Positions 1 through 64,000 of a stretch of DNA of 64,000 bases are shown here, one piece after another. The position numbers were made by a program, and so were the translations under genes. The notes beneath the pieces are model-generated. The model made no database searches and was not told the DNA's origin. It worked only from the letters and a program-made list of their open reading frames with translations. How positions within the stretch are numbered: position 1 is the first letter of the stretch; every line of letters begins with the position of its first letter. Source of the DNA: Candidatus Gastranaerophilales bacterium (GTDB taxonomy: Bacteria > Cyanobacteriota > Vampirovibrionia > Gastranaerophilales > Gastranaerophilaceae); contig CANPYW010000010.1 in the NCBI GenBank assembly GCA_947588745.1, positions 1 to 64,000 of the forward strand, in the 5' to 3' direction.

Positions 1-1
1 T

Positions 2-76
2 CGTAACGGCGGTAGAAACGGTGCCGCTCTCTCCTTCGGCCTTAACTGGAAACTCGGTAAATATGATAAGTTATAA
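2..76 (+). CDS. C-terminal end of an autotransporter-type outer-membrane protein (5' end outside window)
   Basis: The first bases read in frame as 24 residues ending in SFGLNWKLGKYDKL and a TAA stop. Alternating aromatic/hydrophobic and polar residues, followed by a basic tail, are what the last beta-strand of an outer-membrane beta-barrel looks like. The frame has no start in the window, so this is the 3' end of a gene beginning upstream. A strong hairpin terminator follows. An adhesin with a matching repeat passenger begins at the other end of the window, so this genome probably has several such proteins. Only the last strand is visible and the family assignment is inference. Confidence 0.5.
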   Translation, partial: RNGGRNGAALSFGLNWKLGKYDKL

Positions 77-101
77 TTCTTATAAATAATTCAACTTTAA
101 C

Positions 102-136
102 AAATAAAATTCTATCTTAAAGATAGAATTTTATTT
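102..136. terminator. bidirectional intrinsic terminator
   Basis: A perfect 16-bp inverted repeat (102-117 and 121-136) encloses a 3-nt loop. A-rich and T-rich flanks give a U-run on either strand. It lies between the convergent autotransporter tail and the radical SAM gene, whose stop codon (131-133) is inside the hairpin. Confidence 0.75.
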
Positions 137-1228
137 ATATGTATCATGACTGAAAATTTGAATATCATCTTTAGTCTGTTGAAGTTTCATGTTTAATTTT
201 GTTCGTGCAAAATATTTAAGTTTATTTTTTATCGAGTGCTTTAAAGTTACAGGTTTTAAATCTCTTAAATAACCCGGAAGAAAACAGTGGTCTTCATCAT
301 TAAATATTGGATTTTTAAGCATTTTTACAAAATCATTATAGTTATGGTGATTTTGATAAAAAACGGCATAATCTTCTCTGTTTAATATATATTTTGCATA
401 ACCGCCAATACAAGCAGAAAATGCGGCACGTGCATCCAGTTCTTGAGCTAATTTTACAAATTTTGGCATATCTTTATAATTTTCTGCCGTAATCACAAAC
501 ATAATTTCGAATTCTTGAATTTTGCCCGATTTCTTTAAAGAGCTTATAAATTGCACATTTTTCATGACTTCATCAAATTTATCAACCCTAAAAATTTTTT
601 TATAGGTTTCCCTTGTTGCCGCATGAAGTGAAATATGGATTTTGAATACTTTATCTAACAAGTTGTATTTCTTTAAATTTTCTTCGTTACATTTTATTCC
701 GTTTGAAATAAAATCGACCTTAATATTAGGATTATTATCTATAATCGCCGCATACATTTTTTGTGTATGTTTAGAATCAAAAAATTCACCCCTACAGTTA
801 ATAAACATATATTTAACATTTTTAGTTATCGGAATAATATGCGTTTTAAGTGCATCTTCCCACTTTTTACACGTTTCAGGTGGTAATGCATAATAATCAT
901 CACGACAAATTATACACCTTTGCCCGCAGGTATAATCATATCCGATATTTATATATTCTGGCAATGGTGCTATTGTGTCGTTATATTCAAGTGTATTGGT
1001 TTTATTTCCGTTACAGTTTTCGTAATTACAGAAAGTATACTTTTTTTCCATAACATCACGTCTAAAATTCTGTGCACGTTCACCGTTCCATATCTCTTCA
1101 ATGCTATCTTCAAATATATTTCCGATTGAATTAAAATTAGAAAAGCATGGGTTACAGAAAAAACATTTTCCGTCATTATTTAGTTCTATACAATTCCATG
1201 GGTTTTTACAAAATAATTCTCTGCTCAT
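131..1228 (-). CDS. radical SAM protein with N-terminal SPASM-like domain
   Basis: 365 residues. The canonical radical SAM motif CX3CX2C is seen at C101, C105 and C108, so a [4Fe-4S] cluster and SAM chemistry are expected. Ahead of it lies a SPASM-like region with C7, C22, C25, C67 and C72 around a GNIFEDSIEEIWN segment, the signature normally found after the core in SPASM proteins. Two further proteins here (1296-2336 and 25133-26155) have the same layout. The substrate is unknown; no precursor peptide gene was recognised nearby. No Shine-Dalgarno precedes the ATG, and TATTAT lies 6 nt upstream, so the mRNA may be leaderless. It is divergent from its paralogue across a 67-bp spacer. Confidence 0.85.
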   Translation of the reverse strand: MSRELFCKNPWNCIELNNDGKCFFCNPCFSNFNSIGNIFEDSIEEIWNGERAQNFRRDVMEKKYTFCNYENCNGNKTNTLEYNDTIAPLPEYINIGYDYTCGQRCIICRDDYYALPPETCKKWEDALKTHIIPITKNVKYMFINCRGEFFDSKHTQKMYAAIIDNNPNIKVDFISNGIKCNEENLKKYNLLDKVFKIHISLHAATRETYKKIFRVDKFDEVMKNVQFISSLKKSGKIQEFEIMFVITAENYKDMPKFVKLAQELDARAAFSACIGGYAKYILNREDYAVFYQNHHNYNDFVKMLKNPIFNDEDHCFLPGYLRDLKPVTLKHSIKNKLKYFARTKLNMKLQQTKDDIQIFSHDTYK

Positions 1229-1248
1229 AAAAATATAATATCACAATA

Positions 1249-1277
1249 TTGATGTTTTGATTTAATTTTTGTATGAT
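1249..1277 (+). promoter_or_regulatory. sigma70-type promoter for the radical SAM gene at 1296
   Basis: TTGATG (1249-1254) and TATGAT (1272-1277) are separated by 17 nt and sit 18 nt before the chosen ATG, in the divergent spacer. Confidence 0.55.
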
Positions 1278-1295
1278 TATTTTAGAGGTGAGAAC

Positions 1296-2336
1296 ATGAG
1301 TAATACAGGATTTTGTATAAAACCATATATATTTTTTGAAATAGGTACTGACGGTTTTTGTTATTTTTGTTCCAGATTATGGAATGACAGCTATTGTATA
1401 GGTAATATTCTTGAAAAAAGCTTTGAAGAAGTTTGGAACGGAGAAGAAGCAACTAAGTTTAGGCAGTCAATAATTGATAACACTTTACAATTTTGCGATA
1501 CACACCTTTGTATTATGCCGACAGGAAAGCCGTTTGATACTCCTATTGCTCCTTATCCCGAAGAAGTAAGCCTTTGTTATGATAATACCTGTGTTCAACA
1601 GTGTGTATACTGCAGAGATAAACCTCATATAATGTCAGAAGAAGATCAAGCAAAATGGGATGCTTTAATTGAGCCTGTTTTTATTCCGATGCTGAAAAAT
1701 GCAAAACTTGTTACCGTAAATGTAGCAGGTGAGGTTTTTATAAGTAATCATTCAAAAAAACTTATTAAACGAATTGCTGAAGTTTATCCGAATATTAAAT
1801 TCGCTATTATTACTAATGGGATTCTATGCAGTGAAGAAAATCTTAATAAACTCGGTATCGCCGATAAAATTAATGATATTAGAATATCCATTCCTTCCTG
1901 CATTGAAGAAACTTATAATAAAATAGTCAGAAACGGCAATTTTAAAGCTGTTATGGAAAATCTAAAATACGTTAGCAAACTTAAAAAACAAGGATTAATA
2001 CACGTTTTTCACCTTAATTGCGTGTTAACATCCTGGAATTACAAAGATTTAATTCCTTTAACAAAATTTGCAAAAGAAATTGGTGCTTGTGTTCACGTAA
2101 TGATTGCAAAAGATATGGGGCAAGGTACAGAATTTTTGAGCAAGCTGGATAAATATATAATTACAAATCCTCATCATCCTGAATACAATAATTTCGTTAA
2201 AATAATGAATAATCCTATTATAAAAAATAACGATGATTTTCTTATTAATGACTCGTTCAAGCATTTAAGACCTAATTCTTTTGCTGAAGTTATAAAAAAT
2301 AAACTTGATTTTTATAAAAAATACGGCTGGAATTAA
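1296..2336 (+). CDS. radical SAM protein with N-terminal SPASM-like domain (paralogue)
   Basis: 346 residues from the ATG at 1296, chosen because AGAGGTG at 1284-1290 is correctly spaced; the open frame extends 27 nt further to a TTG without support. The radical SAM cysteines are C99, C103 and C106. The N-terminal cysteines C7, C22, C25, C67 and C72 and the GNILEKSFEEVWN segment line up residue for residue with the divergent neighbour at 131-1228. The two genes therefore arose by duplication. A cofactor-dependent modification role is known for the family; the substrate here is not inferable. Confidence 0.85.
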   Translation: MSNTGFCIKPYIFFEIGTDGFCYFCSRLWNDSYCIGNILEKSFEEVWNGEEATKFRQSIIDNTLQFCDTHLCIMPTGKPFDTPIAPYPEEVSLCYDNTCVQQCVYCRDKPHIMSEEDQAKWDALIEPVFIPMLKNAKLVTVNVAGEVFISNHSKKLIKRIAEVYPNIKFAIITNGILCSEENLNKLGIADKINDIRISIPSCIEETYNKIVRNGNFKAVMENLKYVSKLKKQGLIHVFHLNCVLTSWNYKDLIPLTKFAKEIGACVHVMIAKDMGQGTEFLSKLDKYIITNPHHPEYNNFVKIMNNPIIKNNDDFLINDSFKHLRPNSFAEVIKNKLDFYKKYGWN

Positions 2337-2404
2337 ACCGAATTAAATTTTCGTACAAAAATTCGAAAGCATAAATTAATACAAAATTTGAGTTTCTTTA
2401 CAAG

Positions 2405-3388
2405 TTATTTTGCAAAATATTCATCCAAAGTATTATAATTTTGAAATTTGTTTGCAATCATAAAATAAGTGGGAAGCTCAATTTTGTATTCTTTTGCAAG
2501 TTGAATAACTATAAAGAATAAGAAATCGATTTCGGATTTCTGCCCTATCTTCATATCATTGAGAATAGAAGAATAAACATTCGCCTCATCTCTTTCTTTG
2601 TATTTTTCAAAGTTATCATAATATTCATCAAGAAATCCGTCCCGCACATTTATATTCATTGCTTTGGCAAGCAACAAAAGTTCGGAACACAGTTGTTTAA
2701 ATGTCTTTTCTTTTTCATCCGTTATTTGATGAGCATTAATACCGTAATATATACAGCACGCTTCAAAAGGTGAACGTGTAATAAGCCGCTCAAACGCAAG
2801 TTCGTAAAACTGCTTTTCCGGTATCAAATGAGTATTCATTCCGCTTTGTGCAAAGTCTTTTTCCATTCTGTCAAGAATATTATTGGAAATATTGCCGCAA
2901 GGTGAAAACTGAAACTCAACATATTCACGCTGCTGTAAATACTCAACATCCTCTCTGTTATACCAACGGCATTTTCCTACAAAAACAGAGTTAATAACCT
3001 GAACATTTTTTAATCTTTTTTTTAGGGCATATCCTATTCCAAAACCGTTGGCAATGGAGGTCACAATTGTTTTTGAATGGGAAACCTTTTCTATAAAAGG
3101 AATTGCAGATAATATATCGGGGGTTCTTATACATAAAATAATAACATCTGCCTTCCCTCTATATTGTCCTTCTGTCAGAACTTTTACGTTATACCTTTTT
3201 TCACCTTTTACGGCTGAAATAAGCTTTATTCCACCTTTCTCTTTTGCCGTTTTAACAACAGATTCATATTTTGAAATAAGTGTAACATCTTTACCTGCGG
3301 AATATAAAAAACTAGCAAAAGTTGCACCTGTAGAACCAGCCCCTATTATTAAATATTTTAATTCTTTCTTAAATAACCTTCCAAACAT
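2405..3388 (-). CDS. ketopantoate reductase (ApbA/PanE)-like NAD(P)-dependent dehydrogenase
   Basis: 327 residues. The N-terminus carries a Rossmann nucleotide-binding loop, IGAGSTGATFASFL, near residues 17-30, followed by the alternating beta/alpha pattern and an all-helical C-terminal half typical of the PanE fold. It is near normal length for the family. True 2-dehydropantoate reductase is possible, but the gene sits among radical SAM genes and no pantothenate genes are present, so a different 2-oxoacid or sugar substrate is equally possible. No Shine-Dalgarno is seen. TTGTTG, 17 nt, TATAAT lie 7 nt before the ATG, suggesting a leaderless transcript. Confidence 0.7.
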   Translation of the reverse strand: MFGRLFKKELKYLIIGAGSTGATFASFLYSAGKDVTLISKYESVVKTAKEKGGIKLISAVKGEKRYNVKVLTEGQYRGKADVIILCIRTPDILSAIPFIEKVSHSKTIVTSIANGFGIGYALKKRLKNVQVINSVFVGKCRWYNREDVEYLQQREYVEFQFSPCGNISNNILDRMEKDFAQSGMNTHLIPEKQFYELAFERLITRSPFEACCIYYGINAHQITDEKEKTFKQLCSELLLLAKAMNINVRDGFLDEYYDNFEKYKERDEANVYSSILNDMKIGQKSEIDFLFFIVIQLAKEYKIELPTYFMIANKFQNYNTLDEYFAK

Positions 3389-3397
3389 CCCAATAAT

Positions 3398-3428
3398 TAT
3401 ATAAACAAAATTTAATTACAACAATCGC
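3398..3428 (-). promoter_or_regulatory. promoter placing transcription start at the ATG of the PanE-like gene
   Basis: On the minus strand, TTGTTG and TATAAT are separated by 17 nt, and TATAAT ends 7 nt before the ATG. Transcription would begin at or next to the start codon. No ribosome-binding site lies between. Confidence 0.45.
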
Positions 3429-3436
3429 TATTTTGT

Positions 3437-4423
3437 TTAATATACTCCTTTTTCCATAAGTGCCATTGAAGTTTCATTCTTTCGAAGTTTTAAACCCATT
3501 TCAGGTGCTTTTCTTTCGACATAATCAAAAATTTTATAATTATAATCTTCTATTTTTTGTCCGGCTTTCGTCTGAATACCCCAGCAAAATTCCATACTTA
3601 TTTCAACTTGAGTTAAACCATATTTCTTACTTTCTGCAAGCCATTTATCAATTTCTTCATAATTATTATTAAAACCGTTTAAAATAATAAATTTTGATAC
3701 TACTTTATCTGAATTATTAAACACTTCTTTATTCTTTTTTGCAGCTTTAACATATTTGCCAAGATTTTTCATGACCTGATTATATTTATCTCTATGTTTG
3801 ATTTTTTTGTATGTTTCTTTACATCCGGAACAAACAGCAGCGGTAATTCCACCTTTTCCACGCCTTAGCAATTTTTCAACGGCTTTTGAATACCTTATGC
3901 CGCTGGTTTCACACCATACATTCATTACGTTATTATCTAAAAATAAATCAATTAGTTTTGGGAATTCTTTTAAAACACCAAGTTCGCCGCCGCCAAAATT
4001 TACGTGCAAATTATTTTTATCTATTTGATTTAGTTTATATAATTCTTTTAACGTTTTATATATTACGGGATTTCCTTCTTTTACCTTATCAGAAAACTCG
4101 CCTTTTGTTACATCACGATACGAACAATAGAAACATCCGCAATTACAATGATACCAATAATATAAATCAATTCTCTTTATTTTGTCATTTTCTTCCGCTT
4201 CGGTTTTCCTATAAATACAATCTTTACAACCTTCCGGAATTACACCTTTTTCCATACCGTCTTTAACTGATTTTCTTAAATCTGTAATCTTGTTTGCTAA
4301 TTCCACCGGATTTTCTTTGTATTCCGAAATAACCTGTCCGAGCTGAAGTGTTGTACAAAATCGAACATGAAGTTGATGAAAACTAATACAATTTAATAAA
4401 AAATTACAATAATTATTTTGCAT
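3437..4423 (-). CDS. radical SAM domain protein
   Basis: 328 residues. The cluster motif CX3CX2C is seen as CNCGCFYC near residues 93-100. It is followed by a NFGGGELGVL segment that matches the GGE SAM-binding motif. The N-terminal region holds a CKDCIYR pair that could bind metal, but no full SPASM domain is evident, so this protein is not a close copy of the paralogues at 131 and 1296. GAGAGAG precedes the ATG. It lies just upstream of the PanE-like gene on the same strand. Substrate unknown. Confidence 0.8.
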   Translation of the reverse strand: MQNNYCNFLLNCISFHQLHVRFCTTLQLGQVISEYKENPVELANKITDLRKSVKDGMEKGVIPEGCKDCIYRKTEAEENDKIKRIDLYYWYHCNCGCFYCSYRDVTKGEFSDKVKEGNPVIYKTLKELYKLNQIDKNNLHVNFGGGELGVLKEFPKLIDLFLDNNVMNVWCETSGIRYSKAVEKLLRRGKGGITAAVCSGCKETYKKIKHRDKYNQVMKNLGKYVKAAKKNKEVFNNSDKVVSKFIILNGFNNNYEEIDKWLAESKKYGLTQVEISMEFCWGIQTKAGQKIEDYNYKIFDYVERKAPEMGLKLRKNETSMALMEKGVY

Positions 4424-4481
4424 AAACTCTCTCTATTATTATTATATACAATAATATATTTTTAATAAATATTTTTTTCTC

Positions 4482-5729
4482 TTATTCTTTGCTTTCAAAA
4501 TATAATTTCTCATATTCCGTATTTTTAATATCTTTAAAATATACATATACATCATATTTATTAACACCAACATCATATCTGTTATGATTATATTTATGCA
4601 GATATTCTATATTTTGATTTACATATTTAATCAAGTCCATTCTTTGTTTTTTTAAAACATCGTTAACATTACTTTTGGTAACATATACAGTTAGGTTTTC
4701 ATCAATTTGATTTTCAAAAATACAACTTGAAATCTTTTTTCCAAGTATTGAATAATTAGGATGAAAAACATCTTGCCAGAAATATTTAAAAGAATGAGCC
4801 GTATAATAATTAACAAAAGACATATCATAAAAAGGAGTAATTGAGGCAATCCCTCTTTTAAAGGTTTCTATTGTGGAATATTTATGATCTAAATATAGTA
4901 ACGATAAATAATTAGCGTGTGAGGGTGGAATAAAATAAACTGCTTTAATATTTCGGTCTTTTAAAAAATTATAGATTTTTCTTACGTTTTTAATTCCGTC
5001 ATGTTCACACGTTATTTCATTAAAACAATAATGCCTCTTTTCATTATACAAAAATAAAAATTTATTATCGGGTTCTTTAATTTGTTCTGGATTTATATTC
5101 CCCGCCTGTTCATTATGTGTTATGTTCTTATTCCGGTCTAAATTTTCGCTCTGATTTCTGGTTTGGTGAAAATTCATATTTTCTTTTTTATCTTTATTTC
5201 TTTTCTTTAAATATAATAAAATATCGTTATAAAAATACTTTAAAGATTTTTTTGTTGAATCAAACGAAAAATATAATTTTATAATATCAGAACACAAATT
5301 GCCGGGTTTACTGGCTTTCCTCTCTGAATAACATTTAATATATCCTTGATATTCAAGTGAAACTAAAACTGTTTTTATTTCAGGATGCATTTTCAAAAAA
5401 TAACTTAATATTTCATATAATTCTAAAGAAGAAGCATAAGGCAAATTTAAAAATACAATCTTACCGTAATGATTATTTAAAAATTTTTGTATTGCAATCA
5501 TGTGTGAAGCTGAACCGCCAATTATTAAATAATCATATTTTTTATTCTTTGTTAAATTTATTGTCGTATAGTATAAATCAGGACTTAATGAAAAAAAACT
5601 TATATTGTCGCCGAAAAAAGTATCTTTAAGTATTTTTGGTGCTTCAAATCTATTCAATGAAATTATACCTATACATAACATTGAAAATATGCAAAAAAAG
5701 ATTATATTATTTCTACATAAATTTTTCAT
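4482..5729 (-). CDS. membrane-anchored SGNH/DltD-like protein
   Basis: 415 residues from the ATG at 5729; a TTG two codons upstream is not better supported. One hydrophobic segment (about residues 8-26) anchors a large extracytoplasmic domain. An IIGGS motif puts a candidate nucleophile at S73, and DVFH gives D320 and H323, matching the Ser and DxxH arrangement of SGNH/DltD/AlgJ-like proteins that work with MBOAT acyltransferases. A polar, Asn/Glu-rich insert lies near residues 180-225, and a conserved C-terminal module (VYVTKSNVNDVLKKQ) ends the protein. Paralogues are at 5793, 14759 and 17270. A role in O-acylation of a surface glycan is inference. Confidence 0.6.
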   Translation of the reverse strand: MKNLCRNNIIFFCIFSMLCIGIISLNRFEAPKILKDTFFGDNISFFSLSPDLYYTTINLTKNKKYDYLIIGGSASHMIAIQKFLNNHYGKIVFLNLPYASSLELYEILSYFLKMHPEIKTVLVSLEYQGYIKCYSERKASKPGNLCSDIIKLYFSFDSTKKSLKYFYNDILLYLKKRNKDKKENMNFHQTRNQSENLDRNKNITHNEQAGNINPEQIKEPDNKFLFLYNEKRHYCFNEITCEHDGIKNVRKIYNFLKDRNIKAVYFIPPSHANYLSLLYLDHKYSTIETFKRGIASITPFYDMSFVNYYTAHSFKYFWQDVFHPNYSILGKKISSCIFENQIDENLTVYVTKSNVNDVLKKQRMDLIKYVNQNIEYLHKYNHNRYDVGVNKYDVYVYFKDIKNTEYEKLYFESKE

Positions 5730-5792
5730 ACCCAAGTTCTATTAAAATGCAAATCTGCAAATTTATAAAGTAATTTTATATATTTTTACATT

Positions 5793-6878
5793 TTAATTTT
5801 CACGATACATTTGCTTTAAATATTCCGGAAAATTCTTTAAATATGTTTTTATATGCGTAGTTTCTGACTCTGAATTATTTCGATGTTCAATATAATCTTT
5901 ATTATTTTTTATATAATCATTCAACAACTCGGATTGTTTTTTTAGTATTGAGTCTACATTATTTTTTGTTACATACATTGCAACTGAATCATCCACTTCA
6001 TATCCATATATAATATTTTTTATTTTATTGGAAACAAAACTTCCGTTAATATGATAAGCATCCAAAAACAAATATCCGATAGGCAATGTTGTCCATTTAT
6101 TAATAAATGAGAAATCCCAATACGGAGTAATTTTTGCTATTTCCTTTTTAAATGTTTCTATATTTTTTAAATAATTAAAGTGTACACAATCTGTTAAATA
6201 TAAAGCATGAACCGGCGGAATAAAATATAAGGCATACAAGTTTTTTTCCTGAATTAAATCATATATTTTTTTGAAAGCAGCAATGTTATCATATTCACAT
6301 ATTTCTTCATATTGAATTTTTAAATAAGGTAAAGAAATAAAAAACCTACCTTTTCCTTTTTCGCTCCCCGCTGATATTTTTGTATCTATTTGTTGCTTAT
6401 TTGGAGTAATACTGTCTATAATATTTTGGAAAGAAGTTTTTGTCGCTTCATAAGAAAAATATAGTCTTAAAAAATCTTCAAATGCATTTGTAGGTCTTTT
6501 AGGAATTGTATATTGATGAAAACAAGTAAAATAAGTATTAAATTCTAGTGCAACATATATTACTTTACATTCCGGATGAAGCTCTAAAAAATATTTTAAT
6601 AAATCATACAATTCTATAGGCGAAATTCCATTCGGATTGATACGCATAGTGTATTCATCAAAATAAATAGCTGCTGATACACCGGAACCTCCAATTGCAA
6701 CACTTCTATACTGTTGCTTTTTCCCTAAATTCATTGCTGTATAATATAAATCTCTCTCGTATTCATGTATATCCGTTGGATAAAGTTTAATTGGAACCAC
6801 TATCAAATTCATTATCAATATGGAAAAACTAAATATTAAAAAAATTATTAAAAATATTATATTTTTATTCTTTTTCAC
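5793..6878 (-). CDS. membrane-anchored SGNH/DltD-like protein (paralogue)
   Basis: 361 residues from a GTG at 6878, chosen because GAGG lies 9 nt upstream; the frame is open to a TTG at 6893 that lacks a ribosome-binding site. It has one N-terminal hydrophobic segment. The candidate catalytic residues are S65 in IGGSG and D273/H276 in DAYH. The C-terminal module MYVTKNNVDSILKKQ matches its paralogues. It lacks the long polar insert of the 4482 and 17270 proteins, so it shows the minimal form of the family. It follows no MBOAT directly, but an MBOAT lies 1.2 kb away. Confidence 0.6.
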   Translation of the reverse strand: MKKNKNIIFLIIFLIFSFSILIMNLIVVPIKLYPTDIHEYERDLYYTAMNLGKKQQYRSVAIGGSGVSAAIYFDEYTMRINPNGISPIELYDLLKYFLELHPECKVIYVALEFNTYFTCFHQYTIPKRPTNAFEDFLRLYFSYEATKTSFQNIIDSITPNKQQIDTKISAGSEKGKGRFFISLPYLKIQYEEICEYDNIAAFKKIYDLIQEKNLYALYFIPPVHALYLTDCVHFNYLKNIETFKKEIAKITPYWDFSFINKWTTLPIGYLFLDAYHINGSFVSNKIKNIIYGYEVDDSVAMYVTKNNVDSILKKQSELLNDYIKNNKDYIEHRNNSESETTHIKTYLKNFPEYLKQMYREN

Positions 6879-7094
6879 CTTCTGTAGCCTCAAATAAAAA
6901 TACTTAAATTCAATTAAAATTACTATATTTATTAATAACGGTTTACAGTTTCTGTAATTTAATCATATCATAAAAAATAAAAAAACTTGATTTTTATTTT
7001 GAAAAACCTCCGCAAATAGACAATCTCCGAAAGTTATTATATAATTCTATTTAATTATTGAACCACTATACAGAAGGTTACGAAGGGGTAGAGG

Positions 7095-8078
7095 ATGAAA
7101 AAATTTATTCATTTTATATTTTATATTATCATAACTTATATTATTTTAGATGTGATTACAGCTACATTAATAAGAACTGATGTACTGCATATTCCTTCAG
7201 CAAGCACTACTGACAGCTTTCACAGACAAACAGTTCCTTATGCACAATTTGCATTCCGCCAGATAATGACAAAAAGTTCATTTGATAAAATTACTTTTTT
7301 TAAATCCGATAGTAATACCCTTAAAGTGGCTTTCTTTGGAGGCTCAACAGGTCAGCCTATTGATGAAAGATACTTTTCTAAAGTTTTAAGTAAATATTTA
7401 GATACAGATGTGGAAGTTGTGAATTTCTCTTGTTCTGCAGCACATCACAGACAGCATTTACACATGATTCCTGAACTTTTTGGCACACCTGAACGCCAGC
7501 CCGATATTGTAGTATTTTACGGCGGATACAATGAACTTATGAATCCTCTTATCTATGATCCAAGACCGGGATATCCGTATAACTTCTATTATAAAGAACA
7601 GCCATTATATATACAGGCGTTAATCCGGTATTCTGCAACATTTTATTTATTAGAATCTCGTACGAGAAATATAACAAGCTACAATAGACTGGCTGACGAA
7701 TATCAAGTAAGAAGCGATGAGTGGACAACCAATATAATTAATAAATATTTTGAAACATTAACACTTGCAAATAACTTTACAAATACTCTGCATTCAAATA
7801 GATATGGGCATACAAAGTTTATTGCATTTTATCAACCGTATAGGGAAGATCTTTTACAGAAAGATATTCAATCACCGGATAATTATCTTGAAAGTATAAC
7901 AAGTCGTGTAAAAGAAAAAATAAAAGAATATGACTATATATATGATGTTCATGACGCATATAATGATTTACCCGATAGTATATGGGGAGATGATTGTCAC
8001 GTAAATGACTGGTCAGGTGCTAATGAACATATAGTAGAAACTATGTCTAAAATTATCGGAGAAAAGTTTAAACAATAA
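7095..8078 (+). CDS. exported SGNH-family hydrolase/acyltransferase
   Basis: 327 residues with an N-terminal hydrophobic segment (residues 5-24). The SGNH features are visible: S84 in FGGSTG, N146 in FYGGYNE and D299/H302 in DDCHVND. These are known in esterases and in the O-acetyl transfer partners of MBOAT proteins. It lacks the YVTKxNV C-terminal module of the four SGNH-like relatives here, so it is a separate subfamily. GGTAGAGG precedes the ATG. It runs convergently with the MBOAT gene at 8098, 20 bp away. The substrate is probably an extracytoplasmic ester; this is inference. Confidence 0.75.
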   Translation: MKKFIHFIFYIIITYIILDVITATLIRTDVLHIPSASTTDSFHRQTVPYAQFAFRQIMTKSSFDKITFFKSDSNTLKVAFFGGSTGQPIDERYFSKVLSKYLDTDVEVVNFSCSAAHHRQHLHMIPELFGTPERQPDIVVFYGGYNELMNPLIYDPRPGYPYNFYYKEQPLYIQALIRYSATFYLLESRTRNITSYNRLADEYQVRSDEWTTNIINKYFETLTLANNFTNTLHSNRYGHTKFIAFYQPYREDLLQKDIQSPDNYLESITSRVKEKIKEYDYIYDVHDAYNDLPDSIWGDDCHVNDWSGANEHIVETMSKIIGEKFKQ

Positions 8079-8097
8079 TTGTTTTTCGCAATAATTT

Positions 8098-9522
8098 TTA
8101 AAAGTTAAAATAAATAAATTCCGAACCTTTTGTTATAGATAAAGCAGAATATATAAATACAACAGCTAAAATTATTGTAAAAAATATATTTTTTGATTGT
8201 ACATATTTCGGTGCAAGTTCATTTGAATTTTTAAAACAGAATATAATTATAAAACTTGCAACAAAGAGTATTATATTCAATTTCAGCTGCGAATTTGAGA
8301 ATACGAAATTAAAGTTGTTTATATCGGCGGGGATAAAGCTTGTATTTATGCAAAGCATAGATTTTACGGATAAAAAGTATTGATGAACATGCTTTATCAT
8401 AACGAGAGGTGCAATAAACACCATAGTTATAAATGTGATAAATATTGCAAGTTTATCATTAATTTGTATATTTGTTTTTTTCCATAATTTGTTAATGCTT
8501 ACAAGTATTCCGTTAAGAGTGCCGTATAAAATACAAGGCCAATTAGCACCATGCCAGATACCCGTTACAAGAAATACAAAGAACAAATTCCAGTATGTTC
8601 TTATTTGCCCCCGACGACTGCCGCCCATCGGAATATATACGTGATATTTTAAAAATCTGCCCATTGTAATATGCCATCTTCTCCAATAATCGGATATATC
8701 TTTTGATTTATATGGAGAATCAAAGTTGATGGGTAATTCTATATTAAATAGAGAGCCAATACCCAAAGCCATATCACAATAGCCTGAAAAATCAAAATAT
8801 CCTTGTAGTGCGATTGAGAAAGCAAATGCCCATGCCGTATAAAACTCAGTCATTGCTTCCAGATGCATTACATCTTGTATAAAATTAGTGAAATTATCAG
8901 CGAGTATAACTTTTTTAAATAATCCGATCGTAATTAAAAAAATACCCCTATATATATTATCTCTATTTATAACTTTTTTTAAATTATCCTGAAATTGAGG
9001 AATTAATTCTTTATAAGTGCAAATCGGCCCTGCTATTAATTGCGGAAAAAATGATACAAATAATGAGTAATCTATAATATTTGTCTGTTTCGCTTCTCCT
9101 TTATATGTATCCGTAATATATGAAATTTGCTGAAAGGTAAAGAAACTTATACCCAAAGGCAATAATATCTTCATAGTGTCAAAATGAGTAAATGATAAAT
9201 CATTTATTGTTTCCACTAAAAAATTAAAATATTTATAATAGCATAACAGACTTAAATTCCCGACAATTGAAAAAATTAACAATAATTTCTTTATATTTTG
9301 GGAATAATCCTTTTGAATAAAAAATCCCATTGTATAATTAAAAAGTATTGAAGATATTATAATCGGAAGATATTCAATTTTATAATAAGCATAAAAGTAT
9401 AAAGAAGCTATTAAAAGCCACAAATTAGAATATTTAATTAATTTTGTTTTGGATAATAAAAAATATACAATAAATACAATTGGTAAAAATATAAAAAGAA
9501 ATTCCAGTGAATTAAAAAGCAT
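8098..9522 (-). CDS. MBOAT-family (AlgI/DltB-like) O-acyltransferase, canonical
   Basis: 474 residues, polytopic, the usual length for AlgI-type proteins, which pass acyl groups across the membrane for transfer to surface polysaccharides. The conserved histidines are present: H284 in RRWHIT and H324 in IWHGANW. The YIPMGGSRRG loop and the DFSGYCDMA segment are also typical. AGAGGA precedes the ATG. It is the first gene of a possible run of minus-strand genes only in the sense of orientation; CstA-like 9540 lies just upstream with a 17-bp gap. Its likely partners are the SGNH proteins around it. Confidence 0.85.
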   Translation of the reverse strand: MLFNSLEFLFIFLPIVFIVYFLLSKTKLIKYSNLWLLIASLYFYAYYKIEYLPIIISSILFNYTMGFFIQKDYSQNIKKLLLIFSIVGNLSLLCYYKYFNFLVETINDLSFTHFDTMKILLPLGISFFTFQQISYITDTYKGEAKQTNIIDYSLFVSFFPQLIAGPICTYKELIPQFQDNLKKVINRDNIYRGIFLITIGLFKKVILADNFTNFIQDVMHLEAMTEFYTAWAFAFSIALQGYFDFSGYCDMALGIGSLFNIELPINFDSPYKSKDISDYWRRWHITMGRFLKYHVYIPMGGSRRGQIRTYWNLFFVFLVTGIWHGANWPCILYGTLNGILVSINKLWKKTNIQINDKLAIFITFITMVFIAPLVMIKHVHQYFLSVKSMLCINTSFIPADINNFNFVFSNSQLKLNIILFVASFIIIFCFKNSNELAPKYVQSKNIFFTIILAVVFIYSALSITKGSEFIYFNF

Positions 9523-9539
9523 TGTGTTCCTCTAAATAA

Positions 9540-10970
9540 CTATTCTTTTTTGCATTTCCTTAAAATAGCATAAAGACTTATAAGCATTACTAAAATTCCG
9601 AGTCCTTCCGCAATGGGCAAACTTAAATTAAGACCTATTTTAGCATTAAATATAAACGAAGCTATTATAAATATATAAAATAATCCGGGGATTAAAGTTA
9701 ACAAATAATTTTTCTTGTTTTTAAAAAGTATAATTGTTGCAATTAAAAAAGTCGGAATTACAAGCAGCTGATTAAACAGCATAACATATTGCCAAAGTGC
9801 CGCAAATTGGTTTTGATAAGCTTTTGCATAGAAAAGACACAAAAATACTCCTAACATAGCCGGAACAATTATAACAAGTCTGTTCTTGATTGGTTTTTGA
9901 TCTAAATCCAATGCATCTGCAACTACCATTCTTAACGACCGAAGAGCTGTATCACCTGAAGTCAAAGGCAGGCAAAGTACAGCTGCAACAACAATCAATG
10001 ATAAATTAAACGGTGTAAACTGTTTTGCAATAACATTTACAACATTAACTGTGCCGAACATACTTTCATCAATCAAGCCGTTATGATAAACGAATAATGC
10101 TCCTGCAGCCCATATCATTACTATAAGACTTTCAAAACACATCGTTTTAAAAAATACTTTTCTGCCCTCGTATTCGTTTTTCATTGTTCTTGCAACAATT
10201 GCTGTTTGAGTGGCATGCGAACCTGATAAAAGCCCGCAGCTTACAGTCATAAAGAAAAACGGAATAATGGGTATATTCTTAAAATGCCAATTTAAGTGAT
10301 GAATATCAAATTCCGGCAGTGTTAACCCTTTTGATACATACCCGAAAAGGAGTAAGATTGAACCAAAAACAAATAATATTCCAATAAAAGGATATATCTT
10401 TGCCATTAATTTATTAATTGGAAATAATGCTGCAACAAAGAAATATATTCCGACAATTATATATGTTATAACTGCTACAGGGTTTTTGAATGTAAAATCC
10501 GTTTCATTTAGTATCTTGCCTAAGTATAAATCACCGGCAGAATATATAAAAACAGTTATCCACAATATAGACATAATAGAAACTATTATAGTAAATGTAT
10601 TAAAAAAGGTTTTGCCAAAATATTCTTTTGTTATTTGTGTAATTTGATATCCTTTGTGCCTTATTGAAATCATACCGCTGAAATAATCGTGAACACATCC
10701 CATTAAAATGCAGCCTATAGGAACAATAAGAAAAAATATCGGCCCGAATACAACACCTTGCAATGCTGATAGTATCGGCCCCATGCCTGCAATATTCAAT
10801 AAATTAATAAGTTGATTTCGCCACGAAGGCAATGGAACATAGTCAACCCCGTTATATAAATCCTGTGACGGAACACTTCTTTCATCCGGCGAAAATTGTT
10901 TTTCTATATATTTTGAGTATGTAAAATAACCAATAATCAGTATTAATAAACCTATAAAAAAAGTTATCAT
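9540..10970 (-). CDS. CstA-family carbon starvation protein (putative peptide/pyruvate transporter)
   Basis: 476 residues with many hydrophobic segments. The N-terminal part contains the CstA hallmarks: an S-x-D-L-Y-N-G-V-D-Y-V-P segment near residue 40, NIAGMGPILSALQG, and GCVHDYFSGMISIRHKG. It is of the short CstA type (about 480 residues), not the 700-residue enterobacterial type. CstA relatives import peptides or pyruvate. The start overlaps the stop of the U32 gene by one base (TAATG), with GAGGA upstream, so the two are translationally coupled. Why a nutrient transporter sits inside a surface-acylation region is not clear. Confidence 0.85.
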   Translation of the reverse strand: MITFFIGLLILIIGYFTYSKYIEKQFSPDERSVPSQDLYNGVDYVPLPSWRNQLINLLNIAGMGPILSALQGVVFGPIFFLIVPIGCILMGCVHDYFSGMISIRHKGYQITQITKEYFGKTFFNTFTIIVSIMSILWITVFIYSAGDLYLGKILNETDFTFKNPVAVITYIIVGIYFFVAALFPINKLMAKIYPFIGILFVFGSILLLFGYVSKGLTLPEFDIHHLNWHFKNIPIIPFFFMTVSCGLLSGSHATQTAIVARTMKNEYEGRKVFFKTMCFESLIVMIWAAGALFVYHNGLIDESMFGTVNVVNVIAKQFTPFNLSLIVVAAVLCLPLTSGDTALRSLRMVVADALDLDQKPIKNRLVIIVPAMLGVFLCLFYAKAYQNQFAALWQYVMLFNQLLVIPTFLIATIILFKNKKNYLLTLIPGLFYIFIIASFIFNAKIGLNLSLPIAEGLGILVMLISLYAILRKCKKE

Positions 10971-12826
10971 TAATTATTTTCCTCATCATCAAGATATAAA
11001 TACATAGAACATTTTGCACAGTCAAATTCAACTTTAAATTTATTTCCGTTTTCAAGCTGTTCCAAATGCCAGGGTAACGGAGGAATATTTTGAGGATTTG
11101 TTTTTGAGCAGACCCCAAGTTCATTTCTTAAACAATATCTTGACGAAAATACTTTTTTACCTTTAAGCGGGATACCTGTTTCAAGTCCCGGTTCTATTTT
11201 ATCTACGCCATGTCTTTGATAAAATGCCTTTGTACAATTATTTGTAACATTAGCAAGATAATTAAGCTCCTTTTTATAATAAGGATAATTGTTTTTTTCA
11301 ATAATTGCTTTTTTGACAGGACGATTTTTAGCTCTTTCCGCTCTCAATAATGCAAAAATTTCATCTTTGATTTTTTCAGGATTATCAAGAAATACATCAT
11401 TTTTTGAATTGATTTTATCTATGATAAATTCGCAATCTATATCAAGTTTACATAAGCTTTCTTTTAGTTTATCTGCAATGTATTTCGTATTTCCCTTAGT
11501 TACGGTTATTTCCGTATGATTATTATCTTCGTCAACAGCAATTATTTTATACTCATTATTTTGTTCTGTAATATCAAGCGTAACTGAAATAACACGATAA
11601 TTAATCGAATTTTCTACTTCTTTAAACCCTTTAACATCAATATATCTGTATAATTCCAAACCTGTTATATCATCTTTTATACCGTCGGCATAGTATTTAT
11701 TATCTTTAATATCAGTAATTGAAATAGTTTGAACCGGATTGTTATCCTTTTGATACCTTAATTTATCTCCAATATTAAGAGAAATATCTCCTTTAAGAAT
11801 AAACGAATTTCCGTCAAAATTCTCAACAATTCCGACTTTTGTACCAATCAAATGATATTTTGAATACATTTCTTTTTTTCTTCCATTAAAGAAAAAGTCG
11901 GTAAAACCTTTGTTAAAATTTTTAGATAAATCAGGCTTAAAACCTAAAATTGTTCTTCCTGATGATAATCTCTTAAGTCCTTTAGTTTGAACCAGATTAT
12001 CCGCAATTTGAGAAAATATTGCCGTAGAATTTTTAACGTGTTTTAAATCCTTTTCTCTGCCGGCGATTTTAAATGAATCTACACCTATATCTACAAGGCG
12101 TTCAATTTCATTATTAAGACTTAAAAATCTTAAGTTGAACAATCTGTCATTTTCTCTTAGTATATTACCGTTGTTGTCTTTTAATGTCCAATTTCCCATA
12201 CATCTTTCCGGACATACGCCGTGATTTGAAGCCAAATAGTGTGCCTTATCAGATGATTGGGTTTGTTTTAAATGTTCAACATAAGAAAGATAACAGTTTC
12301 CGCTGTATCCCACACATAAAAATCCATAACAGAATGTTTCTATTTCAATATTTGAATTATCCAAAATATCTTTAATTTCTTCAAATGTGAGTTCTCGTGG
12401 AAGGACTATTCTTGAAACACCGCATTTTTCAAAAAATTGTGCATCTTCTTTTTTGAAACACATTGCATTTGTACTTAAAATAATTGGAATAGGAGGCAAA
12501 TCAAGCTCTAAAATACCTATATCCTGAACAATAAGTCCGTCAATACCCATAGAATAGAACTCATTTATCATTTGCATAGCGAGTTTTATATCATCGTCAC
12601 TGAATAACAGACAGTTAAGCGGAATATATATTTTAACCCAATATTTGTGTGCATATTCAACAAGCTTTTTGATGTCATCCATTGAATTACCCTGCTCATG
12701 ACGCAGTGAAAACTTTGGAGCACCTATATAAATTGAATCAGCCCCGCACCTAATTGCTTCTTTTGCATATTCTAAATTCTTTCCGGGTGATAATATTTCT
12801 ATAGTTTTGCTATGACCTCGAACCAA
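10970..12826 (-). CDS. U32-family protein, RlhA/YdcP-like
   Basis: 618 residues, close to the length of RlhA (YdcP), the U32 protein needed for hydroxylation of 23S rRNA C2501. The N-terminal half is a TIM-barrel-like region starting EILSPGKNLEYAKEAIRCGAD. Cysteines in CYGFLCVGYSGNCYLS and GVCPERCMG fit the U32 iron-sulphur site. The C-terminal third carries the extra domains of the long U32 type and ends with more cysteines (CAKCSMY). It starts with TTG at 12826, with AAGGAG 6 nt upstream, directly after the TAA of the acyl-CoA synthetase. Function as RNA hydroxylase or protease is not decided by sequence. Confidence 0.75.
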   Translation of the reverse strand: MVRGHSKTIEILSPGKNLEYAKEAIRCGADSIYIGAPKFSLRHEQGNSMDDIKKLVEYAHKYWVKIYIPLNCLLFSDDDIKLAMQMINEFYSMGIDGLIVQDIGILELDLPPIPIILSTNAMCFKKEDAQFFEKCGVSRIVLPRELTFEEIKDILDNSNIEIETFCYGFLCVGYSGNCYLSYVEHLKQTQSSDKAHYLASNHGVCPERCMGNWTLKDNNGNILRENDRLFNLRFLSLNNEIERLVDIGVDSFKIAGREKDLKHVKNSTAIFSQIADNLVQTKGLKRLSSGRTILGFKPDLSKNFNKGFTDFFFNGRKKEMYSKYHLIGTKVGIVENFDGNSFILKGDISLNIGDKLRYQKDNNPVQTISITDIKDNKYYADGIKDDITGLELYRYIDVKGFKEVENSINYRVISVTLDITEQNNEYKIIAVDEDNNHTEITVTKGNTKYIADKLKESLCKLDIDCEFIIDKINSKNDVFLDNPEKIKDEIFALLRAERAKNRPVKKAIIEKNNYPYYKKELNYLANVTNNCTKAFYQRHGVDKIEPGLETGIPLKGKKVFSSRYCLRNELGVCSKTNPQNIPPLPWHLEQLENGNKFKVEFDCAKCSMYLYLDDEENN

Positions 12827-14656
12827 TTATTTCTCCTTATATAATTTTTCTATTTCTTTTTCGTATGTATTTATAACTTTTTTGTATTTTACTTTTAAAG
12901 TACCTGTTAAAAGTCCGTTTTCAACGGTAAATGGTTCATTTGCAAAATACACTTTTTTTAATTTTTCATAATATTTCCAGTCATTTTTGCGTTTAATTTT
13001 TTCATTCAAATTTTCAATGAGAAAACTTTTAAATTTTTCATTTTTATTCGGTTCTAATTCTGTTACAGAATTTTTTTCACACCACATTTTATATTCATCA
13101 GTATTGAGAACAATAACAGCAGTTAAATATGGCTTTCCATGCCCGGCTATTGCCAATTGATTAACGAATTCCGAATCTTTTGCTTCATTTTCAAGCAAAG
13201 GAGTGTATACATTATAGCCGTTTGACATAACTATAACATCATCATATCTGGATAAAACAACCAAATAACCTTCTTTATTTACATAACCTAAATCTCCGGT
13301 ATTTAAGAAATGTTTTTCAAGAATTGCTTTTTTCGTAGCTTCAGGATTTTTATAATATTCCTGTAATATTTCTACTCCGCCTAAAGTAATCAATCCTACT
13401 TCTCCAGCGGGCATTTCTTTATGTGTTTCAGGATCAATTATTTTTATTGTTGTTCCTTCAAATGCCACCCCGACAGTATAAGGATGTTTCTTTTGACTTT
13501 CAAGGGAATTGCTTACCGCAAGCCCTGTTGTTTCCGTAAGTCCGTAATGCTGAACGAGTGGTATTCCGATTATGTCAAAATAATCTTCAAGCGGCTTTGC
13601 CAAATGTGCTGAACCGACAAATACTATGGTTTCATCAGTTAAAAGTGTATTTCTTATCTGTTTATATATCTTTTTATCAAGTAATTTTTTAACAGGTATT
13701 AATGATTTTGAACAAAAAGAATATTTACGTTCTAATCGTTGTATAATTCCGGATATTTTAAAAGCAACAGCATAAGTATATTGAAAAATTAAACTCTTAT
13801 TCCTTAATGCCGTCATTAATTTTTCATGCATTGTCTGCATAATTTTTGGTGCACAATGAAGATATTGAGGTTTATATTTATCAATTACTTCATAAAATTC
13901 CTTATACGGAGTGTACATAATTCTGCAACCTTGAGAAAAACAAAGCAGATTAAAGCTTTTTCCGCCGGCACTTGAAAGAGGAAACGTAACAACAAAAGTA
14001 TTTCCGGCTTTTATATTATTAAATTTTTGAAGTTCTTCCACAACATAAGACATCCCTATATTCGGAAGCATTGCTCCTTTCGGAGATGAAGATGTTCCGG
14101 AAGTATAATTTATATAAGCAGTATCGAATGGTTCTTCCTGCCAATCAGTTTTAAGCGGGGTTTCATCTGTTAAATTTTTTAAAATATCATTCAAATTATA
14201 TATCCTGTTAAACTCATCCAAAGATGAATATTCACAACTTTCGTTCCCGATATATATTACAAATTTAACATTTTGTCTAAAATTATCCAAAGCAAGAAAA
14301 TGATTAATAATTTCTTTTTTATCGGTAATTAAAGCCGAAGAATCACTGTTATTAAAGACATAGTCAAGCTCTTTTATATTAATCTCAGATGTTTTAGAAA
14401 CACAAACAGCACCTAAAGTTATAATAGCTTGTTCTAAAATAAGCCATCTTGGCGTATTACAAGCAAATAAACATATATGGTCATATCTTGAAAGACCAAA
14501 TTTTTTAAATTGTTGAGTTAAAAAGCATAATTCTCTAAAAGCTTGTTTAAAGGTAATCTGTATTTGTTCCTGATTATCAGAAAATGCCGTCAAATCGGAA
14601 TACTTTATACAACTTTTTTCCCACAAATCAAATAATGACTTATACTTATAATCCAT
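12827..14656 (-). CDS. AMP-binding acyl-CoA synthetase (FadD-like)
   Basis: 609 residues of the ANL superfamily, which activates carboxylic acids as acyl-AMP and then acyl-CoA. The phosphate-binding loop YTSGTSSSPKG lies near residues 184-194, and the motifs QHYGLTETTG and TGDLGY are present. Length and the C-terminal domain fit long-chain (FadD15-like) enzymes. It is the first gene of a coupled run with the U32 and CstA genes. It starts divergently from the SGNH/MBOAT pair at 14759. Supplying an acyl-CoA donor for surface acylation is an attractive inference; ordinary fatty acid recycling is the alternative. Confidence 0.85.
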   Translation of the reverse strand: MDYKYKSLFDLWEKSCIKYSDLTAFSDNQEQIQITFKQAFRELCFLTQQFKKFGLSRYDHICLFACNTPRWLILEQAIITLGAVCVSKTSEINIKELDYVFNNSDSSALITDKKEIINHFLALDNFRQNVKFVIYIGNESCEYSSLDEFNRIYNLNDILKNLTDETPLKTDWQEEPFDTAYINYTSGTSSSPKGAMLPNIGMSYVVEELQKFNNIKAGNTFVVTFPLSSAGGKSFNLLCFSQGCRIMYTPYKEFYEVIDKYKPQYLHCAPKIMQTMHEKLMTALRNKSLIFQYTYAVAFKISGIIQRLERKYSFCSKSLIPVKKLLDKKIYKQIRNTLLTDETIVFVGSAHLAKPLEDYFDIIGIPLVQHYGLTETTGLAVSNSLESQKKHPYTVGVAFEGTTIKIIDPETHKEMPAGEVGLITLGGVEILQEYYKNPEATKKAILEKHFLNTGDLGYVNKEGYLVVLSRYDDVIVMSNGYNVYTPLLENEAKDSEFVNQLAIAGHGKPYLTAVIVLNTDEYKMWCEKNSVTELEPNKNEKFKSFLIENLNEKIKRKNDWKYYEKLKKVYFANEPFTVENGLLTGTLKVKYKKVINTYEKEIEKLYKEK

Positions 14657-14758
14657 TTTTAATAACCTAATTATATTTTTATGATATAGTAATTATATTA
14701 AATAGTAAAGTTAAATTTATCGAAACAATAAAATATTAATTAAACTAGGGAGTTGGAA

Positions 14759-15841
14759 TTGAACGAAGAAAATAATAAAAACAACAGGAAAGATTATCTG
14801 TTGATTATCATATTCATAACTTTAATAATTGTTGTTGTATTATTTAATTTTATTGTAGATCCATACTATATACTCAGAGATTCAACAATTAAATGTTTTA
14901 ATAACGTAAAGACACATAAATATTCCAATAAAAGAACAATAGTATATTCTGATATAAAGATAAACAGCCGGAATAAAGATACGGCATTTACGGGTAATTG
15001 TCTTTTATCACACTATGGTTTAGGATTGGATAATGTTGCATTCTTTACAATACCTGTTGCAAAAGTATATGAAGTAGCACAGGTCATTTTCAGTATTAAT
15101 AAATTAGCTCCCGATATTAAAAAAATATATTGGGGGCTGTTTTATGATGATTTTTGGAATGATAAAAATGACGAGGTAAATGATAAATTACCCGAATTAC
15201 AAAGCAAGTTCTTTACTTTTCAAGATTTTATAAATCTATTTTTTTCTTACAATACTACAAAATACAGCATTGTAACCGTAAAGGATTCTATAAAAAATCA
15301 AGGTAAAGATATAATTTATGTTTATCCATATCGTGAAATCGCAAAAAAAGTTTACAATTCCGAGTTTAACTTTGATGAATTAGATATTATTAAACAGGTA
15401 AAAGATTTTGCGGAAAAAAATAATATTGAACTTATAATTTATTATTCTCCCATACATATAACAAAAAAAATTCATTTGTATGAAAAAGGCATGTGGGAAT
15501 CAAATCAGGAATTAAAGAGAAAACTTGCCTCCATAACTCCTTTTTATGATTACTCATTTGCCAACGATTACAATATGACTCCTTTAGATAAAAATAATTT
15601 TAATTTTGTGGATAATATTCATCCTTCTAATACATATAACAATATAGTTGTTAATGATTTATTATCTAAAGAAAAGACTTTAGGTGTTTTATTAAATCAA
15701 AATAATATTGAAAAATATCTGCAAGAAGATTCTGTACAATTATTAGACTATATAAACAAAAATAAAGATATGGCAGAAAAAATAAAAAATGTAAAAAAAG
15801 AAGATGCCAAAATAGCAGTAAGGAGAGAAAATGCTGTTTAA
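14759..15841 (+). CDS. SGNH/DltD-like exported protein with altered catalytic motif
   Basis: 361 residues. TTG at 14759 is preferred over TTG at 14753 because AGGGAG (14747-14752) is 6 nt away. One transmembrane segment lies near residues 13-33. Compared with relatives at 4482, 5793 and 17270, the IIGGS motif is replaced by FTGNCLL, so the Ser position is C81 and the preceding Gly is Asn. D285/H288 in DNIH remain. The C-terminal module (LNQNNIEKYLQ) is present but diverged. It overlaps the downstream MBOAT gene by 11 nt, so the two are co-translated. The partner MBOAT also has altered key residues. Confidence 0.6.
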   Translation: MNEENNKNNRKDYLLIIIFITLIIVVVLFNFIVDPYYILRDSTIKCFNNVKTHKYSNKRTIVYSDIKINSRNKDTAFTGNCLLSHYGLGLDNVAFFTIPVAKVYEVAQVIFSINKLAPDIKKIYWGLFYDDFWNDKNDEVNDKLPELQSKFFTFQDFINLFFSYNTTKYSIVTVKDSIKNQGKDIIYVYPYREIAKKVYNSEFNFDELDIIKQVKDFAEKNNIELIIYYSPIHITKKIHLYEKGMWESNQELKRKLASITPFYDYSFANDYNMTPLDKNNFNFVDNIHPSNTYNNIVVNDLLSKEKTLGVLLNQNNIEKYLQEDSVQLLDYINKNKDMAEKIKNVKKEDAKIAVRRENAV

Positions 15842-17258
15842 TTCAATAGAATATTTATTACTATTTCTTCCGATAGTATTTTGTGTATACTTTATTTTGA
15901 ATAAATTTAAATTATTCAGAATTGCAACAATATTTTTGTTGATTGCATCTTTAGTGTTTTACGGCTCATATAAAACAGAATATGTATATATATTAATAGT
16001 ATCAATATTAATAAACTACACTGCAAGCTGTATATTCAAAAAAGATATATCGGAATTAAAAAAGAAAATAACACTTGTACTGCTGTTAATAACAAATATA
16101 GGAATATTAGTCGGATTTAAGTATTTTGTATTTTTAGCAGAAATATATACAACTTTAATACATGCCCCGTTTAATGCCATGGAATATATAATGCCCTTAG
16201 GAATAAGCTTTTTTACATTACAGCAAATATCATTTGTGATAGATTGCTACAAAGGAACGGTAAAAGAATATAACTTTTTTGATTATGCACTTTTTGTTTC
16301 ATTTTTCCCTCAATTAGTAGCAGGGCCTATAGTCAGGCACGAAGAAATGATACCCCAATTCAATGATAAAAGTAAAAGAGAAATAAACCAGCAAAATATA
16401 TTTATAGGAGTATTTTTAATAACTGTAGGTTTGCTGAAAAAAGTAATATTTGCGGATAGTTTTACAACATTTATAGATACTGTTATGAAATATCAGATAT
16501 ATCAAGATTTTGGCATATCCTGGCTTTTTGGCTTATCAAAGGTATTACAAGGATATTTTGATTTTTCAGGATATTGCGATATGGCGTTAGGGTCGGCATT
16601 TTTATTTAATATCAGCTTGCCATGGAATTTTAATTCGCCTTATAAAGCCGAGAGTATTTTGGATTATTGGTCAAGATGGAATATGACATTAGTAAGATTT
16701 TTAAAAGATTACATATATAATCCGTTGATGACAAAAACAAAAACGCTGTTTGGAACGTGCATAAATATCATGATAGTATTTTTTATATACGGATTATGGA
16801 AAGGAACAAACCCTGTAAACGTAATATATGGCTTACTGAATGGTGTGCTGGTATGTATAAATAAATTGTGGATAAAGCTAAATATTAAAATACCGAAGGT
16901 AATATCAGTTTTAATGACATTTGCAACATTAATATTGTTAACTCCATTTATCGGGATTGATAAATTCTCAGATAGTTGTGCTATACTAAAAACAATGTTA
17001 GGAATGGCAAAAACATTCAAAACAATCAAACTGAACGGAATAGAGTTAAACTTTGAACTGCCATTTGATTTATCATTAAATTTGATAATATTGATAATGT
17101 GTATTTATATAGTATTAATAAGCAAGAATTCAACACAGCTGGCAAAAATATATTCGGAAAAAAATAACATAATTTATACAATAATTCTTGCGATAGTATT
17201 TTTTATAAGTTCATTAATGATAACGAAAAGTACGGAATTTATTTATTTTATATTTTAA
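15831..17258 (+). CDS. MBOAT-family protein lacking the conserved histidines
   Basis: 475 residues, polytopic, collinear with the MBOAT at 8098 over its whole length. Conserved structural segments such as MPLGISFFTLQQISF, QLVAGPI and GYFDFSGYCDMALG are intact. At the two positions that are His in the paralogue, this protein has N284 (SRWNMT) and K324 (LWKGTN), and the GGSRRG loop is replaced by MTKTKT. The His in the WHG motif is regarded as catalytic in AlgI/DltB. It is therefore either inactive, a scaffold, or catalytically different. AAGGAGAG precedes the ATG, and it overlaps the upstream SGNH gene. Confidence 0.8.
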   Translation: MLFNSIEYLLLFLPIVFCVYFILNKFKLFRIATIFLLIASLVFYGSYKTEYVYILIVSILINYTASCIFKKDISELKKKITLVLLLITNIGILVGFKYFVFLAEIYTTLIHAPFNAMEYIMPLGISFFTLQQISFVIDCYKGTVKEYNFFDYALFVSFFPQLVAGPIVRHEEMIPQFNDKSKREINQQNIFIGVFLITVGLLKKVIFADSFTTFIDTVMKYQIYQDFGISWLFGLSKVLQGYFDFSGYCDMALGSAFLFNISLPWNFNSPYKAESILDYWSRWNMTLVRFLKDYIYNPLMTKTKTLFGTCINIMIVFFIYGLWKGTNPVNVIYGLLNGVLVCINKLWIKLNIKIPKVISVLMTFATLILLTPFIGIDKFSDSCAILKTMLGMAKTFKTIKLNGIELNFELPFDLSLNLIILIMCIYIVLISKNSTQLAKIYSEKNNIIYTIILAIVFFISSLMITKSTEFIYFIF

Positions 17259-17269
17259 GGTATTAAATA

Positions 17270-18895
17270 ATGAAACGAATAAAGAATAATATAATATTTT
17301 TAGTGATTTTTATTATTTTAAGTATAGGTATTATTCGATTAAATCAAATTGTAGAACCTTATCAAATGTCTTTTAAATATATCAACAAAAGTAATGATAT
17401 GTTTTATGTAAATAGAGATTTGGTATATACATTTTTAAATCAGCAAAAAAATATTAAATATCATACAGTGATAATTGGTGGTTCTTCTTGCAATGATGCA
17501 CTTAAAATTGGAGCGGCACAAAATGTTGCCTTACTCAATTTACCCGGCATATCAGTTCTGGAAGATCGTGATTTATTGGCGTATTTCTTAGAGCTTCATC
17601 CTGAAACAAAAAATGTAATAGTAGCTTTAGAACCTCATGCTTATTTTCACTGTGTAAACAAATATACACTACCTAAAAAACCGACTAGTGAATTTGAAGA
17701 TTTTATTAAACTTTATTTTTCATTTGATGCTACTCAAAAATCTTTAAAACAGTTGATTAACAATATCAAACAATACAGTTTATGTATTGATTACAAAGAA
17801 ATATTTAATAAAAACAATGATGAACAAACACGTTCAGCGGAAAGGATACGGTATAAAAACTTCATAAAAGACAATAGTGAAGAAACGAATGTGGGATTAG
17901 TCGAGTTGCAAGAAGGAGGAAAGTATGAAAACATAATCGAAGTGCCATACAGTGATGCGGACGTACCTCGTGAAGTGAAAAAAAGAATGAAAAACAGCAA
18001 CATATTAGTCAAGGAATACGTTGCTGTTGATAAGGATACAGGGATAAATAAACGTATTAAAATGATATATGAGAATTCAAACGAATTACCTAAATATGTG
18101 ATAGAAAAGCGAGAAGACATAAAAAAAGAACCTGTTGATAATAAAGAAATCCATCAGCACAGTAATAATAGTAATAATAGTAACAACGTTACACAAAAAA
18201 ACAATCCTAACGTTCAAAATATGCAAACTAAGCACCAAAAATCAAGAATGCCTGTATATTTTAAGAGAACAAAACCAAACGAAAACGAATATGAAAAGAA
18301 AAATCCAGACGGATCACCTGTAAACACTAGAACCGTTTTTTACTCACGATTTGATATTCGATATTATTACTCTAAAACATGCGAGTATGATAGTGTTAAC
18401 GGATTAAAAAAGATTAAAGAATTAATCGATAAACATAAATTAAATGCAATATATTTTATACCTCCGGCACACAGTTTATATTTAGCCCATTTAAAACAGC
18501 AAGGATATTATGATGATTTATTAAATATGAAACGAGAATTGTCAAAAGTCATATCATTTTACGATTTTTCATTTACTAATAAATACACATCCTTACCGCT
18601 GGATTATTTATGGACGGATGTAATACATATAAACGGATTTATTATTTCCCAGAAAATATTGGATATTTTGACTCACAAAAAATCAGATACAGATTTTTGC
18701 GTTTATATTACAAAAGATAATGTTGATAAAATATTACAAGAACAAAGTATAGCTCTTGAAAATTATATAAAAAACAATCAAGAATTAATTAATTTATATA
18801 TTAACAATGAAATCGACTCGTTATCAGATAAAGTTATTGGTAAAAAAGTTTATGTAAAAGACTTACCGAAAGAGATACAAGAATTACGTTACTAA
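17270..18895 (+). CDS. membrane-anchored SGNH/DltD-like protein with long polar insert
   Basis: 541 residues, the longest member of the local family. It has an N-terminal hydrophobic anchor (about 8-24), S72 in IIGGSS, D450/H453 in DVIH, and the C-terminal module VYITKDNVDKILQEQ. Between about residues 185 and 360 lies a Lys/Glu/Asn-rich insert, with an SNNSNNSNN tract, that is absent from the 5793 paralogue; the core resumes at CEYDSVNGLKK. It follows the degenerate MBOAT by 11 bp with AAGG upstream, so it is the third gene of the 14759-18895 operon. Unlike the first gene it retains the Ser. Confidence 0.6.
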   Translation: MKRIKNNIIFLVIFIILSIGIIRLNQIVEPYQMSFKYINKSNDMFYVNRDLVYTFLNQQKNIKYHTVIIGGSSCNDALKIGAAQNVALLNLPGISVLEDRDLLAYFLELHPETKNVIVALEPHAYFHCVNKYTLPKKPTSEFEDFIKLYFSFDATQKSLKQLINNIKQYSLCIDYKEIFNKNNDEQTRSAERIRYKNFIKDNSEETNVGLVELQEGGKYENIIEVPYSDADVPREVKKRMKNSNILVKEYVAVDKDTGINKRIKMIYENSNELPKYVIEKREDIKKEPVDNKEIHQHSNNSNNSNNVTQKNNPNVQNMQTKHQKSRMPVYFKRTKPNENEYEKKNPDGSPVNTRTVFYSRFDIRYYYSKTCEYDSVNGLKKIKELIDKHKLNAIYFIPPAHSLYLAHLKQQGYYDDLLNMKRELSKVISFYDFSFTNKYTSLPLDYLWTDVIHINGFIISQKILDILTHKKSDTDFCVYITKDNVDKILQEQSIALENYIKNNQELINLYINNEIDSLSDKVIGKKVYVKDLPKEIQELRY

Positions 18896-19023
18896 GAAAA
18901 TAATAATGAATATAATAATCAAACATCCGGGAATAAAAAAACAGTTAAATGACTTTTATAAAAATTATGACATAAGTTAAATAAAGTTGTAAAATATAAT
19001 TATTATCAATACGGAGATTAGAA

Positions 19024-19554
19024 ATGAAAATTTTGGTTTTAACTGGAAGTCCACGAAAAAACGGGAATTCAAATATATTGGCAGAAAATTTTATTCAGGG
19101 TGCAATTAAAGCGAGGCATGAGGTTGTAAGGTTCGATGCCGCTTTTAAAAGAGTTCATCCCTGCATAGATTGCAATAAATGCAGAACGAACGAAAATTGT
19201 GTATTTGATGATGATTTTAACTTTGTAAAAGAAAATATGTCTGATTCCGGTATGGTTGTTTTCGTATCGCCTATGTATTATTTTGGGGTAAGCACTCAAC
19301 TAAAAGCTGTTATTGACAGATTTTATTCGATTAACGAAAAAATTCATGTCCCTAAAAAAGCCGCATTAATTATAACCTATGCCGATACATTGGCAAAAGA
19401 AGCCGAACCGATAAAAAAACAGTATGAAGTGTTATTAAGTTATTTGGGCTGGCAAGATATGGGGCAGATTATTGCAAGCGGTGTTTGGACTGAAGGTGCG
19501 GTTAATAATACAAAATATCCTAAAATGGCTTATGATTTGGGCAAAAATTTATAA
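19024..19554 (+). CDS. flavodoxin-fold NAD(P)H-dependent FMN oxidoreductase
   Basis: 176 residues. The N-terminal TGSPRKNGNSN is the FMN phosphate loop of the NADPH-dependent FMN reductase/iron-sulphur flavoprotein group. A CxxCxxC arrangement (CIDCNKC, then C at NENCVFDDD) near residues 47-60 may bind a cluster. SPMYYFGVSTQLKAVIDR follows, as usual. CGGAG precedes the ATG. A strong hairpin terminator follows. It is one of five flavodoxin-fold genes within 6 kb. The electron partner and substrate are unknown. Confidence 0.8.
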   Translation: MKILVLTGSPRKNGNSNILAENFIQGAIKARHEVVRFDAAFKRVHPCIDCNKCRTNENCVFDDDFNFVKENMSDSGMVVFVSPMYYFGVSTQLKAVIDRFYSINEKIHVPKKAALIITYADTLAKEAEPIKKQYEVLLSYLGWQDMGQIIASGVWTEGAVNNTKYPKMAYDLGKNL

Positions 19555-19570
19555 GCTTACCTGAAATTCA

Positions 19571-19608
19571 TGAAGGCTGATAAATATATTATCAGCCTTC
19601 ATTTTATT
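19571..19608. terminator. bidirectional intrinsic terminator
   Basis: A perfect 13-bp stem (19571-19583 with 19589-19601), a 5-nt loop and then ATTTTATTT. It separates the convergent flavoprotein genes at 19024 and 19659. Confidence 0.8.
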
Positions 19609-19658
19609 TGAATTTATATTTCATATTTGGAAACTTGTTCTAAAGATTATAAAACTTT

Positions 19659-20240
19659 TTATAAAATTTCTTCTGCCCATTTTTTAAGTTCTTCTGTAGT
19701 CGGGTTATTATTAAATAATTTTCCTTCTTTAATTTCGGTAGAACTTGAAACACTCTTTTTCAGGTTTTCAATGGTTTTTCCAAATCCGCTGCCGCCTGAA
19801 GTTGCAAAAAGAATAATTTTTTTGTTTGTAAAATCATGTGCTTCCAAAAAAGTATTAACAATGGTAGGTGCTATATACCACCAGATAGGGAAGCCTAAAA
19901 ATATTGTGTCATAATTATCCGTTGAAAAATTATCGTTGACCATTTCGGGACGGGAATTATGGTCATTCATTTCAATTGTGCTTCTTGATTTTTTATTTGT
20001 CCAATCTAAATCAGCACTTGTATAAGGAACTTTGGGGTTTATTTCATAAATATCAGCATTTATTGCAGTCGCTAAATTTTGAGCAACTTGTTTTGTTGTT
20101 CCCGTTGCACTAAAATAAGCCACTAACACTTTTTTATTCATATTTGTATCCTCCTTTGCTTGTGTCTTATCGTTCAGAGCAAAAACAATCCCTGAAATGA
20201 TAACAATTAATCCTAAAATTATAGATAATATATTTTTCAT
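19659..20240 (-). CDS. membrane-anchored or exported flavodoxin
   Basis: 193 residues. An N-terminal hydrophobic segment (residues 4-22) precedes a flavodoxin domain with the FMN loop YFSATGTTKQVA and the GFPIWWYIAPTIVNTFLE segment of the flavodoxin_4 type. The leader could direct it out of the cytoplasm or anchor it. GGGAGG precedes the ATG, and a good promoter (TTGACT, 17 nt, TAAAAT) lies just upstream. A similar gene with the same leader layout is at 24532. Confidence 0.8.
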   Translation of the reverse strand: MKNILSIILGLIVIISGIVFALNDKTQAKEDTNMNKKVLVAYFSATGTTKQVAQNLATAINADIYEINPKVPYTSADLDWTNKKSRSTIEMNDHNSRPEMVNDNFSTDNYDTIFLGFPIWWYIAPTIVNTFLEAHDFTNKKIILFATSGGSGFGKTIENLKKSVSSSTEIKEGKLFNNNPTTEELKKWAEEIL

Positions 20241-20257
20241 TTGAACCTCCCGCTACA

Positions 20258-20286
20258 ATTTTAATGTATCGTGAACCTGTAGTCAA
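20258..20286 (-). promoter_or_regulatory. sigma70-type promoter of the flavodoxin gene
   Basis: On the minus strand, TTGACT (20281-20286) and TAAAAT (20258-20263) are 17 nt apart, with the -10 box 17 nt before the ATG. Confidence 0.65.
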
Positions 20287-20680
20287 CCGATATTATGGTG
20301 TCGTCTATAAAACTTGCATAAGCAAAATAAAACCGCATAACATCATCTAAAATTTTTTAGGGATTTTCTAATCATTCTTTCTGAATTGTGGAAAAGAGAA
20401 TAATGAAAAATTCATTTTTTAAAACCATATTTCAGAAAAGCTTTTATCAGCATGTCGTTTTTCAAAAAAATATGGTAATGAAAACGATACTCACTATTTA
20501 AGAAATAATGGTCATTTGATTTTTAAAATCGATAACTTGAATTCCAAAAAAATTTGATATAACATTTTTGCTTAATTTTAAATTTTATTACCGAGTTTGC
20601 AAAAACAATATTTTGAATATAGCATTAAAAGAAAACATTCTATAAAAAAATTTTATTAAATAATATAAAAGGAGATAGTT
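20287..20680. other. intergenic region without recognised gene
   Basis: About 390 bp between divergent genes. I see no coding frame with a ribosome-binding site, and no repeats. It must contain the nitroreductase promoter, but no clear -35/-10 pair stands out in the A+T-rich sequence. AAAAGGAG just before 20681 is the nitroreductase ribosome-binding site. Confidence 0.5.
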
Positions 20681-21187
20681 ATGTCATTTTTAGAATTAGC
20701 AAAAGCAAGATATTCATGTCGAAAATTCAGCGATAAAAAAATTGAACAGGATAAAATTGATAAAATTCTTGAAGCGGGAAGAGTTGCCCCTACTGCTGTT
20801 AATTATCAATCTCAAAGAATTTTTGTTTTACAAAGCGAAGAAAGTCTTGAAAAATTAAAAACGGTTACAAAATATCATTTTAATGCACCGCTCGCTTTTT
20901 TAATCTGTTATGATAACACTGTTAGTTGGAAAAATCCTTTTAATAATTTAGATGAAGGAATAGTTGATGCAAGCATTGTTACGGCACACATGATGTTAGA
21001 AACCGCCGATTTGGGTTTGGGGTCAACCTGGGTAGGATATTTTGATTTAAAAGTTGCACAAAAGACATTTAATCTGGCTGATAATATTATCCCGGTTGCG
21101 ATACTTCCCGTCGGATATCCTGATGGCACAGCTTCAAATATGCATAATAACAGATACGAATTATCAAAAACAGTTAAATATTTATAA
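20681..21187 (+). CDS. nitroreductase-family FMN enzyme
   Basis: 168 residues. The N-terminal SFLELAKARYSCRKFSDKKI is the nitroreductase signature, with the basic residues that bind FMN phosphate. GRVAPTAVNYQS and the GLGSTWVGYFD segment are also typical. At about 170 residues it belongs to the short class. These enzymes reduce nitro groups, quinones or flavins with NAD(P)H. AAAAGGAG is well placed before the ATG. It is followed 34 bp later by a flavodoxin-fold gene on the same strand, so the two probably form an operon. Confidence 0.85.
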   Translation: MSFLELAKARYSCRKFSDKKIEQDKIDKILEAGRVAPTAVNYQSQRIFVLQSEESLEKLKTVTKYHFNAPLAFLICYDNTVSWKNPFNNLDEGIVDASIVTAHMMLETADLGLGSTWVGYFDLKVAQKTFNLADNIIPVAILPVGYPDGTASNMHNNRYELSKTVKYL

Positions 21188-21221
21188 TCGGATTATAAAA
21201 TAAATTATTCAAGGAGCAGGA

Positions 21222-21884
21222 ATGAAAAAAGTTATTTTAGTTAACGGTTCACCGAGGAAAAATCAGAATACCGCAAAAATGTGCGAAAGCTTTGCCTGCG
21301 GTGTTAAAGAAGCGGGTGGCGAAGCCGAGATTGTACATCTTTATGACATTGATTTTAAAGGATGCAGAAGTTGTTTTTCGTGCAAATTAAAAGGGGGTAA
21401 AAACTTTGGCAGATGTTCTTTTCCTGACGGTTTAACTCCCATTTTAGATAAAATATCAGAAGCAGACGGACTTGTTATTGCAAGCCCTATATATTGTTCA
21501 GACGTAACTGGAGTTACAAGGTGTCTTATTGAACGACTTACATTCCCCTTCTTTGAATATAAAGCCGGTTATCCGTCAATTGCACCCAAAAAACTTAAAA
21601 CGGCAATGATATATACAATGAATGTATCAGAAACTCTTTCTAATCAAATGTATACTGATATGTTTGATAAAACGGAATTTATGATTACAACCGTATTTGA
21701 AAAGCCCGTTAGAATTTTTGCATACGATACATATCAATTCTACAATTATGATAAATATGTTGTTGAAGTTTTTGATAAAAATGAAAAATTAAAACATAAA
21801 GAAGAACAATTCCCGCTCGACATAAAAAAAGCCTTTGAAGCGGGAAAAACAATGATTAAAAATATTGAAAACATGCACAATTAA
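21222..21884 (+). CDS. flavodoxin-fold NAD(P)H-dependent oxidoreductase
   Basis: 220 residues. NGSPRKNQNTAKM is the FMN phosphate loop. CRSCFSCKLKGG near residues 48-60 resembles the cysteine motif of iron-sulphur flavoproteins, though the full CX2CX2CX4-7C spacing is not exact. SPIYCSDVTGVTRCLIERL follows. GGAGCAGG precedes the ATG. Immediately downstream of the nitroreductase gene. Likely a cytoplasmic FMN redox protein; partner unknown. Confidence 0.8.
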   Translation: MKKVILVNGSPRKNQNTAKMCESFACGVKEAGGEAEIVHLYDIDFKGCRSCFSCKLKGGKNFGRCSFPDGLTPILDKISEADGLVIASPIYCSDVTGVTRCLIERLTFPFFEYKAGYPSIAPKKLKTAMIYTMNVSETLSNQMYTDMFDKTEFMITTVFEKPVRIFAYDTYQFYNYDKYVVEVFDKNEKLKHKEEQFPLDIKKAFEAGKTMIKNIENMHN

Positions 21885-21912
21885 AGTAATACACCTAAAC
21901 TACATATTTAAG

Positions 21913-21948
21913 AAGCAGTCATCCTCACTTTACAGGGATGATTTGCTT
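21913..21948 (+). terminator. possible terminator hairpin
   Basis: An imperfect hairpin, AAGCAGTCATCC paired with GGATGATTTGCTT, lies between the genes at 21222 and 21973. No clear U-run follows, so termination is uncertain. Confidence 0.3.
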
Positions 21949-21972
21949 ATATAATGAAAATCTAGGCAATTT

Positions 21973-22593
21973 ATGAAAAAAATTTTATGTTTTGGCGACA
22001 GTAATACCTGGGGGTACATCCCGAATTCGGCACAAAGATATGATAAAGATACAAGGTGGACAAAAATATTACAAAATCTTTTGGGCGATAATTATGAAAT
22101 AGTTGAAGCGGGCTGCTGCAACAGAACATGTTTTATTGATAACCCCGACGGAATGGAGCAGACAGGATATAAAATCTTGCCGAAATATTTGGATAATAGC
22201 TTTGATATTGTACTTTTGGCACTTGGTATAAACGATATTCAAAAATTCTTTAATCCGAGTTTGGATGAAATGAAAAAAGGGATTGAAAACTTAATTAACC
22301 AGACAAAAAATATATGCCCAAAAGCAAAAATTATTGTAATTTCTCCCGCCAGATTATCCGCTTTTGTCAAAACGCAATATTTTAAAAGACAGTTTGACGA
22401 TATTTCCATTGAAAAATCAACACGTTTCGCAGATATATATGAAAATATTGCAAGAAAAAATGATTGTTTCTTTTTTGATTGGGATAAAATCGTTGAAGTT
22501 TCACCACTTGACGGACTTCATTTTTCAAAAGAATCCCACTATAAAATTGCTCACGAATTATACAATTTTTTCTTAGAATATATTAATTGCTAA
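21973..22593 (+). CDS. SGNH/GDSL-family esterase
   Basis: 206 residues. The GDSN block (nucleophile S10), GCCNRT with Gly, GIND with Asn, and DGLHFS with the Asp/His pair are all visible in the right order, so the four SGNH blocks are complete. Length fits the arylesterase/acyl-CoA thioesterase-like members. No signal peptide is present, so it is probably cytoplasmic, unlike the SGNH proteins of the 4.5-19 kb region. Substrate not inferable. Confidence 0.85.
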   Translation: MKKILCFGDSNTWGYIPNSAQRYDKDTRWTKILQNLLGDNYEIVEAGCCNRTCFIDNPDGMEQTGYKILPKYLDNSFDIVLLALGINDIQKFFNPSLDEMKKGIENLINQTKNICPKAKIIVISPARLSAFVKTQYFKRQFDDISIEKSTRFADIYENIARKNDCFFFDWDKIVEVSPLDGLHFSKESHYKIAHELYNFFLEYINC

Positions 22594-22616
22594 AATTATC
22601 CGTTGTAATATATAAC

Positions 22617-23156
22617 TTAAATATTCTTCCCCAGATTGTATGCAGCTTCTAAAAGGTCGGTTCTTTTGCGAACATCATTCGGAGCTTCAAGTCCGCTTGC
22701 TTCCAAACATCCTTTTAATTCTAAGTTATCAAAACAGGCAATCCAACCCTTTACCCCGTTTAAAACCGTATCAATAACGCCTTTTGAACGGTCTGCCGAT
22801 GTCGTAATTACATAAATTTCAGAGAAATTTTTGCCTGTTGCAAATAATGAATTAGCTCTATCTATTAGCGTTTTCATTTGCCCCGACATCTCATAATAGT
22901 ATATGGGAGTTGCCCAAACTATTACATCTGATTCTTTCATTTTTAAAGTTATTTCATTAGCATCATCGTCAATTACGCATTTTCCGAGTTTTTGGCAGGC
23001 AAGGCAACCTTTGCAAAAATTGATTTTTTTATCTTTTAATGTTACAAATTCAACACTATGTCCGGCTTCTAGTGAGCCTTTTTCAGTTTGTCGTGCCAAA
23101 ATTTCCGAGTTTGAATTTCCTCTTAGGCTTGTAGATATAATTAAAACTTTTTTCAT
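22617..23156 (-). CDS. flavodoxin-fold NAD(P)H-dependent oxidoreductase
   Basis: 179 residues. STSLRGNSNSEIL is the FMN loop. CKGCLACQKLGKCVIDDD near residues 48-66 gives the CX2CX2C...C motif of iron-sulphur flavoproteins. TPIYYYEMSGQMKTLIDR follows. AGAGG precedes the ATG. It lies 8 bp downstream of the alpha/beta hydrolase gene on the same strand, so they are probably co-transcribed. Confidence 0.8.
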   Translation of the reverse strand: MKKVLIISTSLRGNSNSEILARQTEKGSLEAGHSVEFVTLKDKKINFCKGCLACQKLGKCVIDDDANEITLKMKESDVIVWATPIYYYEMSGQMKTLIDRANSLFATGKNFSEIYVITTSADRSKGVIDTVLNGVKGWIACFDNLELKGCLEASGLEAPNDVRKRTDLLEAAYNLGKNI

Positions 23157-23164
23157 ACTTACCT

Positions 23165-24214
23165 CTATTTTAAATAATTTTTATAAAAGCTCTCAATTTT
23201 ATTAAATGGAATTTTTTCTAAATTATCATATAAATCAACGTGATTTGCGTCTTTTATAATTAAACATTCTTTGTTATCACCCTTTAATTTTTTGAAGGCA
23301 TCTTCACCAAAATATCTGCTATGTGCTTTTTCACCATGGATTACTAAAACTGCACTTTTTATCTCAGGGGCATATTGTAATATCGGCTGATTTATTAAAG
23401 ATAATGATGAAGTCATATTCCATTTGCCGTTTGAATTAATTGAGCGGGAATGAAACCCTCTTTTTGTTTTATAATATCCCCAATAATCCTGTACAAATTG
23501 GGGTTCTTCTCCTGTTAATTTTTCGGGAAGCCCTTCTGCACCTTTATATTCCCCGGTTTTAAAATCTTCGCTTCTTTGATTATTTAGAGCTTTTTTCATT
23601 TCATAACGAGCATTTTCATCTATAGTATCATTATAGCCGTATGCACTTACTCTTGTCATATCATACATTGTGCTTGCGACTGTTGCTTTAATTCTTGTAT
23701 CAATGGCAGCAGCATTTATAGCGAAACCGCCAAACCCGCAAATACCTAATATTCCTATTTTATCGGGGTTAACATTTTTATTATTGACTAAATAATCTAC
23801 TGCTGCAGAAAAATCTTCCGTATTAATATCGGGGCTGGCAACGTGCCTTGGTGTACCAGAACTTTCGCCTGTATATGACGGGTCAAAAGCAAGAGTTATA
23901 AAACCACGCTCAGCTAATGTTTGAGCGTATAGACCGCTTGCCTGTTCTTTTACTGCACCAAACGGCCCTGAAATAGCAATTGCAGGAAGTGTATCGGTTT
24001 TATTCATATTTTTTGGAGTATATAAATCACCAACCAAAGTTATACCGAATCTGTTTTTGAATTCGACTTTTGTAACATCAACTTTTTCAGATTTAGTGAA
24101 TACTTTATCCCAATTATTTTCGTAATTTTTACTCAAACTTTTGGCTTCGCTCATTAGATTGCCTCCTATTATAATTAATATTGTAAGACATAATAAAAAA
24201 AATTTTTTCATCAT
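23165..24214 (-). CDS. exported alpha/beta hydrolase, dienelactone-hydrolase-like
   Basis: 349 residues. A signal peptide or anchor (residues 3-22) is followed by an alpha/beta hydrolase domain. The nucleophile elbow reads GICGFGG (near residue 158), with Cys in the position usually held by Ser, as known for dienelactone hydrolases and YcjY-like proteins. The partner His is probably in DANHVDLYD near the C-terminus. A second ATG at 24211 is an equally good start. It sits in a cluster of flavodoxin-like genes often found together in gut bacteria; substrate unknown. Confidence 0.8.
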   Translation of the reverse strand: MMKKFFLLCLTILIIIGGNLMSEAKSLSKNYENNWDKVFTKSEKVDVTKVEFKNRFGITLVGDLYTPKNMNKTDTLPAIAISGPFGAVKEQASGLYAQTLAERGFITLAFDPSYTGESSGTPRHVASPDINTEDFSAAVDYLVNNKNVNPDKIGILGICGFGGFAINAAAIDTRIKATVASTMYDMTRVSAYGYNDTIDENARYEMKKALNNQRSEDFKTGEYKGAEGLPEKLTGEEPQFVQDYWGYYKTKRGFHSRSINSNGKWNMTSSLSLINQPILQYAPEIKSAVLVIHGEKAHSRYFGEDAFKKLKGDNKECLIIKDANHVDLYDNLEKIPFNKIESFYKNYLK

Positions 24215-24531
24215 TTTTTAATCCATTCTTAGAAAGTTATGTTAATTATTTAAAATTCAGATTTATCATAAAAATTAACGCTTATTGTGTCTTTTATTAT
24301 AAAGGAAAATTTTTAATTTTATATTTATCATAAGTTGAATTTTTACGAATTTTTACATTGAAACCATAATAAAATAAGTAAAAATGAACGAATTTTGATA
24401 TCACAATTTGTGATTTCAAGTTTTCAAATTTTTAGTTAGCTGAAGCAATGAAATCTTTCTATTTTTATTTAAAAGATAAAAACCGGACAAATTAGAATAT
24501 ATAAAACATTTATTAGTTCGTATGTTAAATT
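24215..24531. other. intergenic region without recognised gene
   Basis: 317 bp, very A+T-rich, between two minus-strand genes. The only structured element I see is the inverted repeat at 24400-24414. No coding frame with a ribosome-binding site is present. Confidence 0.5.
24400..24414. promoter_or_regulatory. candidate operator (inverted repeat)
   Basis: ATCACAATTTGTGAT has two perfect 7-bp arms around one central base. It lies about 190 bp upstream of the alpha/beta hydrolase start. The form resembles a dimer-binding operator; the regulator is unknown. Confidence 0.35.
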
Positions 24532-25098
24532 TTATTGAATTTTATATAACCAATTATCGACATCCTGTTGTGCTTTTGTTCCGCCGTTTTGGTAGATAAC
24601 TAACGGCTCTGTTACTTTTGAACCTTTTGCCATTTCTTTCATATCTTTTGTGATTGTATATTTACCACCGCCACCATGTGTTATAAATGGAACAATTGTT
24701 TTTCCTTCAAAATTATTTTCCGATATGAAAGTTTTAACTGCAGGAGCCATTTCATGCCACCAAACGGGTGTTCCGACAAAAATTACGTCATATTTTGAAA
24801 CATCACAGTTATTTTTAAGTTCGGGTTTTATTTTGTTATCGTGCTGTTCTCTGGCAATTCTATAAGCTGTTTCGATATAATCATCAGGATAGGGAATAAC
24901 CGTTTCAATCCTGCACATATCACCACCTATTGAGTTATGGATTTTTTCAGCGATTAATTTTGTGTTGCCACCATACGAAAAATAAGCAATTAATTTTTTT
25001 GAGTCCATAAGTTCTACTGGCGAATTTTCGTTTTTTAATAATATATAACTCGTAAAAATTAATATAATCGGAATAATCAGCAGTAATAATTTTTTCAT
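24532..25098 (-). CDS. membrane-anchored or exported flavodoxin
   Basis: 188 residues with an N-terminal hydrophobic segment (2-21), then a flavodoxin_4-type domain: YFSYGGNTKLIA as the FMN loop and GTPVWWHEMAPAVKTFI. HGGGGKY near residue 144 is a typical third FMN loop. GAGG precedes the ATG. It resembles the gene at 19659 in layout, suggesting duplication. Radical SAM 25133 lies upstream on the same strand with a 34-bp gap. Confidence 0.8.
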   Translation of the reverse strand: MKKLLLLIIPIILIFTSYILLKNENSPVELMDSKKLIAYFSYGGNTKLIAEKIHNSIGGDMCRIETVIPYPDDYIETAYRIAREQHDNKIKPELKNNCDVSKYDVIFVGTPVWWHEMAPAVKTFISENNFEGKTIVPFITHGGGGKYTITKDMKEMAKGSKVTEPLVIYQNGGTKAQQDVDNWLYKIQ

Positions 25099-25132
25099 AT
25101 CAACCTCGGTAAATTAATAATCATCTCAATAT

Positions 25133-26155
25133 TTATTGATAAAACTTCGATACAAATTTTTTTAATGAAAATTTATTTTGTATATATTGATTTCTCATAT
25201 CTATTAATTTGTTCTCTAGTGTACAATGAGGCAGAACTATATTAGGATTTGATAATACCTTCAAAAATTTTTTATGATTTTTATGATAAGCAGAAAAAAT
25301 AGCTAATTTGTCATAATCTTTTGAAAATGGAGCATATTCCCAAGGCATAAAACATGTATAAACCAAATTTATATTATATTTCTTTGTTATTTCTGCCATT
25401 AGTGGCATTTCTTTATAATTTAAAGCATGAATCACCATTATAATTGATATTTTTTGTATATCCTGCTTTGTTAAAAAATCTAAATTTTCCATTACTTTAT
25501 CAAAATTGCCATTAACAACAATTTGTTCATACGTCTTTTTCGTTGCACCCGGTATAGATATATTTAAACAACCAATTTTTCCTTGTAAATCTAATTTTTC
25601 AAATAAATTTTTATTTAACAATATGCCGTTTGTATCAATATTAATTTTTATATTCGGATGATTATTCGAAATATATAAAATTAAATTTTTGCCATGTTCG
25701 CTTGCAAAAACATCACCGCATAACATTAATTGAATTTCTTCAACATTAGCCAGAACATCCTTTATATTATTAAATATTACTTTGTTTTTTTCCTTATCTC
25801 CGCTTCTTAATTGATTTCGGCAGGTTTTACAAGCTACGTTACAACCGTAATCATAAGCTAATCTTAAATATTTAGGTGATTTATAATATGAATTATCTAT
25901 AGAATTTTTATCAATAAATTGATTGTATACACAGATAGACCTGTCACATAAAGAATAATCGTTATTTAATATCTTATTTCTGAAATAATTTGCTTTATCA
26001 GAATTCCAAATTTCTTCTAAAGTATTTTCAAATATATTGCCAAAAGAATAAAAATTAATATATCTGGGACAACAAGGAAAGACTTCTCCATTTTCTGAAA
26101 TTTCCGCTAAATAAAATGGAGATTTACATACCTTTTGTTCGATATCTTCACTCAT
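25133..26155 (-). CDS. radical SAM protein with N-terminal SPASM-like domain (third paralogue)
   Basis: 340 residues. The radical SAM motif is CNVACKTC near residues 103-110. Ahead of it are a SPASM-like block with C10, a CC pair near residue 28, FGNIFENTLEEIWN and CDRSIC, matching the proteins at 131 and 1296. LNISIPGATKKTYEQIV corresponds to the same segment in those paralogues. AAGGA precedes the ATG. The initiator tRNA gene lies upstream. Substrate unknown. Confidence 0.85.
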   Translation of the reverse strand: MSEDIEQKVCKSPFYLAEISENGEVFPCCPRYINFYSFGNIFENTLEEIWNSDKANYFRNKILNNDYSLCDRSICVYNQFIDKNSIDNSYYKSPKYLRLAYDYGCNVACKTCRNQLRSGDKEKNKVIFNNIKDVLANVEEIQLMLCGDVFASEHGKNLILYISNNHPNIKINIDTNGILLNKNLFEKLDLQGKIGCLNISIPGATKKTYEQIVVNGNFDKVMENLDFLTKQDIQKISIIMVIHALNYKEMPLMAEITKKYNINLVYTCFMPWEYAPFSKDYDKLAIFSAYHKNHKKFLKVLSNPNIVLPHCTLENKLIDMRNQYIQNKFSLKKFVSKFYQ

Positions 26156-26245
26156 AAATTTTCCTTTTAATATGATATTTTATATATTGCATATTGTAAC
26201 AGTATAAAAGAGAGCTTCGATATGCTGAAACTCTCTTTTATTAAT

Positions 26246-26322
<77 letters not shown>

Positions 26323-26549
26323 ATATTTAGTTAGATTTTGTATTACTCTACTCCGTCAGAACATGACTTTTTTCTCGATAGACATTTTGTCCTTCTCGCC
26401 GTTAGAGTATTCTACGTTATTAAATTGTCAAATAAAGCAAACTCACTTTACTCTTAAATTATTAAACGCTAAAACTAAAAAATCAACCCTTATAAAATGT
26501 TGATAATTTTAATATTTAACTTTCAATTATTGGAGGAATAATTGTAGGC
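26323..26549. other. spacer between tRNA-fMet and small ORFs
   Basis: No gene seen. On the minus strand a TTGACA at 26426-26431 could be the -35 box of the tRNA promoter, but the -10 region 16-17 nt on (TACTCT) is poor. Confidence 0.4.
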
Positions 26550-26669
26550 ATGGCTGATAACAATATTATTGGTATTCAAATGGTTTCTTTTGGTGTTATG
26601 CTATAGTTATTATATTGGAAAATGATTATTCCTAAAGCGGTAAAAGAATTAAAAAATATTAGACAATAA
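26550..26669 (+). pseudogene. small membrane ORF interrupted by an in-frame TAG
   Basis: An ATG at 26550 opens 18 codons to TAG (26604-26606). The same frame continues for 20 more codons to TAA at 26667. Read through, it would give a 38-39 residue protein with one hydrophobic span (VSFGVML-x-LLYW) and a basic tail. GGAGG lies 13 nt upstream, somewhat far. Either an 18-residue peptide, a decayed gene or an amber-suppressed one. Confidence 0.35.
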
Positions 26670-26688
26670 AAAAATAAAAGAGGCAGTT

Positions 26689-26811
26689 ATGAAAGAAATT
26701 ATAGGATATATCATTGCGGTGATTTTGGTAATAATTGCAGTAGTCAGCGATATAAATATGGTTCATAGTCATCGAATAAATAATACAAATACAATAGAGC
26801 AAAATATTTAA
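26689..26811 (+). CDS. small single-span membrane protein
   Basis: 40 residues. A hydrophobic stretch (IIGYIIAVILVIIAVV) covers residues 4-19, followed by a polar His/Asn-rich tail. GAGGCAG lies 2-7 nt before the ATG. It lies 73 bp upstream of valS on the same strand. Not recognised as any named family; coding status rests on the ribosome-binding site and the clean membrane segment. Confidence 0.45.
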   Translation: MKEIIGYIIAVILVIIAVVSDINMVHSHRINNTNTIEQNI

Positions 26812-26884
26812 TAATTTGAGCTTTAAGTTTTAAATTTATATTGGATAATGATATTATAAAAATATTAAATATAAGGGTTAAAAT

Positions 26885-29530
26885 ATGAGTTCAATAAAAA
26901 TCGAAGATTTACCAACAGTATATGATGCAAAAGATACAGAAGAAAAAATATACAAATTTTGGGAAGATAATGAATGCTTTAAAGCAAATTCGAAATCGGA
27001 GAAAGAGCCATATTCAATAGTTATACCGCCGCCAAATGTTACGGGTGTATTACACATGGGACATGCTTTGGACGGAACATTGCAGGATATTTTGGTAAGA
27101 TATCACAGAATGTCGGGTTATGAAACATTATGGATGCCCGGAACCGACCACGCAGGAATTGCCACCCAAAATGTGGTTGAAAAAAAATTAAGACAAGAAG
27201 GTAAGACCCGCTTTGATTTAGGCAGAGAAAAGTTTGTTGAACTCACGTGGGAATGGGCAAATGAACATAAAAGTGCAATATTAAATCAGTTTAAACGATT
27301 GGGGGCTTCGTTTGACCGTTCGAGAGAACGTTTTACGCTGGATAAAGGATGTAGTGAAGCTGTAAAAGAAGTTTTTGTTAAGTTATATGAAAAAGATTTA
27401 ATATATAAAGGTGCATATATAGTAAATTGGTGTCCACGCTGTCAAAGTGCCATTTCGGATATTGAAACGGATTATGAAACCGAAAAGAGCAATTTATGGG
27501 AAATTAGTTATCCTTTAAAAGATGAGCAGGGGGCAATTGTTGTTGCAACATCAAGACCCGAAACAATATTCGGCGATGTTGCGATTGCAGTTCATCCTAC
27601 GGACTATAAATACAAAGATTTAATAGGAAAAACCGTTTTAATTCCTTTAACGGGACGTGAAATTCCCATTATTGCTGATGAGTATGTTGATAAACATTTT
27701 GGAACTGGTGCAGTAAAAATTACGCCTGCTCATGACCCTAACGATTATGAAGTGGGTAAAAGACATAATTTAAAGCCTATATGGGTAATTGACGAACAGG
27801 GCAGAATGAAGTATTGCAGTGAAGTCCATGTTGATATTCAAGGTTTAACAAGAGAAGAAGCCCGTCAAAAAACGGTTGATTTGCTGAAATACAATAACAA
27901 TCTTATCAGAATACTACCGATTGAACATAATGTAGGGAAATGTCAAAGATGTAACACAACCATAGAGCCTCTTTTATCCGAGCAATGGTTTGTAAGAATG
28001 AAACCGTTAGCCGAAGCGGCAATAAAAGCGATTGAAACGGGAGATATTAAATTTATTCCGGAAAGATGGACTAAAAATTATTTAGGGTGGATGACAAACA
28101 TTCGTGATTGGTGTATTTCACGTCAATTATGGTGGGGACATCAAATTCCCGCATATTATAATAATGAAACGGGAGAAATGGTTGTAGCGAAAGAAAATCC
28201 CGACCCTAACAAATATACGCAGGATTCCGATGTGCTTGATACATGGTTTTCATCTGGTTTATGGCCGTTTTCGACAATGGGATGGCCGAATACGGATGCC
28301 GAGGATTATAAAAAATTCTACCCCACAACAACGCTTGTAACCGGTTTTGATATTATATTTTTCTGGGTTGCTAGAATGATTACAATGGGTGAAGAATTCA
28401 CCAAAAAAGCACCGTTTTCCACAGTTTATATCCACGGCCTTGTAAGAGATGAATTCGGTCAAAAGATGTCAAAATCAAAAGGAAATACCATTGACCCCGT
28501 AGGTATTATAGATAAATACGGATGCGATGCACTGAGATTTACGCTTACATCCCTTTGTACATACGGCGGGCAGGATATCAAAATAAGCGATGATAAATTT
28601 GAATACGGAAGAAACTTCGCAAATAAAATATGGAATGCTTCAAGGTTTGTGCTTATGAATCTTGAAGGTATTGACGATAAAAATATAGATTTTTCACAGC
28701 TGACACTTGCCGATAAATGGATATTAAACAAATTAAATCAAACGGCAAAAGAAACAAATGACAATATTAGGAATTACAGAATAGGCGAAATGGCTCATAC
28801 TCTATATGATTTCTTCTGGAATTCTTATTGCGATTGGTATGTGGAAATAGCTAAAATTCAACTTCAAGACGAAAAATTAAAGCTTAATACTCAAAGAGTA
28901 TTGAGATATGTGCTTGATATGACATTAAGATTATTACATCCGGTTATGCCGCACATTACGGAGGCAATTTGGCAGCTGCTTCCCAATAATACGGATATTA
29001 AAGCTATTATGCTTTCTAAATACCCGGTATATGAAGAAAAATTAGCATTTACGGAAGAAAATATACAAATGGAACTGGTATTTGAAACAATAAAATCATT
29101 AAGAAATGTCCGCCAAAGTTTCAATATCCCCGTTTCGACAAAAATTAACATAGAAATTCTTGCGGCAAAAGATGAAGAAAATATATTTAAAAAAGTTGAA
29201 GCATATATTTACAGATTGGCAAAAGTTGAAAACATAAAATATGTTGATGAATCGCATAAAACCATAAAACAATCGGCTTCAGCAGTTGTAAGCAGTTCAA
29301 AAATCATTGTACCGCTTGCAGGTTTAATCGATTTGAATGAAGAAATTAAACGCCAAAACAAAAAGTTGGAAAAATTATTGAACGAAAAAAATTCATTGCT
29401 TGCAAGAACCAATAATGAAAAGTTTATGGCTAATGCCAAGCCCGAACTTATAGAACAAACAAAACAGCGTATTGAAGAAATTACAGTGCAGGAAAATGCT
29501 ATAAATGAATTAATAAGTTCCTTAAAATAA
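26885..29530 (+). CDS. valS: valine--tRNA ligase
   Basis: 881 residues, full length. The class I signature is present as PPPNVTGVLHMGHAL (near residue 55) and KMSKSKGNTIDP (near 525). The editing domain shows TSRPETIFGDVAIAVHP. The C-terminal coiled coil (about 810-881), typical of ValRS, is complete. It charges tRNA-Val in the cytoplasm. AAGGG precedes the ATG. Confidence 0.97.
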   Translation: MSSIKIEDLPTVYDAKDTEEKIYKFWEDNECFKANSKSEKEPYSIVIPPPNVTGVLHMGHALDGTLQDILVRYHRMSGYETLWMPGTDHAGIATQNVVEKKLRQEGKTRFDLGREKFVELTWEWANEHKSAILNQFKRLGASFDRSRERFTLDKGCSEAVKEVFVKLYEKDLIYKGAYIVNWCPRCQSAISDIETDYETEKSNLWEISYPLKDEQGAIVVATSRPETIFGDVAIAVHPTDYKYKDLIGKTVLIPLTGREIPIIADEYVDKHFGTGAVKITPAHDPNDYEVGKRHNLKPIWVIDEQGRMKYCSEVHVDIQGLTREEARQKTVDLLKYNNNLIRILPIEHNVGKCQRCNTTIEPLLSEQWFVRMKPLAEAAIKAIETGDIKFIPERWTKNYLGWMTNIRDWCISRQLWWGHQIPAYYNNETGEMVVAKENPDPNKYTQDSDVLDTWFSSGLWPFSTMGWPNTDAEDYKKFYPTTTLVTGFDIIFFWVARMITMGEEFTKKAPFSTVYIHGLVRDEFGQKMSKSKGNTIDPVGIIDKYGCDALRFTLTSLCTYGGQDIKISDDKFEYGRNFANKIWNASRFVLMNLEGIDDKNIDFSQLTLADKWILNKLNQTAKETNDNIRNYRIGEMAHTLYDFFWNSYCDWYVEIAKIQLQDEKLKLNTQRVLRYVLDMTLRLLHPVMPHITEAIWQLLPNNTDIKAIMLSKYPVYEEKLAFTEENIQMELVFETIKSLRNVRQSFNIPVSTKINIEILAAKDEENIFKKVEAYIYRLAKVENIKYVDESHKTIKQSASAVVSSSKIIVPLAGLIDLNEEIKRQNKKLEKLLNEKNSLLARTNNEKFMANAKPELIEQTKQRIEEITVQENAINELISSLK

Positions 29531-29548
29531 AAAAATCAGTATATCTTA

Positions 29549-29577
29549 TTGAAAAAAGTTAAAAAATTTGTTACATT
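29549..29577 (+). promoter_or_regulatory. promoter of the DHH phosphoesterase gene
   Basis: TTGAAA (29549-29554) and TACATT (29572-29577) are 17 nt apart, 44 nt before the ATG and after the valS stop. Confidence 0.4.
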
Positions 29578-29621
29578 ATTTAATAATAATATATTGAATT
29601 TATTAGGTACGGAGGGCTATT

Positions 29622-30569
29622 ATGAGTGAGGCATATACACTATATACAAGATCGAATTTTGACGGGTTAGTTTGTGCTGCATTATTAAAAGAGATAGGTT
29701 TAATTGAAGAAGTTATGTTTGTGCATCCAAAAGATGTGCAGGACGGAAAAATTATATTATCTCAAAATGATATAACAGCAAGTTTACCTTATACGAACGG
29801 TGTTTACATGGCATTTGATCATCATTCAAGTGAAACAATAAGAACACAAGACGTAAAAGAAAACTATATAATCGAGCCGACAGCCCCGTCATCAGCAAGA
29901 ATAATATATGAATATTTCGGTGGTGAAAACAGATTTTCATCAAGTTTACACGACTTAATGGATGCTGTTGATAAAGCGGATTGCACGAATTTTACAGAAG
30001 AAGATATCTTAAACCCGCAAGGCTGGGTTCTTTTGAATTATTTAATGGATCCAAGAACCGGCTTGGGAAGATTTAGAAACTTTAGGATATCAAATTATAA
30101 TTTGATGTTAAAGTTGGTAGATATGTGTTCTCAAATGTCAATAGAACAAATCTTGCAAGATCCTGATGTTCAAGAAAGAGTTCATTTATATTTTGCGGAG
30201 CAGGATAAGTTTAAAGAGCAAATAAAAAAGTGTACAAGAATTGAAGGTAAGATTGCTATATTAGATGTAAGAAACGAGGATGTTATTCATGTCGGAAACA
30301 GGTTTATGGTTTATACATTGTTCCCAGAAACAAATATTTCCATTAATATTTTAAACGGGAAACAAAATCAGAATACTGTTTTAGCAGTCGGTAAATCGAT
30401 TATTAATACGGAATATAATATTGATATCGGTGCATTAATGTATGAATTTAATGGTGGAGGGCACATGAATGCCGGAACATGCCAGGTTGAAAACGATGAA
30501 GCTGAATCAACGATAAAGAAACTTATTAGCAGAATTAAAGAAATTGAAATTCAAACAAATAATCAATAA
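29622..30569 (+). CDS. DHH-family phosphoesterase
   Basis: 315 residues. The first DHH motifs are NFDG (near residue 13) and FDHHS (near 66); an aspartate-rich middle (VDKADCTNF) and the C-terminal DHHA1 motif GGGHMNAGTC complete the fold. DHH proteins cleave phosphoester bonds in nanoRNA, cyclic dinucleotides or polyphosphate. No membrane or RNA-binding add-on is present, so the substrate cannot be fixed; it is often annotated exopolyphosphatase-related. GGAGG precedes the ATG and a strong terminator follows. Confidence 0.85.
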   Translation: MSEAYTLYTRSNFDGLVCAALLKEIGLIEEVMFVHPKDVQDGKIILSQNDITASLPYTNGVYMAFDHHSSETIRTQDVKENYIIEPTAPSSARIIYEYFGGENRFSSSLHDLMDAVDKADCTNFTEEDILNPQGWVLLNYLMDPRTGLGRFRNFRISNYNLMLKLVDMCSQMSIEQILQDPDVQERVHLYFAEQDKFKEQIKKCTRIEGKIAILDVRNEDVIHVGNRFMVYTLFPETNISINILNGKQNQNTVLAVGKSIINTEYNIDIGALMYEFNGGGHMNAGTCQVENDEAESTIKKLISRIKEIEIQTNNQ

Positions 30570-30571
30570 AC

Positions 30572-30601
30572 AAAAAAGGAGGAACAAAAGTTCCTCCTTT
30601 T
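30572..30601. terminator. bidirectional intrinsic terminator
   Basis: Stem AAAAGGAGGAAC with GTTCCTCCTTTT (30574-30585, 30590-30601) and an AAAA loop. A- and T-runs flank it on both strands. It serves the convergent DHH and zinc-ribbon genes. Confidence 0.85.
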
Positions 30602-30975
30602 CATAGTGAAGGTAGTCTTAGCATTTTACCTTCACTCAGTTGTTCACAATCCTTTTCAATCCATATTTGATGTGTTTCATTGTTAATTTGTTTAACAACT
30701 TCCTTTACTAATACAGTATACGGAACATCTATAAAGCTAATTTTGTCAAGTTTTTGAATATAAAACTCCGTAGAACCGCAATTAGGGCAATATTTTGTAT
30801 CTGGTTTAATTTTTTTATATTCAAAATGGGCTGTTCTTTTAATATTGCAGCAAGAGCATCTTATAAGATACCATTCGTTTTTGATAAGTTCGCCACAATC
30901 GGGACAGTATGCGTAATCGGTATCAACCGGAATTTTTGTATGTTGGCATTGAGTTTTAAAAAAATCTATAATCAT
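30601..30975 (-). CDS. small zinc-ribbon protein
   Basis: 124 residues. CPDCG (near 22-26), CSCC (near 40-43) and CPNCG (near 63-67) give two or three CxxC knuckles, so one or two zinc ribbons are likely. The rest is short and has no recognised enzyme motif. No Shine-Dalgarno is evident before the ATG. Function unknown; nucleic-acid or protein binding would be the usual role of such ribbons. Confidence 0.65.
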   Translation of the reverse strand: MIIDFFKTQCQHTKIPVDTDYAYCPDCGELIKNEWYLIRCSCCNIKRTAHFEYKKIKPDTKYCPNCGSTEFYIQKLDKISFIDVPYTVLVKEVVKQINNETHQIWIEKDCEQLSEGKMLRLPSL

Positions 30976-31065
30976 ATTTTTTATTTAATATTTTTTTTAA
31001 AAAAGTCAATTCTAAGTTAAAAATTTGGCAAAAAAGCTTGATTGATGTAAAATTTAAGGATAAAG

Positions 31066-33186
31066 ATGAAAAAAGTAGGGAATATGAATATTACAGATAT
31101 AAATAAAAAAATAAACGTTATAAAATCTCCTCAATTTTTAATAAATGCACTGTTAATAATAATCTTTGCCATAATTTTTATAAGTATTTTGGTTTCAAAA
31201 TATGTCTTTTTTCAAACAATTATAAGTTCGGATAATACCAGCAAAATAAAAGTTATTGCAACCAAAGATATAGAAGTTATAGACAGCATTAAAACGGAAA
31301 AAAGGAAAAGAGAAGTTGCACAAAAAATAAGCCCTGTATATTCACCTGCTGATGACACTTATATAAAAAATAACTTAAACGAACTTTTTGACTCAATAAA
31401 AAAAATCAGACAAACAGATAGTGATGATAAGTACAAACAGCGTAATTTGGACATACTGTTTGATATTTCAGACCCAAATACAAAATCTTACGTATTTTCT
31501 TTCTTTATAAACGTTGATGATGAAACATTAAATAAAATTTTTCAGGTTTCAGAGCAAACATTATCTTCTGTTTTGAATGAAGGTATTACTGAAAAAGATT
31601 TTGAAGACAATACTTTGGCTAAAATTATAAGAAGGAATGTTGAATCAAATACAACCAGAAATCAGCTTCAGGTTATTACCGCACTTCTTGAGCAGGTAAT
31701 CGTACCGAATATGATTATTGATGAGGAAGCTACCGAGCTTGCAAAAAAGAATGCAAGAGATATGGTTTCTCCGATTAAAGTTAAGTTCAACAAAGGCGAC
31801 ACCATAGTTGATATAGGCGAGCCAATTACACAGGTTAAAAAAGAAGCTTTGGGTTTAGTCGGCTATAACATATTAAGAATTAATTATTTTGGTGTGTTAG
31901 GAATATTGGCATTGGTCGGAATAGGCATTTTTTCCGTAATGTATTATTTAAAATCATTTGAAAAAAGTTTGTATGACAGAAAACATCTTCTTATTGCGGC
32001 AACAATGTCCATACTTATGGCGGCATTATCCGTCACTCTGCCTTCTAATTGGTCTGTATTCATCTTACCGTTTCCGTTTTATGCCATTATATTATCGATA
32101 TTTTTAAATCCTAGAAGTGCATTTTATATAACTGTTATACTTATAACAATTTTAACATTATCGCTTCAATTTTCGGCACTTTCTATGTCTGTTATGATTT
32201 TATCAATAATCGTTTCGACTACGGGCATGACAACGGTAGTATATTCAAGAAGATTTGACTTAATAAAAGTAGGTTTTTATATTGCATTAACTATGACAAT
32301 TATTACATCTTGCGTATACTATGATTTAGAGAAAGGAAAACTTATTCAGGATATATTAGCCGGAGCAATAAACGGATTAGGTTCGGGAGTATTGGCTTTA
32401 GGAATGATACCTGTATTTGAATATATATTCAAAGTTATGACAATGTTCGGTTTAGCGGAACTTGGCGATTATAACCAGCCTTTATTAAAAAAATTGCACG
32501 AAGTTGCCCCCGGAACATACGAGCACAGTTTAAGAGTATCAAATTTAGCGGAATCTGCCGCTGAAGCAATCGGAGCAAATCCGATACTGGCAAGAGTAGG
32601 TTCGCTGTACCACGATGTGGGTAAAATAGTAAGACCGCTTTTCTTTGTGGAAAATCAAACATATAGCGGCATTGAAAATCCGCATGAGAAATTAACCCCA
32701 CGTTCAAGTAAAATGATAATCACCTCCCATACAAAGGATGGAATAATAAAAGCAAAAGAATATAATATTCCTCAAGAAATACAGGATTTTATACTTCAAC
32801 ACCACGGTGATTCGCTTGCAAGTTATTTCTACAATAAAGCGGTAGCGGAAGAAGGTATTGAAAATGTTAAGGAAGAACAATTCAGATATACCGGGCCGAA
32901 ACCAAACACTAAAGAAACTGCAATTTTAATGATTGCGGATGCGGTTGAATCAGCTTCGAGAACTTTAAAAGACCAATCACAAGAAGAAATCGATAAACTC
33001 ATAAATAAAATAATCAAAGACAGACTCGATGATAATCAATTATCAGAAAGTCCTTTAACGCTAAAAGATATAAAAGTTATTGCACAAACTCTTTCAAGAG
33101 TACTTCGCTCTGTATATCACAAAAGAATTAAATATCAGGAATCTATTGAAGAACTTCAAAACAAAGATATCAACGGAAATCAATAA
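31066..33186 (+). CDS. pgpH: PgpH-type 7TM HD-domain phosphohydrolase (c-di-AMP phosphodiesterase)
   Basis: 706 residues. One transmembrane segment (about 25-50), an extracytoplasmic 7TMR-HDED-like domain (to about 270), seven clustered membrane segments (about 275-475) and a cytoplasmic HD domain follow in order. The metal site is visible as YEHSLRVSNL and YHDVGKIVRP, with QHHGDSLASY later. PgpH in other bacteria degrades c-di-AMP. The next gene, ybeY, starts on the base after its stop. AAGGA is placed for the ATG at 31066. Confidence 0.9.
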   Translation: MKKVGNMNITDINKKINVIKSPQFLINALLIIIFAIIFISILVSKYVFFQTIISSDNTSKIKVIATKDIEVIDSIKTEKRKREVAQKISPVYSPADDTYIKNNLNELFDSIKKIRQTDSDDKYKQRNLDILFDISDPNTKSYVFSFFINVDDETLNKIFQVSEQTLSSVLNEGITEKDFEDNTLAKIIRRNVESNTTRNQLQVITALLEQVIVPNMIIDEEATELAKKNARDMVSPIKVKFNKGDTIVDIGEPITQVKKEALGLVGYNILRINYFGVLGILALVGIGIFSVMYYLKSFEKSLYDRKHLLIAATMSILMAALSVTLPSNWSVFILPFPFYAIILSIFLNPRSAFYITVILITILTLSLQFSALSMSVMILSIIVSTTGMTTVVYSRRFDLIKVGFYIALTMTIITSCVYYDLEKGKLIQDILAGAINGLGSGVLALGMIPVFEYIFKVMTMFGLAELGDYNQPLLKKLHEVAPGTYEHSLRVSNLAESAAEAIGANPILARVGSLYHDVGKIVRPLFFVENQTYSGIENPHEKLTPRSSKMIITSHTKDGIIKAKEYNIPQEIQDFILQHHGDSLASYFYNKAVAEEGIENVKEEQFRYTGPKPNTKETAILMIADAVESASRTLKDQSQEEIDKLINKIIKDRLDDNQLSESPLTLKDIKVIAQTLSRVLRSVYHKRIKYQESIEELQNKDINGNQ

Positions 33187-33687
33187 ATGACAGAATATAA
33201 TATTTTTATAGAAAATACTTTCACAGATTATGAAATTGATGAAATAAAAATATATAATAATATCAAAAAGATAACGGAATATCTTTTTAGCATGCCTGAT
33301 GTTTATAATAATTCTTGTTTAAAGGATGTAGAATATAAAACAGTATGTTTTGATATTGTACTTACAAATAATGAAGAAATTCAAAGAATAAACTATGAAT
33401 ACAGACAAAAAAATTCTGCTACAGATGTTATAACCTTTGCTATTTTTGCGGATTCTCCGCAGGAAGAAAGATTTATTTTTGACGGTGAAGTGAATTTAGG
33501 TGAAATAATTGTTTCAATAAATAAAATTGAAGAACAAGCGAAAGAAAATGATGTATCATTTGAAAGCGAATTATATTATATTCTTTCTCATGGTGTACTA
33601 CATCTGTTGGGTTTTGACCATCAAAATGACTCGGATTACAATTTTATGGTACAAACACAAAATAAAGCAAAGGCAATTGTTCTATGA
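33187..33687 (+). CDS. ybeY: endoribonuclease YbeY (rRNA maturation factor)
   Basis: 166 residues. The zinc-binding motif HGVLHLLGFDH (HX3HX5H) is at about residues 138-148, the defining feature of YbeY/UPF0054. TDVITFAI lies upstream as usual. It acts in 16S rRNA 3' maturation and ribosome quality control. Its ATG directly follows the pgpH stop, and it overlaps dgkA by 4 nt, so the three are translationally coupled, a layout common in Firmicutes and related lineages. Confidence 0.93.
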   Translation: MTEYNIFIENTFTDYEIDEIKIYNNIKKITEYLFSMPDVYNNSCLKDVEYKTVCFDIVLTNNEEIQRINYEYRQKNSATDVITFAIFADSPQEERFIFDGEVNLGEIIVSINKIEEQAKENDVSFESELYYILSHGVLHLLGFDHQNDSDYNFMVQTQNKAKAIVL

Positions 33688-34073
33688 CAAAATTCAAATC
33701 ATCAAATATATATGAAAGTATAGCTAATGCCATTCATGGCTTAAACCTTGCTTTATTTTCTCAGCGAAATTTTGCTTGTGAGGTTGTTATTTCAGTCATC
33801 ACATTTGTACTTACATTAGTATTTCATTTTTCAATAACAGATATTTGCATAACCGTTGTTATGATAGCACTTGTTTTAATTTGCGAACTTATAAATTCCG
33901 TAGTTGAATTTACATTAGATGCAGTATACAAAAATAATTATTCCAAACTGGTGGAAATGGCTAAAGATATGTCCGCAGGCATGGTTTTATTATCCGTAAT
34001 ATTCAGTGTAATTATAGGCATTTTATTATTTGGTAAATATATTCTAATTTTTATACAATCAATAAAAACATAA
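33684..34073 (+). CDS. dgkA: diacylglycerol/undecaprenol kinase (DgkA family)
   Basis: 129 residues, three membrane segments. The N-terminal ANAIHGLNLALFSQRNFACE and the motif CELINSVVEFTLD (the DgkA ELxNTAIE-type box) are present, with AKDMSAGMVLL following. Family members phosphorylate diacylglycerol or undecaprenol at the inner membrane. Overlaps ybeY by ATGA. A hairpin terminator follows. Confidence 0.9.
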   Translation: MTKFKSSNIYESIANAIHGLNLALFSQRNFACEVVISVITFVLTLVFHFSITDICITVVMIALVLICELINSVVEFTLDAVYKNNYSKLVEMAKDMSAGMVLLSVIFSVIIGILLFGKYILIFIQSIKT

Positions 34074-34077
34074 ATAC

Positions 34078-34100
34078 AATCAGTATTTTACTGATTATAT
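34078..34100. terminator. intrinsic terminator between dgkA and the oxidoreductase operon
   Basis: AATCAGTA and TACTGATT (34078-34085, 34089-34096) form an 8-bp stem with a TTT loop, between convergent genes. The following ATATATTT is a weak U-tract. Confidence 0.45.
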
Positions 34101-34129
34101 ATTTATCAGAACTGAATTATAAATTTTAG

Positions 34130-34678
34130 TTAATGAACTAAAGCTTGAGCTTCAGCAAAACCTTCTTCCAATGCCTGGATGTTACTTTCAAGCATAGCAG
34201 CTTTTTTGCCCGTTAATTTATTTTTCATGGTTTCAATAATGGCATTTTTTCCTACAATAGGAAAAACACTTAAAAAAGTACCTAAAGATACTATATTTGC
34301 CATTTTTTCATGGCCGTTTCTGTGAGCAATATCTGTCATTGGAACAAATTTATAAGTAATATCAGACCTTTTTGGTTTAGATTTAACCAATGAAGAATTA
34401 GCAATCATAATTCCTCCGGGTTTAATCATACTTTCAAATTTTTCAAACGACGGGCCATTAAGAGCGATAACATTTTCGGGTTTATCAACATAAGCACATG
34501 CCACCTCATCATCAGACATACAAACGGTACAATTAACAGTTCCACCCCTCATTTCAGCCCCGTAAGCAGGTGACCATGTAACATTTAAACCTTCATGCAT
34601 ACATGCATTAGCAAGTAATTGTCCTATAAATAATACACCCTGTCCACCAAAACCCGCAATTAAAACATTAGAATTCAT
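34130..34678 (-). CDS. 2-oxoacid:ferredoxin oxidoreductase, gamma subunit
   Basis: 182 residues. AGFGGQGVLFIGQLLANA at the N-terminus is the gamma-subunit signature, with YGAEMRGGTVNCTV following. The four-gene order delta, alpha, beta, gamma on this strand identifies a VOR/KOR-type complex, which oxidatively decarboxylates branched 2-oxoacids or 2-oxoglutarate with CoA and ferredoxin. The start overlaps the beta stop by one base (TAATG) with GAGG upstream. Confidence 0.9.
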   Translation of the reverse strand: MNSNVLIAGFGGQGVLFIGQLLANACMHEGLNVTWSPAYGAEMRGGTVNCTVCMSDDEVACAYVDKPENVIALNGPSFEKFESMIKPGGIMIANSSLVKSKPKRSDITYKFVPMTDIAHRNGHEKMANIVSLGTFLSVFPIVGKNAIIETMKNKLTGKKAAMLESNIQALEEGFAEAQALVH

Positions 34679-35433
34679 TATACAACCTCGCTGACTTTAT
34701 CTTTATAAATACCCGGTTTGAAAACTTCGGACATTTCACCACGAACTCTCGCATGGGATTCTTGCGGAGTCATTTTCCAATTGGTAGGACAAGTCGAAAG
34801 GATTTCGACAAAACCTGTTCCCAACCCTTTTAATTGAGCTTCAAATGCTTTTTTTATGCATTTTTTTGCATTCATTATTGCCTGCGGGCTATCCAGAGTG
34901 ACTCTTGCAACAAATGCCGTACCGTCAACTTCTTTTAGAATTTCGCATATTTTTAAAGGATAGCCGGAAAGTTCAGCTTGACGTCCTTTTGTCGTTGTTG
35001 TGGTAACTTGTCCGAGTAATGTTGTAGGGCCTGCCTGTCCGCCGGTCATACCGTATGTTGTATTATTAATACAAATTGCGGTAACTTTTTCGCCTCTTGT
35101 CATTGCGTGAATAGTTTCCGCAAGACCGATAGAAGCTAAATCACCATCACCTTGATAAGTAAATACAACTCTATCGGGTTTTGTACGTTTAACACCCGTT
35201 GCAACGGCTAAAGACCTGCCGTGAGCAGCTTCCACTATATCAACATTAAAAAAGTCATAAGAAAAGACACTACAGCCTACGGAGGCAATGCCTATTGTAT
35301 CTTCTCTAACTCCAAGTTCGTCAATAACTTCAGCCACCAATTTAACTGCGACACCGTGGTCACAACCGGGGCAAAAAGTTATTCTAAAATCATCTCTTAT
35401 AGCATCAGGTTTTTTATATACAAGCTGTTCCAT
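34678..35433 (-). CDS. 2-oxoacid:ferredoxin oxidoreductase, TPP-binding beta subunit
   Basis: 251 residues from the ATG at 35433 (MEQLVYKKPD). The longer frame to 35490 would overlap the alpha gene by 77 nt and adds an unlikely N-terminus. CPGCDHG (near residue 20) and the TPP motif GDGDLASIG...NN are present. It binds thiamine diphosphate and, with alpha, forms the catalytic core. No cluster domain is fused; the clusters come from the delta subunit. It still overlaps the alpha gene by 20 nt. Confidence 0.9.
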   Translation of the reverse strand: MEQLVYKKPDAIRDDFRITFCPGCDHGVAVKLVAEVIDELGVREDTIGIASVGCSVFSYDFFNVDIVEAAHGRSLAVATGVKRTKPDRVVFTYQGDGDLASIGLAETIHAMTRGEKVTAICINNTTYGMTGGQAGPTTLLGQVTTTTTKGRQAELSGYPLKICEILKEVDGTAFVARVTLDSPQAIMNAKKCIKKAFEAQLKGLGTGFVEILSTCPTNWKMTPQESHARVRGEMSEVFKPGIYKDKVSEVV

Positions 35434-36511
35434 ATTTCTTTTCAACCAACTTTCTGTAAGCAGCTTCAATCTGCTTATAAATTTCTTCAACTGTCATCAT
35501 AACACCTGCCGGACGTCCGTAGAATTCAACAGGAATGGTTGCGGCACTTGCAATACTCGCTTTAATATCATTAAGCATTTGACCGCAATTTAATTCGACA
35601 TCAAGAATACCGTCGACTTTTTGTGCAATTTCGGCAACAATTTTTTCAGGGAACGGATTGAGTAAAATCGGTCTGAATAAACCTACTTTTAACCCGTTTT
35701 TTCTTGCCATTTTAACTGCTGCTTTCGCAATTCTTGCGATACTGCCGAATGCTGTTATAACGAGCTTTGCACCTTCTATTTCATATTTTTCAAAAATATT
35801 TTCATTTTCCAATATATGATTATACTTTTCAAAAATCTTTTCAACTCTGTTTTTAAGAGTCTGCTGGTCACGTTCAATAGAAGCTATATGACGTACTTCA
35901 CGCTCTTTTGCACCTGTTATTGCCCATGATGATTGGTCAACTTCCGGATATGGATATTCACCTATAACGGCAGGTTCCATCATTTGACCCAGCATGCCGT
36001 CAGCCAAAAGACATACGGGGGTTCTGTACTTTTGTGAAACATAAAAAGATTTATAAGTTAAATCAATACATTCCTGAACGCTTGCAGGAGCATAAGTAAC
36101 CAATTTATAATCGCCGTTTCCACCGCCTTTTGTTGCCTGATAATAATCACCTTGAGAAGGATAAATATAACCTAACCCCGGGCCTGCTCTCATAACACTA
36201 ACAAGTACGCAGGGTATTTCATCTCCGGCAATAAAAGATAATCCTTCTTGCATAAGGGCAACCGCACACGATGATGATGATGTCATGACTTTTTCTCCGG
36301 TTGCACCGGCACCTAATACCATACTTATTGCAGCAACTTCACTTTCAGCAGCCACATAAGCACGTCCTAATTCCGGCATTTTGGTACTTAAATATTCACC
36401 AATTTCGCTCTGGGGCGTAATAGGATATCCAAAATAGCTTTTGCAACCCGCTTCAATAGAAGCTTGTGCAATCGCATAATTACCTTTTAATAGTTCTTTC
36501 TGTTTTTTCAT
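35414..36511 (-). CDS. vorB: 2-oxoacid:ferredoxin oxidoreductase, alpha subunit (VorB-like)
   Basis: 365 residues. GNYAIAQASIEAGCKSYFGYPITPQSEI is the alpha-subunit start (shown in part: YPITPQSE), with VAAESEVAAISMVLGA following. GPGLGYIYPSQGDYYQ and TSSSSCAVALMQEG fit the VorB/KorA type. It forms the active site with beta. Substrate (branched 2-oxoacids versus 2-oxoglutarate) is not settled by sequence. The start overlaps the delta stop by ATGA. Confidence 0.85.
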   Translation of the reverse strand: MKKQKELLKGNYAIAQASIEAGCKSYFGYPITPQSEIGEYLSTKMPELGRAYVAAESEVAAISMVLGAGATGEKVMTSSSSCAVALMQEGLSFIAGDEIPCVLVSVMRAGPGLGYIYPSQGDYYQATKGGGNGDYKLVTYAPASVQECIDLTYKSFYVSQKYRTPVCLLADGMLGQMMEPAVIGEYPYPEVDQSSWAITGAKEREVRHIASIERDQQTLKNRVEKIFEKYNHILENENIFEKYEIEGAKLVITAFGSIARIAKAAVKMARKNGLKVGLFRPILLNPFPEKIVAEIAQKVDGILDVELNCGQMLNDIKASIASAATIPVEFYGRPAGVMMTVEEIYKQIEAAYRKLVEKKYGTACI

Positions 36512-36714
36512 CTGTACACCTTTTCAATTGCAATGTCAGGGCAAACTCTTGCACAGACAGTGCATCCCACACAATTCTTTTCTGCATTTACTTTTACGGG
36601 ATAGTATCCCAATGTATTGACTGTTTCATCCGCTTCCAAAACTTTATTCGGACATGCATCAACACATAAGTAGCATGCTTTACATCTGTCTCTGTTAATA
36701 ACTATTCTTCCCAT
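36508..36714 (-). CDS. 2-oxoacid:ferredoxin oxidoreductase, ferredoxin-like delta subunit
   Basis: 68 residues with two 4Fe-4S motifs: CKACYLCVDACP and CVGCTVCARVCP. It passes electrons from the TPP site to ferredoxin. It is the first gene of the operon; no strong Shine-Dalgarno is seen before its ATG. Confidence 0.9.
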   Translation of the reverse strand: MGRIVINRDRCKACYLCVDACPNKVLEADETVNTLGYYPVKVNAEKNCVGCTVCARVCPDIAIEKVYR

Positions 36715-36863
36715 ATCAACAATCCATTTTATCCTTTACATTATATGTTACTACTGATATATTTATTTTGCTACTACTTAATAGTATAATTTTAAATATT
36801 TTCTTATTTTTTGCTTGTCTTGAAAGTTTATGTTATCATTATAAGTGTATAGGGAGATTTTTT

Positions 36864-37802
36864 GTGCCGAGAAAAAAGTGTATTGAAATTGTTTTGGATG
36901 TCGAAACAACAGGCTTGGATTATACAAAAGAACGTATGGTCGAATTTGCTGCAATAAGGCTTGAAAATGGGAAAATAAAAGACAGGTTTGAATCTTTGAT
37001 TAATCCTGAGCAGCATATCAGAAAATCCAGTATAGCAATTCACGGAATTACCGAGGATGATGTTAAAGATGCTCCGACGGAAGCCGAAATTATGCCGAAA
37101 ATTCTTGAATTTATAGGTGATTTTCCTATCGTTGCCCATAATGCTATTTTTGATTATTCATTTATTAACGAAGCCAGTATAAGACAGACGGGAAACCCCA
37201 TTACAAATCCCCGTATTGATTCACAAATGATGTTTAAAGAAGTATATCCCGAAATTGAATCTTGCGGATTGGAAAGTTTAATGAATAAATTCAATGTCGA
37301 ATATTCCACAAGACATAGAGCAATGGCAGATACAGAGGGTCTTGCACTTGCATATCCGGCATTAAAAAAACTTTACGAGAAAAAATATGCCTGGCAAATT
37401 CAGCAATTTGATAATATTGATTACCTTTTTGAAAGATATTTGCGTATTCAACAGACCGTACAAATTATGCAGTCTGAAATGCAGGATTTAAAGTCGGTTT
37501 TCAGATTATATTTTGAAAAAGGCGGCGAAAGTATTCATTCTCCTAACGGTGAAACCCTTATTTATCAGTCAAAACAATCATATAATTATGATTTTGCCGA
37601 AATTAAAGATGTTTTGGATGAAATAGGTGCACTCACAAAAGCAGTAAAGCTTAATAATAACTTTGTAGACAGGCTTATTGCTTCGGGAAGCATTTCAAAA
37701 GAAACAAAAGAAAAACTTGCAGCAGCACGACAAATGTTAACCGAAACAAGAAATTTACACATAATTAAATCATCAGAGAATAAAAAACCCGAACACGTTT
37801 AG
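36864..37802 (+). CDS. DnaQ-like (Pol III epsilon-type) 3'-5' exonuclease
   Basis: 312 residues from GTG at 36864, chosen because AGGGAG lies 7 nt upstream; the frame is open to an ATG at 36768 whose 32 extra residues look non-coding. VLDVETTGLD (Exo I), GITEDDV, VAHNAIFDYSF (Exo II) and HRAMADTEGLA (Exo III, DEDDh type with His) are present. The C-terminal 130 residues carry no recognised domain and are largely helical. It may proofread or act in repair. Its stop overlaps the stop of the convergent gene at 37799. Confidence 0.85.
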   Translation: MPRKKCIEIVLDVETTGLDYTKERMVEFAAIRLENGKIKDRFESLINPEQHIRKSSIAIHGITEDDVKDAPTEAEIMPKILEFIGDFPIVAHNAIFDYSFINEASIRQTGNPITNPRIDSQMMFKEVYPEIESCGLESLMNKFNVEYSTRHRAMADTEGLALAYPALKKLYEKKYAWQIQQFDNIDYLFERYLRIQQTVQIMQSEMQDLKSVFRLYFEKGGESIHSPNGETLIYQSKQSYNYDFAEIKDVLDEIGALTKAVKLNNNFVDRLIASGSISKETKEKLAAARQMLTETRNLHIIKSSENKKPEHV

Positions 37803-38749
37803 CATGCCTGTGTATCAACTTTTACAATGTTATTCATATAAAATTTTGTAAAATATTTTAAAACAGGTCTTTGAATTTTCAGATTAGCAAACCCCATAAC
37901 TCTTCCGTCTTTACACACAATATAAATAGAGTTTGCCGTTTTTTTAACTATAGTTGAGGGTTTTTTATTTAAGATTTTAGAATACATTTTGTAATCTTTA
38001 AAAGTAAAAAATTCGTTTTTATAACAAATAAAACAATTCAGCCATGGGTTTAAAGCCCTAATTCTCCGGTTTATTTGTTCGGAGGTTTCTTTTTCAAAGT
38101 TAAGTATTGCATCAGATAAACCGACGTGATGATAATATGTTGCCTGTGTTTCATTTTGGCTTATTGGTTTTTTAAGTTTTATATCAAAATTATTAAGCAA
38201 AAATTGAAGTTCTTTTTGAGCGGCAATGCAGCAGCGTGCTTTTAAAGAAGCACCTGTGTCGTCAGGAAAAATGTTAACTTCTTTTTGATGAAGAATTGCC
38301 CCGGTATCATAATTCACATCCATTAAATGAAACGTAACACCCGTTATTGTTTCACCGTTTAAAATTGTCATTATATAAGGGTTTGGGCCTCTATATTTTG
38401 GTAAAAGTGACGGATGAACATTAATACAAGCTATTTTAGGAGTATTTATAGTTTGCATTGAAAACTTTTCACTCCACGAACCGACTATTAACAAGTCAAC
38501 ATTGTTTATTTTCAGAAAATTCCTAAATTCATCGGAATTAACACTTCTTGCCTTTATATCGGTTAAATTATTTTTTAAAATAAACTTATAATCATTAGAC
38601 GGACTGAATTTATCACAATAAAATTTCATAAAAGGTGACAACATAACATTATCGTGTCTGTATACACCAGCTAAATTATGATTTGAAGCCAAAACCGCTT
38701 TTACAAGCGACTGGAACATCCGTCCGTAACCAACAACTACAATATTCAT
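37799..38749 (-). CDS. methionyl-tRNA formyltransferase-like protein
   Basis: 316 residues. NVHPSLLPKYRGPNP carries the catalytic Asn-His of the formyltransferase fold, and DVNYDTGAIL the Asp. A C-terminal RIRALNPWLN segment matches the Fmt C-terminal domain. It could be Fmt itself, formylating initiator Met-tRNA, but HPSLLPKYRGPNP differs from the usual HASLLP form, so another formyl transfer is possible. No Shine-Dalgarno is seen; TTGATT, 17 nt, TATAAT lie 7 nt before the ATG, suggesting a leaderless mRNA. Confidence 0.75.
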   Translation of the reverse strand: MNIVVVGYGRMFQSLVKAVLASNHNLAGVYRHDNVMLSPFMKFYCDKFSPSNDYKFILKNNLTDIKARSVNSDEFRNFLKINNVDLLIVGSWSEKFSMQTINTPKIACINVHPSLLPKYRGPNPYIMTILNGETITGVTFHLMDVNYDTGAILHQKEVNIFPDDTGASLKARCCIAAQKELQFLLNNFDIKLKKPISQNETQATYYHHVGLSDAILNFEKETSEQINRRIRALNPWLNCFICYKNEFFTFKDYKMYSKILNKKPSTIVKKTANSIYIVCKDGRVMGFANLKIQRPVLKYFTKFYMNNIVKVDTQAC

Positions 38750-38756
38750 AGTTAAT

Positions 38757-38785
38757 ATTATATTTCAATTATTATAAAAAATCAA
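38757..38785 (-). promoter_or_regulatory. promoter placing transcription start at the ATG of the Fmt-like gene
   Basis: On the minus strand TTGATT and TATAAT are 17 nt apart, with 7 nt between TATAAT and the ATG. The geometry matches the PanE-like gene promoter. Confidence 0.55.
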
Positions 38786-38901
38786 AATTAAAACTTTAAT
38801 TAATGTAAAATAAGTATTAGTTTTTGTAAAAATAAAAAGATAGAATGTTATTATAAAACTTATTTTCAATTACAATATCATTAAATGATAAAGGAGTTTC
38901 T

Positions 38902-39531
38902 TTGAACGATAATTTTGATAATCTTGAAACAACAATGCGCAAGTCATCAGTAATACAAGAAAGAATGGGGCTTGTATCTGGACACATGTATAAACAGTTT
39001 TTAGAGTATCAGCAATCAAGTACAAATACTCTTATACTTTTTGACAAAATGGTTGAGAATATGGCACTTACTGTTGACTACCTAAAACAGTCATTCAGCA
39101 TGAGAGGTATTCCGACGGAAAATATTTATTACAAATATGACAGACAAATGCATATTGCACTTATTAATATTCTTTGGCATTCCATAAGTTTTATATTTAA
39201 CACGAAAGATAAGCCTAAAGCACTTCATCGTGAAAAAGACGGCCCTTTATTTACGGGCAGAATTATTGCTATAAAAGGTATAATCCCCGAACTTTCGCAA
39301 GGCTATAACGAAGAAACCGAACAAAAATTACTGGATTTGGAAGTGGCTTCTTTGTACGTTCCTGCTGATAAAAACGGCAAAGCAATTATAAAAATAAGAC
39401 ATCTCGGCAATCAAGAGTTCTACATTAACCAAATGGACGCTTCACGTGAGTTTTTATTACGGGTTATCGAAACAGTATGCGGCGGCGGTAATTATCATAA
39501 AGAGGGTTCAAGGGTTACAATAAGCATTTAA
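38902..39531 (+). CDS. conserved-looking protein of unknown function
   Basis: 209 residues starting with TTG; AAGGAG (38891-38896) is 5 nt upstream. No signal peptide or membrane segment. The N-terminal 80 residues are predicted helical, with KQFLEYQQSSTNTLILFDK; the C-terminal part looks beta-rich, with IKIRHLGNQEFYINQMD. Met-rich N-terminus. I do not recognise the family. It stands alone between convergent and divergent genes. Confidence 0.65.
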   Translation: MNDNFDNLETTMRKSSVIQERMGLVSGHMYKQFLEYQQSSTNTLILFDKMVENMALTVDYLKQSFSMRGIPTENIYYKYDRQMHIALINILWHSISFIFNTKDKPKALHREKDGPLFTGRIIAIKGIIPELSQGYNEETEQKLLDLEVASLYVPADKNGKAIIKIRHLGNQEFYINQMDASREFLLRVIETVCGGGNYHKEGSRVTISI

Positions 39532-39559
39532 CGAAATTACGGCCGAATTTTGCATTTGT

Positions 39560-40351
39560 TTACAAGTTATTTTCTTCTTTGGAATTCTGTTTTTTTAGCT
39601 CTTGTTTCGCTTGTTTCCATAGTTCATCCCATTCTTCGAGCGAGAGTTCTTCCAAGCATTTTGAGGCATTTTCTTCCATTATCCTAAAACGCTTCATAAA
39701 TTTCTTATTAGCTTTTAATAAAGCTTGTTCCGCATCAATTTTATGCCATCTTGCAAGATTAACAATACCGAATAAAATATCACCGAGTTCTTCTTCTTTT
39801 TCTTCTTTGGTTTTTGCGGATTTAAACTCTTGAAATTCCGAATTAATGCAATCGTACAGAGAATTTTCATCGGGCCATTCAAAGCCTGCTTTTACCGCTT
39901 TTTTACTGATTTTTTGAGCACTCATTAAAGCGGCTTGTGATTTTGACACACCATCCATTAAGGATTTACGATGTTTTTTCTCTTCTTTTTTAATTTTTTC
40001 CCAATTATTTAGAATATCTTCCGTAGAATTAACTTTTACATTTCCGAAAACATGCGGATGTCTGTGAATGAGTTTTTCCGAAATTCCTTTAGCAACATCT
40101 TCTATATCAAATATATTCGATTCTTTCGCTATTTGCGAGTGAAGAACCACCTGTAATAAAACATCTCCCAATTCTTCACGAATATGCGGATAATCATTGT
40201 CATCAATCGCATCAACCGCTTCATAAGCTTCTTCAATCATATTGCTTTTAAGCGAAGAATGGGTTTGTTCTCTATCCCATTTACAGCCGTTTTCACTTCT
40301 TAAAATTTCAATTATTTCTATTAATCTTTCCAAATTGGGATAATTTTTCAT
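39560..40351 (-). CDS. mazG: nucleoside triphosphate pyrophosphohydrolase MazG
   Basis: 263 residues, the full two-domain length. LRSENGCKWDREQTHSSLK and the EExxE metal motifs (MIEEAYEAVDAID, REELGDVLLQ and KEEELGDILFGI) are present. It hydrolyses NTPs to NMPs and pyrophosphate to clear damaged nucleotides. The start overlaps the hisG stop by one base, so they are coupled. Confidence 0.93.
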   Translation of the reverse strand: MKNYPNLERLIEIIEILRSENGCKWDREQTHSSLKSNMIEEAYEAVDAIDDNDYPHIREELGDVLLQVVLHSQIAKESNIFDIEDVAKGISEKLIHRHPHVFGNVKVNSTEDILNNWEKIKKEEKKHRKSLMDGVSKSQAALMSAQKISKKAVKAGFEWPDENSLYDCINSEFQEFKSAKTKEEKEEELGDILFGIVNLARWHKIDAEQALLKANKKFMKRFRIMEENASKCLEELSLEEWDELWKQAKQELKKQNSKEENNL

Positions 40352-41217
40352 TATTTCACCATTTGATCAACCGTCATTATTAAAATACCCTGTCCGCCGA
40401 GTTTTTTCAGCTTATCTATACTGTCAAACACCTTATCGGCATCCACAACAACGTGCATTACAACATTCTTATCATCCCCTGCAAGTGTCATAATGGTAGG
40501 TGATGAAAGCCCCGGCAAAAAGCTTCTTATTTCATCCAGCGAGCTTTTTGGCACATGTGCCATTAAATATTTTTTTTGTCTTGCATCTATAACGGATTTT
40601 ATTGCTCTCAATACAGATTGAGTTTTTTCTCTTTTATATTCGTTCAAATTTTTATTTGATATTACAATTGCGGTTGACTCCAAAATTTTATCTATTATTC
40701 TCAATTTATTAGATTTTAAAGTTGAACCTGACGAGGTAATATCAACCACAACATCCGAAAGCCCCAATCTCGGAGTGATTTCCGTAGCACCCGAAACTTC
40801 TATAATTTTTGGGGTTTTACCCAGTTTTTCGAAATATTCTCTCGCTATATTGGGAAAAGATGTTGCAACTTTAAGATTTTGAGGCAAATCGCTCGATTTT
40901 TGATAACAGTCCTCTTCTTTAACCGCAACTACCATTTCGCAATATCCGAAATCTAAATCCATTATTTTATCAACATTTGATTTTAGTTCGGTTAAGATAT
41001 CAAACCCTGTAAAACCTACATCCGCTATGCCGTTTTCCACAAACATAGGTATATCCTGAGTCCTTACAAAAATTATGGAATATTGCTTATCTTTTGTTGT
41101 AACCTGTAAAGTCCTTTCATCTTTAGACGGAAACACCATGCCTGCAGAATTTAATAAATCGTATATTTTTTCGGATAACCTTCCTTTATTAGGAATAGCG
41201 ATATTTAAAACTTCCAT
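40351..41217 (-). CDS. hisG: ATP phosphoribosyltransferase, long form (HisG)
   Basis: 288 residues. IAIPNKGRLSEKIYDLLN at the start and VVDITSSGSTLKSN (the PRPP loop) near residue 160 are HisG hallmarks. The last 75 residues form the regulatory ACT-like domain (SSPTIMTLAGD...HVVVDAD), so this is the long, self-regulated form and needs no HisZ. It starts histidine biosynthesis. No other his gene is in the window. Confidence 0.95.
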   Translation of the reverse strand: MEVLNIAIPNKGRLSEKIYDLLNSAGMVFPSKDERTLQVTTKDKQYSIIFVRTQDIPMFVENGIADVGFTGFDILTELKSNVDKIMDLDFGYCEMVVAVKEEDCYQKSSDLPQNLKVATSFPNIAREYFEKLGKTPKIIEVSGATEITPRLGLSDVVVDITSSGSTLKSNKLRIIDKILESTAIVISNKNLNEYKREKTQSVLRAIKSVIDARQKKYLMAHVPKSSLDEIRSFLPGLSSPTIMTLAGDDKNVVMHVVVDADKVFDSIDKLKKLGGQGILIMTVDQMVK

Positions 41218-41288
41218 AATTCACACCCTGTTAATTAATTTAATATTTTGTTTAATAAAATTATACAACAAAATAATCACAATTAATT

Positions 41289-42698
41289 TTACATTAAGCT
41301 GTCATTGTTATTTAAAGTAATTACAACGTCACTTGATTCGCAGAAATTTCTAACCGGAGAATGTGTATATGTAAAGTTAGCTATTTGAGGAACTTTTTCT
41401 TGCATTTGTCTAATAGTATCTATAGATAACTGGGAATTATAGCCTATGATTTTAGTATCGGAAATTTTTTCTGAATGTCCGTTACAATTAACCTCATATC
41501 CGGCGGCTTTTAATTCATCACGAATTGACATGGCTTCAATTTCTTTGGGTTTGGAATACATCAAACCAACAGTTATATTACTTTCGGTTGATACATCTTT
41601 TTGCCTGTATATAAGCCTGTTAATAACATTTTGAGTTTTTTCAGGGTCTAAAATCCAATAACTTACCATACCTTTTTTATTGGGTGCTCCCGGAAGCATC
41701 ATGAATTCTACTTTATTCAGGTCAATTTCGTGTGCAATAGAAGCATATTGGGATAATTGGTACAAATTCAAATCAGACCTTGTATATAATCCTGCTATTT
41801 TTAAAGCTTCGGGAATTTTTCTTAAAGTATCGGGTGATTTTAACTGTTCTAAAAGAGCTTTTATGAATTTTTGTTGTCTGTGTACACGTCCTATATCACC
41901 ATGCATATCTTTTCTAAATCTTAAATATTCTTCAGCCTGTTTACCATTTAAGACGTAATCTCCTTTATTAAAATCGACATGTAATTTAGCGGTATTATCG
42001 TGATAATGCATATTTTGGTCAATATGAATAGGAACTCCACCAATTACATCTATAATTTTACGTACACCTTCGGCATTAATGACTATATAGTTATGTATTT
42101 TAATTCCGAAAGTTTCTTCAATTGTCTTTTTGGTTAAATCGATGCCGCCTAAAGCATAAGCTGCATTAATTTTATTTATGCCTTGAGCATCTGCCAAATA
42201 TACTTTACTGTCACGAGGAATGGAAATAGCATTTATGCTTTTCCCATGCAAATCAACACTTAATACAATCATAGTATCCGAACGCACACCGGAGAATGGA
42301 AGTGTATCAGGCCCGTTGGAATCAACACCCAAAAGAAGAATGTTTTGATATCGGCTTAACATTTTAAAACTGAATTTAGAAGGAGCTAAATCGAGTTTAT
42401 CACTATGTCCTAAAGCAAATTTTCCGCCCGTTAATTCGTCAATTTTAAGCAAAATGCTGTCATAATTATTTATTGTGTGCAGAGTTAAAAGAGTTAACAA
42501 AACCATGAAAACCATTAACAAAATCAGTTTTAAAAAATTAAATCTGCCTTTTTTTCTGTTTTTGTGTTTTTCCTTCTTGTCTTTTTTGTCTTTATTATCT
42601 TTACTATCTCTATTATCTTCCTCATCATTATCATGTTTGGATTTTTTATATTTTAAAAAAATACTGTATTGTTCGTCTTTATCTTTTAACTCTGCCAT
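41289..42698 (-). CDS. LCP (LytR-CpsA-Psr) family glycopolymer transferase
   Basis: 469 residues. A highly charged cytoplasmic tail (Lys/Asp repeats to about residue 48), one membrane segment (about 53-72) and the LCP domain follow. The pyrophosphate-binding residues are visible in RSDTMIVLSV, SIPRDSKV, KINAAYA and RFRKD...DIGRVHRQQ. A C-terminal LytR_C-like domain (VGLMYSKPKEIEAMS) completes it. LCP enzymes attach glycopolymers to peptidoglycan or other carriers. AGGAT precedes the ATG. Its presence in a diderm fits the cyanobacteria-like lineage. Confidence 0.9.
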   Translation of the reverse strand: MAELKDKDEQYSIFLKYKKSKHDNDEEDNRDSKDNKDKKDKKEKHKNRKKGRFNFLKLILLMVFMVLLTLLTLHTINNYDSILLKIDELTGGKFALGHSDKLDLAPSKFSFKMLSRYQNILLLGVDSNGPDTLPFSGVRSDTMIVLSVDLHGKSINAISIPRDSKVYLADAQGINKINAAYALGGIDLTKKTIEETFGIKIHNYIVINAEGVRKIIDVIGGVPIHIDQNMHYHDNTAKLHVDFNKGDYVLNGKQAEEYLRFRKDMHGDIGRVHRQQKFIKALLEQLKSPDTLRKIPEALKIAGLYTRSDLNLYQLSQYASIAHEIDLNKVEFMMLPGAPNKKGMVSYWILDPEKTQNVINRLIYRQKDVSTESNITVGLMYSKPKEIEAMSIRDELKAAGYEVNCNGHSEKISDTKIIGYNSQLSIDTIRQMQEKVPQIANFTYTHSPVRNFCESSDVVITLNNNDSLM

Positions 42699-42787
42699 TG
42701 TCTTATCCTATTAATATTAACAATATTTTACTTCAAAATATATAAAAAAAATATCATATAAAAGGGTAATTTTTATTTTAAATAAAA

Positions 42788-42818
42788 AAATATTTCCGCC
42801 TTGAATGCAAGAATATTT
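42788..42818 (-). terminator. possible terminator after the activase gene
   Basis: Bulged hairpin: AAATATT with AATATTT outside and CTTG with CAAG inside, with a T-rich tract on the minus strand after it. Confidence 0.35.
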
Positions 42819-42828
42819 TAATTATTTA

Positions 42829-43824
42829 TTAACCGATATCCCATCTTCCGCACGTACCGCCCCAACGAGCAATAATTTTATCAGATTTATTATTCAATTC
42901 ATGAGATGTAATTTCACCTTCCACAATTGTGATAATTTCGCAATTGTTGGAGCAGCCACTGCATTGGTTTGTATACGAATTAAATGACATTTGACCTACT
43001 TCAAATCCTTTAAATTTAGTTTTTGTTTCATTAAACTGATAATTTTCCATGGCTAAAAGTGCCGCACCAATTGCCCCCATTGTTTGATGATTATTGGGAA
43101 CAACAACTTTAGTGTTTAAAGCTTCTTCAAATGCTTTTACCATGCCGGAATTTGTGGCAACACCGCCCTGAAAAGTAACAATCGGCAATATTTCTTTGCC
43201 TAATGCAAGATTACTCAAATAATTTCTTACAAGAGCCTGACACAATCCGTACAGTAAATCTTCTACGGGATAACCCAATTGTTGTTTATGAATTAAGTCA
43301 CTTTCGGCAAAAACGCCGCATCTGCCGGCAATTCTGGCGGGAGATGTTGATTTTAGTGCAATATCTCCGAAGTTTTCTATCGGAACATTTAATCTTGAAG
43401 CCTGTTGGTCAAGAAAGCTTCCCGTACCTGCGGCACATACCGTATTCATGGCGAAATCGGTAACAATACCGTCACGAAGTATGATAATTTTACTGTCCTG
43501 TCCGCCTATTTCAAGAATTGTTTGAACTCCGGGTACATAAGTGCTTGCTGCGACAGCATGAGCCGTAATTTCATTTTTAACCACATCCGCACCGACCAAA
43601 GCACCTGCCAGATTTCTTCCAGAACCTGTTGTACCTACGCCCAATATATTATATTCCAGTTTTGCCTGACTCATAAGGTTTCTTAATGATGTTTGAACAG
43701 CAACTACAGGTTTCCCCGATGTTCTTGTCATAAATCCGTCAACAAACTTGCCGTTTTCATCTACAATAGCGGCTTTTGTCGTAACGGAACCGACATCTAT
43801 ACCTAAAAATGAATTTAATGACAT
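42829..43824 (-). CDS. acyl-CoA dehydratase activase-like ATPase (BadF/BadG/HgdC family)
   Basis: 331 residues of the ASKHA fold. GIDVGSVTTKAAIV is the ATP-binding loop. NTVCAAGTGSFLD and GRCGVFAESD carry the two cysteines that hold the bridging [4Fe-4S] cluster in HgdC. The C-terminus adds CSGCSNNC and a final GGTCGRWDIG, not needed in HgdC. No dehydratase subunits are encoded nearby, so its client is unknown. GAGGG precedes the ATG. Confidence 0.85.
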   Translation of the reverse strand: MSLNSFLGIDVGSVTTKAAIVDENGKFVDGFMTRTSGKPVVAVQTSLRNLMSQAKLEYNILGVGTTGSGRNLAGALVGADVVKNEITAHAVAASTYVPGVQTILEIGGQDSKIIILRDGIVTDFAMNTVCAAGTGSFLDQQASRLNVPIENFGDIALKSTSPARIAGRCGVFAESDLIHKQQLGYPVEDLLYGLCQALVRNYLSNLALGKEILPIVTFQGGVATNSGMVKAFEEALNTKVVVPNNHQTMGAIGAALLAMENYQFNETKTKFKGFEVGQMSFNSYTNQCSGCSNNCEIITIVEGEITSHELNNKSDKIIARWGGTCGRWDIG

Positions 43825-43975
43825 TAAAAATCCCTCTCTCTAATCTATATTATTCTACTAAAAACATAACATATCTTACAGAAATTTTGTAAAAATATAT
43901 GAATAAATCCGTTCAAATTGTCAATTTTACTAATTTTTCGCTTTAAATTTAATTAGTAAAGGAATTATATGCTTG

Positions 43976-45676
43976 ATGAAAAATATTTTTTCTTTCTATA
44001 CATCATACAGAAATAATATTAACGAATACAACAAACTGAACGGTGAAGCGGAACTGAAAGCAAATAAACAAAAAAGCGAAACTGTTCTAAAGAATTCTAA
44101 CGCCGAAATTTTGAAACAAAAAGCTAAAATAATTGCCGAACCTTTACTTGTTGCGGATAATTACGAACACGAAAAAGCGGAAGATTCCGAAACGTTTTAT
44201 CAAACCTGCAATATAGAGCTTTTATCTGCCGTAACAGCCATTGCCGCCATGCCTGCGGCAATAACCAAAATAATTCCGTTTTTAAATAAACATCCAAATA
44301 ATAATATTGAAAAAAATCTTGCAGCCAAACTAAATTCATATAAAAACGGTTCCATTAAAATTTTAGGCAAAAAAATCGGGTTGCCAAAGCTTATGACAGC
44401 CGCTTCCGCAGTATTGAGCATTATAATTTATGCCGCAGGCATAAAAAAATCCATGCAATCACAGCTGGGATTAATAAGAAAATCGAGCTTTGATGCTTCC
44501 CAAAATATTATTAATCAACCTGAAATGTATGCAATTCTTACACCCGAACAAAACGAACAAGTTACGAAAGCGGCTGAAAATTCAATCAGGCAATTTTCCG
44601 TCGTAGATAAAATTAAAGATAAAGCAAATATTAAGTCATCTTTTGACTCGGTAAGAGAATATAACGGTAATCATAAGCTATACATACAAAAGAAAAACGA
44701 ATATTTAAACTCATTAGAAAAAAATTCAAACTCCAAATATTCCGACTCTCAAGAACAGGAAGCCAAAGAAAATCAACAATTGTATGAAAATATGCTTAAA
44801 AATGTCGAGTATAATTCTTTAGAAAAATTAAGAAAAATAGAAACCATTTCAAATATTGCATATTCATCCTTATTTACGGGCGGATTTTTGGAATATCTTA
44901 TAACGGACAAATTGGTTGATGTTCTGCATATAAAAAATAAACCGCTTCAATGCGTTATAAAATTCGGAGCTCCTTTATTAACGTACTTATTAATGAACAA
45001 AAACATATCAGACATTGAAAACAAGGCAATACTTGCCACAAAGTATAAAAATTTAAAAAACTTTACGGAAAATCCTGCTCAATATGATATGTATGATGAA
45101 ACGGTAAACCAAAGTCCCATTGAGTTTATAAAATCAACGATTAAAGATATGAAAGAATATGATAAATTCTCTCAGACGGAACTGCCTAAAATTAAAACAA
45201 AACTTCAGGCAAAAAAGACTCTTGAGCTTTCATCAAAACAATTAAAAGATGCTAAAATTATGCAAAAAAATACATCTATGGTTTTAAACAAGCACAGAGA
45301 AAATATATACAATCAATCGGTAGGCATAAAATCTCTTTCCGAAACCATTTTAGGCCCTGTTGATATTATTGCAACCGCAGCCGGCGGCTTTTTAGGCTCT
45401 AAACTTGCGGAATTTTTATTGCACAAAAACCAAAAAAACAAATTCTCCGGTTTATTAAAAGGGTTAGGTGCGGTTATAACCTTTATTCCCGCAGCAATTC
45501 TTGAAGCTAAACTTACAAAACAACAAAAACTTTCCGAAAAAACAGCAACGGCAATGACTATTAACAGTTTGAAAGATGAAAAAAAATTTGCGGATAATTT
45601 CGCCTCCGATACTTATACCAATTTAAAACTGCCCGGAAAAAACGGTATTTTCAGTGAATTTAATATTCATAACTAA
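43976..45676 (+). CDS. large protein of unknown function with hydrophobic segments
   Basis: 566 residues from ATG 43976 (a TTG sits one codon before). Hydrophobic, possibly membrane, segments lie near residues 78-95, 135-155, 288-330 and 450-510. The rest is Lys/Glu/Asn-rich, with long helices. No known motif is recognised. AAAGGA is better spaced for an ATG at 43969 in another frame, which opens a 15-codon peptide overlapping this start; see findings. Its 3' end overlaps the convergent gene at 45673 by 4 nt. Confidence 0.6.
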   Translation: MKNIFSFYTSYRNNINEYNKLNGEAELKANKQKSETVLKNSNAEILKQKAKIIAEPLLVADNYEHEKAEDSETFYQTCNIELLSAVTAIAAMPAAITKIIPFLNKHPNNNIEKNLAAKLNSYKNGSIKILGKKIGLPKLMTAASAVLSIIIYAAGIKKSMQSQLGLIRKSSFDASQNIINQPEMYAILTPEQNEQVTKAAENSIRQFSVVDKIKDKANIKSSFDSVREYNGNHKLYIQKKNEYLNSLEKNSNSKYSDSQEQEAKENQQLYENMLKNVEYNSLEKLRKIETISNIAYSSLFTGGFLEYLITDKLVDVLHIKNKPLQCVIKFGAPLLTYLLMNKNISDIENKAILATKYKNLKNFTENPAQYDMYDETVNQSPIEFIKSTIKDMKEYDKFSQTELPKIKTKLQAKKTLELSSKQLKDAKIMQKNTSMVLNKHRENIYNQSVGIKSLSETILGPVDIIATAAGGFLGSKLAEFLLHKNQKNKFSGLLKGLGAVITFIPAAILEAKLTKQQKLSEKTATAMTINSLKDEKKFADNFASDTYTNLKLPGKNGIFSEFNIHN

Positions 45677-46470
45677 ACGGCGACCAAGCATTTATAAAAA
45701 ACTTTTTCGGGATAATCATCCGGCAAATTATTCCAATACCTGTATATTGTGATATTCTTTTTTTCGCACTCTTTTGCAAAATCATTTGCAATATCTTCAT
45801 TTTTAGCCAAATACGGGTATTTAAACGGAACCGCCCCGTCTTTTATATTCAATTTTAATATGTTTTCGGCAGATAATTTTTTACGGTAAAAATTAAATAA
45901 CTCGATTTTCTTTTGTTTTTCTTTTGATAAATCAAGCTCTTTAAAATATTTATAAGTACAATCGGACATATATTTTATATTTTCATTATCAAGCATTTGC
46001 TCATTCTTACATATATCTTCAAACGATAACTCTTTCGGTTCATAATAATATTCGTCTTTTTTAATGTTTAAACACGCTGTTTTTACGGTATACAGGAATG
46101 CTCCGTTTCTTAGAGAGGGAAAAAACTTACGTAATGAATTAAAACAGGCAATGCCTCCCGGTTTTGAATAAAAAGAATGAGAATTATCCAAAATTAAGTT
46201 CTTATATTTCTTTTCAAGCTCCAAGACTATATCATGACACACACCAAAATAATCTGGATATAATATATAAGCATTTAAGGGAAATTCAATCGTCGGTTTG
46301 AAATTAATATCAACGTGATAAAATTTTACTTTGCAATTTTCTTTTAATGCGGAATTTTTTATGACGGGACAAAGATAATACGGTATATATAATTCTTCAG
46401 GCTTAAAAGCTCTTATGATATACCTTAAACAATTTCTTGCCGTATTCAGCTTTATAAGTTCATATTCCAT
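45673..46470 (-). CDS. DegT-like PLP-dependent aminotransferase-fold protein, short
   Basis: 265 residues from the ATG at 46470. The frame runs on to a TTG at 46512, but that lies inside the terminator of the upstream gene and is rejected. ILDNSHSFYSKPG and FNSLRKFFPSLRNGAFL resemble the PLP-binding and lysine regions of the aspartate aminotransferase superfamily (the Lys would be in SLRKFF). At this length it is shorter than normal DegT proteins (about 370-400 residues), with the C-terminal domain reduced. No Shine-Dalgarno is obvious. Sugar amination or no catalysis are both possible. Confidence 0.55.
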   Translation of the reverse strand: MEYELIKLNTARNCLRYIIRAFKPEELYIPYYLCPVIKNSALKENCKVKFYHVDINFKPTIEFPLNAYILYPDYFGVCHDIVLELEKKYKNLILDNSHSFYSKPGGIACFNSLRKFFPSLRNGAFLYTVKTACLNIKKDEYYYEPKELSFEDICKNEQMLDNENIKYMSDCTYKYFKELDLSKEKQKKIELFNFYRKKLSAENILKLNIKDGAVPFKYPYLAKNEDIANDFAKECEKKNITIYRYWNNLPDDYPEKVFYKCLVAV

Positions 46471-46495
46471 ACCGTTTGAAATTATTAAACATCTA

Positions 46496-46524
46496 ACAAA
46501 AAAGAGAGTCAAACGACTCTCTTT
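46496..46524 (-). terminator. intrinsic terminator
   Basis: On the minus strand AAAGAGAGTC and GACTCTCTTT pair (46501-46524) and are followed by T6. It ends the gene at 46528. Confidence 0.85.
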
Positions 46525-46527
46525 ATA

Positions 46528-47151
46528 TTACTTTTTTGCTCTTTTATAGGCTTTTATTTGAGAATCCGAAAGTATTGCCTTAAACTGCTTTTCATAACAC
46601 TTGCAAATTTCTTTTCTCTTTTTCTTTAAATCTTTTATAGTTCTGTTAACGTTTCTGATTTCACTCTTTTTTGCACAATTTTGCTTCAATGCATAAATTT
46701 TTTGCTCCTCACATTGAATTCTTTCATTTAAACTTAAAACTTCAAGTTCATATTTATCTTGAATTTTCATAGCCGTACACAATTGAGTTTCACTTAAATT
46801 CATACAATTAAATAATTCATCAATATTCCTGTTTGTACACAAAAAACATTCCGAACCGTAAGTATTTGAATAATTTTCATCACAAGGGTCACTGCAAGGT
46901 TTGTTGCAGGGCGTACTATATTGTTTTTGGCAAGGCTCATTGCATGATTTATTATAATATTGATTATATTGTTGATTATACTGCTGTGCGTATTGTTTAT
47001 TATAACCATAGTTTTGAGCGGATTTATGACACGGGCATCCGCATGATGATTTTTTCGGCATATTAACTTCACTGTCACAAGGGCTGTCCGCATAACTGCC
47101 TAACATGCTCATACCTATAAATGCCAATAATAAAAGACAGACTTTTTTCAT
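46528..47151 (-). CDS. secreted Cys-rich protein with CpxP/Spy-like helical C-terminus
   Basis: 207 residues. A clear signal peptide (MKKVCLLLLAFIGMSMLGSYA) is followed by a low-complexity Tyr/Gln/Asn and Cys-rich stretch with C-x-x-PC and QYNQQYNQYYN repeats (about residues 35-105). The C-terminal 100 residues are charged helices with an LSETQL segment recalling the LTxxQ motif of Spy/CpxP periplasmic proteins. Metal binding or envelope stress is possible but unproven. GGAGA precedes the ATG. Confidence 0.7.
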   Translation of the reverse strand: MKKVCLLLLAFIGMSMLGSYADSPCDSEVNMPKKSSCGCPCHKSAQNYGYNKQYAQQYNQQYNQYYNKSCNEPCQKQYSTPCNKPCSDPCDENYSNTYGSECFLCTNRNIDELFNCMNLSETQLCTAMKIQDKYELEVLSLNERIQCEEQKIYALKQNCAKKSEIRNVNRTIKDLKKKRKEICKCYEKQFKAILSDSQIKAYKRAKK

Positions 47152-47263
47152 TTTTTATCTCCATAATTACTTAGTACAAAATAAGTATTTAATAGAAAAC
47201 CGTTTTTTTATATTACAAAACAGTCTAATTTAAAAATAAAAAAGAACTAAGCCCGAACAACAT

Positions 47264-47294
47264 AAAAAAGAGGCTTAAAATAAGCCCCTTTTTT
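47264..47294 (-). terminator. terminator after rplL
   Basis: Near-perfect stem around TAAGCC/GGCTTA (47269-47290), with a T-run on the minus strand. Confidence 0.75.
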
Positions 47295-47312
47295 AATCTC
47301 GTGTTAAAATAA

Positions 47313-47684
47313 CTATTTGATTTCAACTGTAGCACCGGCAGCTTCAAGTTGTTTCTTGAGAGCTTCAGCTTCTTCTTTTTTAACGCCTTCTTTAATAGCT
47401 TTAGGTGCACCGTCAACTAAATCTTTAGCTTCTTTTAAGCCAAGACCCGTAATAGCTCTAACTTCTTTTAATACAGCTATTTTATTAGCACCTGCGGATG
47501 CTAAGATAACATTAACTTCTGAAACTTCTTCGTGTGCAGCTTCAGCAGGAGCAGCAGCTACAGCAGCAACTGCAACGGGAGCAGCAGCTGAAACACCGAA
47601 TTTTTCTTCCATAGCTTTTACTAATTCAGCAGCTTCGATTAATGTTAATTTTTCAATTTCTTCTAATATTGTTTGTACGCTCAT
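47313..47684 (-). CDS. rplL: 50S ribosomal protein L7/L12
   Basis: 123 residues, normal length. An N-terminal dimerisation helix, an Ala-rich hinge (about 35-52) and a C-terminal domain with [20 protein letters not shown] are all present. It forms the stalk that recruits translation factors. It follows rplJ by 37 bp and a terminator follows it. Confidence 0.97.
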
Positions 47685-47721
47685 TTTATTTCTCCTTTTA
47701 TTATTTTTCTATTTATTACTT

Positions 47722-48243
47722 TTAAGCTGATTTTTTCTTTGCAACCTGATCCATTGCACGAACTAAACCGCTCATTACCGCATTAACAGCACCAACTATA
47801 CCCGTAGCAGGTGAATTTATGCTGCCAAGCATTTTGGCATAAAGTTCTTCTTTTGACGGAAGACTTGCAAGAACTTCGGTTTCCTTAGCATTTAAGAATT
47901 TACCGTCTAAAGCCGCACCGATAATTTCACCTTTTTTTGTATCTTTTATAAATTTTGCAACAATTTTTGCAGGTGCAACTTCATCTTTAAATCCAAACGC
48001 AATAGCAACCGGTCCTTTTAAAACATCGTCAAGTACTTCAAATTGAGTACCTTTTGAGGCAACTTTTGCCAAAGTATTCTTTGTTACCATGTAATCACTG
48101 TCTTCTTTTTGAAGATTGCGGCGTAATTTTGTAATTTCTTCCACACTCATTCCAATATATTCAGTAACTACAGCAACTTTAGCCTTAGCAAAATTCTCTT
48201 TTATTGCTTCTATTTTCTCTTGTTTAAAGGCTTTTGTTGTCAT
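47722..48243 (-). CDS. rplJ: 50S ribosomal protein L10
   Basis: 173 residues from ATG 48243, chosen for AGGAG just upstream; the frame extends 14 codons into the leader terminator region. KNTLAKVA and GPVAIAFG are typical. It anchors L7/L12 to the ribosome and autoregulates via the leader. No rplK, rplA or rpoBC genes are adjacent, so rplJL is detached from the usual cluster on at least the downstream side. Confidence 0.95.
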   Translation of the reverse strand: MTTKAFKQEKIEAIKENFAKAKVAVVTEYIGMSVEEITKLRRNLQKEDSDYMVTKNTLAKVASKGTQFEVLDDVLKGPVAIAFGFKDEVAPAKIVAKFIKDTKKGEIIGAALDGKFLNAKETEVLASLPSKEELYAKMLGSINSPATGIVGAVNAVMSGLVRAMDQVAKKKSA

Positions 48244-48292
48244 TTTTAGCTCCTTATTTGTATTATATCGACCTGTTTTAAACATAAAAAAA

Positions 48293-48432
48293 TTTACGTT
48301 TTAACCGTAAATCTTCAACAAATATACCAATCCTGTAATTGACTTTATTTTTGTTTTCCTCGGTCGGGTGATTTATTAAGAAATCAAACTCAACTACCGT
48401 TAATAATTCGACTTCCCCGACTGTCTACGGTT
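48293..48432 (-). promoter_or_regulatory. ribosomal protein L10 leader with attenuator hairpin
   Basis: On the minus strand CCGTAGACAG (48421-48430) and CCGAGG (48358-48363), with helices between, match the L10-leader pattern bound by L10(L12)4. Near the end TTTACG and CGTAAA (48293-48311) form a hairpin followed by T7, an intrinsic terminator ending about 40 nt before rplJ. Confidence 0.8.
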
Positions 48433-48442
48433 ATACTTTTAT

Positions 48443-48469
48443 ATTATAGAAAACATGATTTAAAATCAA
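48443..48469 (-). promoter_or_regulatory. promoter of rplJL
   Basis: TATAAT on the minus strand (48443-48448) directly precedes the L10 leader. The -35 is weaker: TTGATT lies 15 nt upstream. Confidence 0.55.
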
Positions 48470-48731
48470 TAATTTTGGCAAGAGTATTGTTAACTTTTGT
48501 AAAATCAATTAATCGGATTTTAATTGGATTTTATCTCCTTTATAAAATTTGTTTATTAATAATGATGATAAACCGTTAAAAAAGATTTTTGACCGTAAAA
48601 AATTGAATTAATTCTTATTTACCGTTCCGGCAAAAAAATTCCTGCTCGTTTTTTAGTTATAATAATTGTATTTGCAAAGTTAAAGAATGTCTGATACAAT
48701 AAATTCGTCAGTATTAAAGGAGGACAGAACA

Positions 48732-49253
48732 ATTAGTAAAGATAATAACCAACTCAATTCATTATTAAACGAAAATATAAGAGCCAAAGAAGTAAGATTA
48801 ATTGATGATGAGGGTAATAATCATGGTGTTGTGGCAACATCAAAAGCATTGTTAATGGCAGAAGACAGAGGGTTGGATTTAATTGTGGTTTCTCCTAATC
48901 AGGAGCCTCCCGTAGCAAAAATTCTGGACTACGGCAAATATAAGTACGAAATTGAAAAACGTGCAAAAGAATCTAAGAAAAAACAACATACGGTTGATAT
49001 AAAAGAAGTTAAAGTCCGCTACAAAATTGATGTTCATGACTATAATGTTAAAGTGAATGCTATTAAAAAATTTATTGCAAGCGGAAATAAAGTTAAATTG
49101 GTGGTCATGCTCAGAGGTCGTGAAATGCAGCACAGCCATTTGGCTTATGATTTGGCTAACAGGTTCTTAACCGATTTGGCTAACGAGAAAATGACGGTAG
49201 AGAAAAAACCCTCCATGGACGGAAGAAATGTTATAACAATTCTTGCTCCGTAG
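48732..49253 (+). CDS. infC: translation initiation factor IF-3 (ATT start proposed)
   Basis: 173 residues from ATT at 48732. IRAKEVRLID, SPNQEPPVAKILDYGKY and RGREMQHSHLA are IF-3 signatures and both domains are complete. AAAGGAGG (48716-48723) is 8 nt before the ATT. An in-frame ATG at 48687 would add 15 residues but has only a weak TAAAG upstream. IF-3 in other bacteria starts at a rare codon (AUU in E. coli) for autoregulation. No rpmI or rplT follows. Confidence 0.85.
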   Translation: MSKDNNQLNSLLNENIRAKEVRLIDDEGNNHGVVATSKALLMAEDRGLDLIVVSPNQEPPVAKILDYGKYKYEIEKRAKESKKKQHTVDIKEVKVRYKIDVHDYNVKVNAIKKFIASGNKVKLVVMLRGREMQHSHLAYDLANRFLTDLANEKMTVEKKPSMDGRNVITILAP

Positions 49254-49274
49254 TTACATTATGGTTTTATATAA

Positions 49275-49310
49275 ATAAGCGGGTTCTTAATTTATTAAGA
49301 ACCCGCTTAT
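49275..49310. terminator. bidirectional intrinsic terminator
   Basis: Perfect 16-bp stem (49275-49290, 49295-49310) with a TTTA loop, between convergent infC and tolC-like genes. Confidence 0.85.
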
Positions 49311-49313
49311 TGT

Positions 49314-51038
49314 CTACAATAAATCCGTATCGGAAGCCTCAAGAGGAATACCCATTATCTTTTCAAGGTTTGCTGCCGATACATGGTAATTTAACAGCGT
49401 ATTATAATAATTTAACTGCGAATTTCTATACGTTGTTTCGGCATCTTTTAGCTCTATAGCCTCACCCAATCCGACTTTATATCTTCCTGAAGCCTGATCA
49501 TACTGTTCTTTTGCTCTATCCATTGATAATTTCGCAACACCTATACTCTCTTGTGCGTTTTCAAGATTAATATACGCTTCCTTCACCTGATAATATATAT
49601 TCTGCTTTGTGTTGTCGTAATCTGCCAAATCTCTTTTGTATGTAGCTTTTGCTTCATCAACCTGCTTTTTTAACCGCATTAAATTTACGGTCGAATAATT
49701 TAATTGTGCACCAAACTGATAACCGTAATCGGTATCAACTTTTTTTCCGCCCCTCGTATAACCTGCAAACCCTGAAATATCGGGAGTAAATGCACGTTTT
49801 GAAGAACGCACCAGCAATTCCGACGCATCAGCTTTCTTTTTTGCGGCCAAAAGTTCCGGACTTGTTTCAAATGCGGTTTTTACTGCCTGCTCAACATCTA
49901 TATCATAAACTTTTTGGACTAAATTATCCGTTACTTCATAATCCGAGTAATCGGGCATGCCCATTGCATTACTCAATTGAACATAGGCGGTCTTTAATGT
50001 ATTTTTTGCCTGTATTAAATTTAATTTCGCATTACCAAGATTATATTCGGCAGTTAAAACATCTATTTTCGGCTTTGTTCCTATATTATAATATGCCTTT
50101 GCCTGCTCTAAATGGAGTGTGTAATCTTTTACGGTATCTTCGTATACTTTAACCTGCTGTTGTGCAAACAATAAATTGTAATAAGCTTGTTTTACAGAAA
50201 ATACCACATTGTTTATACTCGTTTGAAGGTTGTATTTAGCCGCTTCGTAACTTCTTTTTGCTATATCGGCTTGAGCCTTTGTTTTACCGAAGTCAAACAA
50301 CAGCAAATTGCCCGAAACATTTGGAACATAAAACATATCATATTCCTGAATGGGGAATACAAAGTTTGACATCTGCATATTGTTTCTCGAATAGCTTATT
50401 CCGGCCGAAAATGTAGGAAAATAATTTGCCCATGCCTGAGCTATCTTGCTTTTATACACTTCCGCATTACTCATTGCATAGCGAATTAACGGATGATTTT
50501 CAAGTGCAATTTTTACACAGTCATTTACTTCTATAATTCTTGTGGTATCAACACTGCCCTTATAGGTAATATCAGTCAGTTTGCCGTTATCAATGTTCGA
50601 ATTATTTACGGCAGGATTTTCCGCATAATTTTTTTGTGCTTCATCCACTAAATTATTTAATTCTTTAATATTTGATGAATTTTTTGCTTCGGTTTGTTTA
50701 TTTTTTTTAGTATTTTGTTTTGTATTTTTTGATTGCTTTTTTGCCTGTTTTTTATTTATTGAGGATTGTTTTTTCTGTTCTTTTTTTACCGATTTAATTG
50801 TTTTTTCGGGTTCTGCTGCTTGAATTTCCTTTGCTCTTTTCACATTTTGTTTTGAAGATTTGTGAAAAATTTTTGTAAATTTCTCCGATACCGATGTTTT
50901 TTGAGCATTACCTAAGGTATCAACAGCCGATAATTCGGGTTGAAGTTCGTTAACAACCTCATCTCTAAACGGACTGTCATCCGCAAAAGCAGGAAGTACA
51001 ACCATCATAAATAAAACTAAAAATAATTTTTTGTTCAT
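49314..51038 (-). CDS. TolC-family outer-membrane efflux protein
   Basis: 574 residues. Signal peptide (1-19), then a Lys/Gln-rich linker (about 60-130) not typical of TolC, then two OEP repeats of long helices with IEVNDCVKIALENHPLIRYA at the start. It forms the outer-membrane channel of the efflux pump encoded upstream. AGAGTGG precedes the ATG. The charged linker could contact peptidoglycan. Confidence 0.9.
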   Translation of the reverse strand: MNKKLFLVLFMMVVLPAFADDSPFRDEVVNELQPELSAVDTLGNAQKTSVSEKFTKIFHKSSKQNVKRAKEIQAAEPEKTIKSVKKEQKKQSSINKKQAKKQSKNTKQNTKKNKQTEAKNSSNIKELNNLVDEAQKNYAENPAVNNSNIDNGKLTDITYKGSVDTTRIIEVNDCVKIALENHPLIRYAMSNAEVYKSKIAQAWANYFPTFSAGISYSRNNMQMSNFVFPIQEYDMFYVPNVSGNLLLFDFGKTKAQADIAKRSYEAAKYNLQTSINNVVFSVKQAYYNLLFAQQQVKVYEDTVKDYTLHLEQAKAYYNIGTKPKIDVLTAEYNLGNAKLNLIQAKNTLKTAYVQLSNAMGMPDYSDYEVTDNLVQKVYDIDVEQAVKTAFETSPELLAAKKKADASELLVRSSKRAFTPDISGFAGYTRGGKKVDTDYGYQFGAQLNYSTVNLMRLKKQVDEAKATYKRDLADYDNTKQNIYYQVKEAYINLENAQESIGVAKLSMDRAKEQYDQASGRYKVGLGEAIELKDAETTYRNSQLNYYNTLLNYHVSAANLEKIMGIPLEASDTDLL

Positions 51039-51080
51039 TTTTTTCCACTCTACTCTATTTATTATAATTGAGATATTCGG

Positions 51081-51107
51081 GAGATTTCCGTATTTTAAGG
51101 AAATCTC
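51081..51107 (-). other. hairpin between the RND and tolC-like genes
   Basis: A perfect 9-bp inverted repeat (GAGATTTCC, GGAAATCTC) with a 9-nt loop and no U-run, so more likely an mRNA stabiliser or processing site than a terminator. Confidence 0.4.
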
Positions 51108-51126
51108 ACCGTCATATCACCGTTTG

Positions 51127-54100
51127 TTAATTTGCCTTTTTCTCGGCTTTTTTCTTTGCTAAGTTTTCAACCAAAGATTGAACAAGTACATAAAATACCG
51201 GAGTTAAGATTGTACCTATTGTAGCAGCCGCCGTCATACCGCCAAATACGGTTGAACCTACGGAAACTCTTGATTGAGCACCCGCACCCGTTGCGAATAC
51301 CATTGGTAATACACCGAATACGAACGCCAACGCCGTCATCATAATGGCTCTAAATCTTATTCTTGCCGCTTCAATGGCTGCTTCTTCAATACTTAAACCT
51401 TTACCCTCATGTAAATCTTTGGCGAATTCCACGATTAATATTGATTGCTTTGCCGCAACACCTATCAACGTTATCATACCGACTTGAGAATACAAATCGA
51501 ACGATTGCCCCAGCATCATCTGGAATACCAATGCACCAAGTGCCGCAACGGGGGCTATTAAAAGTACCGCTACCGGTATTGACCAGCTTTCATAGAGTGC
51601 TACGAGGAACAAATATACGAATGTTAAAGCCAATGCTACAACAATTCCCGTTTGGCCCGATGATTCTCTTTCCTGCAAAGATGTTCCCGACCAATCGTAA
51701 CCTACATCATCAGGCAGAGTTTTTGAAGCAACTTCTTCCATAGCTTTCATTGCTTCACCGGAACTTCTTCCGGCAGCGGGCTGACCTGAGAACTGTACTG
51801 AACGATACTGGTTAAATCTCGTAATTGAAGCGGCACCAACCGTTTGTTCAATATCAATCATTGTGAGTAAAGGAACCATTTGTCCTTTCATATTTTTAAC
51901 ATATATTTTTGAAAGGTCTGAAGCCTTATTTCTGAAATCGGATTCGGCTTGCAATTGAACCTTAAATACACGTCCCAATTTATTAAAGTCGTTTACATAA
52001 TATGAACCTAAAGTTGAAGCCATTGTTGAATATAACTCCTGTATATCAACATTTTGTGCCAAAACTTTTGCATAATCAATATTTAAACGATACTGCGGTA
52101 CATTTGCCTGATATGTCGTGTATACGCTGGATAATCTTGAATCCGCATTTGCGGCGGCGGTTAATTGACCAGCATATTGTTCGATATCCTGCAAAGAATG
52201 CTCGCCTTTTGAAAGCATTTGGAACTCAAAACCGCCCAACATACTCATACCGGAAATGGCAGGAGGTGAAAATACCGCTATTGATGCTTCATTAATACCT
52301 GCGGCTCTTTTTCTTACTTCTTTTAATATGCCGTTATGCGATAAATCCGTAGGTCTGCCCTGTATTTTTCTTAATACCCAATCCCATGGATATATCTTTC
52401 TTTCACCCCATTCAGCTAACGGAATTACGCAAAATGCCTGATTGGTAGGCCCCATGCCCGCAAAAACAACAATTCTTTCTTTTACTACACCTTCCACATC
52501 TTCAATAGCGGCGGTATATTTTTCAAGAACCTGCTGGGTTTTATTTAAAGCGGAACCCGGCGGAAGCACAATCTGTGACATCAAAACAGCCTGGTCTTCA
52601 TCCGGAATGAAGCCTGTAGGTATAACTTTAAACAGAAATCCCATTAAAAATATAAATGCAACATATAATGCAACGGTTAATTTTTTATTGTATACAAACT
52701 TTTTAACAATATCCAAATAATATTGCGTTATAATATCGAATTTTTTGTCGAATGCAACAAACACTTTTTTGATAAAAGCCGTAAAGAAGTTGCTCGGTTT
52801 ACGGTTCGGGTCTTCGGCTCTTAAAATAATCGAACACATTGCAGGTGATAATGACAATGCACATATAGCGGATAAAGCGATGGATACTGCGATACAAACC
52901 GCAAATTGTCTGTACATTACGCCCGATAAACCTGCAACAAAAGATACAGGAACGAATACCGCCATAAGTACCATAGCCATTGCCACCAATGCACCGCCAA
53001 CTTCCTGCATGGTAAGTTGAGTAGCTTCAACCGGTGTTTTACCTTCTTCAAGGTGACGTTTAACGTTTTCTATAACAACGATAGCATCATCAACTACAAC
53101 CGCAACCGCCAGTACCATGGCAAACAATGTCAATAAGTTTATAGACATTCCGAATACCGGCAGAGCCGCAAATGTACCTATCAAAGATACGGGGATTGTA
53201 ATACAAGGTACCAGCGTTGCTCTCCAATCGCCCAAAAATACGAATATTACTATAATTACTATCAACGAGGTTAATAAAATCGTGAATAATACTTCTTTCA
53301 TTGACTCTCTGATAAATGTGGAGTCATCGTGCATCATTTTTATTTCCAAAGATTCGGGAAGCGTTTTATTTATTTCCGCATACTTTTTCTTTACCAAATT
53401 AACGATTTCAATTGTATTTGCACCAGGTAACGGTACTACCTGAATAATAGCTGCGGGTTTTCCGTCAACTAAACCCAATTTATCGTATGAATATGCACCC
53501 AATTCGACTCTTGCAATATCTTTTATCTTTATACTCGAACCGTCCGTATTTGACCTTACAATAATTTCTTCAAATTCTTCGGGTTCAAGAAGTCTGCCTT
53601 TTGTCATTAAAGTCATTCTTAATGTTTGGTTTGAATTACTTGGCAAAGCACCCAATGCACCGGATGAAACCTGAACGTTTTGAGTAGCTATAGCCGCCTT
53701 TACCTCAGAAACAGATACGTTCAAGTTTGCCATTTTTTGAGGGTCAAGCCAAATTCTCATACTGTAATCGCCCGAACCGAATACGTTTACTTCACCTACA
53801 CCTTTTAAACGCTTGATTTCATCTTTAATATAAACGGTTCCGTAGTTTGTTAAATCCAATTGACTCCACGAACCGTCATTTGATACAAGGTTCAAAATAC
53901 ACGCACCGGCACCGGCTACCCTGTTTGTAGCGGTTACACCCAGTCGCTTAACATCTTCGGGAAGCAAAGCCTCTATCTGTTGTAATCTGTTTTGAACGTT
54001 AACAAGATTTATATCTTTATTTGTACCTACTTTGAAGTATATGTCAAGCTGATATGATTCATCATAACAGGTTGATGACATATATAACATATTTTCGACA

Positions 54101-54336
54101 CCGTTTACCTGCGATTCTATGATTGAAGCAACGGATGATTCTATAACCGAAGCACTTGCACCCGGATATGAAGCAGATACTGTTACCTGCGGAGGTGTAA
54201 TATTCGGATACTTTTCAAGCTGTAATCCAAACATAGACACAAAGCCCAGCAAGGTTATGAATATTGATATAACCATTGCGAAACGGGGCTTTGTTATAAA
54301 GAAATATAATTTATTCTTCTTTTTATTATCTTCCAT
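51127..54336 (-). CDS. RND efflux transporter (HAE1/AcrB-type) inner-membrane subunit
   Basis: 1069 residues, full length. An N-terminal membrane helix, two large periplasmic loops and the paired six-helix blocks are recognisable. The DD proton-relay motif appears in [16 protein letters not shown]. It pumps drugs or other amphipathic compounds, with the adaptor at 54360 and the channel at 49314. AGGAAA precedes the ATG. Confidence 0.95.
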
Positions 54337-54359
54337 TTTCTACCATTTCCTATCAGTTA

Positions 54360-55526
54360 TTATTCGGCTGTTTTATTGTCTTTTTCTAAAGGCTGCGGAT
54401 TTACCTTCTGCCCCGGCATAATAATACTTTGAGTTCCTTTTGATACATAAATATCATTTTCGTTAAGTCCTTCTTCTACGACCCATTTCTTATCAATTTC
54501 TTCTGAAACCTTAATATCTTTTCTTACAGCCTTGTTATCGGAATCTAAAGACCATACATAATAACCTTTTGCATCATCCAATGCTGCCGATTGCGGTATC
54601 AATAAAACTTTTCTCGGTGTTTTGGATGTAACAATCACCTTTACAAAATCACCGGGGATTAATAATTCATCCGCATTTTCAAATGTTGCCCTTAAACTTA
54701 TCGTTCCCGTAGTTTTATCAACTTCATTATCTACGAACTCGATTTTTCCGTTTTCTAAATATGTACTGCCGTCGGCAAGCTGAATTTCAACATTCATATT
54801 GCTGAAATCAGCCGAAGAATCGGTTTTTCTGAATTTCAAAAATTCGCTGCTCTTCAGGTTAAAATAAACATATATAGGTTTAACACTGACTATTCTGGCT
54901 AAAGGCCCCGATGTAGTGTTAACCAAATTACCTTCTGTTATTATAATCTTACCTATTTTACCGTCAATAGGTGATGTAATTTTTGTATAACCCAAATTCA
55001 ATTTTGCATCGGCAAGCGAGGCTTTTGCGGCATCCAGTGCCGCTTTTGTTCTATCTCTTGTTGCCAGTGCTTCATCATAATATGATTTGCTTACATAATC
55101 TTTTTGCACCAGTTCTTCCGCTCTTGAAAGCTCTTTTTGAGCATTAATATAAGAAGCCTGATTTTGTCTTACACTTGCCGCAGCATTATTAACGGCTATT
55201 TGATATTGATCGGGTTCGATTAAAAATAATGTTTGACCTTTTGCTATCTTAGCTCCTTCGTCAAAATACCGCTTTTGCAGCCAACCGTTAATCCTTGCAA
55301 CAACATCTACCGAATATTTTGCCTCTATTCTTCCGGCAGACTCGGATTTTGAATATATTTCACGAACTTCAGGTGTTGAAGTCTGCACAACTTTCGGTAT
55401 TAATTGTGCTTTTACCTGCATGTCGGAAGCTATTTTGGCACTTATCCGCTGATATGCAATCGGAACCAGTATTAATATAATTAAAAAAGCTATCCATCTT
55501 TTTTTTGTGCTTTTCAAATCACTCAT
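54360..55526 (-). CDS. RND periplasmic adaptor (membrane fusion) subunit
   Basis: 388 residues. One N-terminal membrane segment, then the barrel-sandwich and lipoyl halves (GRIEAKYSVDVVARINGWL and ITSPIDGKIGKI), with a coiled-coil hairpin between. It joins the RND pump to the TolC-type channel. AGAGGA precedes the ATG. It follows the marR gene by 16 bp. Confidence 0.93.
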   Translation of the reverse strand: MSDLKSTKKRWIAFLIILILVPIAYQRISAKIASDMQVKAQLIPKVVQTSTPEVREIYSKSESAGRIEAKYSVDVVARINGWLQKRYFDEGAKIAKGQTLFLIEPDQYQIAVNNAAASVRQNQASYINAQKELSRAEELVQKDYVSKSYYDEALATRDRTKAALDAAKASLADAKLNLGYTKITSPIDGKIGKIIITEGNLVNTTSGPLARIVSVKPIYVYFNLKSSEFLKFRKTDSSADFSNMNVEIQLADGSTYLENGKIEFVDNEVDKTTGTISLRATFENADELLIPGDFVKVIVTSKTPRKVLLIPQSAALDDAKGYYVWSLDSDNKAVRKDIKVSEEIDKKWVVEEGLNENDIYVSKGTQSIIMPGQKVNPQPLEKDNKTAE

Positions 55527-55542
55527 TTATCTTCCTCTTTCC

Positions 55543-55989
55543 CTATTTAGTATTTTCATTCAATTTTAAGTTATCTTTATACATTTTTATAATTCGTATT
55601 AATGCTTCTCTGTTTTCCTCTCCGAGTTTGTCCAATGCTCTGTATTCAACTTCCGATGCACCTTCTATTATTTTTTGTGCATACTCTTTTCCGCTTTTTG
55701 TGAATGTCAAAACCTTATTTCGTTTATCCGTCGACGATTCTACGGGCGGGGCAATTATCCCTTTTTCTTTAAAACTCTTTATTATTGCATTAACCGTCTG
55801 CTTCGGTAAATAGGTAATATTGGCTATTGTTTTCTGTGTGCAATTTTTTTCCCTTAAAATTACCTGTAATACTGATAAAGATGCAAGCGTAAAACCTGCG
55901 GACTTCGCATAATCATTATAAAATCCGTTTATATCCCTATGATATTGAAATAATGTTTCGGCTTGTTTTTTTAATTCTTTTGAATACAT
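55543..55989 (-). CDS. MarR-family transcriptional regulator
   Basis: 148 residues. The winged helix contains TIANITYLPKQTVNAIIKSFKEKG (recognition helix) and the wing STDKRNKVLTFT, as in MarR. It is the first gene of the efflux operon and probably represses it, released by a small ligand. GAGGAG lies before the ATG. Confidence 0.9.
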   Translation of the reverse strand: MYSKELKKQAETLFQYHRDINGFYNDYAKSAGFTLASLSVLQVILREKNCTQKTIANITYLPKQTVNAIIKSFKEKGIIAPPVESSTDKRNKVLTFTKSGKEYAQKIIEGASEVEYRALDKLGEENREALIRIIKMYKDNLKLNENTK

Positions 55990-55999
55990 TCATCTCCTC

Positions 56000-56062
56000 A
56001 GATAGTCCATTTTAGTACCGTCCAATTACAGACTATTATATTCGTAAAAAGTTTTAAGTCAA
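56000..56062 (-). promoter_or_regulatory. promoter and candidate MarR operator of the efflux operon
   Basis: On the minus strand TTGACT (56057-56062) and TATAAT (56035-56040) are 16 nt apart. ATAGTC near 56002 and GACTAT near 56031-56036 are inverted arms, about 23 nt apart, flanking the probable start. They are a possible repressor site. Confidence 0.55.
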
Positions 56063-56084
56063 TTATATATATAATATTTACAAT

Positions 56085-56567
56085 TTATTTTAAATTCTTT
56101 AACATTCTGTTTCTGAAGTTTATATAATTATTAAGCTCCTCTTCTAAAACATCTGTGCTTTGAGAAGACAAGTATAATGAAAAAGAATGGTCTAATTTCT
56201 TATCAATCATAAATACAGTCGGAAATCCAGATATATGGTACTTCGTTACCATATCTATATTTTTTGGATTTTCACAATTTATGATTGCAAAATTATATTT
56301 ATCTGCCAATTTTTTTGCAAGTTTTCCATATTCGGGCATAAACCTTCTGCAATAGCCGCACCAATCAACATAAAATAAAACAATTGAAGGTTTGTCAAAA
56401 TCAGTAATCTCATTATATTCAACAACATATTCTGCAGGTATTTCAATCGGAGCTTGCAAATTTTGTTGAGGTTTTGTATATTCGCTACTTTTTAATACAA
56501 TATGAGCAAATACAAACAATCCGATTGCCGCAACTACGAATAAACCTATAAAAAACTTTTTTTTCAT
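56085..56567 (-). CDS. membrane-anchored thioredoxin-family protein
   Basis: 160 residues. N-terminal membrane segment (4-24), then a thioredoxin domain with WCGYC as redox site and SGFPTVFMID with the cis-proline. It faces the periplasm and may be a disulphide reductase or oxidase. Its ATG overlaps the glgC stop by 4 nt. Confidence 0.88.
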   Translation of the reverse strand: MKKKFFIGLFVVAAIGLFVFAHIVLKSSEYTKPQQNLQAPIEIPAEYVVEYNEITDFDKPSIVLFYVDWCGYCRRFMPEYGKLAKKLADKYNFAIINCENPKNIDMVTKYHISGFPTVFMIDKKLDHSFSLYLSSQSTDVLEEELNNYINFRNRMLKNLK

Positions 56568-57799
56568 AATTTTGCCCCCTTTGGAACTACCGTAACACCG
56601 CCTTTGGAAACCACAAAGCCCCTCGCCAGGTCTTCTTCTCTGTCTATTCCTATTTTTGTACCCGACGGAATATCAACATTTTTATCTATTATGGCTTTTC
56701 TGATTTCCGCATTTCTGCCTACATTAACATTTTCCATCAATATAGAATCACTTATTATGGAAAAGCTGTTTATTCTTACATTTGGAGATAACACACATCT
56801 TGAAAGACTGCCGCCCGAAATTATACAACCCTCGGATACCATTGAATTCGTTGCCATGCCCGTACGTTCAACTTCTTCCCACAAAAATTTCGCCGGAGGG
56901 AAGTTATAATTATAAGTTCTTAAAGGCCAATCTGCGGAATATAAATTCAATTCGGGTTCATAATTTAACAAATCCATATTAGCCTGCCAGTAGCTGTCTA
57001 TACTGCCCACATCACGCCAATATCCACGTTCGGAGTCCGTCATTCCGGTATATTCGTTCTGTGAAAAGTCATAAATATAAATAAGTTTACCCTCGGCAAG
57101 CATTTTAGGAATGATATCTTTCCCGAAGTCGTGATTTGAATTTGGATTTAGTGCATCTTGTTGTACTTCTTCCACAAGATTTTTTGTTTCGAAAATATAA
57201 TTACCCATTGAAGCGAGGCACATATCCGGTCTGTTCGGAATTGATTTAGGTTTTGTTTTTGGCTTTTCTTGAAAGCTTATAAGCCGCCAATTTTCATCCA
57301 CTTCTATAATACCGAATTCGCTTGCTTGTTCTATCGGTATCGGAATAGCAGAAATTGTAAGCTCTGCGTTTTTCTTTTTGTGATATCTCATCATTTGTGA
57401 AACATCCATTCTGTAGATATGGTCGCCGCCGAAAACGCATACATGCTTAGGTTTTTCATCATTTATATGAGTAAGATTTTGGAAAACAGCATCTGCAGTA
57501 CCCTGATACCAATGTCCGTCCGTCCTCATTTGTGCGGGTACTAAATCTATATATTGACCCAATATTGAAGAAACCGGCCAGCTTCTTGCTATATGCTGAT
57601 TTAACGAGTCTGATTTATATTGAGTAAGTATTTTCAGCTTATAAAATCCGGAATTAATAAAATTATTGATAACAAAGTCGATAATCCTGTAGCGACCGCC
57701 GAATGGTACTGCGGGTTTAGCTCTGTCACGAGTAAGCGGATATAATCTTTTACCTTCTCCGCCCGCCAATATCATAACAAGTGCCGTATCAAGTGCCAA
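56564..57799 (-). CDS. glgC: glucose-1-phosphate adenylyltransferase
   Basis: 411 residues. MILAGGEGKRLYPLTRDRAKPAVPFGG is the substrate site (LAGGEGKRLYPL shown), GGDHIYRMD the catalytic Asp, and a C-terminal beta-helix follows. It makes ADP-glucose for glycogen. TTG start with AAGGAGG 9 nt upstream. Lies 14 bp after lepA; no other glg gene is in the window. Confidence 0.95.
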   Translation of the reverse strand: MALDTALVMILAGGEGKRLYPLTRDRAKPAVPFGGRYRIIDFVINNFINSGFYKLKILTQYKSDSLNQHIARSWPVSSILGQYIDLVPAQMRTDGHWYQGTADAVFQNLTHINDEKPKHVCVFGGDHIYRMDVSQMMRYHKKKNAELTISAIPIPIEQASEFGIIEVDENWRLISFQEKPKTKPKSIPNRPDMCLASMGNYIFETKNLVEEVQQDALNPNSNHDFGKDIIPKMLAEGKLIYIYDFSQNEYTGMTDSERGYWRDVGSIDSYWQANMDLLNYEPELNLYSADWPLRTYNYNFPPAKFLWEEVERTGMATNSMVSEGCIISGGSLSRCVLSPNVRINSFSIISDSILMENVNVGRNAEIRKAIIDKNVDIPSGTKIGIDREEDLARGFVVSKGGVTVVPKGAKL

Positions 57800-57813
57800 T
57801 TTTAATTACCTCC

Positions 57814-59616
57814 TTAGTCATCTTCCAAAGTTAAAACAGCCATAAATGCTTCTTGCGGAACTTCTACTTTGCCTACCGCTTTCATACGTTTTTTACCACG
57901 TTTTTGTTTTTCCAGCAGTTTACGTTTACGAGAAATATCTCCGCCGTAGCATTTATCAAGCACACTTTTTCTTAATGCTTTAATATTTGTTCTTGCAATA
58001 ATTCTTCCGCCGATTGCAGCTTGAATAGCCACTTCAAACATTTGTTTCGGGATTATTTCTTTAAGTTTTGACGTAAGTTTTTGCCCCACATAAAATGCAT
58101 TATCCTTATGGACTATTGCACTTAAGGCATCTACCGTTTCATTAGCCAGCAGAATATCGAGTTTTACAAGGTCGGAACGTTTATAATCACTGAACTCGTA
58201 ATCTAAACTTGCATAACCTTTCGAACACGATTTTAATCTGTCATAAAAGTCTGTTATAACCTCACTTAAAGGCATTTCATAGTGCAATGACACTCTTATT
58301 TTATCCAAATATGTCATGTTTTGAAAAATACCACGTTTTGATTGAGCCAATTCCATTAACAGCCCAACATATTCGCTCGGAGTGATAATCGATACCTTAA
58401 CATAAGGTTCTTCTATATAATCACGATATTGAGCATCGGGAAGATTTGCGGGGTTATCAATTTCCACAACCTCTCCGTTTGTTTTGTGAACTCTGTATAC
58501 AACACTCGGTGCAGTTGTTACGAGCGTTAAATTATACTCTCTTTCCAAACGCTCCTGTGCTATTTCCATGTGAAGCATTCCCAAAAAACCGCACCTGAAG
58601 CCAAACCCCAGAGCTGAAGAAGTTTCGGGTTCAAATGTTATACTGGAATCATTAAGCTTTAATTTTTCAAGTGCCTCTTTTAAATCCTGATATTGGTCAT
58701 TATCAACAGGATATACTCCCGAAAATACCATTGGAAGTGCTTCTTTATAACCTTCAAGAGGCTCTTTTGCCCCGTTTTCGGCAAGAGTTATTGTATCACC
58801 GACAAATCTTGTAATTTCTTTTATGGAACATCCCATATACCCTACATCACCCGTTTTCAGCTCGTTTACGGGAACTCTGTTCGGATTAAGATATCCCAAT
58901 TCCGTAACTTCATACTCTTTACCCGTAGCCATAAATTTTATTTTATCGCCGAGTTTTATACTGCCGTCAACTACCTTAAAGAAGCAGAGTGTACCTAAAT
59001 ATTGGTCATAAGCACTGTCAAAAACAAGAGCTCTTAAAGGTTTATCGGAAGTATCGGCTGGTGGAGGAATAAAATCAACAATTGCTTCAAGAACATCTTC
59101 TATGTTTGTACCGTCTTTTGCACTAACGGGAATTGCCATTGAAGCATCAATTCCAAGCACTTCTTCTATTTCGGCCTTAGTTCCCTCCACATTTGCGGAG
59201 GGTAAATCTATTTTATTAATTACGGGAATTATTTCCAAATTCTGTTCCGCAGCCAAATAAACATTTGAAAGTGTTTGTGCTTCAACACCTTGTGTTGCAT
59301 CCACAATAAGCAATGCTCCCTCGCAAGCCGCCAAAGAACGTGATACTTCATAGCTGAAATCAACGTGTCCCGGGGTATCAATAAGATTAAGTTCGTATTC
59401 TTTACCGTTTTTGGCTTTATAATTCATTCTTGCGGCATTCAATTTTATTGTAATGCCTCGTTCACGCTCTATATCCATGGAATCAAGCAATTGATTTTGC
59501 ATATCCCTTTCGGCTATCGTTCCCGTTTTTTCAAGCAGCCTGTCTGCAAGAGTGGATTTACCGTGGTCAATATGTGCAATTATGCAAAAATTTCTTACAT
59601 TTTCTATATATTTCAT
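57814..59616 (-). CDS. lepA: elongation factor 4 (LepA)
   Basis: 600 residues, full length. G-motifs [21 protein letters not shown] and NKIDLPSA are present. The C-terminal domain is complete with [14 protein letters not shown]. It is a ribosome back-translocase/assembly GTPase. First gene of the lepA-glgC-thioredoxin operon. Confidence 0.97.
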
Positions 59617-59711
59617 ATCTTTAGTCTATTACAGAAAAAATTCTTTGCCAATATTTTACTTTTGTTTATCCCTAAACATAATAAAAATAATTAATATACC
59701 GCTATTCACCG

Positions 59712-59734
59712 ATGTTTATAAACTTCATAAACAT
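59712..59734. promoter_or_regulatory. inverted repeat upstream of the MalG-type permease
   Basis: ATGTTTAT (59712-59719) and ATAAACAT (59727-59734) are perfect inverted 8-mers with a 7-nt spacer. They lie just upstream of the -10-like TATTAT (59758-59763) and could be an operator. Confidence 0.45.
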
Positions 59735-59769
59735 TCAACCATTTTATACCGGTGTGCTATTATTAATAT

Positions 59770-60585
59770 ATGAAAAAATTTTTGGGATATGTAATATTAA
59801 CGGCGGGGGCATTATCAATGCTTGTGCCTTTTATATATATGATTAGCATTTCCTTTATGCGGGAAGCTCAAATATTCGGCGGCAATATAAGTTTTATTCC
59901 AAATCCGTTTACGATTGATAACTATAAATACGTATTTAATTCAACGGATATTTTTAAATATTTTTTTAACAGTATGTTTGTTGCCATAGTGACAACAATA
60001 GGTCAGGTTACGATTTCTTCAATGGCGGGTTATGCATTTGCAAGATTTGAGTTTAAATACAAAGAATCTTTATTTATATTACTTTTAATTTCAATGATGA
60101 TACCGCCGCAGGTAAATATAGTTCCATTATTTTTTCTTATGAAACAACTTCATTGGGTTGATACATATCAGGCATTGATAATTCCGGGATTATTCGGAGG
60201 TTTTGGCGTGTTTATGATGCGTCAATGGTTTAAAGGATTACCGAAAGATATGGAAGCTTCGGCACAAATAGACGGATGCAATACTTTTGAAGTATTTTAT
60301 AAGATAGCTCTGCCGCTATCTCTGCCAGCTGTTATTACGCTTGCAATATTTACTTTTATAACCACGTGGAACAGTTTTATGTGGCCTTTAATAATAACTA
60401 ATTCCGATACAATTAGGACATTACCGATAGGGCTTGCAAATTTTCAAGGAAGTTTTAGAGAAGTGACCGATTGGGGAGCTCTTATGTCATATTCCGTAAT
60501 ATGCTGTATGCCGGTAATAATAGTGTTTTTACTAGGAAGAAAATATTTTATCAACGATATTCTTAACGGTGGAATTAAAGAATAA
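59770..60585 (+). CDS. carbohydrate ABC transporter permease, MalG/UgpE type
   Basis: 271 residues, six membrane segments. The EAA loop (EASAQIDGCNTFEVFYKIALPLSLP) near residue 165 contacts the ATPase. MalG-type subunits normally pair with a MalF-type permease, a binding protein and an ATPase, none of which is encoded nearby. No Shine-Dalgarno is seen. TATTAT lies 6 nt before the ATG, suggesting leaderless transcription. Confidence 0.9.
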   Translation: MKKFLGYVILTAGALSMLVPFIYMISISFMREAQIFGGNISFIPNPFTIDNYKYVFNSTDIFKYFFNSMFVAIVTTIGQVTISSMAGYAFARFEFKYKESLFILLLISMMIPPQVNIVPLFFLMKQLHWVDTYQALIIPGLFGGFGVFMMRQWFKGLPKDMEASAQIDGCNTFEVFYKIALPLSLPAVITLAIFTFITTWNSFMWPLIITNSDTIRTLPIGLANFQGSFREVTDWGALMSYSVICCMPVIIVFLLGRKYFINDILNGGIKE

Positions 60586-60655
60586 AATTATATTATTTGT
60601 AATTAAGAAAAAGAATGAGCAAAATTTTAAATTAGATAAAAATTTGAAATATTAA

Positions 60656-62587
<1,932 letters not shown>

Positions 62588-62619
62588 TTACAAAGTTCAT
62601 TAATTAAAATCTAAGCATT

Positions 62620-62650
62620 AAGCGGGCTAAATTTCATTTAGCCCGCTTTT
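62620..62650 (+). terminator. intrinsic terminator of dnaK
   Basis: Perfect 13-bp stem (62620-62632, 62636-62648), TTC loop, then a T-tract. Confidence 0.85.
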
Positions 62651-63119
62651 ATATGAACACTCGGTTTAATTTCTTTTAACCTCCATTTTACAAAGCGAAT
62701 TATTGAGCCGTTGGCGAAATAAATGAGCCTGTAAGCGATAGCTGATTATTGCGGAAAGTTCACGGAAGTTTCCGTAATTGTTTGTTTATCGTTGTTTTCA
62801 TTGATGTATTTCAGTTGTAAAGTTATGTAAAAACGGACAAGTTGCACAAGTTTTTTAAATTTTTGCAAAAGTAGTCAAACCCGGCCTTACTTTCAGATAA
62901 AATTTATAGAAAGTAAGTTTAAAAATTTGCGAACCGAGGCAATATACAAAATATCAGTTGAAAAAAATTTTACTTTTAACGGAGATATTAAGAACTAAAT
63001 AAATCTTTACATATTATAAGAAATGATTATAATGAAAGATATAAAAAAGTTAGTCTGGCAGTATAGTTATTTTATATAAAATTTTTTACTTGTAATTTAA
63101 AATAGTTGAGGATAAGAGC
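62651..63119. other. long non-coding region before the adhesin gene
   Basis: No ORF with a ribosome-binding site is seen. It contains a 9-bp inverted repeat (CTTACTTTC 62886-62894, GAAAGTAAG 62909-62917) and a good promoter at 63006-63033. A small GC-containing hairpin (ACGGAA GT TTCCGT) lies near 62770. Confidence 0.5.
63006..63033 (+). promoter_or_regulatory. promoter of the adhesin gene
   Basis: TTTACA (63006-63011) and TATAAT (63028-63033) are 16 nt apart, giving a 5' leader of about 80 nt. Confidence 0.6.
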
Positions 63120-64000
63120 ATGAAGAAAATTAAACCTGTAAATTCCCCCCCCAGTGCAGAATAGGCTTATTTAAGGAGGTTAAGTCAGGTTTTGGGCTTT
63201 TACTTGCAGTATCAATTGTATCCGTGTTTAACTTATCTTCTCTTCCCGTAAATGCCGAAGGGCCAGATACCTATTTGAAAAAAACCGATTACGGTAACGG
63301 AGATACTACTGCTTATTTCAAATGGTTACAAAACGGGAAAGGGGATTATGAGCTAGAAGTTTCAAACGATCAAGATGCTCAAATAACCGTGCATTATGAT
63401 AACAACAATAATCAAAGAAAAGTAATTGGTACCTCCCCTTTCGAAGATATAAAGCAAGAATTTGTAAACTTGGAATATAATCAAACTGAAGGCAATACTC
63501 TACAAGGCGGTGCTATATATAATGATGGTAGAAATACTATTACTAATATTATAAGTGATTTTATAAGAAACCGTGTAGATAATAACCAAGTTGACGGTGG
63601 TGCTATTGGCGGTGCTATATATAACAGTGGCAGCGGGGTAATACAAAACATAGAAGGCGATTTTATAGGAAATTATGCAAATAGTGAAACAGCTGATTCT
63701 GAAGCCGGTGCTGTATATAATGGCTGGGAAGGCACAATAAGTTATATTAAAGGTAATTTCATAGGAAATCATACATATGGTGGTGGCCAATATGTAAATG
63801 GCGGAGCCATTTCGAATTACATGTCTAAAATAAACAATATAAAGGGAAATTTTGCATATAACTATGCCCGTTCAACAAACGGTTTTGCAAGAGGCGGCGC
63901 TATATACAACAATGAAAAATCAGAAATAGAAAACATAGAAGGCGATTTTGTCGGAAATTATACTATTGGTGAAAAAGAGAATTCTTCAGGCGGTGCAATA
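63120..64000 (+). CDS. Pmp-like repeat adhesin/autotransporter, out of frame at a C8 tract (3' end outside window)
   Basis: ATG 63120 with GAGGA upstream opens MKKIKPVNSPP and hits TAG at 63162 in this allele. With one more C (or two fewer) in the C8 run at 63145-63152, the frame joins a long open frame to the window end. It then reads QCRIGLFKEVKSGFGLLL, a signal peptide cleaved after VNA, and a passenger. The passenger has repeats of GGAIYN and DFIGN about 25-35 residues apart, like the GGAI/FxxN repeats of Chlamydia Pmp proteins, expected to form a beta-helix. The 3' end probably holds a barrel. Expression in this allele is OFF unless translation slips. Confidence 0.75.
63145..63152 (+). 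repeat. C8 homopolymer tract (candidate phase-variation switch)
   Basis: Eight consecutive C's in an A+T-rich genome, nine codons into the adhesin gene. A change in length by one moves the downstream frame into or out of register. Confidence 0.8.

Follow-up and report, generated by a model that had tools for sequence, protein, structure and literature searches.

The Locus and Its Reading Frames

The window, that is, the whole stretch of DNA analysed here, comprises positions 1-64000 of a contig of 64,704 bases (contig C10; C8, C9 and C10 used of tracts denote runs of eight, nine and ten C's) belonging to a 2.0-Mb draft MAG of 63 contigs, hereafter the own genome (G000; other G numbers stand for related genomes). 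Close to its end, on the forward strand, lies the 5' part of a gene for a repeat-rich protein, preceded by a promoter-like TTTACA-16 nt-TATAAT (63006..63033, 11 of 12 consensus matches) and by a Shine-Dalgarno-like GAGG (63108..63111), conserved as AGTTGAGGAT, which stands 8 nt upstream of the ATG at 63120. As assembled, the ORF opened by this ATG (63120..63164) reads MKKIKPVNSPPSAE and closes at TAG 63162, which would be the OFF product. Eight codons 3' of the ATG is found a C8 homopolymer (63145..63152), the proposed site of slippage and the sole run of C or G longer than 5 in the window (32% GC); beyond it, in another frame, follow a signal peptide (63155..63256, CRIGLFKEVKSGFGLLLAVSIVSVFNLSSLPVNA, probably cleaved after VNA) and a passenger of GGA[ILV] and FxxN repeats (63257..64000), similar to those of the chlamydial Pmps and running on to the contig end at 64704. 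The N-terminal Sec signal peptide was called by inspection of the translation and hydropathy alone; the frame of a second locus of the own genome, on contig C51, likewise has one.

The first-pass annotation had proposed that the best start lies in another frame than the signal peptide and repeat passenger, and that the frame changes at the C8 tract; coordinates, sequence, the hydrophobic core and the probable cleavage site all agree with this. With nine C's the ATG is joined to the passenger frame and reads MKKIKPVNSPPQCRIGLFKEVKSGFGLLLAVSIVSVFNLSSLPVNA-EG, 528 codons being then open to the contig end; a change of one base in the tract alters the reading frame of the gene, and the homopolymer is therefore placed as it is in phase-variable genes. 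The passenger frame has no usable start of its own: it opens at 63134, after TAA 63131, and its earliest start codon is GTG 63224, 3' of the hydrophobic core. An internal start after AAGGAGG (63173-63179), which resembles a ribosome-binding site, was considered and discarded, since no in-frame start codon occurs until the same GTG and the motif is broken in relatives; as far as can be tested, the use of an upstream or other start does not account for the arrangement.

The Encoded Protein

The 493-residue frame of contig C10 carries 12 GGA[ILV] and 13 FxxN motifs, against means of 0.16 and 3.1 and maxima of 2 and 9 in shuffled sequences. GGA(I,L,V) and FxxN repeat motifs characterize the chlamydial Pmps, among which the poly-G tract of PmpG has been proposed to mediate phase variation (PMC4488443). 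The autotransporter architecture, the passenger repeats and the homopolymer are shared by the family described here, some members of which also reach the curated Pmp models: TIGR01376 (POMP_repeat, polymorphic outer membrane protein repeat) scores above its cut-off in a full-length homologue (L070) and in L087, and PF02415 in L011 and L087 (paralogues on contigs C20 and C36), falling below its cut-off in L070. Unlike these proteins, the C51 protein matches none of the Pmp models and the window fragment matches none above the Pfam cut-off; moreover, unlike in Chlamydia, which belongs to another phylum, the poly-C stands here eight codons past the start and before the signal peptide.

The C51 passenger is predicted to form a beta-solenoid (mean pLDDT 88), and a search of solved structures with this model gave no significant match (best E 0.28). 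The 3' end of the window gene lies beyond its contig, and the autotransporter barrel is seen in the model of a sister-species homologue (G012:C6), whose C-terminal 700 residues, as in classical type V autotransporters, are modelled as about 12 long strands preceded by a helix (mean pLDDT 65, strands mostly 80-90). The best solved matches to this model are the barrels of EspP, AIDA-I and BrkA, with E down to 3e-14 and a TM by target up to 0.82 (BrkA); unlike the classical members, the region matches neither a solved chain at the sequence level nor a Pfam autotransporter domain, and its sequence identity to the solved barrels is about 14-16%. The barrel predicted in the homologue makes it likely that the window-gene product is exported as a type V autotransporter, and analogy with the Pmps would suggest a function in adhesion. 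Contig C19, considered as a source of the 3' end of the gene, was rejected; it shows no overlap and appears to continue contig C20.

A Dispersed Promoter-Start-Tract Module

The region 62890..63144 of the forward strand, comprising promoter, leader, start and the first eight codons, is common to contigs C10 and C51 of the own genome, with a single mismatch in the 255 bp from 62890 to the tract (L010:5050-5304 at the second locus) and identity over the last 185. At the C51 locus the tract is C9 and in frame, MKKIKPVNSPPRKVFALNFKLILIASLISCLTLSAYKANA being followed by the same kind of repeats over 464 codons to the contig end. The two genes diverge 3' of the tract and both contigs end in an identical 77 bp, which has the look of an assembly-graph break at a common 3' part; from the same start region and the same end it follows that the passenger would be what sets the loci apart, the start and at least a portion of the 3' half being common to both. 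Contig C51 could derive from another strain binned into the same MAG. The gene divergent to the C51 adhesin (L010, minus-strand ORF 3601-4791; 396 residues, U32-peptidase-like by eye, with no Pfam or NCBIfam match) itself carries an in-frame C10 tract at L010:4677-4686.

Homologues of the module are found at five further loci in four sister species (G003, G010, G012 and G025; one genome per species, all draft MAGs), and the alignment thus comprises seven non-syntenic loci of five species with the tract at the same position. The sister contigs are recorded as 'Candidatus Gastranaerophilales bacterium' MAGs, isolates Lapin-004, -011 and -015, a name from which we take their source to be the rabbit gut; these records also support a placement among the Gastranaerophilales, the first reading having suggested a gut diderm of Melainabacteria type. 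What is conserved at the seven loci is the promoter, with slightly changed spacing, the leader, the GAGG, the ATG and seven or eight codons. Four further complete alleles are available from three sister species, with the downstream frame intact to the contig limits: the tract is C9 and in frame in G003, C9 and out of frame in G010 and in G012:C6 (where a frame of 1,292 codons lies 3' of it), and C10 and out of frame in G012:C50; in G025 the module is present and the contig ends within the tract. Together with the C8 (out of frame) and C9 (in frame) of the own genome, tract length therefore varies among related alleles and both frame states occur. The bases flanking the tract vary between copies, so that the in-frame length varies too, the tract itself being kept. 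Within the reach of this comparison, a fixed in-frame length is not what the relatives have; the reading of the poly-C as phase-variable gains support from these alleles, as it does from the open frame and the many similar tracts described below.

Each copy of the module adjoins different genes, presumably, from our reading of the translations, dnaK, a U32-like/AAA locus, rph, fumarase, miaB, purA and an aminopeptidase/EF-P locus; judged by its sequence, the module behaves as a dispersed cassette. This distribution, the near-identity of the C10 and C51 copies which stops at the tract and the 77-bp end shared by both contigs could also be explained if a mobile or gene-converted cassette had been fused by recombination to varied passengers at the C run, the frame being incidental. 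Such a joint leaves aside that like tracts are carried, without the module, by unrelated families (prepilins, ATP-grasp proteins, pyruvyl transferases), and that the homologous passengers, when aligned, retain their signal peptides across species; we regard it as unlikely, and recombination and slippage are in any case compatible.

Openness of the Passenger Frame

The passenger evolves fast. Between the window gene and G012:C6 there are 271 base differences over 505 codons (dN 0.20, dS 0.21), and the comparison with G003 gives dN 0.19 and dS 0.27; such high ratios mean that the amino-acid sequence is only weakly constrained, and decay is opposed solely by the frame having stayed open. A pseudogene which lost its frame once and is on its way out would indeed be out of frame, as the assembled gene is, and could show a dN/dS near 1, as is seen against one homologue. 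It would be less easily reconciled with the 515 codons 3' of the tract of this out-of-frame gene, which hold neither a stop nor a frameshift; if the frame were free, about six stops would be expected on half the divergence (taking 4.3% of single-base changes as nonsense and half of the 271 differences). Promoter, leader and start are, furthermore, conserved across species, and the C51 paralogue, whose start region is the same, reads in frame. Decay is accordingly the least probable of the explanations considered, and very improbable in itself; the passenger frame is being kept open, which fits intermittent expression.

Homopolymeric Tracts of the Own Genome

The own genome contains 29 C or G runs 8-10 long, of which four have 8, twelve 9 and thirteen 10 bases, whereas under Markov models of order 1-4 one would expect 1.8-5.5 runs of at least 8 and 0.04-0.2 of at least 10; the tracts are thus longer than chance would give. 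About ten are in frame within longer ORFs, eight break otherwise intact ORFs and the rest are intergenic or ambiguous. Many of the runs fall in surface genes. Four of the tract genes are of the TupA-like ATP-grasp type (one matched by PF14305, the other three resembling it in sequence); others encode pyruvyl transferases (PF04230), autotransporters, a prepilin, a methyltransferase and an AlgX-type SGNH protein. As far as sequence can tell, the window adhesin belongs to a large repertoire of switches of this kind.

The position of the tract differs among these genes. At L082:1464-4574 an ORF of 1,036 residues fuses IspD, epimerase and CDP-glycerol glycerophosphotransferase domains and carries a C10 and a C9 tract in frame between domains, where slippage might separate or fuse the enzymes. 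A C10 tract makes up most of the 15-nt spacer of a TTGACA-N15-TATAAT (G000:C1:10967-10993, minus strand; L073:4975-4984, L195), about 72 bases upstream of the start of a 975-residue autotransporter, and is probably a transcriptional, promoter-type switch; as a general mode the promoter-spacer poly-C was discarded, since a strict pattern retrieved just this one case on contig C1 in 58 genomes. Poly-G runs are found immediately 5' of the signal peptides of related autotransporters at L068:1941-1948 (G025), where at G8 the signal peptide is not in the frame of an upstream ATG, and at L091:4993-5001 (own contig C61), where no upstream ATG was found and the tract may occupy the ribosome-site position of a gene starting with TTG. 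Finally, at L086:5046-5118 three C9 runs are spaced by TACTTCTTCTCT-like units and adjoin the apparent end of a tRNA gene.

Distribution in the Genus and Mismatch Repair

When C or G runs of at least 8 were counted in 58 related genomes, members of the genus were found to have 0-5 in some species and 18-121 in others, two genomes standing at 9 and 13; the other families of the order have 0-15 per genome. A hypermutator state is not the origin of the high counts, because mismatch repair is kept: MutS was found in every high-tract genome and MutL in all except G028 (83% complete) and G032. Nor do the high-tract species form one clade: on the MutS tree the high state must have changed six times, and well-supported branches force at least four of these changes. 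An enrichment of tracts near contig ends, which might have been a sign of mixed lengths, is weak: G013 has 3 such tracts where 0.37 would be expected, and G019 has 3 against 0.9.

In the genome with 121 tracts (G032), 15 lie in prepilin-type genes among the 30 loci fetched (L118-L147), with a layout of ribosome site, ATG, about eight codons, a run of G9-11 (one C9) and then FTLxEVLITLVIIGIIAAITVP; as assembled, these genes are mostly out of frame. Matches to the N-methylation motif number 54-98 in G008, G019 and G032 against 3-15 in other members of the genus. A genome of another family of the order (G038) has 88 such matches and just 2 C or G tracts of at least 8, that is, a large prepilin set without the switch.

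Taken as a whole, the survey makes it reasonably probable that the homopolymer contingency repertoire of this genus ranks among the largest in any commensal lineage (C or G tracts of at least 8 numbering up to 121 in a 2-Mb genome) and would switch autotransporters, glycan genes, in some species dozens of prepilins, and at least one promoter spacer; that the autotransporters share a dispersed promoter-start-poly-C cassette; and that several losses or gains of the trait took place within the genus with mismatch repair retained.

Frame States of Tract Genes and the Proposed Switch

Six genomes (the own genome, G032, G003, G010, G012 and G017) supplied 29 start-plus-tract genes in which a ribosome site, a start codon and a frame beyond the tract could be recognized. 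Of these, 9 are in frame, 10 at +1 and 10 at +2; these counts pool species and may contain a false start in a few cases, the prepilin and adhesin starts being conserved at fixed distance. Ordinary coding sequence would give 29:0:0 and freely slipping tracts one third each.

This result bears on one objection, namely that the C8 is an artefact of assembly or sequencing and that the gene, with a real tract of C9, is always in frame. The genome is a draft MAG, indel errors occur most often in homopolymers and a single further C gives the whole protein from the best start. Runs of 8-10 are, on the other hand, short for Illumina-type reads, and the sister contigs are NODE-named, in SPAdes style; three more alleles are out of frame at this very tract, and so are 20 of the 29 tract genes at theirs, with both wrong frames equally represented, and an error would leave unexplained why such long tracts exist and why they are placed just behind start codons. 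We therefore hold an error to be quite improbable.

Homopolymers of such length can also cause transcriptional slippage. RNA polymerase or the ribosome might thus slip on the C run, a fixed C8 template yielding some full-length protein; in this way OFF alleles could keep their frame under selection, and such slippage may coexist with that of DNA. It does not explain the differences of tract length between paralogues and sister species or the even cover of all three frames, and as an alternative it appears unlikely.

The related copies of the module with other tract lengths in both frame states, the lack of stops in the out-of-frame gene, the genome-wide excess of tracts and the 9:10:10 distribution of frames all favour phase variation. 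On this sequence evidence we assign a probability of about 0.87 to the reading in which the product of the window gene is a type V autotransporter resembling the Pmps, and slipped-strand mispairing in a tract of C8-C10, eight codons past the start, turns its translation ON and OFF. According to this mechanism, slippage of the replication polymerase would add or remove C's at high frequency, about one third of the tract lengths being in frame; OFF cells would make a 14-residue peptide and ON cells would export the beta-solenoid to the surface. The changes of length would be frequent enough to render a clonal population mixed for the adhesin, and within the same population dozens of other surface genes may vary independently. 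Bet-hedging or avoidance, directed against host IgA, phage or changing attachment sites, might be the benefit, a suggestion more tentative than the preceding steps.

Relation to Known Systems and Meaning

The mechanism is already known from Neisseria, Campylobacter and the chlamydial Pmps; it is the lineage that is new. In N. meningitidis, deep sequencing of single-colony cultures found tracts of at least 8 to be predominantly variable (PMC5084427), and Neisseria genomes hold tens of G/C-tract loci, up to 90 in one N. lactamica (PMC5953494). As in Neisseria (pilC, pgl and lgt genes, promoter-spacer tracts), frame switching by G or C runs here concerns pilus, glycan and surface-protein genes, in the presence of mismatch repair; unlike in Neisseria, to which these bacteria are unrelated, the tracts are of 8-11 only, and some sister species have dozens of prepilin-type genes, many of them tract-bearing. 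Unusual features here are the dispersed start cassette, the sets of prepilins and, for some species, the scale. No paper joining Melainabacteria or Gastranaerophilales with such phase variation was found in a search outside which most subscription journals lay, and the one co-occurrence of the lineage with phase variation was in a paper on flagellin diversity.

G/C-tract phase variation has been studied mostly in pathogens of the upper airway, the genital tract and the gut. In the present case the same device would be seen at large scale, from sequence alone, in a non-photosynthetic gut lineage that neighbours the cyanobacteria, is uncultured and is not known to be pathogenic; since genomes of one genus differ from none to more than 100 tracts, the selection for contingency loci could be compared among close relatives. 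For the annotation of MAGs of this group it follows that many surface genes listed as truncated or missing may merely be out of phase.
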